A stretch of 39,832 nt of DNA, taken from positions 1 to 39,832 of IMG/VR virus record IMGVR_UViG_3300032116_000516, one strand, 5' to 3'. Source of the stretch: a virus. The notes beneath the pieces were generated by a model. It had not been told where the DNA came from and made no database searches. It was given only the letters and a program-made list of their open reading frames with translations. This document shows, piece after piece, positions 1 through 39,832 of the stretch; positions within the stretch are counted from its first letter, which is position 1; each line of letters begins with the position of its first letter. The translations under genes and the position numbers were made by a program.

Positions 1-1366
1 CAGCACCCTGGGTTCCGGTCGTTCCCTGTTCGCCTGTCGTCCCTTGAGTTCCCTGTACACCGGTGCCTCCGATAGTACCATCAACGCCTTGCGAGCCAGT
101 AGTTCCTTGTTCGCCTGTCGTCCCTTGAGTTCCCTGTACACCGGTGCCTCCGATAGTACCATCAACACCTTGCGAGCCAGTAGTTCCTTGTTCACCCTGA
201 GTTCCCTGAAGTCCTTGTTCACCTTGATTGCCTTGGAGTCCTTGAGTTCCCTGTACACCGGTTCCGCCGACTGTTCCACTGACACCTTGAGATCCAATAG
301 TTCCTTGTGTTCCAGTTGTACCTTGTGTACCCGTCGTTCCTTGTTCGCCTGTTGTACCTTGAAAACCTTGTGTTCCAGTACCACCAAGGCCCTGTGTTCC
401 AGTAAGACCTTGTGTGCCTGTCGTTCCTTGTACACCGGTTGCTCCCTGAGTACCGATCGTTCCCTGAGTTCCAGTTGTACCCTGAATGCCTTGCGAACCA
501 GTTGTACCTTGAACGCCAGTCGCACCTTGAATACCAGTAGGACCCTGTGTACCCTGGATGCCCTGGAATGCTGCTGCGCCCTCAAGTCCTTGAGTACCTT
601 GGTTTCCTAAATTACCTTGTACACCCTGAGGTCCCTGCACACTCTGTGGGCCCTGAATACCTTGAGTACCTTGGTTTCCTAAATCACCCTGAACACCTTG
701 CGATCCCTGAATGCCTTGAGTGCCTTGCTCTCCCACAAAGCCTCGCGTACCTTGAATTCCCTCGTCGCCTCTTATACCCTGAGTACCTTGAAAACCTTGA
801 GTACCTTGAAAACCTTGAGTACCTTGACCGCCAGTGTTTCCATTGCTACCCTGAAGACCTTGTATACCTTGAGTACCTTGTATACCCTGTGGGCCTCTTA
901 TTTCTCCACCGTTAATCCAAGTTGTGCCGTTATATGCCCAGACATCACCTAGTGCTTCGTCAATTACTGCGTCGCCAGCTAAAGCTGCTGGAAAGGCGGC
1001 ATTTAAAGTAGTTTGAGGGTTATTTGGAGGAGCCACATTTACATCTGGTACGGAACCAATGATATTAATACCAGGCCCTAAATTCCCTTGTACGCCCTGA
1101 AAACCTTGGATACCTTGTACGCCCTGCGGGCCCTGTATGCCTTGGGAGCCAATGCCTTGTATGCCTTGAATACCCTGTACGCCTTGAATACCCTGTGATC
1201 CTGGACTTACAACGTTCCAATTAGCTCCATCAGATATTCTTAATGCACCATCTTCTGCGTATAAAATAGAACCTTCATATGCAGTAGGATCTAATTGAAT
1301 AGGTAGTGCCTGCTTAATAGCAGGCCCTATTATTGGAATTTTACCTCTTAGTGTCTTAAGAGTCAT
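1..1366 (-). CDS. Collagen-like (Gly-X-Y) tail fibre protein, 3' end outside window
   Basis: This reading frame is open from ATG at 1366 to the left edge (455 codons, no stop), so the protein is C-terminally incomplete. A short N-terminal domain of about 55 residues opens MTLKTLRGKI. It is followed by long runs of Gly-X-Y triplets rich in GIQGVQG, GTQGFQG and GTTGTQG, broken once by a non-collagen island at about residues 98-150. Phage collagen-like proteins form trimeric triple-helical shafts in tail fibres, and position at the end of the tail operon fits a distal adhesin. A strong Shine-Dalgarno GGAGGA (1374-1379) lies 7 bases before the ATG, and the gap to the upstream gene is 3 bases. The collagen-type repeat is directly visible; the receptor-binding role is inferred. 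Confidence 0.85.
   Translation of the reverse strand, partial: MTLKTLRGKIPIIGPAIKQALPIQLDPTAYEGSILYAEDGALRISDGANWNVVSPGSQGIQGVQGIQGIQGIGSQGIQGPQGVQGIQGFQGVQGNLGPGINIIGSVPDVNVAPPNNPQTTLNAAFPAALAGDAVIDEALGDVWAYNGTTWINGGEIRGPQGIQGTQGIQGLQGSNGNTGGQGTQGFQGTQGFQGTQGIRGDEGIQGTRGFVGEQGTQGIQGSQGVQGDLGNQGTQGIQGPQSVQGPQGVQGNLGNQGTQGLEGAAAFQGIQGTQGPTGIQGATGVQGTTGSQGIQGTTGTQGTIGTQGATGVQGTTGTQGLTGTQGLGGTGTQGFQGTTGEQGTTGTQGTTGTQGTIGSQGVSGTVGGTGVQGTQGLQGNQGEQGLQGTQGEQGTTGSQGVDGTIGGTGVQGTQGTTGEQGTTGSQGVDGTIGGTGVQGTQGTTGEQGTTGTQGA
28..189 (-). repeat. Tandem 81-bp duplication inside the collagen-like gene
   Basis: Bases 28-108 and 109-189 are the same 81-bp unit with one difference (caacgcc versus caacacc). 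Each encodes 27 residues, nine Gly-X-Y triplets. The unit is in frame, so copy-number change would lengthen or shorten the shaft without breaking the gene. Weaker related repeats continue to about position 900. Confidence 0.9.
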
Positions 1367-1369
1367 ATA

Positions 1370-1834
1370 TCAATCCTCCAAGTATTCTTCTGCTTGCCCA
1401 AGTGTAAACGATAATGTAATGTCTATAGCATCGTTTGTACTCGCCTTCGCCTCAAGAAGATCTCCATTATAGAAGAACTGTCCATTGAGTGGAAACGGAA
1501 GCACGTCGTATCCTGGAATTGGTATGTTTGTTGCTAAAGAAAATGTGCCAGTGACGGATGTGACTGGATCTGTAGAGTAATCATATAGACGATATATCTG
1601 AAGATCTACATACACGGTATTTGGTGTTTTATTTGAAATCATAAGTGGAGATATAACTTCTGCTACACCAGGCGCGGTTATAAAGCTACCACCAAACACA
1701 AGTTCTGGTACTTCAAAATCAGGCACTGAAATAATTTCAACAAAATTTGTTGTTAGCGTTTTATTTACTGCTACTGGTTTTGCGTCCGGAGACTGCGATG
1801 TTCTAACTGTCGTGATTACAGTGTTTGCTGTCAT
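1370..1834 (-). CDS. Small tail/virion structural protein (unknown family)
   Basis: This is a 154-residue protein starting MTANTVITTV. Its composition is beta-rich (many V, T, F, Y), with no membrane segment, cysteine cluster or catalytic motif that I recognise. The ATG overlaps the stop of the upstream fibre gene as ATGA (1831-1834), and only 3 bases separate its stop from the collagen-like gene, so the three genes are translationally coupled in one late operon. A connector or fibre-associated protein is the natural guess from context. I have no family match. Confidence 0.6.
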   Translation of the reverse strand: MTANTVITTVRTSQSPDAKPVAVNKTLTTNFVEIISVPDFEVPELVFGGSFITAPGVAEVISPLMISNKTPNTVYVDLQIYRLYDYSTDPVTSVTGTFSLATNIPIPGYDVLPFPLNGQFFYNGDLLEAKASTNDAIDITLSFTLGQAEEYLED

Positions 1835-4800
1835 AAGATTGCCCTACTATTTGAAGCCCTACGAGCTAGTTTTCTAACTGAAGATGTAAACGGTCTTCCT
1901 TCAAGGCGACCGGTTCTACCATTGATTTTAAGACCTCTTGCGAAGTATTGGTTATTTAATTCGTCTGCACCGGACCATCTTACTCGTCCACCATCTTCTT
2001 GAGATACAGAAGCAGATGCTGAAATCGGCGCACCTAGTCTTCTAAAGTTTAGTGGAAGCGCATTTATGTTAACACCGGCTGATGCAAGGTTGAATTGATG
2101 CGAAAGACTTTCAACGAGACTTCCAAAATTAATAACGCTAGGATTTCTTACACTGGCAATCAATACGTCGTCTATCAATCCGTCTAGCATAGTTTCGTTT
2201 GCTACCGATGTTGTGATGTTGTTTTTAATATACGTTCTTATGTGATTAAACGATCCAGTGAAGGCATTTAATAGATCGACGTCATTCGCTCCATCTGAAA
2301 CCCAGGCAGAACCGTTTGAATAGTAAACCGTACCTGCATACAAGTTAGATGGTGACGAGTATACTATGATGGCATCATTAACATTGACGGTGGTCGCACT
2401 AACCGCAGAAGTAGAAGCATAACTTCCGATGTAATTTAATCCAACCGTGTTTGGGTTGAATACTGAAAACACGTGCTTACCTTGGAAGTTAAACAATCCG
2501 GCTGTAAATATTCTAGTTCCTGTTTGTCTTCCAAGTTTAAAATCGTTCGCTATTGATGTTATGAGATTTCGCGCATCTCTTCGAGTTAAATTGTCATCTA
2601 TGAAGTTGTATTCAGAGTTAACAAACGCAACCGTTAGCTTCTTTAACTTCTTTACGTTCTTTTCAATTAGTTCCTTGCTATTTTTATAAACTGTGCTAAC
2701 CCATGAAAGATCTGGCTCTTGAGCACCAGGAAGTTCTTGAAGACTGTTCTTAGATATCACTCTTTCTATTATGCCTGTTAGTTCTATACATCTGTTTGCT
2801 TCAGCCTGTGTCGCGATGCCCGAAGCGGTTGATTGACCGCTAAGAGTGCCCAACATAATTGAAGAACAAATCGTACCTAAGAATCTAATTGCGTCTGCAG
2901 TAGGAGCTCTTTGGTCAACTGGCAGCGTGCTAACTGCGTTTGTGAAATACGCGTCAGCATTTACTATCGTAGCTATGTTACTGTTATAGTTAAGATCGTG
3001 TGTTAACGCGTCAACGATAAACCCTGTATCCCTGCTGCATAATGTTTCGTCGTATACTAATGCCGGATACGTGGTGTTAATATAGCTTATTACTCTGTTT
3101 CTGATAAGTGTTCTATTTGCAATTAGCAAGAGTCTTGCTTTATTAAAGTTTGTGTTTCCTGTGCTTGAGAATACGAGCGCATCTGCAGAAGCTATGCCGT
3201 TTTCTAGAATGTCTATAATTTCATCGAAAGAATCGTCTGTTCGAGTTACGCTCTCTGGGCTTTCTTCTAACAGCTCGGCGACGGTGGTCTTAAGATATTC
3301 AATTGCGCCGGATGTTTCGACGAGTTGTTCATCCACAACGATTTCTGATTCTGCTCTTCTGTACGCGATGCCGTTTACGATGGACCAATAGTTCGTTCCG
3401 AGAGCAAGATCGTATCCGACTCCTTCTAGAATATACCCAACGTCTCTTTCGCATTTTGTTGAGTTATAAGTTTGAAGACCTAAACCACCAACTGATGTAT
3501 TGGCGGTAATGTAGTTATCTATTAAGTCATCTATGATTGTATTTGCGCTGTTTGTAAGAGTGTCAGCTAAAACCGTATTTGAAGATAGTAAAACTGAAGT
3601 CTGATAAGGATTGAAAACCGGTGTAGAACCCTTTGCTCTCATAGATATATCGCCAAACTGTGTTCCAGAGTTGTTTAGAGTAATCTGTCCACCGTTTAGG
3701 GCGTAGAAAGAGCATCTTGAAAAGATCGATAGAGAGCTGATACCGTTAATGCCTGCGCCGTTCTTCGCAACATATCCAATACCGTTTTGAGTTCTTGGTG
3801 TTGCGCCGAACGCAAGTATGTATGGGAATAACGAATCTTGATCGACGTGAGCGCGATCCGCGAGTATCATACCACCGCCACGCCCAACGTCTTTATTTGG
3901 ATAATCTTCTTCCCCAACATCTGTAATCGTCGCAGTTCCGCCAGATGATGTTGTTATAGAAGTGTTTGATTCAAAAAGACCTGTGTTATTTCTAACATAG
4001 ATGGTACCACTGCCGATTTCTGCTATTCTGGATATGACACCAGCAACACCGTTACTAGTCTCTATTCTATCACCAACTTCAAACTTGCTCGCACTCGGCG
4101 AAACATTCGAAATAGTTAATTCGTACCCAAGATCGTCGATAGTTCCTCTACTATTGAAAGGATTTAAGAGAGGGGGTATATCTCTTTCGAAATAATTTGA
4201 TATTTGGCTACAGTCTCTGAGGTAAGGAGATCTTGTAATTTTTACGCCTGGTCTAAATGCAAAGGCAAAACCGCCAGTAGGATCGTCGAAGTTATCTACT
4301 TTAAAGTTAAAGAAAGAAAAACCTTGCACATAGCAACCAGAACCAAGAAGAAAGCAATTCTTTGATTCGTATCCATTGTTCATAACTATGTTTGTTGTAT
4401 ACTGACCAGAAGATGAAGTTACGGAACACCAATCAGGAAGAGACAGCTCTCCGTTTGTATAGTACGATCCAGGATTTACTGAAATGTGTACTAATTTTCT
4501 TCCTAGTATATCAGTTGGTACTGTTAAGGACGCGGCGTTAGCCATCTGTACCGCTTTTTCTAGCGTGGCAACAGGCTGCATATAGCTTCCGGGATTGTTA
4601 TCGTTCCCATCAACGCTAACATATATCTTTTTTGCTTTTTTTACAGATTTTGAAATTTCGTCATATAATTGCGAATACGACATCGCGACGGTTTCACCTA
4701 AAGATATATCCTTTAGATAAAAATAGTCGTCGCCGGAGATGCTAGGTGTGAATTCTGTGTCTACATTTATGTTTGGATTGTTAATAACGGAATCATCGAT

Positions 4801-5055
4801 TATAGAATCTTGTATTGTAGAATCTTGCACCGCAGAATCGTCGATAGTTACATTATTCAACGGAATATTTTGAATGTAATCGCCGCCATCGATCTTGATC
4901 GTATCGAAAATTTCTTGCTGAACCGCATTTACTAACTCGGCGCGAGTAAGAGTCTTTGTTCCATCGTCGCCTTGATCTAGACTAACAGTAACAAACAAAT
5001 CTTTGGATTTTGTGAGACTGCCAGTAATCCTACCAAGTTCTGATATTTTAGACAT
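1831..5055 (-). CDS. Large tail fibre/spike protein with beta-helix (pectin-lyase-like, DUF1565-type) segment
   Basis: The protein has 1074 residues. The first ~60 residues (ISELGRITGSLTKSKDLFVTV) resemble the N-terminal attachment segments of myovirus fibres that are tailored to a baseplate. A run of alternating D, S, N and I follows at 60-95 (short repeats of DSTIQDSIIDDSVI type). At about 140-175 comes IYVSVDGNDNNPGS...ATLEKAVQMA, the typical entry motif of phage right-handed beta-helix domains. The long remainder contains repeated helical blocks (CERDVGYILEGVGYDLALG and CSRDTGFIVDALTHDLNYN, about 150 residues apart), suggesting an internal duplication. A late promoter box lies 23-30 bases upstream and an AGAGG ribosome site precedes the ATG. 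The adhesin role is inferred from fold and place. Confidence 0.75.
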   Translation of the reverse strand: MSKISELGRITGSLTKSKDLFVTVSLDQGDDGTKTLTRAELVNAVQQEIFDTIKIDGGDYIQNIPLNNVTIDDSAVQDSTIQDSIIDDSVINNPNINVDTEFTPSISGDDYFYLKDISLGETVAMSYSQLYDEISKSVKKAKKIYVSVDGNDNNPGSYMQPVATLEKAVQMANAASLTVPTDILGRKLVHISVNPGSYYTNGELSLPDWCSVTSSSGQYTTNIVMNNGYESKNCFLLGSGCYVQGFSFFNFKVDNFDDPTGGFAFAFRPGVKITRSPYLRDCSQISNYFERDIPPLLNPFNSRGTIDDLGYELTISNVSPSASKFEVGDRIETSNGVAGVISRIAEIGSGTIYVRNNTGLFESNTSITTSSGGTATITDVGEEDYPNKDVGRGGGMILADRAHVDQDSLFPYILAFGATPRTQNGIGYVAKNGAGINGISSLSIFSRCSFYALNGGQITLNNSGTQFGDISMRAKGSTPVFNPYQTSVLLSSNTVLADTLTNSANTIIDDLIDNYITANTSVGGLGLQTYNSTKCERDVGYILEGVGYDLALGTNYWSIVNGIAYRRAESEIVVDEQLVETSGAIEYLKTTVAELLEESPESVTRTDDSFDEIIDILENGIASADALVFSSTGNTNFNKARLLLIANRTLIRNRVISYINTTYPALVYDETLCSRDTGFIVDALTHDLNYNSNIATIVNADAYFTNAVSTLPVDQRAPTADAIRFLGTICSSIMLGTLSGQSTASGIATQAEANRCIELTGIIERVISKNSLQELPGAQEPDLSWVSTVYKNSKELIEKNVKKLKKLTVAFVNSEYNFIDDNLTRRDARNLITSIANDFKLGRQTGTRIFTAGLFNFQGKHVFSVFNPNTVGLNYIGSYASTSAVSATTVNVNDAIIVYSSPSNLYAGTVYYSNGSAWVSDGANDVDLLNAFTGSFNHIRTYIKNNITTSVANETMLDGLIDDVLIASVRNPSVINFGSLVESLSHQFNLASAGVNINALPLNFRRLGAPISASASVSQEDGGRVRWSGADELNNQYFARGLKINGRTGRLEGRPFTSSVRKLARRASNSRAIL

Positions 5056-5077
5056 AGAAAGAAACCTCTTTTTCTTT

Positions 5078-5085
5078 TATTTATA
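5078..5085 (-). promoter_or_regulatory. T4-type late promoter box TATAAATA
   Basis: Exact T4 late consensus on the minus strand in the 129-base gap (5056-5184) between the S74 fibre gene and the 1074-residue fibre gene. It would start a transcript about 17 bases before that ATG. The rest of the gap holds a small imperfect hairpin (5091-5113) and nothing that looks like a gene. Confidence 0.75.
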
Positions 5086-5184
5086 TCGAAGACATAAAAA
5101 CATTATGTTTGTCTTGCGGTTGTTATATGGTAAGCATTATATAGATACACCTACTCTCTAATTATAACACATCGCCAAACAGTT

Positions 5185-6468
5185 TTAACTAACGTTTTTA
5201 ATTGCCTTTATCTCTGCTTGGAGTTCTTTGACTGCCTCAATAAGAAGACCGACTATATTACCGTAAGCAAGAGTTTTAAACCCGTCTTCATTTGTAACAA
5301 CTGCTTCTGGTAACACCAATTCAACTTCTTGCGCGATTAAACCAATTTTTCGCGTTTCTTCTTCGTCATCTATTCTAGAAAACGTGACTCCTCTTAAAGC
5401 TAGAGTTTTTTCAAGAGCGTTTTCTATAGTTAAAACGTTTTTCTTTGTTCTTATATCAGAAAAGGCCGTAATGTCACCAGAAGCAGTAAATGTTCCGGTG
5501 TATGACCCAGACATGCTAACAGTCGGCGACCAACCTTCACCGGCAGTACCTCCTATAGAAATACCGTTACCCTGTGTTAATCCTGCAACGTAGTTACCAG
5601 TTGTATCCGTTCCAAGAGCAACACTGTTCGGTGCTACGGTTGCGGTTAATGTAACGTTCTGATCACCTTTGATACTAACACTACCAGATAAATCGCCACC
5701 AAGTGTAAGAGTTCTTGCGGTTGTCCACGAATCGGCGGTGCTAGCGGCGCCTCCACTTATCGTTGCGGTCAATGTAACGTTCTGATCACCTTTGATACTA
5801 ACGTTACCAGTTAAATCGCCACCAAGCGTAAGAGTTCTCGCGGTTGTCCATGCCCCAGCGGTAGTTGCAGTGGATGCGTTACCAGTAAGATTTCCTACAA
5901 TGTTGCTACTAAATGTTTTCACACCGGCTATTGTCTGATTTCCAACCGTGTACACGCCATTTGTTACAGTGTCAGCATTACCAGTAAGATTTCCAACAAA
6001 GCCGCCGTTTCCAGAAGTTATACTACCGGCAACACTGAGATCACCTGCCGTTGTTAGTCTTAACTTTGCAGCCCCGCCGCCAATATCAATGATAAAGTTG
6101 TTGGTTGCGGTGTCTTCAAATCCTGTTTGCCATATATTAGAAGATGAAGAAAAGTTTACTCTAGGTCCGGCTGTACTCGTAAGAGTTTGAAGAACTTGAG
6201 TCGAATCTGTTATGTTTATCGGAGCCGAAGCAGATATTGAAGTTGACCCAGCCTTTGGGGAAATAGCATCAGTTCTTAATGTATTAAACGCTATTACCGT
6301 ATTGGCGGTGAATGAACCTACAAGAGTTGCGTTACCTGTAGTAGTGTCACCTAGAGCAGAAGCTGTTACCGCATCGGTCTTAAAAATATCCACAATATCA
6401 TTCGTCTTATCTAACCACGCTTGGAAAGTTTGCGCGGTAGTGACCTGTGTTAAACCTGGTTTTGCCAT
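5185..6468 (-). CDS. Tail fibre protein with C-terminal S74 intramolecular chaperone
   Basis: The protein has 427 residues. Residues ~1-335 are a beta-structured shaft with repeats such as NLTGNA, TVGNQTIAGVKTF and two near-identical copies of TARTLTLGGDL...NVTLTAT. The last 91 residues are a peptidase S74 / endosialidase-type chaperone. It begins at Ser337-Asp338 in FSDIRTKKNV, the usual self-cleavage site and catalytic dyad, continues with IGLIAQEVELVLPEAV, and ends in a coiled coil (LLIEAVKELQAEIKAIK). In known members this domain trimerises the fibre and then cleaves itself off, so the mature fibre should end near residue 336. The gene follows a 58-residue ORF after a 3-base gap. Receptor specificity cannot be read from the sequence. 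Confidence 0.9.
   Translation of the reverse strand: MAKPGLTQVTTAQTFQAWLDKTNDIVDIFKTDAVTASALGDTTTGNATLVGSFTANTVIAFNTLRTDAISPKAGSTSISASAPINITDSTQVLQTLTSTAGPRVNFSSSSNIWQTGFEDTATNNFIIDIGGGAAKLRLTTAGDLSVAGSITSGNGGFVGNLTGNADTVTNGVYTVGNQTIAGVKTFSSNIVGNLTGNASTATTAGAWTTARTLTLGGDLTGNVSIKGDQNVTLTATISGGAASTADSWTTARTLTLGGDLSGSVSIKGDQNVTLTATVAPNSVALGTDTTGNYVAGLTQGNGISIGGTAGEGWSPTVSMSGSYTGTFTASGDITAFSDIRTKKNVLTIENALEKTLALRGVTFSRIDDEEETRKIGLIAQEVELVLPEAVVTNEDGFKTLAYGNIVGLLIEAVKELQAEIKAIKNVS
5641..5850 (-). repeat. 41-residue internal repeat in the S74 fibre gene
   Basis: Bases 5641-5727 and 5764-5850 are near-identical with a 123-bp period, each encoding the TARTLTLGGDL...GDQNVTLTAT unit. Such shaft repeats are typical of trimeric fibres and are hot spots for length change and recombination. 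Confidence 0.8.
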
Positions 6469-6471
6469 TTC

Positions 6472-6648
6472 TTAAATACCATCTTTTATGTCTAGTCTCT
6501 CACAGAGAAGAGAGAGAGTCTTTTTTATTGCTACTACATCCTGGCAAAGACGATCGTACTGTCTTAGCTTATCTCTTTCTATCTTGTATTTATTAAGAGC
6601 TGACACGTCGTTATTGACTAACGCTTTTGATGAATTGTCTCTAATCAT
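6472..6648 (-). CDS. Small 58-residue protein between DUF4815 protein and tail fibre
   Basis: This short open frame encodes MIRDNSSKAL...ERLDIKDGI, 58 residues. Its ATG overlaps the stop of the large upstream gene as ATGA (6645-6648) and its TAA is 3 bases before the S74 fibre ATG, so it fills the gap with the same coupling spacing as its neighbours. The protein is charged and probably helical, with heptad-like spacing over residues 17-52 (ALNKYKIERDKLRQYDRL) that suggests a short coiled coil, and two cysteines (35 and 49). No family is recognised. A fibre-attachment or fibre-assembly helper is a guess from position. Confidence 0.7.
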   Translation of the reverse strand: MIRDNSSKALVNNDVSALNKYKIERDKLRQYDRLCQDVVAIKKTLSLLCERLDIKDGI

Positions 6649-9600
6649 GTTAGTGCTATTCCTCTGTAATCCAACAACCTAGGCGCTTTAAAAATATCTT
6701 CAGAAAGAAGTTCTATTTTTATCGCAAAACGGCGGTAACCTTCAAACGTTGAGATGCTGTTTGTATATGTTAGCACTCCGCTTGTTTTTGCAGTATTAGG
6801 AACCGTAAACACAAACTCCCTAAAGTCTCTTATATTACTAACGGATGAGAACTGATTCACTCCTTGAGTCAATTCTAGTTCTATCCAACTGTTAGTTTCA
6901 AATACGCTAGGATCTTCTGCTGCCTGTGGTTTTATATACACTCGAACATCGGTTCCGTTTGGACGATAGGCGGTAACATATATCTGCATATCTTCCGCGT
7001 CAAGACTTTCAACTAATTCTACCGTTTTGGATATATATTTTGAAGTTGTCGCAGGATCATTTGTAATCTTGTATTGATATGCGAGGACAGATGCCATCTC
7101 TACGTCTATAAACGGTGTAGAAGTTACATTTTCACCATTAGACATGTTTACGGTGAAATAAAGACCCTTTGCTCTTGTTATATCATTTGATTTACTAAAT
7201 ACGACCATTCCTTTTTCAGTAAATACAGTCTTATCATTGAATGGCGTATCTTTAGTATATGTATTTGTAGTAACCGCTGGGTCTACGAAAGTTCCACTGA
7301 GAGTTGTTCTAGTCACACTATTGTTTGTTCTTGTAATAGAAGGTTGCAAGTAACTAAAGTTAACGTCATCTATACTTAACACAGTAGCTTCAGCTTCACT
7401 ATCAAATCCATAGATCGTATCACTTGACGTAAACTTTCTTGTAGATGTTGCGGTGGATCCCTCAAGAATTATGAAGTCCGGATACTTGGAATTGTAATGA
7501 ACTAGAGTTCCAAGAGTAATTGGAACCGCGTCAAGGCTATCTGTGAATGATGCCGGACTATCGGCAACGATAACTGTAGAGTTTGAACTGTTAACTCTGA
7601 AGATCTGTTTATTTGAAACGCCGTCGTTTAAGAGTATATAATCCCCACTTGAGTACGTGGCTGATAGATTTGTACCAGTGATAAAGTTATTTCCGCTAGT
7701 TACACCTACCGTGTTTGAAGTAGAACCGTCTCTTGACTCTATGGTGTATACTTGTTCGCCAGTATTAAAGACACCCGATGTAGAACTTAAGCTAATGAAC
7801 TCGTGATCGTCATTAACAAGAGTGACCGATCCTGTACTAGCATTAAAGTTATGACGATATAGGGCAAACTTAATATCTTCATCTTGATATGAATACCAAG
7901 CAGTTCCGTTTGTAGAGGTAAACAGAACCCCGTCACCCCAGTCTTGAACAACCGGTAGTCCTTGGTTTGAGCCAGGTGTTAGGTTAACACCGCCAACTTT
8001 AGATGTGAATATAAGATAGTCTGGATCTGAAGCATCTGGTAACACTACAAACGCGTATTCCTTTTCAACGTCAAGTCTTACAGGAGTCTCGAATGTTACG
8101 GTAGTAACAACAGACGCATCGTCTGAAGTTAGAACTTGCGACGGTGTTAAATGCACCCTTGAGAACGGAAGCACAGTATATGATGGGTAACCGTTTATGA
8201 CTTCTCGTATTTCAACATTCACGCCGTTTATGACGCTCTTTCTCTTAAAGAAAAGATCTAGTTTTGAAACAAATATCGAGTTTGATCCAAGACCCATGCC
8301 GCTTTTTACGAAGAATGTCTGTGCAATAGGATCTTTTCCTCGGCCTCTCACCGCAGGTGGTCTAGTTGGAGGTGTTGGCGATGGTGGATCAGGAATAGGA
8401 GGTGGAGGTAGAGCTCTTCTTATAGATGTTCTATCAGTGGTAGTTTCACTTATAAATGATTGAGGAGTTCTAGTTGAGACTGTAAGCGAAGATTTTTCAA
8501 CAGAGAAGTTATATGCTCTGTATGTTACTTCACCATATGATGTAGAGCTACTTTCGATTGACTCGTATTGATCTACATCAACTACTTCTAACTTTCTATC
8601 CCCTACAAAGAATGTCTTTGGTGGCAGTAAGAATATTGCGCGAACCACACCGTTTTCATCAGAAGTTACTGTATCTCCAGCAGAACCGAATCTACGTATT
8701 GTATCTACATTATCGACCCTATTCCCAGGAATGATATATTGATTTACATCAACTTTATCAAAGAAGAAGTAATGAATGGTATTTGGACGAAGCCCGGCCA
8801 TATACACTCTAACTGCTCTGGAACGCATGTAAGGATTAAAGCTAAAGTTTGTAACAAAATCACCAACTGACTGTTCGATTACCTGCACACCAGTAGGACT
8901 GACGGTTCTAGTCGTGTCTTCCCACCTATCTTCCCAAGTAGCCCCAGTTCCTCTTCTACCTATAACACTTCGTCTTCCTGGATCTATCAGGGTGCTGCCA
9001 ATGATAGTGCTGTTTGTTGACGTAAGAGGTATAAATTCTTGAAGTGCGTCTGTGAACTGTTGGAACGGAGTTACTAGATCAATATCTATATTGACTGGAT
9101 TTGTAACTGTATCATATGCAGAATCGTATTCCGGTTTGAGTATGCCTTGACCAAGATAACTATAAAAATTACTGACGCAGTTTCTAAATTCCGTTGCGTA
9201 CGGTTGCGAAAGAACTGCAACGTCTGTATTTCTCTGAAGTGTTGCTACTTTTGCGTCTGATGTTGACGGGAATAAAGAAGCAGACGAAGATGAATTGTAC
9301 CTAAGGTTCAACGGATATGTCTTAACGGCTGGCATAAGAGACTTTTCTGTAAAGTCTAAAGCAGCATTAAACTCGGTGTTCTCAAGATTTGCGATACTAA
9401 GGTCATTAAATGGATCTACTACGATACCATTTTTAAATCTGGACAGCCCGTTCTCGTCTGTTATATTTAAGTTTTGAGTATCGGCCTCAAGAGCTGATAA
9501 AAGAACATAATATCCTAGATTATCAAGTTTCTTTTCGATATTCTCAATATCTTTCATCTTATATCTGTGAGTTCCCTTAGGGGTCAACTTAACTGAATAC

Positions 9601-12083
9601 TTGAGTTGATTTTGAGCTGCCGCCTCGTCTGGCGTTAAAGCAGGTATACCTGGAATGTATATTTCCGATATCTTTATATGATCGCCGGTTATATTTGGCA
9701 CTACCGCAATTTCGGCTTCGGTTCCCTTTACTACTTCTATCTTACCGTAAGAATCTACAGTCACTGCGTCGATTCTATTTAGATAGTATTCGTAATCAAT
9801 TTCAGCAAACTGCCTAAATGCTGGAGTAAGTATTTCACGACCGCCTGGCAGAGTAAATACTGGTGCAAGATTTACACCGGTTGTAGAGCTACTAACGGTT
9901 GGTGCCGTTCCTATTAACGCCGCATTTGTGTAGTTTGCGCCACTCTTTGGATCAACATATGGTCTAAAATCTATACAATCACGCGGATTGAAAGTTTTGC
10001 CGCCACTCGTTTTAAATATCTGAACCTTATTATTAGGAACTCCTGATCCAACGTAGCTATTTACGGTGAAGAAGTATTGTCCTCCAGTATCATTTAATTT
10101 AAATGCTTTCATGCTAACAGTCATTAGGCCAGAAGAAGGAGCGGGTCTTCCTGGTATAAATTCTATGTAAGAGTGATCGTAATAGTTATCTTTTTGGTTT
10201 GTTCTTAATCTAAAGCTGTCAGTCACGTTATTATTTAACGAATCTACAATCGACGATATCTCGTAAACATCTGGGAACCCAAGATTAAACTTTGAAGAAT
10301 CATTTATATCGGTGTTTGCGAAAGTACATTTTACAAAAAGATCCGTAGAAACTTTTGTGAAAGGAGTAGCACTCACGATTCTCTTATTAAAATAAACTGT
10401 AGCGGCCGCCGTTGTGCTGCTAGCAAGTGTTAACACGAGATTACCGCCGGAAATAATTGTGCTAAGCACATTTATCTTAAGATTATTATCGTCTACATAT
10501 AGTATATCATCATTGTCTAAATTGAAATCTTCTCCAATACCAGGAGATAAAATTATAGAAGTTCCTGATTGCCCAGTTAATGATCTAGATGTTCTTACAG
10601 GCAGCGATATATTGCTTGTAGATTTCAAGCTTGTCATGCCGGTGTCAAATATCATAGATGTTTGACTTGCTTGCTGAATTACAGAATTATTCGAAACTCG
10701 TAATTGCCCACTCGTTCCCTGTATTCTTTCAATGTCAGTGATTTTATTTCCACCAGTTAGACGAATATCAAACAGGAACACCTTGTCATTAGTTACGTTG
10801 CGAACTCTAGCAGTTCCAGCTGCAGCGTTTGACGTGTTTCTTAAAGATACTGTTGAGAAGTCTCCTAGAGTTACTTCTCCAGAAGATGCAGTACTAAGAA
10901 GATTTAAGTAACCACCATAATCAAATGATACCGCTTGGTTTGTTCTTTGGTCAATAGCAGTATTTGAAATATCATCTATGTTAAGAATTACTTCTCCTAA
11001 GCTTTCAACACGATAACCCTTTATATATGCTAGGCCGCTGCTAACACTAGCCTTTAGCGCTCCGTCTCTTCTTATAACTTTCGTATTAAAGTCTCTTACT
11101 ATGTAGTCGCCAGATTCTTCATATGTGCGACGTGCCATTTCTTCACCTAGCGCGTTATACTGAGATACGTCTCTAAGAAGAATAGGACTACCGTTCGTAT
11201 AGCGAGTAAGAGTAAAAAATGCAGTGTCGGAGTCGGCTACGTTTGTAGGAAGAACTGTAAGAACTGGTATAAGTTTAAGCCTGTCTGCTCCAGGCGCGTT
11301 TTGGTTCGTCGATCCATTTGCGTTATCAAAAAGAGAAGAGTCTTGGAACGAGTTCACTATGCGTTCTTCAATAGTATATCCAACGGAAACATTGTCTGGG
11401 ATACCAGTGTACTTTGATATTACGACGAGTTGCTCTTCTGCGTATAGAAAGTGACCTTTCTGGAAAAGAATGCCTGGGGCTGATCTTAAACCAAATGAGT
11501 TACCAACTGCGCCGGAAAACGTTGTGACGTTTATTGTCGCTACTTCTTCTTCAGTTCTGTTAATACTAGTTCCAATCTCGACAATGCTTATCTTAAAAAT
11601 TCTAATAAGTTCGCCGGGCTGGAATACTTTATTTCCGGATGATGTTGATGTATAGTTTATATAGAACGTGTTCAAATCTGGGTTTCTCGTTTCAAAGCCA
11701 CGAGAACCGGCTATGACTCTTGCCGTGACTCCAGATACCGCACCTCTGAGTTCGAATGAATTGTCTCGATCGTATTCGGTCGCTCCAATTTCTACGGTGT
11801 CATTAAAGCCAACATAATTAGTTGGATCAAAACCAACTTTATCGGTCACCTTGACGTAGTTTAGGTCTTTCAGCTCAGTAAAGTTACAACCTTTGATGAT
11901 AGATCCTTCTTTAAAGATATTATCACCGAACTGTTCTATCTGATTCTGAAAAATCGTTTGTAGTTGAGTTAGTTCTCTTGCTTGCACAGCAAATGCAGGC
12001 TTGAACAGAATTCTATGAAACTGCTTCGTAAGATCAAAATCATCGAAGTATGGTGCAACGTTAAGGTCTTTATTAATCGGCAT
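6645..12083 (-). CDS. Giant virion structural protein with N-terminal DUF4815 domain (gp9/gp10 position)
   Basis: With 1812 residues this is the largest gene in the window. The first ~80 residues (PYFDDFDLTKQFHRILFKPAFAVQARELTQLQTI) match the DUF4815 start found in virion proteins of cyanophage-like T4 relatives. At about 1215-1245 a proline-rich hinge (PPPPIPDPPSPTPPTRPP) precedes DPIAQTFFVKSGMGLGS, a module common in these proteins. The rest is beta-rich with a jelly-roll look. It follows the gp8-like gene, where T4 has genes 9 and 10, so it probably forms the outer baseplate that anchors fibres. The start is supported by AAGGAAACATAA before the ATG. The specific role is inferred from context. 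Confidence 0.8.
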   Translation of the reverse strand: MPINKDLNVAPYFDDFDLTKQFHRILFKPAFAVQARELTQLQTIFQNQIEQFGDNIFKEGSIIKGCNFTELKDLNYVKVTDKVGFDPTNYVGFNDTVEIGATEYDRDNSFELRGAVSGVTARVIAGSRGFETRNPDLNTFYINYTSTSSGNKVFQPGELIRIFKISIVEIGTSINRTEEEVATINVTTFSGAVGNSFGLRSAPGILFQKGHFLYAEEQLVVISKYTGIPDNVSVGYTIEERIVNSFQDSSLFDNANGSTNQNAPGADRLKLIPVLTVLPTNVADSDTAFFTLTRYTNGSPILLRDVSQYNALGEEMARRTYEESGDYIVRDFNTKVIRRDGALKASVSSGLAYIKGYRVESLGEVILNIDDISNTAIDQRTNQAVSFDYGGYLNLLSTASSGEVTLGDFSTVSLRNTSNAAAGTARVRNVTNDKVFLFDIRLTGGNKITDIERIQGTSGQLRVSNNSVIQQASQTSMIFDTGMTSLKSTSNISLPVRTSRSLTGQSGTSIILSPGIGEDFNLDNDDILYVDDNNLKINVLSTIISGGNLVLTLASSTTAAATVYFNKRIVSATPFTKVSTDLFVKCTFANTDINDSSKFNLGFPDVYEISSIVDSLNNNVTDSFRLRTNQKDNYYDHSYIEFIPGRPAPSSGLMTVSMKAFKLNDTGGQYFFTVNSYVGSGVPNNKVQIFKTSGGKTFNPRDCIDFRPYVDPKSGANYTNAALIGTAPTVSSSTTGVNLAPVFTLPGGREILTPAFRQFAEIDYEYYLNRIDAVTVDSYGKIEVVKGTEAEIAVVPNITGDHIKISEIYIPGIPALTPDEAAAQNQLKYSVKLTPKGTHRYKMKDIENIEKKLDNLGYYVLLSALEADTQNLNITDENGLSRFKNGIVVDPFNDLSIANLENTEFNAALDFTEKSLMPAVKTYPLNLRYNSSSSASLFPSTSDAKVATLQRNTDVAVLSQPYATEFRNCVSNFYSYLGQGILKPEYDSAYDTVTNPVNIDIDLVTPFQQFTDALQEFIPLTSTNSTIIGSTLIDPGRRSVIGRRGTGATWEDRWEDTTRTVSPTGVQVIEQSVGDFVTNFSFNPYMRSRAVRVYMAGLRPNTIHYFFFDKVDVNQYIIPGNRVDNVDTIRRFGSAGDTVTSDENGVVRAIFLLPPKTFFVGDRKLEVVDVDQYESIESSSTSYGEVTYRAYNFSVEKSSLTVSTRTPQSFISETTTDRTSIRRALPPPPIPDPPSPTPPTRPPAVRGRGKDPIAQTFFVKSGMGLGSNSIFVSKLDLFFKRKSVINGVNVEIREVINGYPSYTVLPFSRVHLTPSQVLTSDDASVVTTVTFETPVRLDVEKEYAFVVLPDASDPDYLIFTSKVGGVNLTPGSNQGLPVVQDWGDGVLFTSTNGTAWYSYQDEDIKFALYRHNFNASTGSVTLVNDDHEFISLSSTSGVFNTGEQVYTIESRDGSTSNTVGVTSGNNFITGTNLSATYSSGDYILLNDGVSNKQIFRVNSSNSTVIVADSPASFTDSLDAVPITLGTLVHYNSKYPDFIILEGSTATSTRKFTSSDTIYGFDSEAEATVLSIDDVNFSYLQPSITRTNNSVTRTTLSGTFVDPAVTTNTYTKDTPFNDKTVFTEKGMVVFSKSNDITRAKGLYFTVNMSNGENVTSTPFIDVEMASVLAYQYKITNDPATTSKYISKTVELVESLDAEDMQIYVTAYRPNGTDVRVYIKPQAAEDPSVFETNSWIELELTQGVNQFSSVSNIRDFREFVFTVPNTAKTSGVLTYTNSISTFEGYRRFAIKIELLSEDIFKAPRLLDYRGIALT

Positions 12084-12093
12084 TTATGTTTCC

Positions 12094-13764
12094 TTAAAAC
12101 TCAAGAAGTATTTTGAATCGTTCACTTGACTCTTCTGTTCTAGTAATTGGTTCGAAGCTGCTCATATAGTAAACTTCTCCGGATCTTTGTACATATGGAG
12201 ATAATCTAAAACCAGGGTAATTCACACCGTAATCAATAGGATACGCTGGATTGTTATCGATATTTATCACTAGAACTTCGTTCTGTGGAGATAGCAGAGG
12301 AAGATTAACTTTTAGAGATATATCACTAAAGTCAGTGTTTGCATAAGTACCAATGTCATTAGGAAATGAACCCATGTATTCACACAAGTAAATAAAGTTA
12401 TTCGAAACATTATGAACTTTTCCGCGAAAACGAACTTCGTTATAAAACTCGCTCGTAGTATCTGCCGTTTCAATCTGGGTAACTATTTCGTCTGCAGATA
12501 ACAAATGAGAATCTAGAGCTAGTTCGATTCTGTTATCAAATATACTAGGTTGTATGGTCTTAAATTCTGGATTTTTTACTATCCCAATACTTGCAAATTT
12601 GTTAGTTGAAGAAATGATAGTATTATCAAAATCCGTTATATCTACATAAACTAAAGCATGACGGCAAGAAAGCTCGTCAACCAAGTTTGAAGCATGCCCA
12701 CCAGGTGGCGACAGCACTTGTCTTAAGATTGCTCTTTCGTTCAACGAACCAAAAGCAACCGGATCAAATGCAAACGGATCCGGCACAGTAGCGGTTGCAT
12801 TTGTGTAACCAGAACCTTTATTTAAAACCCTGACTGTTTCTATTGCGCCAAGATTTGAAACATTTGCAATCGCAACTGCGCCAGAACCATCGCCTCTTAT
12901 ATCAATTCGTGGGAGTAGACTATATGAAGAGGTTGTTACCAACACACCATCGTTTGGAACACCTTCATCTAATTTTATCGTTGCTCTTTTGGTTGTAGGA
13001 TTGTATGCATAAGAAGATACTCTGTACGCTCTTGAATTCGGGATATTATTTGTTACATAAAATGTATATCCAGCATAATAGTTTCCAACTGCACTTAAGC
13101 TATTAACAACGGTTTCGCTAATAACTATTTCGCCGGTGACTGAGTTAATCTCGAATATACTCCCTTGGACTTTTTCGTATCCTTTGTTCGTATTGGCGTT
13201 TGTAACAAATATTTGATCTACAGAACTGGTATCAGACACGACTGTATTAGAATTCGCTTCATTTATAATAGGAATGTATCCTAAGTTATTATATTTTTCA
13301 AATTCTATTTCACTTAAGCTGTACATAAATTTCCATACATATCCGTCTGGCATAATATAGATCTGATCTGCCGTAGAAAGACTGTAGTTTGGCGGATTTA
13401 TAGATCTTGCTCCGTAGTTATTAAACAGGCACTTGTATATACGATAGTCGCCAGTTTGATTGTTTTCCGGGTATACTACAGCATAGTACATCTTTTTACT
13501 AATATCAATTGAGTCGTCATATTGGTCGTATGTAGTATCAGAAAGCCATGGATAGTTTCTTATCATATAAAAAACTTCTTCAGAATTAATTCTCTTTCCA
13601 AAAAGAGTATTTTCTAAAAAGTTTAGCTTACTTGTATTTGAATTAATGACAGACGTGTTTGAGGTCTTTGACGCAAAAAGATAGTAACTGTTAAATCCTA
13701 TATCCTCGACAAATAGACGAGTCAAGCCAGATCTATAATTGCTCGTTGCAACTGTTCGTGTCAT
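12094..13764 (-). CDS. 8: Baseplate wedge protein, gp8-like
   Basis: The protein has 556 residues, longer than T4 gp8 (334). The N-terminal third carries the pattern seen in cyanophage-type gp8: FGKRINSEEVFYMIRNYPW, TYDQYDD, then a YRIYKCLFNN block and MPDGYVWKFMYSLS. The gene sits between the gp7-position gene and the DUF4815 gene, as gene 8 does in T4. In T4, gp8 dimerises and stabilises the wedge. The start is supported by AGAGG 6-7 bases before ATG 13764. An AATAAATA late-box variant lies ~40 bases upstream. The glycine-rich GSGYTNATATVPDP stretch near residues 317-330 resembles repeats seen in other phage virion proteins. Confidence 0.75.
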   Translation of the reverse strand: MTRTVATSNYRSGLTRLFVEDIGFNSYYLFASKTSNTSVINSNTSKLNFLENTLFGKRINSEEVFYMIRNYPWLSDTTYDQYDDSIDISKKMYYAVVYPENNQTGDYRIYKCLFNNYGARSINPPNYSLSTADQIYIMPDGYVWKFMYSLSEIEFEKYNNLGYIPIINEANSNTVVSDTSSVDQIFVTNANTNKGYEKVQGSIFEINSVTGEIVISETVVNSLSAVGNYYAGYTFYVTNNIPNSRAYRVSSYAYNPTTKRATIKLDEGVPNDGVLVTTSSYSLLPRIDIRGDGSGAVAIANVSNLGAIETVRVLNKGSGYTNATATVPDPFAFDPVAFGSLNERAILRQVLSPPGGHASNLVDELSCRHALVYVDITDFDNTIISSTNKFASIGIVKNPEFKTIQPSIFDNRIELALDSHLLSADEIVTQIETADTTSEFYNEVRFRGKVHNVSNNFIYLCEYMGSFPNDIGTYANTDFSDISLKVNLPLLSPQNEVLVINIDNNPAYPIDYGVNYPGFRLSPYVQRSGEVYYMSSFEPITRTEESSERFKILLEF

Positions 13765-13803
13765 ATATAACCTCTACTTGGCTTGCGCCCTGCATTTTGC
13801 TTT

Positions 13804-13811
13804 TATTTATT
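13804..13811 (-). promoter_or_regulatory. Possible weak late promoter (AATAAATA)
   Basis: A one-mismatch version of the late box lies in the 51-base gap upstream of the gp8-like gene, with a second identical copy at 13813-13820 reaching into the end of the upstream gene. Spacing to the gp8 ATG (about 40 bases) is right, but the first T of the consensus is lost, so this is only a candidate. Confidence 0.35.
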
Positions 13812-13815
13812 CTAT

Positions 13816-15966
13816 TTATTCTGGCTGGGCTATAGTCGCATTACTAATATTAACGTTTGACTCTACCATCTCTTCAAGATTAAATCGCCCAAATACTTTT
13901 GTTCCCGCGACGTGAGTTACTTGTTTTAGAGGCTCTTCGTATTCTCTTATATCAATCTTGGATTGAATTTCATAAGAATATTCTTGATAGTATCTATTGT
14001 CATGGACTCTCTTTCCTGAGTCGTAATATTTATCAACACCGTCGCCTATTATTGTCTTTGTATAACCGTTTAGGTGCGAATTGACAGAAGACCAGAACCC
14101 GCCAGAAGAACCTTGCCCACTAACAGAAGTTGTTCCCACGGTAGCAACATTCCCGTTTTTATCAATTATTTCTGCGGTTCTATTGTCTCCATAACCATAA
14201 CCAGAATCTATAACAGACACTTTTCGTATTCTACCAACACCAAACGATGTTACCGCATCGATATTTGCGTTAAACCCAGATATTTCGCTTGAAGAAAAAT
14301 CTTGAGAAACAGAAACAACGTTCCAATTTGCCCCGCCAAAGGTTATGTAAGTAGACGCGTTAAACCCAGTATATGAATAAGGTCTTACGGTTAATGTGCT
14401 ATCTTGTATAGCAATAACCTTTCCTCTTATTAAACCTTGGGCTATCTCACTTCCAACATTTAAAGTAGCTGGTATGTTTTCTAGAGTTACTAACTGTTTC
14501 TTCTTTGTAAATAGCGTGACTCGAGTATCATACGCAATTGCAAACACATCGTTCACATAACTGTCACCAGGATTTACGTTATCAAATCTAACAATAGTTC
14601 CTAATTCAACTGGTAATAAGTCAAACGCGGATGATAGCACGGTGTTTATAGTTACAGGATTCGTCCCACCCGACATCGGCTGCGCGGCCGGCGGAGAATT
14701 ATAGTTTGCAGCATTAAGAGAAACTCCTACATAATCACCTATGATATCAAAGATTAAAGAAACGGTTTCTTCATTTGTTATTTCTGCCAAAATTACGTCA
14801 GCAGTGTTTGCTGTGTCCGGGTAAAGCTGTCCAGGAGAAGTATCATTCTTACCAACAATTCTAATCTCAGTACCTGGAGAAAGGGCTGATATATTAACGT
14901 TTACAACTCTATCCACCGTGGAGATAGTGGCGTTGTTTGAAAATTCGTCACCAGCATCCATTTTTACACCAACAGATATATTGTCTTGTCCTATGACTAT
15001 ACCTCTGTTTCCGGCAGTATCTTCCAGTGCTTCAAGTATATTGAATTTTCCGCCGATATTATCTAAGAAGAGTATTTGGTTTGAAACGAGTAGTTTTGTT
15101 GAATCAATAGAATAACCCCATCCACCATCAAGAATGTTGTACTCTATAATACCAGTGAAATTTTCAGATACTTCCGTGACGGTTCCGTACGCGCCAATTC
15201 CATCTGGGACTGTTCTAAATGTAACTAAATCACCTACTTGGTTATTTAACGTTCCTCTGAAGTTAGTATCAACGTCTACGGCTGTTAATGACCCGTTAAT
15301 AATTCCAAAACTAATTGGCACGCCATCTAATTCACAAAATATGTTTTCCAGATTCAAAAAGTCCGCGGTGCTATCATTTATAAAAATGATCGGTATGAAC
15401 GTATTATTGATAAGTATGAAGTTAATCTTATCTACGGTTGCTTTTGTTTTTGAAGCACCGCCAGTAATCTTTTTTCCAATTATATCTATATAAGTGTAAG
15501 TCTTTCCTGGTGCTCGCGGAGAAGAGAATAACCCGTCGTTTGGTACCATCTGTAGATATCTTCCGCTTCTCCATATGGAATCCGACGGCTTAAAGACATC
15601 TCTTGATGGGTTATATACTTTAATAGCTTCATTGTAAAAGAGTCGAAAGAATAATTCTAATCCGTTCTTCGATCCTTTTCTACGATATAAGCCAAGAATG
15701 TTCTTAATTACTATGCGAACAGTATTATCATTAAACGGAAGATCGGAAAGATACTTATTTTTAAAAAATATGACGAACCGATCTAAAGTTGTATCAATAT
15801 CACGATACTCAAATATTCTTCTACTGTTGTAGATGGACTGGTTATCTTCTGTTTCTAAAAATTTATAATATTCTTTTACAAATTGAATTAGCTCAGCTCC
15901 CTCCTCACGATATATCGCCGGAAACTGTCTTTCTATGTGAAAGGATATTAGCTTATCTATTGACAT
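13816..15966 (-). CDS. Large baseplate/tail structural protein in gp7 position
   Basis: The protein has 716 residues. The N-terminal ~130 residues form a helical module with FPAIYREEGAELIQFVKEYYKFLE, RDIDTTLDRFVIFFKNKYL and GLYRRKGSKNGLELFFRLFYNE, a layout I know from baseplate-associated virion proteins of cyanophage-type phages. The rest is beta-rich with DGGWGYSID and DSGYGYGDN turns. The gene lies between gp6 and gp8, exactly where T4 has gene 7, the large wedge protein. Sequence similarity to T4 gp7 itself is not evident to me, so the name is positional. Start and upstream stop share bases (TAATG at 15964-15968), which implies translational coupling with gp6. Confidence 0.7.
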   Translation of the reverse strand: MSIDKLISFHIERQFPAIYREEGAELIQFVKEYYKFLETEDNQSIYNSRRIFEYRDIDTTLDRFVIFFKNKYLSDLPFNDNTVRIVIKNILGLYRRKGSKNGLELFFRLFYNEAIKVYNPSRDVFKPSDSIWRSGRYLQMVPNDGLFSSPRAPGKTYTYIDIIGKKITGGASKTKATVDKINFILINNTFIPIIFINDSTADFLNLENIFCELDGVPISFGIINGSLTAVDVDTNFRGTLNNQVGDLVTFRTVPDGIGAYGTVTEVSENFTGIIEYNILDGGWGYSIDSTKLLVSNQILFLDNIGGKFNILEALEDTAGNRGIVIGQDNISVGVKMDAGDEFSNNATISTVDRVVNVNISALSPGTEIRIVGKNDTSPGQLYPDTANTADVILAEITNEETVSLIFDIIGDYVGVSLNAANYNSPPAAQPMSGGTNPVTINTVLSSAFDLLPVELGTIVRFDNVNPGDSYVNDVFAIAYDTRVTLFTKKKQLVTLENIPATLNVGSEIAQGLIRGKVIAIQDSTLTVRPYSYTGFNASTYITFGGANWNVVSVSQDFSSSEISGFNANIDAVTSFGVGRIRKVSVIDSGYGYGDNRTAEIIDKNGNVATVGTTSVSGQGSSGGFWSSVNSHLNGYTKTIIGDGVDKYYDSGKRVHDNRYYQEYSYEIQSKIDIREYEEPLKQVTHVAGTKVFGRFNLEEMVESNVNISNATIAQPE

Positions 15967-17750
15967 TACTTGGACTCTATGAAATTGATGACAATATCTT
16001 CATCTCTTATCGTAAGGATACGACTCTTAGGGGACTTTACATCCGCAGACACCGAGGCTGCGTATATTTTAATTGCGTTTCCAGAAAAACCTTCTACGAC
16101 AAAGTTCACGAGAGAAACGAGGCCAGTTGAATAATCAACAGTACCAACTGATGGATTTAGTATTTCAGTGTTTATAGAACTAGCACTTACTACTTGCATG
16201 CTACCATCACCGTTATCTTGAAGTTTTGACTTAATTCCCTTATACGTAAACGAAGTACTAACTATAGAGGGTTTAAAGTCTGCGAATCCGGTCGCAGCAC
16301 GATAAGGGTACGGTTTAACTAGGGGCGTATCAAATCTAAACTTTGGATTTAGCGTAAGATTAAGAACCGGTGCGTACTCGATAATCGGGTTTAGACATAG
16401 AGAGTTACTTAAAATACCATCATCAATGTCGTCAATGATTGCGGCAAGCCTTGACAATCTAAGAGTCTCACCAAAATCATCTAAGTTTGTGGAGTTATAA
16501 GATAGTACTCTATTTCTTATGAGAGATTCTAGTTCCTGTGTAGACTTGGTCGTAAACTTCTTTGAATATGTTATGTCGATTATTGTTTCAACATAGAGGA
16601 ATTCTGGGTCAATGAAAATTGGTTCAATCGTAAGAGGACTCTTATCAGAAATATATCTTATGTATTCACTCTTACTCGTATCAGAAAGAATTCCTTCTCC
16701 CTGTAAATTGACTGTGATTGCGACTCTACCGTATTGTGGAGGATCCAACTCGTCTCCGCCGTACACGGAAACTGATTGTATTTCTGGAAACCGCTGTCTT
16801 AATAGGATAGCATAATCGTTTGCTGTCACGGCCCTATCTTGTATTTGAATAGACTTGGGTGCAAAAAACTTAATGCTTTCAAGATTTTCTCTTTCGGCGC
16901 CACCGCTAGCAACTGCAACAGTTGAGACTGTTACGTTTGGCTTAAACGTAGTTGAAAATCTGCTTGCGCCGTTTGCCTCTGTCCCGTTACATGAGCGATA
17001 CTGAACTTTTACGTCAATATCCTTTTTAGGCTGCTCTCCATAGACATCTCTTCCAAAATAAATCGAATAGGTATCATCAAAATTTGCATCTAAGTAAAAT
17101 ACTTTACTAGTTGGAGTTACACCAAATATGTCTGGAGTGTACACGAATTGATTGAGGCCTTCAGTAGCTACTTCATCTACAAACACTTCAATTGAACTAA
17201 TGTCTATATTGTTGTTCGTGAGATTACATCTCAGAAAAGTTTCTTCGTCAAGAAAGAAACCGTCTTTTTCAAACTGCGTAAGAATTTCACCTTCGAATAT
17301 CTCTACGTTTGTTGCAACAAAAGTATTTCCAGTAGTTCTTTTTGCGATGTATGATTGGTTTGTTAAGAACGTGTATGAACTTCCTTGCAACGTAGTCACA
17401 AATTCCGTAAACCTTGGAATAGAAATAGTTTGAGATTGCGTTGTAGAATCAATAATGCTCAGATTTACAACCGCTTTAGCAGATGATCGTGATCTTGGCA
17501 GATAGTTTAGTTCTTTCGCATGAGATACGACTGAGTTCTTAAGAACTGCAGAGTCCAAAAACATCTCGTTAATCGCCATGTTCGTATAAAAGTTATTCAT
17601 ATGGGTATTATACGCTAGAACATCCAAAAGAACGTTCATATTCGAACCCGCAAAGTTGTAATCTTTAAATTGAGTCTGAGTCTTAAGGAATTCTATAAAT
17701 TGATCCTTAACCGCTGCGAAATCGAGCTCATTGATTGGTTTCGTAGCCAT
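15966..17750 (-). CDS. 6: Baseplate wedge protein gp6
   Basis: The protein has 594 residues, close to T4 gp6 (660). Its opening, ELDFAAVKDQFIEFLKTQ, then FAGSNMNVLLDVLAYNTHMN and NEMFLDSAVLKNSVVSHAKELNYLP, is the gp6 signature. The middle has the baseplate-J type block YFGRDVYGEQP...YRSCNGTEANGA and later AVTANDYAILLRQRFPEIQSVSVYGGDE. In T4, gp6 forms the continuous inner ring of the baseplate that transmits the contraction signal. It directly follows gp25 with no gap (its ATG is the base before the gp25 stop), as in T4 where 25 and 6 cooperate in the wedge. Confidence 0.93.
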   Translation of the reverse strand: MATKPINELDFAAVKDQFIEFLKTQTQFKDYNFAGSNMNVLLDVLAYNTHMNNFYTNMAINEMFLDSAVLKNSVVSHAKELNYLPRSRSSAKAVVNLSIIDSTTQSQTISIPRFTEFVTTLQGSSYTFLTNQSYIAKRTTGNTFVATNVEIFEGEILTQFEKDGFFLDEETFLRCNLTNNNIDISSIEVFVDEVATEGLNQFVYTPDIFGVTPTSKVFYLDANFDDTYSIYFGRDVYGEQPKKDIDVKVQYRSCNGTEANGASRFSTTFKPNVTVSTVAVASGGAERENLESIKFFAPKSIQIQDRAVTANDYAILLRQRFPEIQSVSVYGGDELDPPQYGRVAITVNLQGEGILSDTSKSEYIRYISDKSPLTIEPIFIDPEFLYVETIIDITYSKKFTTKSTQELESLIRNRVLSYNSTNLDDFGETLRLSRLAAIIDDIDDGILSNSLCLNPIIEYAPVLNLTLNPKFRFDTPLVKPYPYRAATGFADFKPSIVSTSFTYKGIKSKLQDNGDGSMQVVSASSINTEILNPSVGTVDYSTGLVSLVNFVVEGFSGNAIKIYAASVSADVKSPKSRILTIRDEDIVINFIESK

Positions 17751-18167
17751 TTATCTTGTCCTCTCTAGGAACACCGTTAGTGTGATCGGCTGTTCGACGT
17801 TATTTATGTAAAAATAGATTGCGACTTGAACAGTAGATTCGTCTAACGAAGATTGGACTATTACATCTAATAGAGTCGCTCTCGGTTCATAGATTCTTAC
17901 CGTTTCTTTTACCATCTCTTGAATAATCTTTATCGTGGCCGGCGTATTATTTTCAAAAAGCATAGCACGAATATTACCGCCGACTAGAGGCTGCATTAAC
18001 CTCTCACCTCTATCCGTTAGAATAAGGTTTTTTATTGCTTCCTTTACGGCCTCTTCGTCCCTTTTAATAGCAAGGTCTTCTGAAATTGGATTTTGAGTCA
18101 TGTCTTTATGAAAGTCTGAGAACAGACTAGGCCTACTTCTACCTGGAGAGTTTAATTGTACTACCAC
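17751..18167 (-). CDS. 25: Baseplate wedge protein gp25 (GTG start)
   Basis: The protein has 138 residues, the usual size for the gpW/gp25 family. Typical features are AVKEAIKNLILTDRGERLMQP, LVGGNIRAMLFEN, and VRIYEPRATLLDV near the C-terminus. In T4-like phages gp25 bridges the wedge to the sheath initiator region and seeds sheath polymerisation. The best start is GTG at 18167, preceded by GAGGG about 7 bases away; no ATG lies nearby in frame. It is 10 bases from the upstream peptidase gene and abuts gp6. Confidence 0.93.
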   Translation of the reverse strand: MVVQLNSPGRSRPSLFSDFHKDMTQNPISEDLAIKRDEEAVKEAIKNLILTDRGERLMQPLVGGNIRAMLFENNTPATIKIIQEMVKETVRIYEPRATLLDVIVQSSLDESTVQVAIYFYINNVEQPITLTVFLERTR

Positions 18168-18177
18168 TTATAATCCC

Positions 18178-19770
18178 TCATGCCTTTGACCACGTTCTTT
18201 CCGGTCCTACGTCTATATGAATAAAGTTTCCTGACCCAGAGCCGTATCTTCCTATTCCTCTAAATCCGTGTATTCTCGCCAATCTTATAAACTCTTCTTT
18301 AGTTTCGTCGTTTATGCCAGACCAAGATATATCTAAAGCCTTTCCTTGCATATGCAAAGAGTTCTTAGCGGCGCCTTTCAGCTTAGCATTATATTCAGGT
18401 GATCTATATCCACTATTTACAAACAGAGATCTGCCAAAGTCTTTCTGCACTTTCATTAACATTGCTCTTACTCCAATGTCAACTTTTTCCCAACCATCTC
18501 TTCCTAAAGCAGCAACCCACCTACCGTTAAACGTTACTCTAGAGTCACCCTTACCTTCGTTCCAAGGAGTTACTGCTTGAAAATCTTCCGGGCCCATTGG
18601 CGGAATATCTCCAGCGGCTGTATAAATTTCTCTACTTGTATTTATTCCACTACCCTTAGCTGGCAAGTCGTAACGAATCGCTCCGGCCGTTACCGATCTC
18701 GTAGTGTTAGGCGCGGAATTTGATCTAAGAATTCTAACCGTATCTTTGTAAGAGTTTATAAATGTATCTAGAGGATTCTTAATTGCATTGATACCGTTCT
18801 CTATCTGAGAAACGAATTGACAAAATCTGTATATGAGAAACTGAATGTCTTCGAGTGTAGGGTTTTTAAATATACTCGCCGCGTAGTCTATGATGGCTTC
18901 TATCTTAGCTTTAAAGTTCTTAAGGTTTTCTGGGTCAAAGAACTTCAACGCAGCTTCCTTTATCTTTTGAAACTGCCCTCCTATCTTTTCAACTAAGAAC
19001 GTTTTAATATCAGAGATAATGTTTTCAAGTGAAAAGTTTTCAATTATGCTCTTTACTTTATCAATCACTTTGTCCAAAACTTTAGTTATACCATTCTTAA
19101 GCTGATCAATAAGAGACGATAATGAAAAATTAAGAGCAAAGTTCTTTAGTTTATTTACTAGGTTTGCTATGTCTTGAAGCGCGGTGAAGAAAGCGCCGAT
19201 GGCACCAAAGATGCCTGGAACTAGAGAACAGAAACTGCCGAGTGTACTCTGTGTAAAGTTTTTAGTATAGAATGCTTCAAATTCATTTATTAGTTTTATT
19301 GATATAATTGAAGACGTTGTCGATAGTGTAATTGGAGTATAACCAAAGTTTCTTATGAACTCTGCTATTTCAACTGGAGTAAAGATGATGCCGGTGTTAA
19401 TTCTGTCCGTTAATAGAGGATGTATTGCAGGATCAATTAAACCCTTTACATCCGGCCCATTTCTTGGCGGGTCTTGTATGTCAAATATTCCAGAGCCTTT
19501 TACATCGTCTCTTACGAAAAACTGGTTGACAGCAGAAACAGAAGAGTAAAATGGTTCGGCGCCGTAGTTACGAATAACTTCCGTGATTGGATCCGTATCC
19601 TCGGCAGAAAAAATAACTCCGGACTGAAATGTGTTGATAAGAGACGAAACACTGTTTGAAGTGAATTCACCAATATCAATTGCTTCAGGAATCTCAAGCT
19701 CTATAATTTCGCCGGTAGATCCAACTCTAGTTACACAATTTCTTTTACCGCATAGACCACTTGTGGCCAT
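18178..19770 (-). CDS. Tail protein with C-terminal M15 peptidase (virion-associated murein hydrolase)
   Basis: The protein has 530 residues. The first ~350 are structural: an N-terminal beta-rich region, then long amphipathic helices (about 205-310, rich in K, I, L and F) that may form a coiled coil. The last ~140 are a zinc DD-peptidase domain. SLHMQGKALD at 471-480 gives His473 and Asp480, and FIHID at 516-520 gives His518, matching the M15 SxHxxGxAxD...HxD zinc site; SGYRSPEYN precedes it. Such domains cut peptide cross-links in peptidoglycan. Placement between gp5 and gp25 suggests it is carried by the hub or wedge and acts during DNA entry, alongside the gp5 lysozyme. It could instead have been recruited as an endolysin, but the structural N-terminus argues against that. 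Confidence 0.85.
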   Translation of the reverse strand: MATSGLCGKRNCVTRVGSTGEIIELEIPEAIDIGEFTSNSVSSLINTFQSGVIFSAEDTDPITEVIRNYGAEPFYSSVSAVNQFFVRDDVKGSGIFDIQDPPRNGPDVKGLIDPAIHPLLTDRINTGIIFTPVEIAEFIRNFGYTPITLSTTSSIISIKLINEFEAFYTKNFTQSTLGSFCSLVPGIFGAIGAFFTALQDIANLVNKLKNFALNFSLSSLIDQLKNGITKVLDKVIDKVKSIIENFSLENIISDIKTFLVEKIGGQFQKIKEAALKFFDPENLKNFKAKIEAIIDYAASIFKNPTLEDIQFLIYRFCQFVSQIENGINAIKNPLDTFINSYKDTVRILRSNSAPNTTRSVTAGAIRYDLPAKGSGINTSREIYTAAGDIPPMGPEDFQAVTPWNEGKGDSRVTFNGRWVAALGRDGWEKVDIGVRAMLMKVQKDFGRSLFVNSGYRSPEYNAKLKGAAKNSLHMQGKALDISWSGINDETKEEFIRLARIHGFRGIGRYGSGSGNFIHIDVGPERTWSKA

Positions 19771-19788
19771 GTATTATCCTCCGAATAC

Positions 19789-21579
19789 TTAAACGAGTGT
19801 ACCGCTGCTAGTTCCAGCAAGACCGTTTAAAAACTTTTGTCTTTCGATAGTTCTTCTCTGAACGAGAGCGCTCAAGGTAACGCCACCAGCTTTTGAATAC
19901 TCAAGCATCTTGGACGCAATCGTAGCATTATCTCTCGTACCGTTAGCAGTTAGTTCGTTTATACTACCAATGTTATAAGCAAAACAAGCAAGAGCATCTT
20001 TTGACTCTTGCGACCAATTATAGTTACCCTTCTGATTTATTGTCTCGACGTTGACAACAAACTTCTGAAGGTTTTCTTCAAGAAGTCTCGTTGCTTCTTG
20101 TTCAGATATAGGCCCAGGGATCTTTGGTGGCTGGCTTGAAGGACCAACTCCACTGCCGTAACCAATCGACCACTGACCATAGTCTTCATATGGATACTGA
20201 CTAAATCCTTCGAAGGATTTCACGAGAGATAGAAGATTCATACTTGCATTTGCCGGAGACGAGAATTCTACAGCTGGATCTGCACCAGACGAACCCGACG
20301 AAGAGCCACTTCCACTTTCGTCCTGGGATGCATACCCCGAAGAACCGAAAGAAGCACTGTTCTTATAGTTAGTCGTGCTTGCACTCTTTGCAGCTGGTTC
20401 TGGAAGTTCAGCGCCTTCTGCACCTGCAGCACCAGTTGCATCGCCAGCAGCGCCGTTAGCCAAATTAATTCTATCGTCCATTTTAACATTAGCCGCTTTA
20501 ACATGCACATCTCCGCCGGACTGAATATGAATGTCGTCTCCAGCCTTTATGTCCGTGGTTTCGGCCGAATCAATAAACGTTGCTTTGGACTTTATGTTTG
20601 TAGATTCCGTGCTCTGTATCTTAACGTCTCTTCCAGCTTTTATGTTTACACTTTCAACGTTAGCCTCAAGACGAAGTTTAGCAGCTCTCATCTGAACTTC
20701 TTCGCTTGCATTAAGGTTCATTTGACCGGCAACAGATAGAAGATGGTTGCCGTGAACGATCTGCATTAAATCGCCCTCAACTTCTTCTATCTTATTTCCT
20801 TTTACGAGAACGCGGCTGTCTCCCATGATAGTCACTTGACTCTTACCACCAACATATACATGTTGATGCATATCATTTATCTCGTACTTATCAGAGATTG
20901 ACTTATGAACTGAAGTGCCGTTCGAGTCAATTGATACATAAGAGCCGGATTTGTGGAATATCGTAATTCTTTCTGCGCCTGGAGTATCGTCGAGTTCTAT
21001 CGAGTGACTTGCTGTTTCAATAACTCTGTTGTATGGATACTGTGCGTTATATGCCGGAGCTGGTTCTTCAAACGAGGAAGTAGTATCGTCGCTGTTCATC
21101 TTTGCGGTCGGCGCATCTTTTACTCGGTTCATCTCTTGTAAAAGAACATAAGTCTGATCAATATCTTCGCCTCTTTCGAGTCTTGAGTTTGATGGTTGGC
21201 CATAATCGTCAGGAGTAGATCCCTTTGCGATTATATTCGAGTCACGCCCAGGAACTGCACCCCATCCAGTTACAGAAGGATTAATCACTTCGGTCAACTG
21301 TGTAGGTATGAGACCAAGTATCATTGGTTGCTGTGCATCACGGCCGTCAACAAAGAATCCGAATACAAATGAGTTTATAGGGGGTAGAGGGGAGTTTGGA
21401 TCGTAGCTACCATATATAAGAGTAGCCCACGGCAGTTTCTCAGTTGGCACCTGATCCACGGTTCCATGCACTCCAAATGCACGGACCTGGACTCTCTTTT
21501 CTAACCGCTCGTCAATGTTGTTCTCAACTACTCCAATAAAGAAGAGAGGTTCGTATAGACCTACACCAGTTTCTCTCAT
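19789..21579 (-). CDS. 5: Baseplate hub/needle protein gp5 with C-terminal GH24 lysozyme
   Basis: From ATG 21579 the protein has 596 residues. Order: an OB-fold (~5-95, with PLFFIGVVENNIDERLEKRVQVRAF); a spacer; a triple-stranded beta-helix needle (~185-375, with HVYVGGKSQVTIMGDSRVLVKG and repeats of VNIKAGRDVKIQS); a Gly/Ser/Ala linker (~375-445); and a GH24 lysozyme (~447-587). Catalytic Glu457 lies in SFEGF, and Asp466 and Ser470 in DYGQWSIGYG. T4 gp5 instead has the lysozyme between OB-fold and needle. I chose ATG 21579 because it forms an ATGA overlap with the gp27-like stop and has GGAG 9 bases upstream; an upstream in-frame TTG (21594) lacks such a site. The needle pierces the outer membrane and the lysozyme cuts murein. 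Confidence 0.93.
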   Translation of the reverse strand: MRETGVGLYEPLFFIGVVENNIDERLEKRVQVRAFGVHGTVDQVPTEKLPWATLIYGSYDPNSPLPPINSFVFGFFVDGRDAQQPMILGLIPTQLTEVINPSVTGWGAVPGRDSNIIAKGSTPDDYGQPSNSRLERGEDIDQTYVLLQEMNRVKDAPTAKMNSDDTTSSFEEPAPAYNAQYPYNRVIETASHSIELDDTPGAERITIFHKSGSYVSIDSNGTSVHKSISDKYEINDMHQHVYVGGKSQVTIMGDSRVLVKGNKIEEVEGDLMQIVHGNHLLSVAGQMNLNASEEVQMRAAKLRLEANVESVNIKAGRDVKIQSTESTNIKSKATFIDSAETTDIKAGDDIHIQSGGDVHVKAANVKMDDRINLANGAAGDATGAAGAEGAELPEPAAKSASTTNYKNSASFGSSGYASQDESGSGSSSGSSGADPAVEFSSPANASMNLLSLVKSFEGFSQYPYEDYGQWSIGYGSGVGPSSQPPKIPGPISEQEATRLLEENLQKFVVNVETINQKGNYNWSQESKDALACFAYNIGSINELTANGTRDNATIASKMLEYSKAGGVTLSALVQRRTIERQKFLNGLAGTSSGTLV

Positions 21580-22862
21580 TCTCTTGTACTCCAATCATAC
21601 TTAACAAGTTTCATATCGGTCTGATGTATGTCTTTATTGAACACATGCGTCAGATCATTTATCATATAGTAACCGGATAGCTGTCTATTCTGCCGGGGGT
21701 TTGAAGAGATCTTAAACTCAGGAACCTTAATGTTAATGATATCACCAGCCCTAAGATCGAGGCGGCCATGCGCCTTTGCATAAACGACTGTATGATTTAG
21801 GTGGTTACGATAGGCCAAACGGTTAGTGACGATCTCTGGAATAAACTGATCGCCTCTTAATTGCTTCGTTCCAGAATCATCGTAGTCTCGAATAACAATG
21901 TATCTTCTCTCGTTTTCTGGAGTAAAATATCCGTTTATGAAATCGTCAGTATGAGTATCTTGACCTTGTCCTTTACCAGAAGAAGACATGTAGTTCTTTT
22001 TTGCTTTCTGATAATCATATTCATATTTGTTTGATCTACCTGGGAGAGTTACTTGTCTCTTTATTAAGTCAATTTCTATTACATTACTACGATACGCGCC
22101 AGAAATCAAATCCATTGCGCTATTGACTCTATCAGAGTTTCTTATCTCGACAAGGTTCTTCATCTGAGCAAGAAACTCAGTTCCAGACTTATCTACTGCA
22201 TCACTAAATGTAAATTCTTTGATTTCTTCTTTATTCTCAAGGAAACGATTGATAAGATACTCGTCAGAAACAAAGTAATAGTTTTCAGATGTCTCAAAGA
22301 AACGAAACGAGCAGGACGGGCTCTTTCGACTATAGGCGCGATTTGCAAGAAAGTTCATCGCTTGCATAGGTGTATAGTTTGGAATAACGCATCTAAATAA
22401 ACCGATCGTAGATTCCAGAATAAGTTGCTTTGAGCCTGGGTAGTAATTGTTAAAAATGTTTTCTACGATGTTTGAAACAGTATCGTCGAACGGTTCTATA
22501 ATTCTTCGAAACATTGCTTCAAAAGAATACTTTGACATAAAGTGTATCTTATAAGTCAATCCGTCGTTTGTCTTCTTGATTTCAACATCGGTGATTTTGT
22601 ATATTGCGAATTCGTGTGTTACTCTATTCTTTAGTGCATCTTCTATTTGAATTGTAAGCAGTTCTTCACCTCTTAATGGAAGATCTTCAAGTAAACCAAT
22701 GTTGTCATACACCAATGCGCTACCGCGAATGCTATCCTTATCTAGAGACTCTTCGATCGAGAACTCTGGAATTAAACCGAGTATCTCGATGCCGTCTCCA
22801 TTCAGCGGAGTGATCACCGCTGAGATAAGCCTATAGTATCCAGGTAAAACAAATCCATTCAT
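21576..22862 (-). CDS. 27: Baseplate hub protein, gp27-like
   Basis: The protein has 428 residues (T4 gp27 is 391). Its beginning (ISAVITPLNGDGIEILGLIPEFSIEESLDKDSIRGSALVYDN) has the tube-domain look of phage hub proteins, and FLANRAYSRKSPSCSFRFFETSENYYFVSDEYL matches the conserved central block of hub proteins in myoviruses. It precedes gp5, its structural partner in T4 (a gp5-gp27 hexamer at the tail tip), and overlaps it as ATGA. In T4, genes 27 and 5 are far apart, so here the two partners have been brought together. It overlaps the upstream 83-residue gene by 4 bases. Assignment rests on fold-level pattern and neighbours. Confidence 0.75.
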   Translation of the reverse strand: MNGFVLPGYYRLISAVITPLNGDGIEILGLIPEFSIEESLDKDSIRGSALVYDNIGLLEDLPLRGEELLTIQIEDALKNRVTHEFAIYKITDVEIKKTNDGLTYKIHFMSKYSFEAMFRRIIEPFDDTVSNIVENIFNNYYPGSKQLILESTIGLFRCVIPNYTPMQAMNFLANRAYSRKSPSCSFRFFETSENYYFVSDEYLINRFLENKEEIKEFTFSDAVDKSGTEFLAQMKNLVEIRNSDRVNSAMDLISGAYRSNVIEIDLIKRQVTLPGRSNKYEYDYQKAKKNYMSSSGKGQGQDTHTDDFINGYFTPENERRYIVIRDYDDSGTKQLRGDQFIPEIVTNRLAYRNHLNHTVVYAKAHGRLDLRAGDIINIKVPEFKISSNPRQNRQLSGYYMINDLTHVFNKDIHQTDMKLVKYDWSTRE

Positions 22863-23110
22863 CTTAGCTTATCTTCCAATTCTTTTTCTATTTGAGATAG
22901 ATAAGTGCGATCTATTAGTTGTATATTTCTTTTGTTATCGTTTAAAACTTGTTCATACTCGTATATACGGTATGCTTTCCATTGTTCTGGTACGATACGC
23001 TGAAGTACAATTCGTCTCCCAGCTTCGGTTCTTAGTATTAATCTATCTTCCTTACGAAGAAAGATAGTTTTAAAACTATTTGGTGCTATCTTTATGATAT
23101 CGGTTGCCAT
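22859..23110 (-). CDS. Small 83-residue protein between gp53 and gp27-like hub
   Basis: It is a charged, soluble protein (MATDIIKIAPNSFKTIFLRKEDRLILRTEAGRRIV...) with a helical C-terminal half (YLSQIEKELEDKLR). AAAGGA lies 6 bases before the ATG and the stop overlaps the hub ATG (ATGA), so it is a real member of the operon. No family is recognised. A small hub or wedge assembly factor would fit the position. A 59-base gap (23111-23169) to gp53 shows nothing else. Confidence 0.65.
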   Translation of the reverse strand: MATDIIKIAPNSFKTIFLRKEDRLILRTEAGRRIVLQRIVPEQWKAYRIYEYEQVLNDNKRNIQLIDRTYLSQIEKELEDKLR

Positions 23111-23169
23111 GTTATTCCTTTAGCGAAGTACGTTTTGTTTATGGTTAGATTAAGATATATGAATTTATG

Positions 23170-23553
23170 CTATAGTTCTTTATAGTAGTAAATTATATTG
23201 TCGTCTCTAGAACTATCTCTAGTCCAGTCTACCACATCCCAACCTTTTCTTCCTCCGGACTGAGCCTGATACTTATCTATTAGGTATCTATGAAAGGTGT
23301 CTTCATCCATGGGCCATTCGTTATACGGATCTATGATGTTGTTTGCAAGATATACGAGCCATGCATAGTTTGGATCGCCGTAATAATGATATGCAATATC
23401 TTCTGCGCGATCACCTTCTTCTATCGTATAAGGAAGAAACGAGTATGGATTCTCTATCGACTGTTTAAGAAAGTTTACTCTTCTTGTAATATCTCTTACA
23501 AGAACATTGTTATATCTTATCTCTGGTAGCTTTTCGAAATATTCGCCGCTCAT
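23170..23553 (-). CDS. 53: Baseplate wedge protein gp53
   Basis: The protein has 127 residues (T4 gp53 is 196). The central block YTIEEGDRAEDIAYHYYGDPNYAWLVYLANNIIDPYNEWPMDED is the LysM-like gp53 signature. In T4, gp53 clamps gp25 and the gp6 dimers and allows the six wedges to join the hub. The ATG abuts the stop of the upstream gp48-like gene with no gap (TAAATG), with GAGGA about 15 bases before it inside that gene. Together with gp5, 25, 6 and 8 it reproduces the T4 baseplate cluster. Confidence 0.93.
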   Translation of the reverse strand: MSGEYFEKLPEIRYNNVLVRDITRRVNFLKQSIENPYSFLPYTIEEGDRAEDIAYHYYGDPNYAWLVYLANNIIDPYNEWPMDEDTFHRYLIDKYQAQSGGRKGWDVVDWTRDSSRDDNIIYYYKEL

Positions 23554-24498
23554 TTATCTTCTATCCTCGACTAAGCCAGGGTTAACTGTGCTAGATCCAC
23601 CGTAATCTTCTGATGTGTGAATGTCAGCTTCTACAAGTGTCATACCAATGCCGACAATTGCTGGCTTACCTCCCTTTACAACTGCCAACCCGTTCGGAGT
23701 GTAGTTTACAGTGAACCCTTGAACCATACAAGTCTTGAAGTACATATAGTATTGCTGATCAACACCTAATAAGAATATGTCAACTGTGCTAGGATAGTTT
23801 AAGAGCGCCTGTGTAAACCCAACAGCGTTTCCATAAGAAGGAAGCATATTTCTTTTAATGGCATTTGTTATATCTCTTATCACATCGGACTCTTGTGAGT
23901 CTTGTGGAGCGAGAGTCCAGTTAAATGCAAGCTGCTTTAGGTTAACTCCATCGAAATAGAGTGATGTCTTCGGATTGATGACGTTTCCTAAACCAGTATC
24001 AACAGCTCTGCCTGCATTTGATGGCAGATTTCTTCTTCCTAGAAACGCAACGTTTCTGGATATGTCACCTATGTCCGAAGACATAATAGACGCAGGATCT
24101 AATCCAGTTCCGCTCAGGGCGCCACCGAGTGCGTTTAATATATTTCCAGTACTTAGGTCGCCAGCACCAGCAAATTGTGAAGCTGCACCAGCAATGAGAG
24201 CACCGGACAGTTCAGCGTCGTATCCTTGGACACGAACGTTGTATGCATCCTCTAGATTCGCTGGCAGTGGTAATTCAATGACAGTCTTTCCGTCTGGAAT
24301 CTGTCCTCTACGACTGTCTCTTCCTAAATTATCTATCTTATTTAATCCACGTTGACCTGGCGAAACATACTTATATGAATTGAACACCATCAACATTCTA
24401 TGCGCGCCCTGGTTATGAATAGGGAAACGCAGGCTCTGAACTATTTTCGAACCTTTGCTACCTCTAACGGCAGCCTGAGGCGAGTTTGGTGGGGGCAA
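23554..24498 (-). CDS. 48: Baseplate tail-tube cap/initiator, gp48-like (TTG start)
   Basis: The protein has 314 residues. Diagnostic parts are TVIELPLPANLEDAYNVRVQGY early, a small-residue-rich middle (~85-140), then NPKTSLYFDGVNLKQLAFNWTLAPQDSQESDVIRDITNAIKRNMLP and FKTCMVQGFTVNYTPNGLAVVKGGKPAIVGIGMTLVEAD. This is the tail-tube-like fold shared by gp48, gp54 and gp19, in the long form typical of gp48. In T4, gp48 caps the hub and starts tube polymerisation. The start codon is TTG (24496-24498) with AAAGGA 8 bases upstream; no in-frame ATG fits. gp54 is the alternative name. It is the first gene of the minus-strand baseplate operon, directly behind a late promoter. Confidence 0.78.
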   Translation of the reverse strand: MPPPNSPQAAVRGSKGSKIVQSLRFPIHNQGAHRMLMVFNSYKYVSPGQRGLNKIDNLGRDSRRGQIPDGKTVIELPLPANLEDAYNVRVQGYDAELSGALIAGAASQFAGAGDLSTGNILNALGGALSGTGLDPASIMSSDIGDISRNVAFLGRRNLPSNAGRAVDTGLGNVINPKTSLYFDGVNLKQLAFNWTLAPQDSQESDVIRDITNAIKRNMLPSYGNAVGFTQALLNYPSTVDIFLLGVDQQYYMYFKTCMVQGFTVNYTPNGLAVVKGGKPAIVGIGMTLVEADIHTSEDYGGSSTVNPGLVEDRR

Positions 24499-24511
24499 CG
24501 CAAGTTTCCTT

Positions 24512-24519
24512 TATAAATA
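24512..24519 (+). promoter_or_regulatory. T4-type late promoter box TATAAATA (plus strand)
   Basis: Exact late consensus in the divergent gap between the gp48-like gene and gp4. Using T4 spacing it would start RNA near 24525, about 36 bases before the gp4 ATG. Confidence 0.85.
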
Positions 24520-24536
24520 GGATATGAGATTGATTC

Positions 24537-24544
24537 TATTTATA
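24537..24544 (-). promoter_or_regulatory. T4-type late promoter box TATAAATA (minus strand)
   Basis: Exact late consensus for the minus-strand baseplate operon, with RNA start expected near 24531, about 33 bases before the gp48-like TTG. With the plus-strand box it forms a dyad: TATAAATAG, 15 bases, CTATTTATA. Confidence 0.85.
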
Positions 24545-24560
24545 TTGAAAACGGAAAGAC

Positions 24561-25019
24561 ATGTCTTACAAAGGCCGATTTAGACCAAAACATCCAGAGA
24601 AGTATAATGGCGATCCAACTAAAATCACCTATCGTTCTCTTTGGGAGTTTAAGTTCTTTCGTCATCTAGATGATCACCCAGATGTATTATGGTGGGCTTC
24701 TGAAGAGTACATAGTTCCATACTTATCTCCTATAGATGGAAGAATGCATCGTTACTTTCCAGACGTGGTTCTAAAGAAAAAGACTGCTGAGGGTGTTACC
24801 GAGACTATTATGATAGAGATAAAACCTAAGGCTCAAACCAAGCCACCGGATATAAGAAAGAAGAATGCTACTCCATCCGGTAGAGTTTCAAGAAGGTATA
24901 TTAACGAAGTGAAGACCTACGGAGTAAACGAAGCAAAATGGATTGCAGCAAAAAAGTTCTGCGCCGAAAAGGGTTGGCAGTTTCAAGTTATAACCGAAGA
25001 TCACCTAGGAATTAAGTAA
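24561..25019 (+). CDS. 4: Head completion protein gp4
   Basis: The protein has 152 residues, matching T4 gp4 (150). Sequence signature: YKGRFRPKHPEKYNGDPTKI, YRSLWEFKFFRHLDDHPDVLWWASEEYIVPYLSPIDGRMHRYFPDVV, then MIEIKPKAQTKPP. The last two blocks carry the PD-(D/E)xK nuclease-like residues (FPD and EIK) expected for this family. In T4 the protein completes packaged heads before tail joining. It is the first gene of the plus-strand operon behind a late promoter, 1 base from the next gene. The ribosome site is weak (GGAAAG). Confidence 0.92.
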   Translation: MSYKGRFRPKHPEKYNGDPTKITYRSLWEFKFFRHLDDHPDVLWWASEEYIVPYLSPIDGRMHRYFPDVVLKKKTAEGVTETIMIEIKPKAQTKPPDIRKKNATPSGRVSRRYINEVKTYGVNEAKWIAAKKFCAEKGWQFQVITEDHLGIK

Positions 25020-25020
25020 T

Positions 25021-25638
25021 ATGGTAGCAAAGGTTTTTGACGATCTTCTCCTAAAGGGAATTCGTTCTGGGCAGGTGCCAGCGAGAACAAAGGCCGCGCG
25101 TGATTGGTACCGAGACCAAGCAAACGGTATTGCGAAATCTGAGTTTAAAGACAAGGAACTCAAGTTCATACGTGAAATGGGAACTGATCGTTATGAGAAT
25201 AGATTTCGTATCGGCCATATGTATATGTTTGTGTACGATCCAAAACATAAAGATACGCTTCCTTACTATGATAGGTTTCCTCTTATATTCCCGATAAATA
25301 GAGCAAAGGGTGGCTTTCTTGGTATTAACTTTCACTACTTGCCACTCACACAAAGAGCAAAATTAATGGATGCTTTATATAATGTTGCATCGAATGATAA
25401 GTTTGATGAAACTACTAAATTAAGGGCGTCATATAGTCTATTGAACGGTGCATCTCAATACAAGGAATTTAGACCAACCGTGAAACACTATCTAGCATCA
25501 CAAGTAAGGACTAGGCTTGTGTACATAAATCCATCAGAGTGGGACGTAGCACTTTTCTTGCCAACAGAAAACTTCGTTGGCGCAAGTAAGAGTAAAGTCT
25601 GGGAAGACTCAAGAAAGATCATAAGAGGCGGGCGATAA
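25021..25638 (+). CDS. Conserved T4-like protein of unknown role (gp2 possible by position)
   Basis: The protein has 205 residues. The N-terminal helix is basic (RTKAARDWYRDQANGIAKSEFK). Next comes a strongly patterned core, RFRIGHMYMFVYDPKHKDTLPYYDRFPLIFPI and GGFLGINFHYLPLTQRAKLMDALY, and a C-terminal half with VRTRLVYINPSEWDVALFLPTENFVG. The core looks like a conserved phage family. I do not recognise a catalytic motif. In T4, gene 4 lies beside gene 2 (DNA end protector), so gp2 is one possibility, but I see no decisive residue match. The ATG is 1 base after the gp4 stop, and its own stop overlaps the next ATG (TAATG). Confidence 0.6.
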   Translation: MVAKVFDDLLLKGIRSGQVPARTKAARDWYRDQANGIAKSEFKDKELKFIREMGTDRYENRFRIGHMYMFVYDPKHKDTLPYYDRFPLIFPINRAKGGFLGINFHYLPLTQRAKLMDALYNVASNDKFDETTKLRASYSLLNGASQYKEFRPTVKHYLASQVRTRLVYINPSEWDVALFLPTENFVGASKSKVWEDSRKIIRGGR

Positions 25639-26435
25639 TGCCATTTAACATAAACGAATTTAAAGGCACAATGAATAAGTACGGCGGCGCTGCCCGTAAG
25701 AACTTATTTGTGGTTGAAATCGCGAATGCCCCAGTTATACGAGGTATAGCTTTACGTGATCTAACGTTCTTTTGTCAGGCGGTTCAAGCGCCCGGCATAA
25801 ACGTTAGCGTTACAGATAATTATCCAAACGGCTTTGGCATTAGACAGTCCATTCCGGTTCAAATGGTTCCTACGCCAGTAAACGCAATTTTTATGCTAGA
25901 TTCAGATCATCAGGTTATTAGTTTCTTTCATCAGTGGATGCAAAGCGTAGTTAACTTTGATACGACTAGGGGCGGATACTTATCAGTTAACGATCAGTTA
26001 CCATACGAACTTGGGTATATAAGAGATATATCGACCAGAATAACAATTAAGAACTATAGTACTGATTCTCAAGATATTTACTATGAATACGTTTTAGAAG
26101 ACGCGTTTCCTACTGAAGTATCTGGAGAAACTCTTTCTTGGTCTGACAACGACAGTTACGCAACTGCTACTGTGAATTTTGCATACTCAAGAGTTAGCGT
26201 ATCAGGATTCAAAAAAGGAACATACACGCAGAGAGACACGAGAGGGACTGGATACCTTGAGTTAATAAACAGAATTGGAACGTCTGGTCAGTTAATCAAC
26301 CAAGGAAGACTACCAACATCAATTCAGGATGCAGTTAACGCTCTCACAAGATTTAATACGGGATTGAATAACTTTAACAATGGGTTCTCTCAAATAAAAA
26401 CTGGTTTGAACACAATTGGGAATATTTTTAAATAA
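25638..26435 (+). CDS. Tail-tube-family protein (gp54/gp19-like)
   Basis: The protein has 265 residues. Residues 1-195 have the tail-tube fold pattern: FKGTMNKYGGAARKNLFVVEI, LTFFCQAVQAPGINV, a central HQWMQSVVN helix, YEYVLEDAFPTEVSGETLSWSD and ATATVNFAYSRVSV. The last ~65 residues add an Asn/Gly-rich helical tail (FNTGLNNFNNGFSQIKTGLN). A main tube protein (gp19) is usually near 160-200 residues and lies in the head-tail module, so a tube initiator (gp54) is more likely here, close to gp26 and the tape-measure gene. This call is from fold pattern and context. It is coupled to the upstream gene. Confidence 0.7.
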   Translation: MPFNINEFKGTMNKYGGAARKNLFVVEIANAPVIRGIALRDLTFFCQAVQAPGINVSVTDNYPNGFGIRQSIPVQMVPTPVNAIFMLDSDHQVISFFHQWMQSVVNFDTTRGGYLSVNDQLPYELGYIRDISTRITIKNYSTDSQDIYYEYVLEDAFPTEVSGETLSWSDNDSYATATVNFAYSRVSVSGFKKGTYTQRDTRGTGYLELINRIGTSGQLINQGRLPTSIQDAVNALTRFNTGLNNFNNGFSQIKTGLNTIGNIFK

Positions 26436-26450
26436 TAAGGAGACTATAGA

Positions 26451-27152
26451 ATGGCACTACCTAAGATTGATCTACCGATATATGAGTTGAGACTTCCTTC
26501 TAATGACAAGATAGTTAAGTTTAGACCATTTACGGTAAAAGAAGAAAAGATACTGTTAACTGCCCAAGAAGCAAAAGATAGTACACAAATGATGAATGCG
26601 GTAAATCAGATCGTGAATAATTGCCTTATTGATTTTGATGCAGAAGATCTTGCAGTTTTTGACTTAGAATATATTCTCATTAACCTTAGATCAAAGTCCG
26701 TAGATAACGAAATAAAATTTGAGATAGAAGATCCTGATACGAAAGAAAAGATTAAGCTTTCGATGGAAATTTCAAATGTTAAAGTGATTAAAGATGAAAG
26801 ACACGTTAATAGAATTAAGATAGATGATACATATACATTATTTTTAAAGTATCCTTCTATAAGCATGTTTAAAGGTATGTTAAATGAAGAAGAGATAACC
26901 ACAAACTCTTCATTTGAGATTCTAATTTCTTGCATGGATAAGCTCGCGTCTGAGGACACGGTGTATAACTTTAAAGACTTTTCAAAGAAAGAAGTTGATG
27001 ATTTCGTTGAGAGCCTTCACAGTGACGTAGTGAAACAGATGAAAGAATTCTTTGACACTATTCCAAAGGTTCGTCATGAAATACCATACGTAAATTCCAA
27101 CGGTGACAAAAAGACATTTGTTGTAGAAGGAATTCAATCTTTTTTTATCTGA
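26451..27152 (+). CDS. 26: Baseplate hub assembly protein gp26
   Basis: The protein has 233 residues (T4 gp26 is 208). It matches the T4 baseplate (PF12322) pattern: PIYELRLPSNDKIVKFRPFTVKEEKILLTAQE, NQIVNNCL, DLEYILINLRSKSVDNEIKF and DDFVESLHSDVVKQMKEFFDTIPKVRHE. In T4, gp26 is an assembly factor for the central hub and is followed by gene 51. AAGGAG lies 8-9 bases before the ATG. The last codons before the stop form a T7 run (27140-27146), and a second small frame begins at the stop, discussed separately. By size and place it could be the counterpart of lambda gpG-type tail chaperones. Confidence 0.88.
   Translation: MALPKIDLPIYELRLPSNDKIVKFRPFTVKEEKILLTAQEAKDSTQMMNAVNQIVNNCLIDFDAEDLAVFDLEYILINLRSKSVDNEIKFEIEDPDTKEKIKLSMEISNVKVIKDERHVNRIKIDDTYTLFLKYPSISMFKGMLNEEEITTNSSFEILISCMDKLASEDTVYNFKDFSKKEVDDFVESLHSDVVKQMKEFFDTIPKVRHEIPYVNSNGDKKTFVVEGIQSFFI
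27140..27146 (+). promoter_or_regulatory. Candidate -1 ribosomal frameshift site (T TTT TTT)
   Basis: The heptamer is aligned with the gp26 frame as X XXY YYZ: TCT TTT TTT ATC TGA. A -1 slip would continue TAT CTG ATG into the downstream 55-residue ORF without meeting a stop. No clear downstream pseudoknot was found by eye. Confidence 0.6.
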
Positions 27153-27319
27153 TGTTGAGTCATACAAATCTCTATATGTATTACCAAAAAATATTCGGAA
27201 TGGCTCAACACCACAAGTATTCAATAACAGAAATTGAAAATATGATGCCTTATGAAAGAGATCTTTATTTCGACTTGCTGGTCGAATTTGTTAAGAAACA
27301 AGAGGAAAGCAGGAACTAA
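27152..27319 (+). CDS. 55-residue ORF in -1 frame after gp26 (gp51 position; possible gp26 extension)
   Basis: This ORF encodes MLSHTNLYMYYQKIFGMAQHHKYSITEIENMMPYERD..., 55 residues, rich in helix formers, ending three bases before the tape-measure-like ATG. Its ATG overlaps the gp26 stop (TGATG at 27150-27154). There is no Shine-Dalgarno at proper distance; the nearest purine run (agaagg) ends more than 20 bases upstream. It could be made by stop-start coupling or as a C-terminal extension of gp26 through the slippery site. The ENMMPYERDLY segment resembles the small T-type extensions of tail assembly chaperones that precede tape-measure genes in other phages. T4 has gene 51 here, but I cannot show homology. 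Confidence 0.65.
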   Translation: MLSHTNLYMYYQKIFGMAQHHKYSITEIENMMPYERDLYFDLLVEFVKKQEESRN

Positions 27320-27321
27320 AA

Positions 27322-29208
27322 ATGGCGGACGTAAACGACCTAGCTCAATTAATGGAATCTGTAGATAACCATGTTAAAGAACAGACTGGGATATTAGAAT
27401 CTATTTTGAAGCCTAGCGCTAGCAGATCTGCGTCATCTGAGGCTGGAATTTTTAAATCTATTATGGTATCTGTATATGATCAAATTGAAGCACAGACTAA
27501 GATATTGTCGTCTACGTATGATCAAATAAAACAACAGACCGGAATATTGGAAACAATGTTAAATCTGCAAGTAAGCGAAGCTGAAAAAGCAGAACAGAGA
27601 GACAAACTTGCCGCTGCTGATAGAAGTAGTAGAGAAAACCAAACTCCAGAACAGCCGACCCCCACCCCACCACCCGCCCCGCAGCCTCAATCTGATAACA
27701 CTCTTGCTGGCTTGTTAGGTGGATTGGCTGCACTCTTTGGTAAAAATATTCTAGGTAAATTTGCAGCACTTGCGGTCGGGGCTGCGGCTCTTGCTCTAAG
27801 TGTTGGGGCAACGATCGGTCTAATCAAAGGGCAACTAACAGCAATAAAAACTTACTTTAAAGCATTCGCCCCGGGTTTAGTAAAGATATTCGACGATTTT
27901 AAAGTAAGCTTATCTTCTAGAATATCTTCGATAGCGGCTGGGTTTAAGTCAATAGTTGACGACTTTAAGGTTAGGGCCGGGGTTGTAAGAGTTGCAGTAG
28001 ATGACGCGTTTAATAATTTCATTAAGAGTATAAAGGGTTTGTTTCCTGCCGGTTCGGCCGGTGGTTCTGGTTCAAAATTTGCAGCTTTAATATCATCCGT
28101 TGGAAAGACAATAGATATTCTTATTGAACCGTTTAGAACCGCTCTCACTACTTTAAAGGAATTGGCCGGTCCTCGTGGTGGGCCTGGAAAAATAGCTGGT
28201 ATTTTTAAGTCAATAACAGGATGGTTTGGATCTCTAGGATCGCAGATTGGAAAGATAGCTGGCGTTGTGGGAAAGATATTTGCCCCGATCGCAATCATTA
28301 TGACAGCGTTTGAAACGATTAAGGGTGCAATAGATGGTTACGCAGAAGGTGGTATACTCGGTGCCTTTGAGGGTGCGCTTTCTGGGTTCTTCACGTCGCT
28401 AATTGCAGCCCCGTTGGATCTGTTAAAGAACGTCGTTTCGTGGGTTGCTGGAGCTCTAGGATTTGAAAAAGCAGCGGAAGTTCTAGATTCGTTTAGCTTT
28501 ACTGATATATTTAAGCAGGTTATAGGATCTATATTTGATGGAGTTTCGTCTGCATTGAGCGTAGTCACGGATCTTTTCACGTTCACAGAAGAAGACATGA
28601 CTCTCTTTGGTGCCCTCGGTAAGTTGCAGGACTTCGTATTTGCACCAGTGAATATGGCAATAAACTTCGTTAAAGGACTATTCGGGTTTGACGAGTCGGA
28701 AGGCCCGCCGTTTAAGTTACAAGATTGGATAATGGAAAAGGTATACTCTATAATCGATTGGCTTGGAAGTTTATTTTCATGGGATGAAGATGAAACTTCT
28801 AGAGAACTCACTCCTAGAGAGTTAAATGCTAGAAGAAGCGGAAGAAATGTTGTTACTCCAGAATTCCAAGAAGATTTTGGATCTGGGCCACAGATGAGAA
28901 CTGGGACGAGAGGGTTTGTTAACTTTGGTGAAGGAACTCGTGCAACTCTACACGGCCTAGAAGCTGTCGTTCCAAGAAATACCGATGCTGGACAAATCTT
29001 AGCAAATAACTTTGATGATAGTTGGGGACTAAAACTTTCAGCTATTGAAACTCAAGCGGCTGCTACAAAACCAATCATTATCAATGCACCAAATAACAGT
29101 CAGACAAATGTTAATTCCAGAGGCGGCACCGCTTCTACTATAATAAACTCGTTTGGTGCGAGTAGATCTGACCTAGACGCTCTTTCAAGACCGGCTGGCG
29201 CAAATTAA
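27322..29208 (+). CDS. 29: Tape-measure-like baseplate hub protein (gp29-like)
   Basis: The protein has 628 residues (T4 gp29 is 590). The N-terminal 80 residues hold three repeats of the EQTGILE / AQTKILS / QQTGILE type, probably a coiled coil. A proline-rich linker follows (109-122, PEQPTPTPPPAP). Hydrophobic segments lie at about 127-170 and 340-385, typical of tape-measure proteins that later insert into or cross the membrane. The C-terminal part has GTRGFVNFGEGTRATLHGLEAVVP, a signature at the end of many myovirus tape measures and gp29 relatives. It should set tail length and sit inside the tube. An AGGA ribosome site lies 8 bases upstream. A strong terminator follows the stop. Confidence 0.82.
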   Translation: MADVNDLAQLMESVDNHVKEQTGILESILKPSASRSASSEAGIFKSIMVSVYDQIEAQTKILSSTYDQIKQQTGILETMLNLQVSEAEKAEQRDKLAAADRSSRENQTPEQPTPTPPPAPQPQSDNTLAGLLGGLAALFGKNILGKFAALAVGAAALALSVGATIGLIKGQLTAIKTYFKAFAPGLVKIFDDFKVSLSSRISSIAAGFKSIVDDFKVRAGVVRVAVDDAFNNFIKSIKGLFPAGSAGGSGSKFAALISSVGKTIDILIEPFRTALTTLKELAGPRGGPGKIAGIFKSITGWFGSLGSQIGKIAGVVGKIFAPIAIIMTAFETIKGAIDGYAEGGILGAFEGALSGFFTSLIAAPLDLLKNVVSWVAGALGFEKAAEVLDSFSFTDIFKQVIGSIFDGVSSALSVVTDLFTFTEEDMTLFGALGKLQDFVFAPVNMAINFVKGLFGFDESEGPPFKLQDWIMEKVYSIIDWLGSLFSWDEDETSRELTPRELNARRSGRNVVTPEFQEDFGSGPQMRTGTRGFVNFGEGTRATLHGLEAVVPRNTDAGQILANNFDDSWGLKLSAIETQAAATKPIIINAPNNSQTNVNSRGGTASTIINSFGASRSDLDALSRPAGAN

Positions 29209-29233
29209 AAAAGGGAGCTTTCGCTCCCTTTTT
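29207..29233. terminator. Bidirectional rho-independent terminator
   Basis: A run of six A, stem GGGAGC, loop TTTC, stem GCTCCC, then five T, lies in the 28-base gap between the convergent tape-measure-like gene and hsp20. Because the A and T runs flank the same stem, it can stop transcription from both sides. Confidence 0.93.
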
Positions 29234-29236
29234 CAT

Positions 29237-29689
29237 TCACTCTAGAAGAAGTTCTTTACTCTTTACAATTTGTATTTTCTTTGGTTTCTTTTCTTCAGGA
29301 ACCACATTGAGCAATTCAATCGTTAGCATACCTTTTTCTAGAGATACACCCTTTACCTCGATCGTATCGGCGAGAGTAAACTTACGAGTAAAGCTTCTTG
29401 CTGCAATTCCCTTATGTAGATAAGTTGTATTAGTACTGCCGGTGTCGACTACGTTTGCGCTAATCGTAAGGACTCCGTCGTGAACTTCGATATCAAAGTC
29501 CTCTTCTTTAAATCCTGCTACAGCTAGTTCAATAACGTAGGTGTCTTCACCAGTCTTAATTAGATTGTATGGTGGATAGTTTGATGCGTTGGATCTATTG
29601 ATTGTATCTATCTTATTTAAGATTGAGTCGAATCCAATAAAGAATGGATCGCTAAGTAGATCGTTTGTACTAAACTTACGTGTGTTCAT
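29237..29689 (-). CDS. hsp20: Small heat-shock protein Hsp20 (alpha-crystallin family)
   Basis: The protein has 150 residues with an alpha-crystallin domain at about 38-135: YPPYNLIKTGEDTYVIELAVAGFKEEDFDIEVHDGVLTISA, then SFTRKFTLADTIEVKGVSLEKGMLTIEL, which holds the GxL-type motif. The C-terminal KKPKKIQIVK stretch can supply an IxI/V anchor (IQIV). Small heat-shock proteins hold unfolding proteins; phage copies are common in cyanophage-type T4 relatives and may protect virion proteins during assembly. AAAGGAG lies ahead of the ATG. The gene has its own late promoter box about 90 bases upstream and a terminator at the end, so it is likely a single-gene late unit. Confidence 0.95.
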   Translation of the reverse strand: MNTRKFSTNDLLSDPFFIGFDSILNKIDTINRSNASNYPPYNLIKTGEDTYVIELAVAGFKEEDFDIEVHDGVLTISANVVDTGSTNTTYLHKGIAARSFTRKFTLADTIEVKGVSLEKGMLTIELLNVVPEEKKPKKIQIVKSKELLLE

Positions 29690-29743
29690 TTGTTTCTCCT
29701 TTATTAAGCGAGTTTTATTCTAACCGTCATCTGACCGGTTTGC

Positions 29744-29775
29744 AAAAAGTGGAGACCCATTTGGCGCCTCCACTT
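29744..29775 (-). terminator. Minus-strand terminator hairpin upstream of hsp20
   Basis: The stem pairs 29747-29754 (AAGTGGAG) with 29768-29775 (CTCCACTT) and is followed on the minus strand by TTTTT. It would end transcripts coming from the dUTPase and 73-residue genes before hsp20. Confidence 0.75.
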
Positions 29776-29776
29776 C

Positions 29777-29784
29777 TATTTATA
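29777..29784 (-). promoter_or_regulatory. T4-type late promoter box TATAAATA for hsp20
   Basis: Exact consensus just upstream of the terminator hairpin. Expected RNA start near 29771 falls inside the first arm of that hairpin, so RNA from this promoter would lack the full stem. Confidence 0.75.
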
Positions 29785-29796
29785 TTTACTTGCCGC

Positions 29797-29867
29797 CTGT
29801 CTTCTTTTCAGACAGACTTCTTAAGTAAGAATGATCCGGATCTAACATGTGTTAGTCCTTCTTACTT
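29797..29867 (-). other. Two hairpins after the 73-residue gene
   Basis: CTGTCT/AGACAG pairs 29797-29802 with 29810-29815. AAGTAAGAA/TTCTTACTT pairs 29823-29831 with 29859-29867 and encloses CTAAC/GTTAG and the palindrome ATCCGGAT; this larger stem includes the stop codon of the 73-residue gene. They may protect mRNA 3' ends or assist termination. The 162-base gap 29690-29851 holds these, the terminator and the late promoter, and no gene. Confidence 0.5.
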
Positions 29868-30073
29868 ACGAAAGAGTACATTTCTTTTGCTTTTTCCATG
29901 AGTTCATCCATGGAGTACATCTTATAATGCTCTTTCATTTCTTCGGCGGTCTTCTTGCCTTGATCCATCATCTTTTCGGCAAACTGAACGTTCATATGGT
30001 ACTGCTGATCCATATACTCTTTTGCGAGCTGAAGCATTTCGGCACGGATCTCGAATGGGTTCTTAGTAGTCAT
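29852..30073 (-). CDS. Conserved small T4-like protein (73 residues)
   Basis: MTTKNPFEIRAEMLQLAKEYMDQQYHMNVQFAEKMMDQGKK... is highly charged, Met- and Gln-rich, and almost entirely helical by composition. The FEIR-EMLQLAKEYMDQQ start is a pattern I associate with small conserved proteins of cyanophage-type T4 phages, but no function is known to me. A strong AGGAGA site lies 6 bases before the ATG, within a 19-base leader also found before gp44. It follows the dUTPase-like gene after a 53-base gap. The structural look (amphipathic helices) would allow a binding or scaffold role. Confidence 0.7.
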   Translation of the reverse strand: MTTKNPFEIRAEMLQLAKEYMDQQYHMNVQFAEKMMDQGKKTAEEMKEHYKMYSMDELMEKAKEMYSFVSKKD

Positions 30074-30079
30074 TGGTTT

Positions 30080-30098
30080 TCTCCTGTGTGTTGTGTAA
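30080..30098 (-). promoter_or_regulatory. Shared leader TTACACAACACACAGGAGA (copy 1)
   Basis: 19-base element containing the ribosome site, 6 bases before the ATG of the 73-residue protein. It matches the leader of gp44 (32602-32620) at 18 of 19 bases. Confidence 0.65.
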
Positions 30099-30101
30099 TG
30101 T

Positions 30102-30113
30102 GGGTTATAACCC
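30102..30113. other. 12-base perfect palindrome GGGTTATAACCC
   Basis: It lies in the gap between the dUTPase-like gene and the 73-residue gene, just upstream of leader copy 1. It could be a dyad protein site or a tight hairpin; the stretch has no T run on either side, so it does not look like a terminator. Confidence 0.4.
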
Positions 30114-30126
30114 GGTTCTTTCCGTC

Positions 30127-30588
30127 TTACGACGGTCTTTCACTAGTCTCTGTAATATCATAGACCAGTGCTTGCTCAAGCATACCTAGAGCAATACTTT
30201 CGCCGTCATTAATAATGGCAGGCGTATCTGATATATTATGCAGAGTCACAAAAGCTTCTCCGCTGTGTGGATTAATAATTCCAGTTCCGTCAACGATAAC
30301 GAGACCCTTCTTTAAGGTAACGTTAGCCGTCGACATTAATCTTAGTATATGACCTTCAGGGATGTCAAAGATCAACCCAGTTGGTATTGCAAATCTCTGA
30401 GCTGGGTATATCTGTACGCATACATTACCGCTAATAACACGTACAGGAACAAAGTTTTCTTTATTTACGCTATTGTGATACGAAACTTTAGAACCAAGAT
30501 CGAAACACGCTTTAATATCAAACTGGCCTGGTCTATCAGAAGTTGGCGTTGGTATCTCTGCTCTTTTGTTTAGACGAAAAACATTCAT
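30127..30588 (-). CDS. dUTPase-fold protein with degenerate active-site motifs
   Basis: The protein has 153 residues. The fold is recognisable from RAEIPTPTSDRPGQFDIKACFD (motif 1, normally AGxDLxA), IYPAQRFAIPTGLIFDIPEGHILRLMSTANVTLKKGL (motif 2 region, normally RSG), GTGIINPHSGEAFVTLHNIS (motif 3 region) and INDGESIALGML (motif 4). The catalytic Asp of motif 3 (IDxDY) and the RSG Arg appear to be replaced (INPHSG and LMSTAN), and the C-terminal glycine-rich motif 5 is absent. In active enzymes this fold hydrolyses dUTP to dUMP. Here activity or substrate may differ. GAAGG lies ahead of the ATG, and it is 17 bases downstream of regA. Confidence 0.72.
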   Translation of the reverse strand: MNVFRLNKRAEIPTPTSDRPGQFDIKACFDLGSKVSYHNSVNKENFVPVRVISGNVCVQIYPAQRFAIPTGLIFDIPEGHILRLMSTANVTLKKGLVIVDGTGIINPHSGEAFVTLHNISDTPAIINDGESIALGMLEQALVYDITETSERPS

Positions 30589-30605
30589 AGTATAATTTCC
30601 TTCAA

Positions 30606-31010
30606 TTACTTCTTTTTTCCGATATTGTATTTAGGTTCTAAGATCCATTCGTCCTTTTCTTTGTGTGATATGATCTTTATCTGACTGAGTGGTGCGACTG
30701 GGTCTTCAGACTTTGAAGGATCAACAATCTTTAATAGATCCCACTCTTCTAAAAGATTAATCACAGTGTTTCTTCTAGCTCTATCCTCGTCCGCGAATGT
30801 ATTTTCTTTACCATCCAAAATGAATAGTTCTTTGAAGTGAAGAATCGCGTAGTGTCCCTGCTTATGTAGAATATGGCACGATTGATACAACTTCTTTTCC
30901 TTTTTCGAGGATATACCAATACGTGTTAACGTTTCTTTTATCTTAAGAAAGTTATCAGGATTTGGTAGCGTTATTTCTACGCCGATCCCTCGGAATAAGT
31001 CTTTCTCCAT
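30606..31010 (-). CDS. regA: Translational repressor RegA
   Basis: The protein has 134 residues from ATG 31010 (T4 RegA is 122). The T4 signature is strong: VEITLPNPDNFLKIKETLTRIGISSKKEKKLYQSCHILHKQGHYAILHFKELF, then RRNTVINLLEEWDLLKIV and a DEWILEPKYNIG end. RegA binds ribosome-start regions of phage early mRNAs, including its own, and lowers translation. A longer frame reaches 31103 but overlaps gp62; ATG 31010 is preferred because AAGGTGA precedes it and it aligns with known RegA starts. It stands downstream of gp45-44-62 as in T4. A late promoter box lies about 60 bases upstream. Confidence 0.95.
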   Translation of the reverse strand: MEKDLFRGIGVEITLPNPDNFLKIKETLTRIGISSKKEKKLYQSCHILHKQGHYAILHFKELFILDGKENTFADEDRARRNTVINLLEEWDLLKIVDPSKSEDPVAPLSQIKIISHKEKDEWILEPKYNIGKKK

Positions 31011-31068
31011 GATGAGTTCACCTTTATAGTTATTATTATTGCGATGATGCTCATAAAAGCCATCCGAG

Positions 31069-31076
31069 TATTTATA
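31069..31076 (-). promoter_or_regulatory. T4-type late promoter box TATAAATA ahead of regA
   Basis: Exact consensus in the 67-base gap between gp62 (stop 31078) and regA. It would give a 5' leader of about 50 bases and allow late, clamp-loader-independent transcription of regA and the dUTPase-like gene. Confidence 0.65.
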
Positions 31077-31077
31077 C

Positions 31078-31473
31078 TTATCCGCCTTTCTGGAATTTGT
31101 CACGCAGACGCTTCAAGTCTTCTTCAGTCAGTACCTTAAGATACATCTTTGCTACCGTTCTGTTCACAGAGTAGTATTCCTGTATCATATCGAGGTCTGT
31201 ATTCTTCTGTTCCTTTAGCCAAGGAGAGAACCTGTTCCTTGATCTCAGGACACCGAGATAGTAGCGATACTGAGCGTCTTTAAAAAGATGGTGACGCATG
31301 TTCATTTCGTTCGCATGAAGTATGCTATCCTCGAAGGCAGCGAACGCTCGATTTGTAATGAACGGAATGTATTGCTTCTCAGTTTGCTCAGGAAAGTCAG
31401 AACCACGAATTAGATCCTTCTTACTGTGCGACGCAGACTTTACAAAGTCAAATGGTTTTAAATCTTGAGTCAT
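31078..31473 (-). CDS. 62: Sliding-clamp loader small subunit gp62
   Basis: The protein has 131 residues, shorter than T4 gp62 (187). Signature: LKPFDFVKSASHSKKDLI, EKQYIPFITNRAFAAFEDSILHANEMNMRHHLFKDAQYRYYLGVL. With four gp44 subunits, gp62 forms the ATP-driven loader that opens gp45 around DNA. The ATG lies 26 bases inside the small CxxC gene upstream, so translation is likely coupled. C-terminal part (YYSVNRTVAKMYLKVLTEEDLKRL) is helical, as in the family. Confidence 0.93.
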   Translation of the reverse strand: MTQDLKPFDFVKSASHSKKDLIRGSDFPEQTEKQYIPFITNRAFAAFEDSILHANEMNMRHHLFKDAQYRYYLGVLRSRNRFSPWLKEQKNTDLDMIQEYYSVNRTVAKMYLKVLTEEDLKRLRDKFQKGG

Positions 31474-31645
31474 ATAGCTCTTCTTTCATATCTGCAAGTT
31501 CGTCAAATGTTTTAGAGCACACGCCGCACATCTTTGCAGTATGCACTCCTTCTGCGGATGAGTATTGAAGTGTAAACGTGTTGTCTGCACTCAAGGTAAC
31601 TTGACAAAAGAAACACGTCTCAGGTTTCTTTGAAAAGAACTTCAT
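31448..31645 (-). CDS. Small protein with paired CxxC motifs between gp44 and gp62
   Basis: The protein has 65 residues: CFFC at about 11-14 and CGVC at 40-43, spaced 25 residues apart, look like a zinc ribbon. It overlaps gp44 by 4 bases (ATGA, 31642-31645) and gp62 by 26 bases, so it is tightly inserted in the clamp-loader operon. In T4, genes 44 and 62 adjoin directly. The function is unknown; a role in loader assembly, DNA binding or transcription could be imagined. The C-terminal third is acidic and helical (FDELADMKEELYD). Confidence 0.72.
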   Translation of the reverse strand: MKFFSKKPETCFFCQVTLSADNTFTLQYSSAEGVHTAKMCGVCSKTFDELADMKEELYDSRFKTI

Positions 31646-32595
31646 TTATAGGTTGACTCGAACATAACTTCAGTCAGGAACGCAACCAAGTTAACCTCTG
31701 GGTCTGCCACAAAGTGAGACTTATACATATAGTCAGCAAGAGTAACGATAAAGCCAGGAAGACTCTTAAGCTCAACCTTTTCAGCAGCAGCATCGTAGAT
31801 AGTACGGAACATTTCGTTCGAGTCTTGATCACTGTTATCGAGACACCACTTACGCATCTCGGTGAAGTTCTTTTCCTTCAGCATAACAAAAAGTTTGTCA
31901 ACAGTCTCTTGCTTGATGTCAGTAAAGATACCTTCATCAATACGTCCGGATGCAGCATACGACTGCAGTTCATTGAGAACTCTACGAAAATCTGGGAAGT
32001 ACCGCTCGATGATTTTCGCTACGACAGTCTTATCGTGATCAATGTTTTCGGCTGTCAGGATGGCAAGAACACGTTTATAGAACTGAGCAGCCATCTTTGG
32101 GCGATCCGACTTTTCAATCGTAAAGTCCACTTCAGAAAGTCGAGAACGCAGAGGTTCGATAATACGGTTCTTAAAGTTACAAGTAAAGATGAAACCGCAG
32201 TTCTTGGAGTATTCTTCGATGAAGTTACGAAGAGCAGGCTGAACGTTAGCTGCATTGAGATAGTCAGCCTCGTCAAGGATGACGTATTTACGGCCACCGC
32301 TAAACGAGACTGACGAAGCAAACGTCGAGATTTCATAACGAAGAGTGTCAAGATTGACGTTAAGAGAACCGTTCTTAACGATGTAATCGCAGCCGAGCTC
32401 ATTGAGCATAGCTTTTGCGATGGTTGTCTTTCCCATACCTGGACCACCTGTCAGCAGTAGGTTTGGAATGGAACTATCGGATACGAACTTCTTAAACGTA
32501 TCCTTAGTCTTTTGTGGTAGGATCGTATCCTCGATTAAACGAGGACGATATTTTTCGACCCAAAGTACTTCGTCAATCTTTGCGTCAAGCGCCAT
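31642..32595 (-). CDS. 44: Sliding-clamp loader ATPase gp44
   Basis: The protein has 317 residues (T4 gp44 is 319). AAA+ motifs: EKYRPRLIEDTILP at the start, Walker A GGPGMGKTT at 50-58, Walker B VILDEAD at 105-111, sensor 1 FTCNFKNRI at 137-145, and LRSRLS at 149-154 in place of the usual SRC/arginine-finger motif. It hydrolyses ATP to load gp45. The leader holds the shared 19-base element and AGGAGA. The next gene overlaps its stop by 4 bases. Confidence 0.96.
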   Translation of the reverse strand: MALDAKIDEVLWVEKYRPRLIEDTILPQKTKDTFKKFVSDSSIPNLLLTGGPGMGKTTIAKAMLNELGCDYIVKNGSLNVNLDTLRYEISTFASSVSFSGGRKYVILDEADYLNAANVQPALRNFIEEYSKNCGFIFTCNFKNRIIEPLRSRLSEVDFTIEKSDRPKMAAQFYKRVLAILTAENIDHDKTVVAKIIERYFPDFRRVLNELQSYAASGRIDEGIFTDIKQETVDKLFVMLKEKNFTEMRKWCLDNSDQDSNEMFRTIYDAAAEKVELKSLPGFIVTLADYMYKSHFVADPEVNLVAFLTEVMFESTYK

Positions 32596-32601
32596 TATGT
32601 A

Positions 32602-32620
32602 TCTCCTGTGTGTCGTGTAA
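32602..32620 (-). promoter_or_regulatory. Shared leader TTACACGACACACAGGAGA (copy 2)
   Basis: 19-base element 6 bases before the gp44 ATG, with the same distance to the start codon as copy 1 before the 73-residue protein. Confidence 0.65.
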
Positions 32621-32631
32621 AGAATAAGAAG

Positions 32632-32823
32632 TTATTCAGCTTCTTTAGCTGGTTCTTTTGGTTCCGGCGCTTTGTTTTGTTCAACAAACGTCGCGAACTT
32701 GTCTCTAATAGATCCAACTACAGTAAGTTCAGATCCTTCAACTGCGCCTCTTTTAACGCAGATATCGATAATAGAAACAGCAGTAGCGATATCCTGTAGA
32801 GTAATGTTTACTTTTTCAGACAT
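32632..32823 (-). CDS. Small conserved protein between gp45 and gp44
   Basis: The protein has 63 residues: a helical N-terminal part (NITLQDIATAVSIIDICVKRGAVEGSELTVVGSIRDKFATFVEQ) and an acidic Pro/Glu-rich tail (KAPEPKEPAKEAE). It starts within the gp45 stop (TAATG at 32821-32825). I associate this ITLQDI...RGA..GSEL.VVG..RDKF pattern with small proteins next to the clamp genes of marine T4-like phages. Function is unknown; coupling to gp45 suggests a replication or late-transcription partner. Confidence 0.75.
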   Translation of the reverse strand: MSEKVNITLQDIATAVSIIDICVKRGAVEGSELTVVGSIRDKFATFVEQNKAPEPKEPAKEAE

Positions 32824-33488
32824 TATTCACCTTTCTTGTAGGTAGATCTAGTATCAACACCGACGTAATAGGATACGTCAGCACCCTTAAACATCGACAC
32901 GCCCTTGGCGCAGAGAGTTACTTCGTAATCCTGCGGAAGCAACTTAAGGTTATCGGTCTTGAGAATGAGAGTGAAGGTGTCGTTAGTATCACCGATCTCT
33001 ACACCGAATGCGTCTGACGATTTGTTGTTGCTGTCGATTGCTCGCAGATAGCACTTACCATCCTCGCCGATAAATGCAATCTCACCAAACTGGAAAACAC
33101 CTGCCGCTTTCATTACAGACTGCAGATCTGCCCATTTCACGCTCACAGATACGTCAGCGGTTGGGATACCGATCTCTCTTTCAGGCGCAGCGACGATCAT
33201 CGAGATGTCAGCGAAGACATACTTCGTTTTGAGCTTGCCTTCAGAGATGATGAAGTACTTGTCATGGAATTCAACGTCTGGGTTTTGATACAGACTCAAC
33301 ATGGACAGGAAGCGAGAAAGATCATAGATAACAGCTTCGGATGGAAACTGATCCTCGATGTTCGCAATCGCGATCAAATTCTTTTCTGGCGTAATCGTAC
33401 GCAAAACCTTTCCAGGTTTCATGACGATTGATTTGTTGATGGTGGAAAAGCTCTTAAGGATAGTAAGAGTGCGTTCAGAAAATTTCAT
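32823..33488 (-). CDS. 45: DNA polymerase sliding clamp gp45
   Basis: The protein has 221 residues from ATG 33488 (T4 gp45 is 228). Opening MKFSERTLTILKSFSTINKSIVMKPGKVLRTI and later PSEAVIYDLSRFLSMLSLY, FGVEIGDTND and KLLPQDYEVTLCAKGVSMFKG match the family. The trimeric ring tethers polymerase and, in T4, also activates late transcription through gp33 and gp55, in line with the many late boxes here. An in-frame ATG at 33509 exists, but AAGGAG lies between the two, so 33488 is the better start. It heads the replication operon. Confidence 0.96.
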   Translation of the reverse strand: MKFSERTLTILKSFSTINKSIVMKPGKVLRTITPEKNLIAIANIEDQFPSEAVIYDLSRFLSMLSLYQNPDVEFHDKYFIISEGKLKTKYVFADISMIVAAPEREIGIPTADVSVSVKWADLQSVMKAAGVFQFGEIAFIGEDGKCYLRAIDSNNKSSDAFGVEIGDTNDTFTLILKTDNLKLLPQDYEVTLCAKGVSMFKGADVSYYVGVDTRSTYKKGE

Positions 33489-33523
33489 AGTATATCTCTC
33501 CTTGATCATTATTCATTAGTATA

Positions 33524-33552
33524 TGTATATCACATGGTTTTGCATTTGTCAA
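33524..33552 (-). promoter_or_regulatory. Sigma70-like early promoter for the gp45 operon
   Basis: -35 TTGACA (33547-33552, perfect), 17-base spacer, -10 TATACA (33524-33529, 4 of 6). It lies fully in the 69-base gap upstream of gp45, giving a leader of about 28 bases. Host RNA polymerase would start the replication genes early from here. Confidence 0.7.
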
Positions 33553-33557
33553 CAACA

Positions 33558-34436
33558 TTAAGGTCTAAATGCTTTCTTCTTCTTTTCTTTGTAAGTCTTT
33601 TCATTCGATTCTCTACTGGCTGTCGGATTTGCTCCAATTGAAGCAATCGCTCCCATGGATCCCTTGAAGATATAAGAACCGACGTGCTGTAGTTCCATCC
33701 AAGGACACATGTGTAGTTTAATTCCGATAGCTCGAGCTTTCTGACAGAAGAAGTAATCTTCTGATAGATAACGCTTTGATACTGGATCTATCTCGCAATC
33801 AAAGAATGCAGTGATCTCACGAGAACCATCAAAGTTTTTCGTGCGAACGTGGTCTGGAATGTATCTAAGTTCAGGATACGCATCCCTATACTTTTCCAAT
33901 ACCTCACGAGGAATAAGCATGAAACCGGTACCACCCTCGCTTACTTCGACTGGTCGGTCGATACGAAACGACGTATGCCCTTTTGCTGGATTAAAGACAT
34001 AGTCAGCAGTATAGAAGTCAAGATCGAGCGGGTTCTCAGCCTTACCCATCTCGACAGCTTTCTTTACCTTTTCCCAAGCAATCGTCTTCTTAGGATATGG
34101 CCCAGTCATAATGTCATACTCATCCGGCTGTAGAGTCTGAATTCCTAGAAGGGATAGAACATCGTTAGGACGGAAGCCAATATCAGAGTCAATAAACATT
34201 AGATGAGTACAATCGGAGCGAAGAAACTCGTCTGCAACGTAGTTTCTTGCTCTCTGAACCAAGCTCTCGTTAAACAGGTAGTAGAATTTAAGACTGATGT
34301 CATACTTTGCGCAGAGAGTGGCTAGGTCGTTGGTCGACTTACAGTACATACCTGCGCATTGTCCACCATACATTGGAGTTCCAATGAAGATAGAATATTT
34401 TCTGAGGTGCTCAGCAGTGACTTGTAGTTGCATCAT
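33558..34436 (-). CDS. GT-A fold glycosyltransferase-like protein
   Basis: The protein has 292 residues. The N-terminal part (IFIGTPMYGGQCAGMYCKS) and then NYVADEFLRSDCTHLMFIDSDIGF, with a DxD-type metal site Asp83-Ser-Asp85, are typical of GT-A glycosyltransferases. A second block, EGGTGFMLIPREVLEKY and LSEDYFFCQKARAIGIKL, supplies the acceptor side and an ED catalytic pair. The start is ATG 34436 or 34433 (AAGGAG upstream). It overlaps no neighbour and follows the exonuclease gene by 7 bases. Substrate is unknown: the phage DNA or a host glycan are both possible. Confidence 0.75.
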   Translation of the reverse strand: MMQLQVTAEHLRKYSIFIGTPMYGGQCAGMYCKSTNDLATLCAKYDISLKFYYLFNESLVQRARNYVADEFLRSDCTHLMFIDSDIGFRPNDVLSLLGIQTLQPDEYDIMTGPYPKKTIAWEKVKKAVEMGKAENPLDLDFYTADYVFNPAKGHTSFRIDRPVEVSEGGTGFMLIPREVLEKYRDAYPELRYIPDHVRTKNFDGSREITAFFDCEIDPVSKRYLSEDYFFCQKARAIGIKLHMCPWMELQHVGSYIFKGSMGAIASIGANPTASRESNEKTYKEKKKKAFRP

Positions 34437-34443
34437 TTACTCC

Positions 34444-35070
34444 TTATAATAGGTCAAGATCGTTTTCAGCACGATGTATTTGTTGAAAACGAAGTACGTC
34501 AGCAAGAATATCCCACGCGCTGTCGTGTTTTTTAAATGATTTATTCCACTTCTCTTCATTGAGCATTGGTGTAAATCCATTCGTAGTCGAGAAGTTCATC
34601 TTTGCATCGATGTAGGTTCGCGTGTCACGAACTTTCCAATACTTAAGGTACTCTTCAAGATGAAGGCGCTTGCCTTCGGCATCAAACAAACGAGATAGAA
34701 TGATTGGATCGAAAGTATTAGAACGACTCCACCAATAGTCAATCTTTGGCGACTTAATTAGGAACTCGTGAAACTGTTGAATAAATTCTTTAACCGTTAG
34801 ATCCGTCTTCTTTGGCGCAATGTTAGCGCGAACATCTGCATCTTGTTCTTCCCAGAACTGCAGAGTGCTCTTGTCAATTTCCCAACTATAGTTCTTTACT
34901 TGATCCACTACGGACAGCTTAAACTTTCTAGTCTCAGTGATGCTGTTTAGAGAGTACGGATTACTCGTAAACTTTTCGAAATTGAATACCATCACTGAGC
35001 AGTCGATTACAGCACACTTGGTCGCATCCTTTCCCATGGTCTCAAAGTCGATTATAAGATGGTTAGTCAT
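34444..35070 (-). CDS. dexA: DexA-like DEDDh 3'-5' exonuclease
   Basis: The protein has 208 residues (T4 DexA is 227). The active site is complete: Asp8 and Glu10 (IIDFETMG), Asp121 (RSNTFDPIIL), and His182 with Asp187 (KHDSAWDILADVLRF). Such enzymes degrade nucleic acid 3' ends; T4 DexA acts on DNA, and related domains act on RNA. The ATG overlaps the stop of the methyltransferase gene (ATGA, 35067-35070). The C-terminus NDLDLL is acidic-hydrophobic, as in clamp-binding tails, though shorter than the two described elsewhere. Confidence 0.88.
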   Translation of the reverse strand: MTNHLIIDFETMGKDATKCAVIDCSVMVFNFEKFTSNPYSLNSITETRKFKLSVVDQVKNYSWEIDKSTLQFWEEQDADVRANIAPKKTDLTVKEFIQQFHEFLIKSPKIDYWWSRSNTFDPIILSRLFDAEGKRLHLEEYLKYWKVRDTRTYIDAKMNFSTTNGFTPMLNEEKWNKSFKKHDSAWDILADVLRFQQIHRAENDLDLL

Positions 35071-36284
35071 ACAAAAAATTCCTCTAGAGTTGCTTTCTGC
35101 GATCCTGTTCCGAGAGGATCGTATTCATTCTTTTCGTAGTGATTGTTCTGACGTAGATAGTTTGTGCCGGACATAGGCAACTCGCCACGAACGAACTTTG
35201 CGATCTCAGAATGAATATCACGCGAAGTTGGTACAGGAACGTTTTGCGCAATATGGTTCATTTTAGCAAGACCGCCGACGAGTTCGAAGTCGTGAGGGAA
35301 GCCCATCATATGCAGAGCTTCACGAACCGTAAGGGAACGGTCGTGAATTGGATGTATCGTATCAGCAAGGTTACGGCCGATAACAGCATTCATGCATTCA
35401 TCGAATACATGAGTCGAGCTATCCCAGATGCCTTTATTATCTGCGAACTTTTTAATGGCGTGTTCCGATACTTTGATACCACGAGCGTGGCCGACCTCGT
35501 GCATCCACTTGTTTGCTTCGTCGAGTAGACCACTACGATTAATGTAGTTAAAAGCTGTTATGTTACCGCTACGAATAATGACGTCCCTTGGGTTTTCATT
35601 TGTTCTTGCTTTGATAAACGCATAGTATGGTTCATCGTCGAGTTTGTTATTGATAACAAGATCGTGTTGCAGCGTATTGTTCTCTATCTCTGCTAGATAC
35701 TCACGGAAGTTCTTACGATCGCGTTTGAACCAAGCCATGATAGGTGCCTTCTCAGACTTCCAACCAATAGCAAAAGTACGATCGCGAGCTTGCGGAATGC
35801 CGTGATACATCGTAGATGTTTTGTACAGAGTTAAACTATAACCTCTTTTATTACAAATGTCAAACAAATTGTTCGCGACCGCCCGACCCTTATTCGTATA
35901 GAGAGCAGGAGCGTTTTCTACAACGACTGCCTTTGCTTCAAATAGGTCGATCGCGTCCTCGAATACCTTGTACATCCATTCGTTCTTAGCACAGTTTGCG
36001 CCCTTTGCTTCCGCAGTCTGGCCTGTGTTCAACTGAGAAAGAGCAGCACAGGGTGGAGTACCCGACACAACGTCCACCTTATGAATTGGCGGACCGTTAT
36101 CTAGAAGACGATACTCTAATCCACGTCCTTTTACGTTGTTCTGATAGTTGACGTAGTGACTATCGTTTGCTTGAAATCCATCGTATGAGTAGATAGCAAG
36201 AGGAGGAACTCCGAAAGCTTTTTCTGCGCCGAGCATCTGTCCACCAATGAGTGGGATATGAGGTACCCAAGTAATATCAGTCAT
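35067..36284 (-). CDS. Cytosine-C5 DNA methyltransferase
   Basis: The protein has 405 residues. Motif I is reduced to LIGGQMLGAEKAFG; motif IV is GTPPCAALSQ with catalytic Cys79; motif VI is ENAPALY (123-129); motif VIII QARDRTFAIG (165-174). A recognition region follows, and then VREALHMMGFPHDF and IAQNVPVPTSRDI serve as motifs IX-X. It should transfer a methyl from SAM to cytosine C5. The C-terminus is QKATLEEFFV, very like clamp-binding tails of T4-type polymerases. Coupled to dexA. Target sequence cannot be read. It may protect phage DNA from restriction or prime bases for further modification. Confidence 0.9.
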   Translation of the reverse strand: MTDITWVPHIPLIGGQMLGAEKAFGVPPLAIYSYDGFQANDSHYVNYQNNVKGRGLEYRLLDNGPPIHKVDVVSGTPPCAALSQLNTGQTAEAKGANCAKNEWMYKVFEDAIDLFEAKAVVVENAPALYTNKGRAVANNLFDICNKRGYSLTLYKTSTMYHGIPQARDRTFAIGWKSEKAPIMAWFKRDRKNFREYLAEIENNTLQHDLVINNKLDDEPYYAFIKARTNENPRDVIIRSGNITAFNYINRSGLLDEANKWMHEVGHARGIKVSEHAIKKFADNKGIWDSSTHVFDECMNAVIGRNLADTIHPIHDRSLTVREALHMMGFPHDFELVGGLAKMNHIAQNVPVPTSRDIHSEIAKFVRGELPMSGTNYLRQNNHYEKNEYDPLGTGSQKATLEEFFV

Positions 36285-36294
36285 TATTTTATCC

Positions 36295-37542
36295 TTATGT
36301 AAAAAAGTCTTCGAGAGTCGTTACAGTCTTCTTTTCAAAGACTCTTACGTCTGGGCGTTGATAGCTAGGATCAAACGTAGACATGATCTTATCGTTAATG
36401 AAAGTACCGTCGTAATATTCCGGCTTAAGAACAGCTTTGCGAAGATCCTTAAGTAACGTCTCGTATTCATCTTGATTATCAATCAGATGCTGCATACGCT
36501 CGTAGAACTCAGAAGGAGTCTTTGGACGCAGAAAGTCTGGAATAGGAAGGTGACTCTGCATATCGTAAGTCGGATGCAGGAACGGAATTACACCCGCGTG
36601 GATCATTTCGATATATTTCGAAGTAACCCAGCCTTCTTTGATAGGAATAATGAACGTGAACTTAACGTCTCTAAGTTTCTTCTGAAGTTCGTCGATATGC
36701 ATGGACCCCTTAAAGCGAGAGTCTTTACTTACAGCATCGTGTTCCCACTTGCCATAGATCTCAACGTCTTCAAACTTATCTAGTACCCATTCCTTAAGTA
36801 GATCGTAACGCGACGGCTTACCTTCGTTAAGAACAACCATGAAGTCCGTCTTGCGACCGAGATTAACTTCTTGAGTATACTCATAGTCACCACAGAACGC
36901 AGTTTCCATTCCTGCGTACTCAGAGTGTACGACTCGAGTGATACGCTCTTGATCTTCGTAGCTACGAATAGAAAACGTTTCGTAGTCGTAATCAAACTGG
37001 CCAAGAGAACGCATCGGCATATGGAACATATCACGCGGTTGCTTAATTGTATAACGCGGATCGTTAACGATCTCAATATACGGTGGCTTCTCTTGGTTCA
37101 GCCAAGTAAAGATCGGTGTCGTGTACCACTTAGTCATGTCGAGAGTCTGAGCTGGCTTTCCATCGTTACCTTCGCGAACCTTTTCGATACGGTCAGGAAT
37201 AGTAACGTTGCTCAGTTGGCCGACCATCATAATGGTAAAGTCTAGAGTGATCTGCTTTTCTTTGAAGTAATTAACAATATGATCAAAATACTTCTGAGAA
37301 ATATCAAGACCAACACCTTCCCATACGTCTACAACATTATCATATGGAAACAGATCTGCTTTTTCGATCTCAGAAAGAGTCGCAAAGTCAGATCTGCCGA
37401 TGATAAAGAAAGTTTTATCTGGGTTGTTATTAGCAACTGCACGCAGAGTACATGATGCTTCGTTATCACCGCCGATTGGCGAGTACTTAGTATTTCTAAA
37501 CTTTACGGATTTGCCAACTTTGCAAAAACCAATCTTCATCAT
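36295..37542 (-). CDS. GT-B type glycosyltransferase with possible clamp-binding tail
   Basis: The protein has 415 residues. The C-terminal half holds KFTFIIPIKEGWVTSKYIEMIHAGVIPFLHPTYD (about 293-327), where Glu312, Gly317 and Pro320 form the donor-binding ExxxxGxxP pattern of GT-B enzymes. The N-terminal half lacks recognised domains but is mixed alpha/beta. The last residues, TVTTLEDFFT, repeat the tail of the adjacent C5-methyltransferase. The start is ATG 37542 (coupled as ATGA with the upstream HAD gene) or 37539. Transfer of a sugar to modified phage DNA is my preferred reading, because of the shared tail and neighbours, but a glycan acceptor cannot be excluded. Confidence 0.75.
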   Translation of the reverse strand: MMKIGFCKVGKSVKFRNTKYSPIGGDNEASCTLRAVANNNPDKTFFIIGRSDFATLSEIEKADLFPYDNVVDVWEGVGLDISQKYFDHIVNYFKEKQITLDFTIMMVGQLSNVTIPDRIEKVREGNDGKPAQTLDMTKWYTTPIFTWLNQEKPPYIEIVNDPRYTIKQPRDMFHMPMRSLGQFDYDYETFSIRSYEDQERITRVVHSEYAGMETAFCGDYEYTQEVNLGRKTDFMVVLNEGKPSRYDLLKEWVLDKFEDVEIYGKWEHDAVSKDSRFKGSMHIDELQKKLRDVKFTFIIPIKEGWVTSKYIEMIHAGVIPFLHPTYDMQSHLPIPDFLRPKTPSEFYERMQHLIDNQDEYETLLKDLRKAVLKPEYYDGTFINDKIMSTFDPSYQRPDVRVFEKKTVTTLEDFFT

Positions 37543-37901
37543 TTATCCCTCATAATCCATTCAATAAATTGATTCGGCAAGAGTGCCTTGTCATCTACAT
37601 AGTATACTGCATTTGGTTTGCCAAACTGAAGTTCGTCGTATGGAACATCATGTTCCTTGAGCCAGTTAATCGTAAGCTCGCCGACATCTTCTATGACTTT
37701 ATTTATATCACCGTTATGTGTCGCCATTCGCCTAGCAGTAAAAAGAACGATGCGGTATCCGGACTGTTTCGCCTTTCTGATGGCATCGATCATTTCTTTG
37801 ATCGGTTTCGCCTTTCCATACTTCTCGAACGTATCCTTCTCCGCATCGTTAGGTATACAAATAGTGTGATCAATATCTATTACTAGTGTAGGCATACTCA
37901 T
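37539..37901 (-). CDS. HAD-family phosphatase
   Basis: The protein has about 120 residues. HAD motif I is VIDIDHTI (nucleophile and general acid Asp), motif II LFTARR, a Lys in FGKPNAVY, and motif IV VDDKAL. This short cap-less form is common in polysaccharide and nucleotide-sugar gene clusters. AAGGA ends 8 bases before ATG 37901; ATG 37907 and 37895 are other options. The gene overlaps the upstream kinase/nucleotidyltransferase gene by about 32 bases and the glycosyltransferase by 4. It probably removes a phosphate from a sugar or related intermediate. Confidence 0.82.
   Translation of the reverse strand: MSMPTLVIDIDHTICIPNDAEKDTFEKYGKAKPIKEMIDAIRKAKQSGYRIVLFTARRMATHNGDINKVIEDVGELTINWLKEHDVPYDELQFGKPNAVYYVDDKALLPNQFIEWIMRDK
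37700..37707 (-). promoter_or_regulatory. Possible internal late promoter (TATAAATA)
   Basis: Exact late box inside the HAD gene, about 160 bases before the glycosyltransferase ATG. It could drive late expression of the glycosyltransferase, methyltransferase, dexA and GT-A genes without the donor-synthesis genes. One exact match inside a gene is not far above chance in this AT-rich sequence. Confidence 0.35.
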
Positions 37902-39384
37902 GCACATAGTCCTTCATTTGTTGTTGCCGATTAGGGCTGTCATAGTGTAGAGGGATTGCTGTCGCAATCAGAAGTGCACCACCGTCAATGATCTCTTCGT
38001 ACTCATTAGGATAGTACTTACGAATGATCTTACTAAAGCTTTCACGAACATACTTAGGATACGGCTTATTATGAAATAGCGAGTTATAGCCGTGATAGAG
38101 ATCGTGAGAAAGTTTGCATAGATCGTATAGATGATCGCCACTGCATCCGATATGATTACCGTATTCACCACGAGGATCCAGCAGAGTGATGCTGTCATTA
38201 TATGGATTATACAACACATTTCCAAAATGTAAATCACCATGCATAGCTTGTACGGGCAGCGCCTTAATCATGCATTTAATCGCAACATCCATATAGAATT
38301 GTTTTTGAGGATGGTGAATGTCCGTCTTTACAAGTCTATCAGACGTCTTTGTGATCCACATCTTACGAGCGTTTGCACTAAAGTCCTCAAGAAAATCCGC
38401 GCCAGGAGTTTTATGAAAGTGGTTACGAACAGAAAGTATAACCTTTTCAATTAGATAGTCTATAGTACTCTTAGAGATGTCCTCGTGGATGAACAAGTCA
38501 GACAGCAGAGTACCGGACTCATAAGACAAGGATAGGCCGTATTCATCATCTAGCACCTTCGGGACGAACATTCGCTGCTTAGAGTTGAGTCCACCATACC
38601 ACTTCTTTTCGTTCATAACAGTCTTTACGGCGAAGTCGTTCGTATAGTTTGGAATCTTCGTTACTACGTTAAGATCGGGATCGTACTTAAACGAATTGAA
38701 CTCTCTTGCTTTAAAAGTAAGGAACTCAGCACAGGTACGATGATACGAGGCAATGTCTCCGATGTCGTACCACTTGCTCGTATTCACTCTTTCGAATGAT
38801 TTAACAGTCAGCTTAGAATACATCTCAAGAGCAAACGAGATATCGTATTCTGAAGTATGTGAGAATGAATGATATGCTGCGTGCCCATCTTTAAAACTAT
38901 AAAGACCGACGAGAGCTACACCATCTTTGACTGTCTCGGCTGGTTTATTGAAGAAGTTCTTACCATCCCACATACACCACGCAAAGTGATCCTCCACTTC
39001 TTTAGTAAGAAGGAAATCCGTTCCAAGAGGAAGATCTTCATCAAGAATGATTGCATCTCCGAGCCAGACAACAAGAGGCAAGTCTTTATTCGATAGTTCC
39101 TCAATGCCAACACGAATAGCATCACGGGGACCGTTCAACGATCCCTGCTTTACACAACGAATGTCGTCGCTATATATGCTCTTACTTGCCCACTCACGAA
39201 TGTCGTCATACTTACCGTCAACGATTACGATCTCACCGATATCAGAACAGTTCTTATAGATCGAGTCAATAATATACTCGATGGCAGGTTTGCCGTGGAT
39301 ACGAACCATCGCCTTGGAACAGTTTGTTGTAAGCGGACGAAGTCGAGTAGCCTCACCCGCCGCTGGAATTACTACATTTATCAT
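37870..39384 (-). CDS. Nucleotidyltransferase-kinase fusion (NDP-sugar or CDP-choline type synthesis)
   Basis: The protein has 504 residues from ATG 39384. Domain 1 (1 to ~235) is a sugar/choline-phosphate nucleotidyltransferase: NVVIPAAGEATRLRPLTTNCSKAMVRIHGKP, then VVWLGDAIILDED. Domain 2 (~250-500) is an APH/choline-kinase-like fold: MHGDLHFGNVLYNP (381-394; His382, Asp384, Asn389) and LLDPRG with Asp403. The pair could phosphorylate a sugar or amino alcohol and then activate it with a nucleotide, like MurU plus AmgK, or LicC plus LicA. The start is supported by GGAG 8 bases upstream; earlier in-frame ATGs reach 39411. It overlaps the upstream methyltransferase by 32 bases. Confidence 0.85.
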   Translation of the reverse strand: MINVVIPAAGEATRLRPLTTNCSKAMVRIHGKPAIEYIIDSIYKNCSDIGEIVIVDGKYDDIREWASKSIYSDDIRCVKQGSLNGPRDAIRVGIEELSNKDLPLVVWLGDAIILDEDLPLGTDFLLTKEVEDHFAWCMWDGKNFFNKPAETVKDGVALVGLYSFKDGHAAYHSFSHTSEYDISFALEMYSKLTVKSFERVNTSKWYDIGDIASYHRTCAEFLTFKAREFNSFKYDPDLNVVTKIPNYTNDFAVKTVMNEKKWYGGLNSKQRMFVPKVLDDEYGLSLSYESGTLLSDLFIHEDISKSTIDYLIEKVILSVRNHFHKTPGADFLEDFSANARKMWITKTSDRLVKTDIHHPQKQFYMDVAIKCMIKALPVQAMHGDLHFGNVLYNPYNDSITLLDPRGEYGNHIGCSGDHLYDLCKLSHDLYHGYNSLFHNKPYPKYVRESFSKIIRKYYPNEYEEIIDGGALLIATAIPLHYDSPNRQQQMKDYVHEYAYTSNRY

Positions 39385-39832
39385 AATGTTCTCTCCATTC
39401 ATCATATTCATCTTTTAACAAGACCCATCGTAAATTCGTAGAGTCTACTTTCTTTCGCTTATCCCAGACGATCCACATATACGCAATCATGCCGCCAATC
39501 TGATGTGTCTTATTTATGGGTTCTATCAGGCCCGTGTTGAATCTAACACGATCACTTAGAAAAATAATATCACTTGGCGGGTAATTTGTAAACAAGTTTT
39601 TTCGCTTTTGACCTTCAAGAAATGTAAGGCGAACGAACATCGCTGTTACGTCGTATTCCTTTACTGCCTTGTCTGCGATAAGATAAGGAAGATCCTTATG
39701 ATAGGGCGGGTTCGTAACGAGAGCTTCTGCACCTAACGGCTTCTGAAGAGAAAGAACGTCTTGGCCAACTGTAACAGGACATAACAGATTATCGTATTGA
39801 TGAAGATCAAAGGATTGAACATTATGGTCATG
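39353..39832 (-). CDS. Adenine-type DNA methyltransferase, 5' end outside window
   Basis: The frame is open from the right edge to TGA 39353 (159 codons visible), so the N-terminus with the SAM motif I is missing. It contains TNPPYHKDLPY, the NPPY motif IV of N6-adenine (amino) methyltransferases, then ADKAVKEYDVTAMFVRLTFLEGQKRKNLF and AYMWIVWDKRKK, the end pattern of phage methyltransferases of this type. Predicted role is methylation of an exocyclic amino group on DNA. The stop overlaps the start region of the nucleotidyltransferase-kinase gene, so it belongs to the same operon. Substrate strand and target are unknown. Confidence 0.82.
   Translation of the reverse strand, partial: HDHNVQSFDLHQYDNLLCPVTVGQDVLSLQKPLGAEALVTNPPYHKDLPYLIADKAVKEYDVTAMFVRLTFLEGQKRKNLFTNYPPSDIIFLSDRVRFNTGLIEPINKTHQIGGMIAYMWIVWDKRKKVDSTNLRWVLLKDEYDEWREHYDKCSNSSGG

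Follow-up and report, generated by a model that had tools for sequence, protein, structure and literature searches.

A probable programmed −1 frameshift, with a covarying downstream RNA stem, joins gp26 to gp51 in T4-like phages

The window analyzed here is the whole 39,832-nt stretch of a viral record (IMG/VR IMGVR_UViG_3300032116_000516, positions 1 to 39,832). On its plus strand, a gp26 gene is followed by a small open reading frame (ORF) and by a tape-measure-like gene, and the genes and elements of this locus are as follows.

25638..26435 (+): tail-tube-family gene directly upstream of gp26 (phrog_45 tail tube, 1.9e-36; PF23849, 3.3e-09)
26451..27152 (+): gp26, the putative short form, a G-like tail assembly chaperone (PF12322 T4_baseplate, 1.1e-55; phrog_150, 3.5e-61)
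27126..27131 (+): GAAGGA, Shine-Dalgarno-like element and candidate stimulator, separated from the downstream heptamer by 8 nt
27140..27146 (+): slippery heptamer T TTT TTT, read in phase with gp26 (sequence and conservation)
27146..27319 (+): predicted −1 frame extension, a T-like domain of 57 residues after the slip, YLMLSHTNLYMYYQ...EESRN (phrog_634, 1.6e-20)
27153..27163 (+): 5′ arm TGTTGAGTCAT of the putative stimulatory stem, behind a 6-nt spacer after the heptamer (covariation and folding z)
27200..27210 (+): 3′ arm ATGGCTCAACA of the same stem, with a 36-nt loop between the arms
27322..29208 (+): tape-measure-like gene of 628 aa, directly downstream of the small ORF (matches part of the phrog_167 tail length tape measure profile, 7e-08)

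The profile matches of the neighboring genes therefore give the order tube protein, G, T and tape measure, which supports the G/GT-like layout ahead of the tape measure gene proposed in a first-pass annotation of this sequence. In the window sequence, gp26 is 233 aa long and ends on TGA (27150-27152), its 3′ end reading ...GAA GGA ATT CAA TCT TTT TTT ATC TGA TG.... The first T of the heptamer is the third base of the TCT codon, and the heptamer is followed by ATC and then by the stop. The 55-aa small ORF (27152-27319, plus strand), whose family, phrog_634, is the short "gp51" of marine T4-like phages, corresponds to the ATG-initiated part of the −1 extension. It lies in −1 relative to gp26, is open back through the slip point, and its ATG shares bases with the gp26 stop (TGATG). 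No Shine-Dalgarno (SD) motif is found within 5-16 nt upstream of this ATG, and the sole purine-rich element nearby, GAAGGA, ends 20 nt before it. Slippage would join 232 residues of gp26 to 57 residues of the −1 frame, i.e., a predicted fusion of 289 aa and, by rough estimate, ~33 kDa. Thus, we recover what the first-pass annotation had read from the letters, namely an in-phase T TTT TTT one codon ahead of the gp26 stop, a 55-residue ORF in the −1 frame open through the slip point and devoid of its own ribosome site, and a fusion of about 33 kDa. On the other side of the tape-measure-like gene, an Hsp20-type small heat-shock gene adjoins it (29237-29689, minus strand; phrog_432, 1.2e-39). Elsewhere in the window, positions 18178-19770 (minus strand) encode a 530-aa protein whose C-terminal domain is peptidase/endolysin-like and whose middle part resembles a tape measure.

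Two scans of IMG/VR yielded 160 related viral loci, 158 of them with both parts, in 74 clusters at 95% gp26 identity. Every one of these 158 has its small ORF in −1 relative to gp26. Among the 74 cluster representatives, the slip site reads T TTT TTT in 67, T TTT TTC in six and G TTT TTT in one; the latter (locus L076:3190), in which the stem is intact, is either a variant site or a sequencing error. T TTT TTY stands at the junction in 73/74 representatives versus 18 of the 369 other Phe-Phe pairs of the same loci; the string is therefore rare elsewhere and kept here, and a chance origin of the heptamer is ruled out by these counts. A sequencing indel in the homopolymer was also rejected, because the 158 assembled loci and many isolates have the same phase. 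A further scan, using the gp26 of P-SSM2 as query, provided 39 additional clusters (P-SSM2-type), all with T TTT TTC. A like site and phase were found in the isolates ACG-2014d, P-SSM2, P-SSM4, S-PM2, Sf-FR1, Melnitz-2, phiM12, Astolliot and Milchi, as well as in OLIVR6, IC12, phi-Grn1, D479, phiAS5, S13, Aeh1, SRB7757 and Bhz51.

On the contrary, the heptamer is gone, with both frames and the −1 phase kept, in Ackermannviridae (phiEa2809, PhiSH19, Vibrio YC), Cygsa01 and Vibrio K475, where it is replaced by ATT TTC, CTT TTT or GCT TTC (e.g., ATT TTC ATT TAA); the T domain of PhiSH19 has no early start codon whatever. The first-pass annotation had named the conservation of heptamer and phase as its check, and the loss of the heptamer from genomes that keep both ORFs as a finding against it. 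Conservation holds in the window's group, Kyanoviridae, phiM12, Otagovirus, OLIVR6-type phages, the vibriophages phi-Grn1 and D479, Aeh1, phiAS5 and S13, whereas the contrary finding is what Ackermannviridae, Cygsa01 and Vibrio K475 display; the proposal is thus supported, with part of the contrary evidence that it named appearing outside the near relatives. The phages without the heptamer may use another slip signal, or coupling where an ATG sits at the stop; a different slip signal seems likely in them.

The heptamer is followed, 6 nt downstream, by a stem pairing 27153-27163 with 27200-27210, a feature that the first-pass annotation had not noted. The window RNA folds at −15.9 kcal/mol over 80 nt (z −2.85) and, across the loci, the 60 nt starting 5 nt past the heptamer have a mean folding z of −3.7, with 69/74 loci below −2. 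In a control on half of the loci, 15 neighboring segments gave mean z values of −0.8 to +0.4, with 0-4 of ~37 loci below −2, versus 34/37 at the stem position. RNAalifold recovers the inner eight stem pairs unprompted, and 89.7% of the stem cells are paired across the alignment. Double-change cells in the stem number 49 against 21.6 ± 3.4 in shuffles (0/500), and the covariation score of the stem is 0.232, as compared with 0.134 in shuffled alignments (0/500) and with at most 0.095 when the stem is slid along the alignment. A third measure, the number of pairs in which both partners have changed (3), is in no excess over shuffles (195/500). The compensatory changes are illustrated by pair 16-69 (CG in 37, UA in 23) and by pair 19-66 (AU in 39, UA in 13, UG in 11); the main covarying pairs coincide in part with degenerate positions of small-ORF codons (TTG/CTG with CAA/CAG; AGT/TGT with GCT/GCA/GCG). 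Since kinship alone can beat shuffles without any structure, the case rests most firmly on the slide control, on where the stem lies and on the different solutions adopted elsewhere. An RNA model (R1) also picks up the junction in phiM12, P-SSM2, S-PM2 and other relatives, and we excluded these matches as structural evidence because much of their score is protein-coding sequence. The junction thus combines an X XXY YYZ heptamer, a short spacer and a 3′ structure with covariation, i.e., the components of a programmed −1 signal.

Frameshifting could be real and the covarying stem nevertheless be a separate RNA element lying beside the slip site, acting for instance in mRNA stability or in the control of the downstream gene. 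Its extent, covering most of the small-ORF start region, would suit such an element, and Rfam holds no family for it, the only match being a sub-threshold plant miRNA on the other strand. However, the structure is restricted to that position, and a stem stands close behind the heptamer even in lineages where the stem itself differs. Indeed, phiM12 retains the long-loop stem of the window's group with an altered sequence, whereas the same place is occupied by a local 11-bp hairpin in the P-SSM2-type phages and by long local hairpins behind the slip site in S-PM2 and Sf-FR1. We therefore regard a separate element as improbable and a stimulator of frameshifting as the better account of the stem.

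A second candidate stimulator lies upstream. AGGA at 8 nt, AAGG at 9 nt or GAGG/GGAGG at 10 nt before the slip site occurs in 59/74 loci. The Gly codon at this place, always four codons ahead of the first TTT, is GGA in 43/67 cases versus 86/306 in the rest of gp26. Such a bias agrees with an SD-like stimulator, as in dnaX, and is only suggestive, because the amino acids at that place are conserved too.

The start codons of the small ORF bear on how it is expressed. Ribosomes ending at TGA could start again on the overlapping ATG, which would yield gp51 as a free 55-aa protein and no fusion at all; the window and 39/74 representatives do have an ATG at the stop overlap, and databases annotate gp51 as a separate gene. 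Yet the other 35 representatives are devoid of this ATG, seven of the 74 have no ATG, GTG or TTG ahead of the conserved core of the small ORF, and only one carries an SD-like motif suitably spaced from any small-ORF start, in line with the missing ribosome site noted for the window. No start is found near the junction in the isolates ACG-2014d, Melnitz-2, Astolliot, OLIVR6, S13, phiAS5, Aeh1, D479 and SRB7757. Moreover, coupling would need neither the heptamer, nor a fixed −1 phase, nor the stem, whose 5′ arm the ATG abuts and overlaps, and the homologous T4 protein is a fusion. Judging from these counts, the small ORF does not initiate on its own as a rule; free gp51 from its own start is rejected as the general mode and is a rival for the ATG-bearing members, the window among them. 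As an explanation overall, we hold stop-start coupling to be very unlikely. Finally, transcriptional slippage on the seven-T run of this AT-rich genome, yielding mixed mRNAs that encode the fusion, is hardly credible, since cyanophage, vibriophage and other relatives have six T then C (T TTT TTC), which allows tandem Phe-tRNA slippage and is not favored by polymerase slippage, and the stem with compensatory changes 6 nt downstream suits ribosomal slippage.

Programmed frameshifting would also explain the uneven annotation of gp51. Sullivan et al. (2010, PMC3037559) described the cyanophage "gp51 baseplate hub assembly catalyst", which is the same small ORF, as having ~20% of the length of T4 gp51, of which it matches the C-terminus without the initial ~200 residues, and named Aeh1 as the only phage lacking gp51; no frameshift explanation was offered there. 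On the frameshift reading, cyanophage gp51 is short because gp26 supplies the missing residues, and gp51 appeared to be missing in Aeh1 because the domain sits in the −1 frame. In the genome of Aeromonas phage Aeh1 (NC_005260), an unannotated gp51/T domain follows gp26, in −1 relative to it and preceded by T TTT TTC. The small ORF was overlooked by annotators in ACG-2014d and S13 as well, and in phi-Grn1 and Melnitz-2 its annotated start is an internal codon, so that conserved residues are cut off. Under this scheme many annotated gp51 genes would be mis-modelled, with wrong starts or missing altogether, and a joined gp26-gp51 annotation is therefore warranted.

In T4, genes 26 and 51 are divergent neighbors. 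Both gp26 and gp51 are full-length PF12322 proteins and the end of gp51 also carries phrog_634; by these matches they are paralogs. A profile built from the −1 extensions was run against 11 long gp51 proteins and matched 10 of them at the C-terminus, the remaining one having been read as a truncated 120-residue sequence; it matches none of the gp26 proteins tested. Over the stretch that spans the predicted slip, VFKLLVNPDEIFTFYQ of T4 gp51 and FFYLMLSHTNLYMYYQ of the window fusion align with identical spacing and without gaps. Hence, as judged from the alignment, T4 gp51 has the domain order and spacing of the predicted fusion.

Whole-genome profile searches found, in each complete frameshift-type genome examined, a single full-length N-domain immediately followed by the T-domain. 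In T4, RB43, the RB49-type phage SFHK24, Aeromonas 31 and a Winklervirus they found the N-domain twice, one of the two copies bearing a T tail. The T4 two-gene arrangement is not seen in the window, which contains one PF12322 copy in a 39.8-kb record that is itself a fragment. In the N-domain tree, a single branch sets apart each of the frameshift-type, long-gp51 and separate-gp26 groups (support 99/96, 100/100 and, weakly, 65/72), and frameshift members of the Straboviridae are among those nearest to the attachment of the duplicates. The simplest reading of this tree, which is without an established root, is that an ancestral frameshift was replaced once by duplication. In RB43 (L176:2501-3794), a long gp51 and a gp26-like gene follow each other on one strand and overlap at their ends, where T4 has a divergent pair; this tandem arrangement is possibly closer to the original duplication. 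T4 gp26 also weakly matches phrog_1140 "baseplate hub distal subunit" (gp28; E 9.4e-4), a hint that the T4 hub may include a third protein related to these two.

The AlphaFold model of the window gp26 (mean pLDDT 86), compared with the PDB by VIA, gave 3fgx (Z 7.9), the HK97 tail assembly chaperone 2ob9 (Z 7.4 over 83 residues, rmsd 4.2), YqbN 3klu (Z 6.6) and 5ir0 (Z 5.2), the remainder being at 2.8 or below. The model appears to resemble tail assembly chaperones, all Z values being under 8 and, at that level, not proof on their own. A sequence search of the PDB with the gp26/gp51 alignment returned nothing, and a T4-like gp51 model gave no significant Foldseek match to the PDB and VIA Z values under 4; these searches thus found no solved relative of the whole long protein.

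Comparative support for programmed −1 frameshifting is strong. The site, its phase, their conservation, the covarying stem, the homology of the fusion to T4 gp51 and the paralogy of T4 gp26 and gp51 are shown by the present data; the occurrence of slippage, its efficiency and the binding roles of the two products are inferred. We are highly confident that one gene produces two tail assembly chaperones by −1 slippage at T TTT TTT, helped by the 3′ stem, gp26 and gp26-51 being most probably the G and GT chaperones. For most ribosomes, translation would end at the gp26 TGA, with the short G-like protein as the product. A minority, delayed by the 3′ RNA stem and perhaps also by the upstream SD-like element, would shift back one base at the heptamer, where both Phe-tRNAs can re-pair perfectly, and slippage would add the 57 residues that make the 289-residue GT-like long protein. 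By analogy with lambda, the short form may coat the tape measure protein of the neighboring gene, and the extra domain of the long form may recruit tube or baseplate subunits.

We further think it likely that tail chaperone frameshifting in the T4 superfamily is served by a dedicated, covarying RNA stimulator placed shortly after the slip site, that some lineages swapped in hairpins of another geometry, and that the T-even line dropped the device by duplication (gp26 = G, gp51 = GT). If true, this replacement and loss across lineages would be a natural experiment in which a recoding signal is kept, rebuilt or lost, and the conserved stem offers a direct handle on the frameshift signal. We propose a unified scheme in which T4-like phages too use a short and a long tail chaperone; the data support −1 frameshifting in cyanophages, vibriophages, Aeh1-type and rhizobial T4-like phages, and a pair of paralogs in T4 and closely related phages.

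A 2010 review describes gp51 as essential and of unknown function, and a 2016 review (PMC5009743), summarizing Xu, Hendrix and Duda (2004), gives the G-T frameshift as conserved among long-tailed phages except T4. The first-pass annotation was not aware of frameshifting having been described for gp26/gp51 in T4-like phages, a statement that the citing literature overturns. According to the PRFect paper (PMC10885494), Vladimirov, Gautam and Davidson (2022, Virology 566:9-15) identified the T4-like tail chaperones, some T4-like phages having short and long fused genes, and PMC12846349 credits the same work with polyT frameshift signals in T4-like chaperone genes. Its title argues for a non-frameshift mechanism in T4-like phages, which PMC10885494 applies to those with two genes. 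As these citing papers present it, that work shares with our scheme the two-gene solution and the polyT slip sites; the core idea thus appears to be already in print, which limits the novelty of the present analysis. The elements that appear to be new are the stimulator with its covariation, the replacement of that stimulator in particular lineages and the erosion of the start codons; the literature searched, in which Vladimirov et al. is represented by the papers citing it, yielded no description of the RNA stimulator or of its turnover.

Compared with known systems, the window differs from the T4 hub assembly chaperones gp26 and gp51, made from two divergent genes with no frameshift, in having one gene and a −1 extension. 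It resembles lambda G/GT in its short ORF with an in-phase slip near the 3′ end and a −1 extension, located directly before the tape measure gene and behind a tube-family gene. The lambda slip site is G GGA AAG; the window differs from it by its T TTT TTY slip, its families (PF12322 and phrog_634) and its conserved 3′ stem. The −1 signals of dnaX and IS elements comprise a heptamer, a short spacer, a 3′ stem and a possible upstream SD-like element. The window signal is like them in layout and unlike them in its heptamer, in its gene and, within the window's group, in the 36-nt loop of its stem.

Follow-up and report, generated by a model that had tools for sequence, protein, structure and literature searches.

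A polymerase-type C-terminal tail on a C5-methyltransferase and a glycosyltransferase of a T4-like phage suggests tethering of DNA hypermodification to the gp45 sliding clamp

The stretch of viral DNA analysed here (the window, G000) is a 39.8 kb (39,832 nt) fragment of a T4-like phage, and the DNA polymerase gene is absent from it. On the minus strand, read 5' to 3', it carries an adenine-type DNA methyltransferase truncated at the edge of the window, a nucleotidyltransferase-kinase, a HAD phosphatase, a glycosyltransferase (GT) and a C5-methyltransferase (MTase), followed by DexA, a GT-A-like protein, the gp45 clamp, gp44, gp62 and RegA, and the clamp genes gp45, gp44 and gp62 adjoin the modification cluster. 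Two of the encoded enzymes, the GT and the MTase, share a short C-terminal peptide, referred to below as the tail. The features considered are:

39353..39832, minus strand: second, adenine-type DNA methyltransferase (phrog_799), cut by the window end, ending CSNSSGG and without the tail
37870..39411, minus strand: nucleotidyltransferase-kinase (NTP_transferase and APH, PF00483 and PF01636), probably for donor synthesis, without the tail
37539..37907, minus strand: HAD phosphatase (phrog_1238 and HAD_PNKP), probably for donor synthesis, without the tail
36295..37542, minus strand: GT-B glycosyltransferase, 415 aa, T4 DNA beta-glucosyltransferase-like by the fold of its AF2 model
36298..36321, minus strand: GT tail codons (TTLEDFFT), putative sliding-clamp-binding motif, from conservation in homologues
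35067..36284, minus strand: C5-cytosine DNA methyltransferase homologue, 405 aa (PF00145, E 7e-22)
35070..35096, minus strand: MTase tail codons (KATLEEFFV), putative sliding-clamp-binding motif, from conservation and the match to the polymerase
34444..35070, minus strand: DexA-like exonuclease (phrog_255), without the clamp tail
33558..34436, minus strand: GT-A-like protein (phrog_1574), without the tail; relatives end NPIDKSK or KKAFRP
32823..33509, minus strand: gp45 sliding clamp, 228 aa (PHROG_223, E 2.5e-70), the proposed partner
31642..32595, minus strand: gp44 clamp loader large subunit (Gp44_lid, PF21328, E 1.4e-14)
31078..31473, minus strand: gp62 clamp loader small subunit (PF16790, E 1.7e-11; phrog_225)

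The clamp of the window additionally matches the T4 and RB69 gp45 structures with E values of 6e-24 to 8e-24.

The catalytic residues of the MTase, P77, P78 and C79, E123 and N124 (ENA) and Q165, R167 and R169 (QxRxR), are invariant in 28 relatives, and its AF2 model (pLDDT 83) has M.HaeIII as best match (Z 24.8), with further matches to DNMT1 (Z 24.6) and CmoX (Z 22.6). Like the window MTase, the cytosine C5-carboxymethyltransferase CmoX of phage S-B43 is a phage C5-MTase homologue, there used for hypermodification (PMC12783734). Identity with CmoX, which is Cx-SAM dependent, was rejected, as the window protein reads TPPC and not SPPC and carries in motif X, in place of the usual Asn, Gln347 where CmoX has Arg350; in addition, CmoA (TIGR00740) gave no match in the 8 records searched. 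The GT model (pLDDT 85) adopts a GT-B fold whose best match is T4 BGT (1nzd, Z 21.8 over 318 residues, 12% identity), followed by the next unrelated family at Z 19.0 and T4 AGT (1y6f) at Z 17.5. Since the GT had no match in PHROG and only sub-threshold matches in Pfam, the fold is its tie to DNA glucosyltransferases; T4 BGT is its closest structure but not a sequence family match, and T4 BGT itself has no tail.

The first-pass annotation, made from the sequence, had reported that these two enzymes, of otherwise unrelated folds, end in KATLEEFFV and TTLEDFFT. Both peptides lie where it placed them, as the last residues of ...GTGSQKATLEEFFV (MTase) and ...FEKKTVTTLEDFFT (GT), and a C5-MTase matching M.HaeIII and a GT-B enzyme matching T4 BGT are indeed unrelated folds. 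In the AF2 models the tail forms, at low confidence, a short helix at residues 400-404 of the MTase and 410-414 of the GT. Relatives were collected in two scans of viral contigs, mostly at 48-100% identity, and the set was extended by two further scans with alignments. Among distinct sequences the motif ends every one of the 68 MTases, 62 of the 73 GTs and 21 of the 22 polymerases; the GTs without it are one broken ORF and a divergent paralogue (28% identity, ending ..LEL, on L027-type contigs), and the one polymerase without it comes from a split gene, of which it is the N-terminal half. Within the motif, columns of the MTase alignment reach identities of 96% for L, 83% and 87% for the two E, and 100% and 67% for the two F, against only 22-51% in many columns of the linker just before it; in the GT motif, L reaches 100%, E 96%, D 76% and the two F 100% and 96%. 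The comparison of homologous C-termini, which the first-pass annotation had proposed as a check, finds the tail kept at identities of at least 48%. The tail was not found in the GT and MTase homologues of a cultured relative, phage XG4 (43-45% identity), nor at the C-termini of the polymerase, MTase and alpha-GT of S-TIM5, which together with the L027-type GT paralogue indicates that the enzymes can work without it.

The phage's own polymerase, named in the same proposal, could be read from contig L240, which overlaps the right end of the window with 99.9% identity over 2,603 bases and hence belongs to the same phage; L240 also holds a complete copy of the adenine-type methyltransferase (phrog_799, L240:13744-14415). 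This polymerase ends KIATLEEFFM, the same peptide as the MTase and GT tails, with seven of the eight last residues identical to the MTase tail. Polymerases of relatives end SLESFFM (G001), TLESFFV (G003), TLESFFM (G002), TLDDFFS (G010 and G012) and TIEDFFS (G004). In T4 the C-termini are KASLDFLFG for gp43, exactly the peptide given in the first-pass annotation, KTNTLDFLL for gp33 and SLDFLYEAND for gp55, and the LFDMFD-type ending that it also gave is seen in the phage 44RR polymerase (NNLFDMFDI). The T4 gp43 peptide 892-SLDFLF-897 forms a one-turn helix within the gp45 pocket (PMC12746103), and in T4 the C-termini of gp43, gp55 and gp33 can replace one another with activation in vitro intact (PMC2988020). 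The window tails resemble these T4 motifs (SCBM/CIP) in being short, C-terminal, of the form Leu-acidic-x-Phe-Phe or similar, and preceded by a divergent linker, but differ in that they sit on DNA-modifying enzymes. Unlike T4 gp55, gp55 of the window phage's clade has no tail, so that one expected client does without the motif.

For a specificity estimate we built a scoring matrix from polymerase, gp33 and gp55 tails only, blind to the GT and MTase. Both enzymes came out among its three best-scoring C-termini in every one of the genomes G001, G002, G003, G010, G012 and G004, with 0.00-0.03 equally good C-termini expected per proteome in most cases and higher values for divergent MTase tails (0.22 in G010 and 0.51 in G004). 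A fixed pattern applied to 2,886 nonredundant ORFs gave 130 matches, all but one stray belonging to three families (60 MTases, 53 GTs and 16 polymerases). The tail is shared, conserved and nearly restricted to the polymerase and to modification enzymes predicted to act on DNA. Judged from the C-termini of relatives, the HAD protein and the nucleotidyltransferase-kinase are without it, as the first-pass annotation had it, whereas its suggestion that NDLDLL of DexA is a weaker version did not survive: DexA relatives drift between DMEQITV, DLEQVTT and NDLELL, with no terminal Phe pair, and DexA was rejected as a weaker clamp client. NrdB (TKAFTEDDLF) and a protein among the structural genes (VEGIQSFFI) were set aside as motif look-alikes.

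These look-alikes show that acidic-hydrophobic C-termini do arise elsewhere, as would be needed if the tails were functionless products of chance or of lineage-specific convergence. We regard this as scarcely credible in view of the 0.00-0.03 comparable C-termini expected per proteome in most genomes, the one stray among 2,886 ORFs, the linker that drifts while the tail columns stay, and the further tailed enzyme families of a second cassette described below. An explanation at the nucleotide level would be that the tail codons are kept as a Shine-Dalgarno sequence (GAGGA) for the next overlapping gene and that LEEFF, which GAGGAA can encode in part, is incidental. Where the stop codon overlaps the next ATG, an SD-like sequence does lie within the last eight codons in 13 of 14 MTases and 37 of 38 GTs, and codon choice in such coupled pairs is genuinely under this additional constraint. 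However, the peptide persists in 38 MTases and 18 GTs that have neither an overlapping start nor an SD-like sequence, the codons switch in uncoupled copies (e.g., TTA ACT GAA TTC TTT), with Phe and Leu codons varying synonymously, and no coupled gene follows the polymerase tail in the cases read. Since uncoupled copies keep the peptide, the Shine-Dalgarno sequence was rejected as the main cause, and we consider it very unlikely to explain the tails.

A C-terminal hydrophobic peptide could also be a degron or bind gp44/62 or gp32, in which case the tail would address another replisome hub or a protease adaptor, with polymerase, GT and MTase recruited or degraded together all the same. This seems unlikely, because the motif matches those of T4 gp43, gp33 and gp55, whose known partner is gp45, and because it is present on the polymerase itself. 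We hold it very probable that the MTase and GT tails are gp45-binding motifs of the gp43/gp33/gp55 type that would tether DNA hypermodification to replication. The tails would dock the C5-MTase and the BGT-like GT in the gp45 pocket that holds the polymerase tail; with three such sites on the gp45 trimer, the enzymes could follow the fork, or clamps left behind, and new DNA would be modified before host nucleases meet it. Beyond gp45 binding and this timing, we infer a sugar donor and a product, as set out next.

T4 gp42 makes 5-hydroxymethyl-dCMP. In relatives covering this stretch a T4 gp42 homologue (E about 1e-64 to 1e-78), which keeps the Asp of the NDYAW segment, lies between the polymerase and the GT, and in L240 it is found at 11304-11996. 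The homologue upstream makes 5hmC in DNA the likely GT acceptor, and the GT likely glycosylates 5hmC in DNA; together with the BGT-first fold, it also lends support to the view that the GT would act on DNA. In the proposed pathway the gp42-type enzyme would supply 5-hydroxymethyl-dCMP, the NTP-transferase/kinase and the HAD protein would produce, in solution, a nucleotide-sugar from which the GT would place the sugar on 5hmC in DNA, with a less clear role for the MTase. A C5-methyltransferase next to a gp42 homologue is chemically puzzling. 5hmC has its C5 blocked, and the MTase may therefore act on residual cytosine or catalyse an unusual reaction. A TET/JBP dioxygenase (PF12851), which would point to a route to 5hmC by hydroxylation of 5mC, was found in none of 14 records, a count to be read with the control genomes, which likewise gave no matches.

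The nearest precedent for a DNA glycosyltransferase recruited to gp45, as proposed for the window GT, is T4 alpha-GT, whose interaction with gp45 was correctly stated in the first-pass annotation: alpha-GT binds gp45 (Sommer 2004, cited and confirmed in PMC13216743) and beta-GT does not (PMC13216743). However, T4 alpha-GT ends FDIITK, without the tail, and bound gp45 while carrying a His tag on its own C-terminus (PMC13216743), so that it is no direct precedent for the window tail, and the window GT most resembles beta-GT, which in T4 showed no gp45 binding. The alpha:beta glucosylation ratio in T4 was judged not to be set chiefly by the contact between alpha-GT and gp45 (PMC13216743). Moreover, the C-termini of S-B43 CmoX, CmoA and CmoY bear no clamp tail, though CmoX and CmoY are characterised hypermodification enzymes of a T4-like phage; the annotated polymerase of S-B43 has an apparent premature end. 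Given that XG4, S-TIM5, the L027-type GT and S-B43 CmoX/CmoY are without the tail and that T4 alpha-GT binds gp45 without one, tethering would be one lineage-specific solution and not a universal need. Outside phages, DNMT1 is a C5-cytosine DNA methyltransferase tethered to the PCNA replication clamp, through an N-terminal PIP box, and copies a methylation pattern; in the window MTase, by comparison, the motif is C-terminal and its purpose would presumably be the masking of phage DNA. A literature search for phage methyltransferases with a clamp-binding motif found nothing. Replication-coupled tethering of DNA-modifying enzymes, as a variation on the known recruitment of gp45 clients, appears to be the best reading.

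Outside T4, where one glucosyltransferase binds the clamp, there is mostly no answer to how phages get every newly made genome modified ahead of attack by host nucleases or CRISPR, and a conserved peptide common to the polymerase and the modifying enzymes would offer a simple mechanism. It would also offer a finder for new DNA-modifying enzymes, namely a C-terminus that copies the tail of the phage's own polymerase. Using the polymerase tail in this way picked out a second cassette, which includes a 5hmdU-kinase-like protein and two further glycosyltransferases. The polymerase search had brought in contig L266, whose polymerase is 66% identical and ends SIEDFFV, and whose cluster encodes a GT4-type glycosyltransferase (PF00534), an inositol-phosphate synthase, a HAD protein, a 5hmdU-DNA-kinase-like protein (PF18723), a second GT (phrog_13881) and a divergent C5-MTase. 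With the 5hmdU-kinase-like protein as query, 29 loci were gathered. Polymerase-type tails end 5 of 5 GT4 proteins, 16 of 19 kinase-like proteins, 14 of 18 second GTs, 16 of 17 C5-MTases and 7 of 7 polymerases there, as compared with none of 17 inositol-phosphate synthases, 12 hydroxymethylases and 20 HAD proteins in the same loci, counts that describe rather than test, because the pattern for the second cassette was written after some of these tails had been seen.

The presence of tails in a largely non-homologous second cassette indicates that the rule is not confined to the first two enzymes. Across a large group of uncultivated T4-like phages, hypermodification is probably clamp-coupled, with the clamp serving as a toolbelt at the fork: the BGT-like GT, the C5-MTase, the GT4 GT, the 5hmdU-DNA-kinase-like protein and the phrog_13881 GT would each have acquired a polymerase-type tail, and the enzymes making nucleotides or sugar donors would have acquired none. 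The GT4 tails TIFDMFA and VFDFFE represent a second form of the motif, as in the 44RR polymerase ending given above. ORF233c of the cultured Aeromonas phage 44RR2.8t joins the second GT to the kinase-like domain in a single protein ending CSLDGLFAI.

An alternative modification cassette is carried by the related viral contigs L266-L295, and in the cultured Aeromonas phage 44RR2.8t (L296) a single protein combines the second glycosyltransferase with the kinase-like domain:

L266:12742-19079, example of the cassette
L296:10423-12810, 44RR2.8t ORF233c, fusion protein

The cassette encodes a GT4 glycosyltransferase, an inositol-phosphate synthase, a HAD protein, a 5hmdU-DNA-kinase-like protein, a phrog_13881 glycosyltransferase and a divergent C5-methyltransferase, with polymerase-type tails (putative gp45-binding C-termini) present on the DNA-acting enzymes and absent from the donor-making ones. 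ORF233c, annotated only as a hypothetical protein, ends in the clamp-motif-like CSLDGLFAI.

HAD proteins of this lineage end in QLSLF or QLQLF, a pentapeptide type that binds the bacterial beta clamp:

L273:9526-10059
L274:1734-2258
L275:2209-2691
L278:2235-2765
L283:9520-10053
L286:4981-5496
L289:1324-1833

Among 4,556 ORFs just these seven proteins have an ending of this kind, so their partner may be the host clamp or else gp45.

Similar C-termini were found elsewhere:

window 26451-27152, + strand, protein in the structural-gene region, ending VEGIQSFFI
G003:C1:127487-128767 (related phage genome), NrdB small subunit, ending TKAFTEDDLF

VEGIQSFFI, matched by LEGMRSFFI on a similar protein in the related genome G010, resembles the tail but lacks its acidic residues. 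TKAFTEDDLF scores like a clamp tail but is probably the known NrdA-binding tail, making NrdB small subunits a useful false-positive class for such scoring.

Further features concern the polymerase and gp55 of relatives:

G002:C1:170396-173930, polymerase gene interrupted by intervening ORFs
L265:1-3975, likewise interrupted
G001:C1:79250-79768 and equivalents, gp55 sigma factor without C-terminal clamp motif

In L265, the downstream polymerase part starts with sequence resembling an intein end. Since gp55 in the clade of the window phage, unlike T4 gp55, lacks the motif, late transcription may here be coupled to the clamp differently from T4.

Finally, Gln347 is invariant in the family of the window methyltransferase (35067-36284) aligned with CmoX, the carboxymethyltransferase of phage S-B43, whereas canonical C5-methyltransferases have Asn at this site and CmoX has the Cx-SAM-binding Arg350. 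The methyltransferase is also encoded close to a gp42 hydroxymethylase, an enzyme expected to yield a product in which C5 is no longer free.
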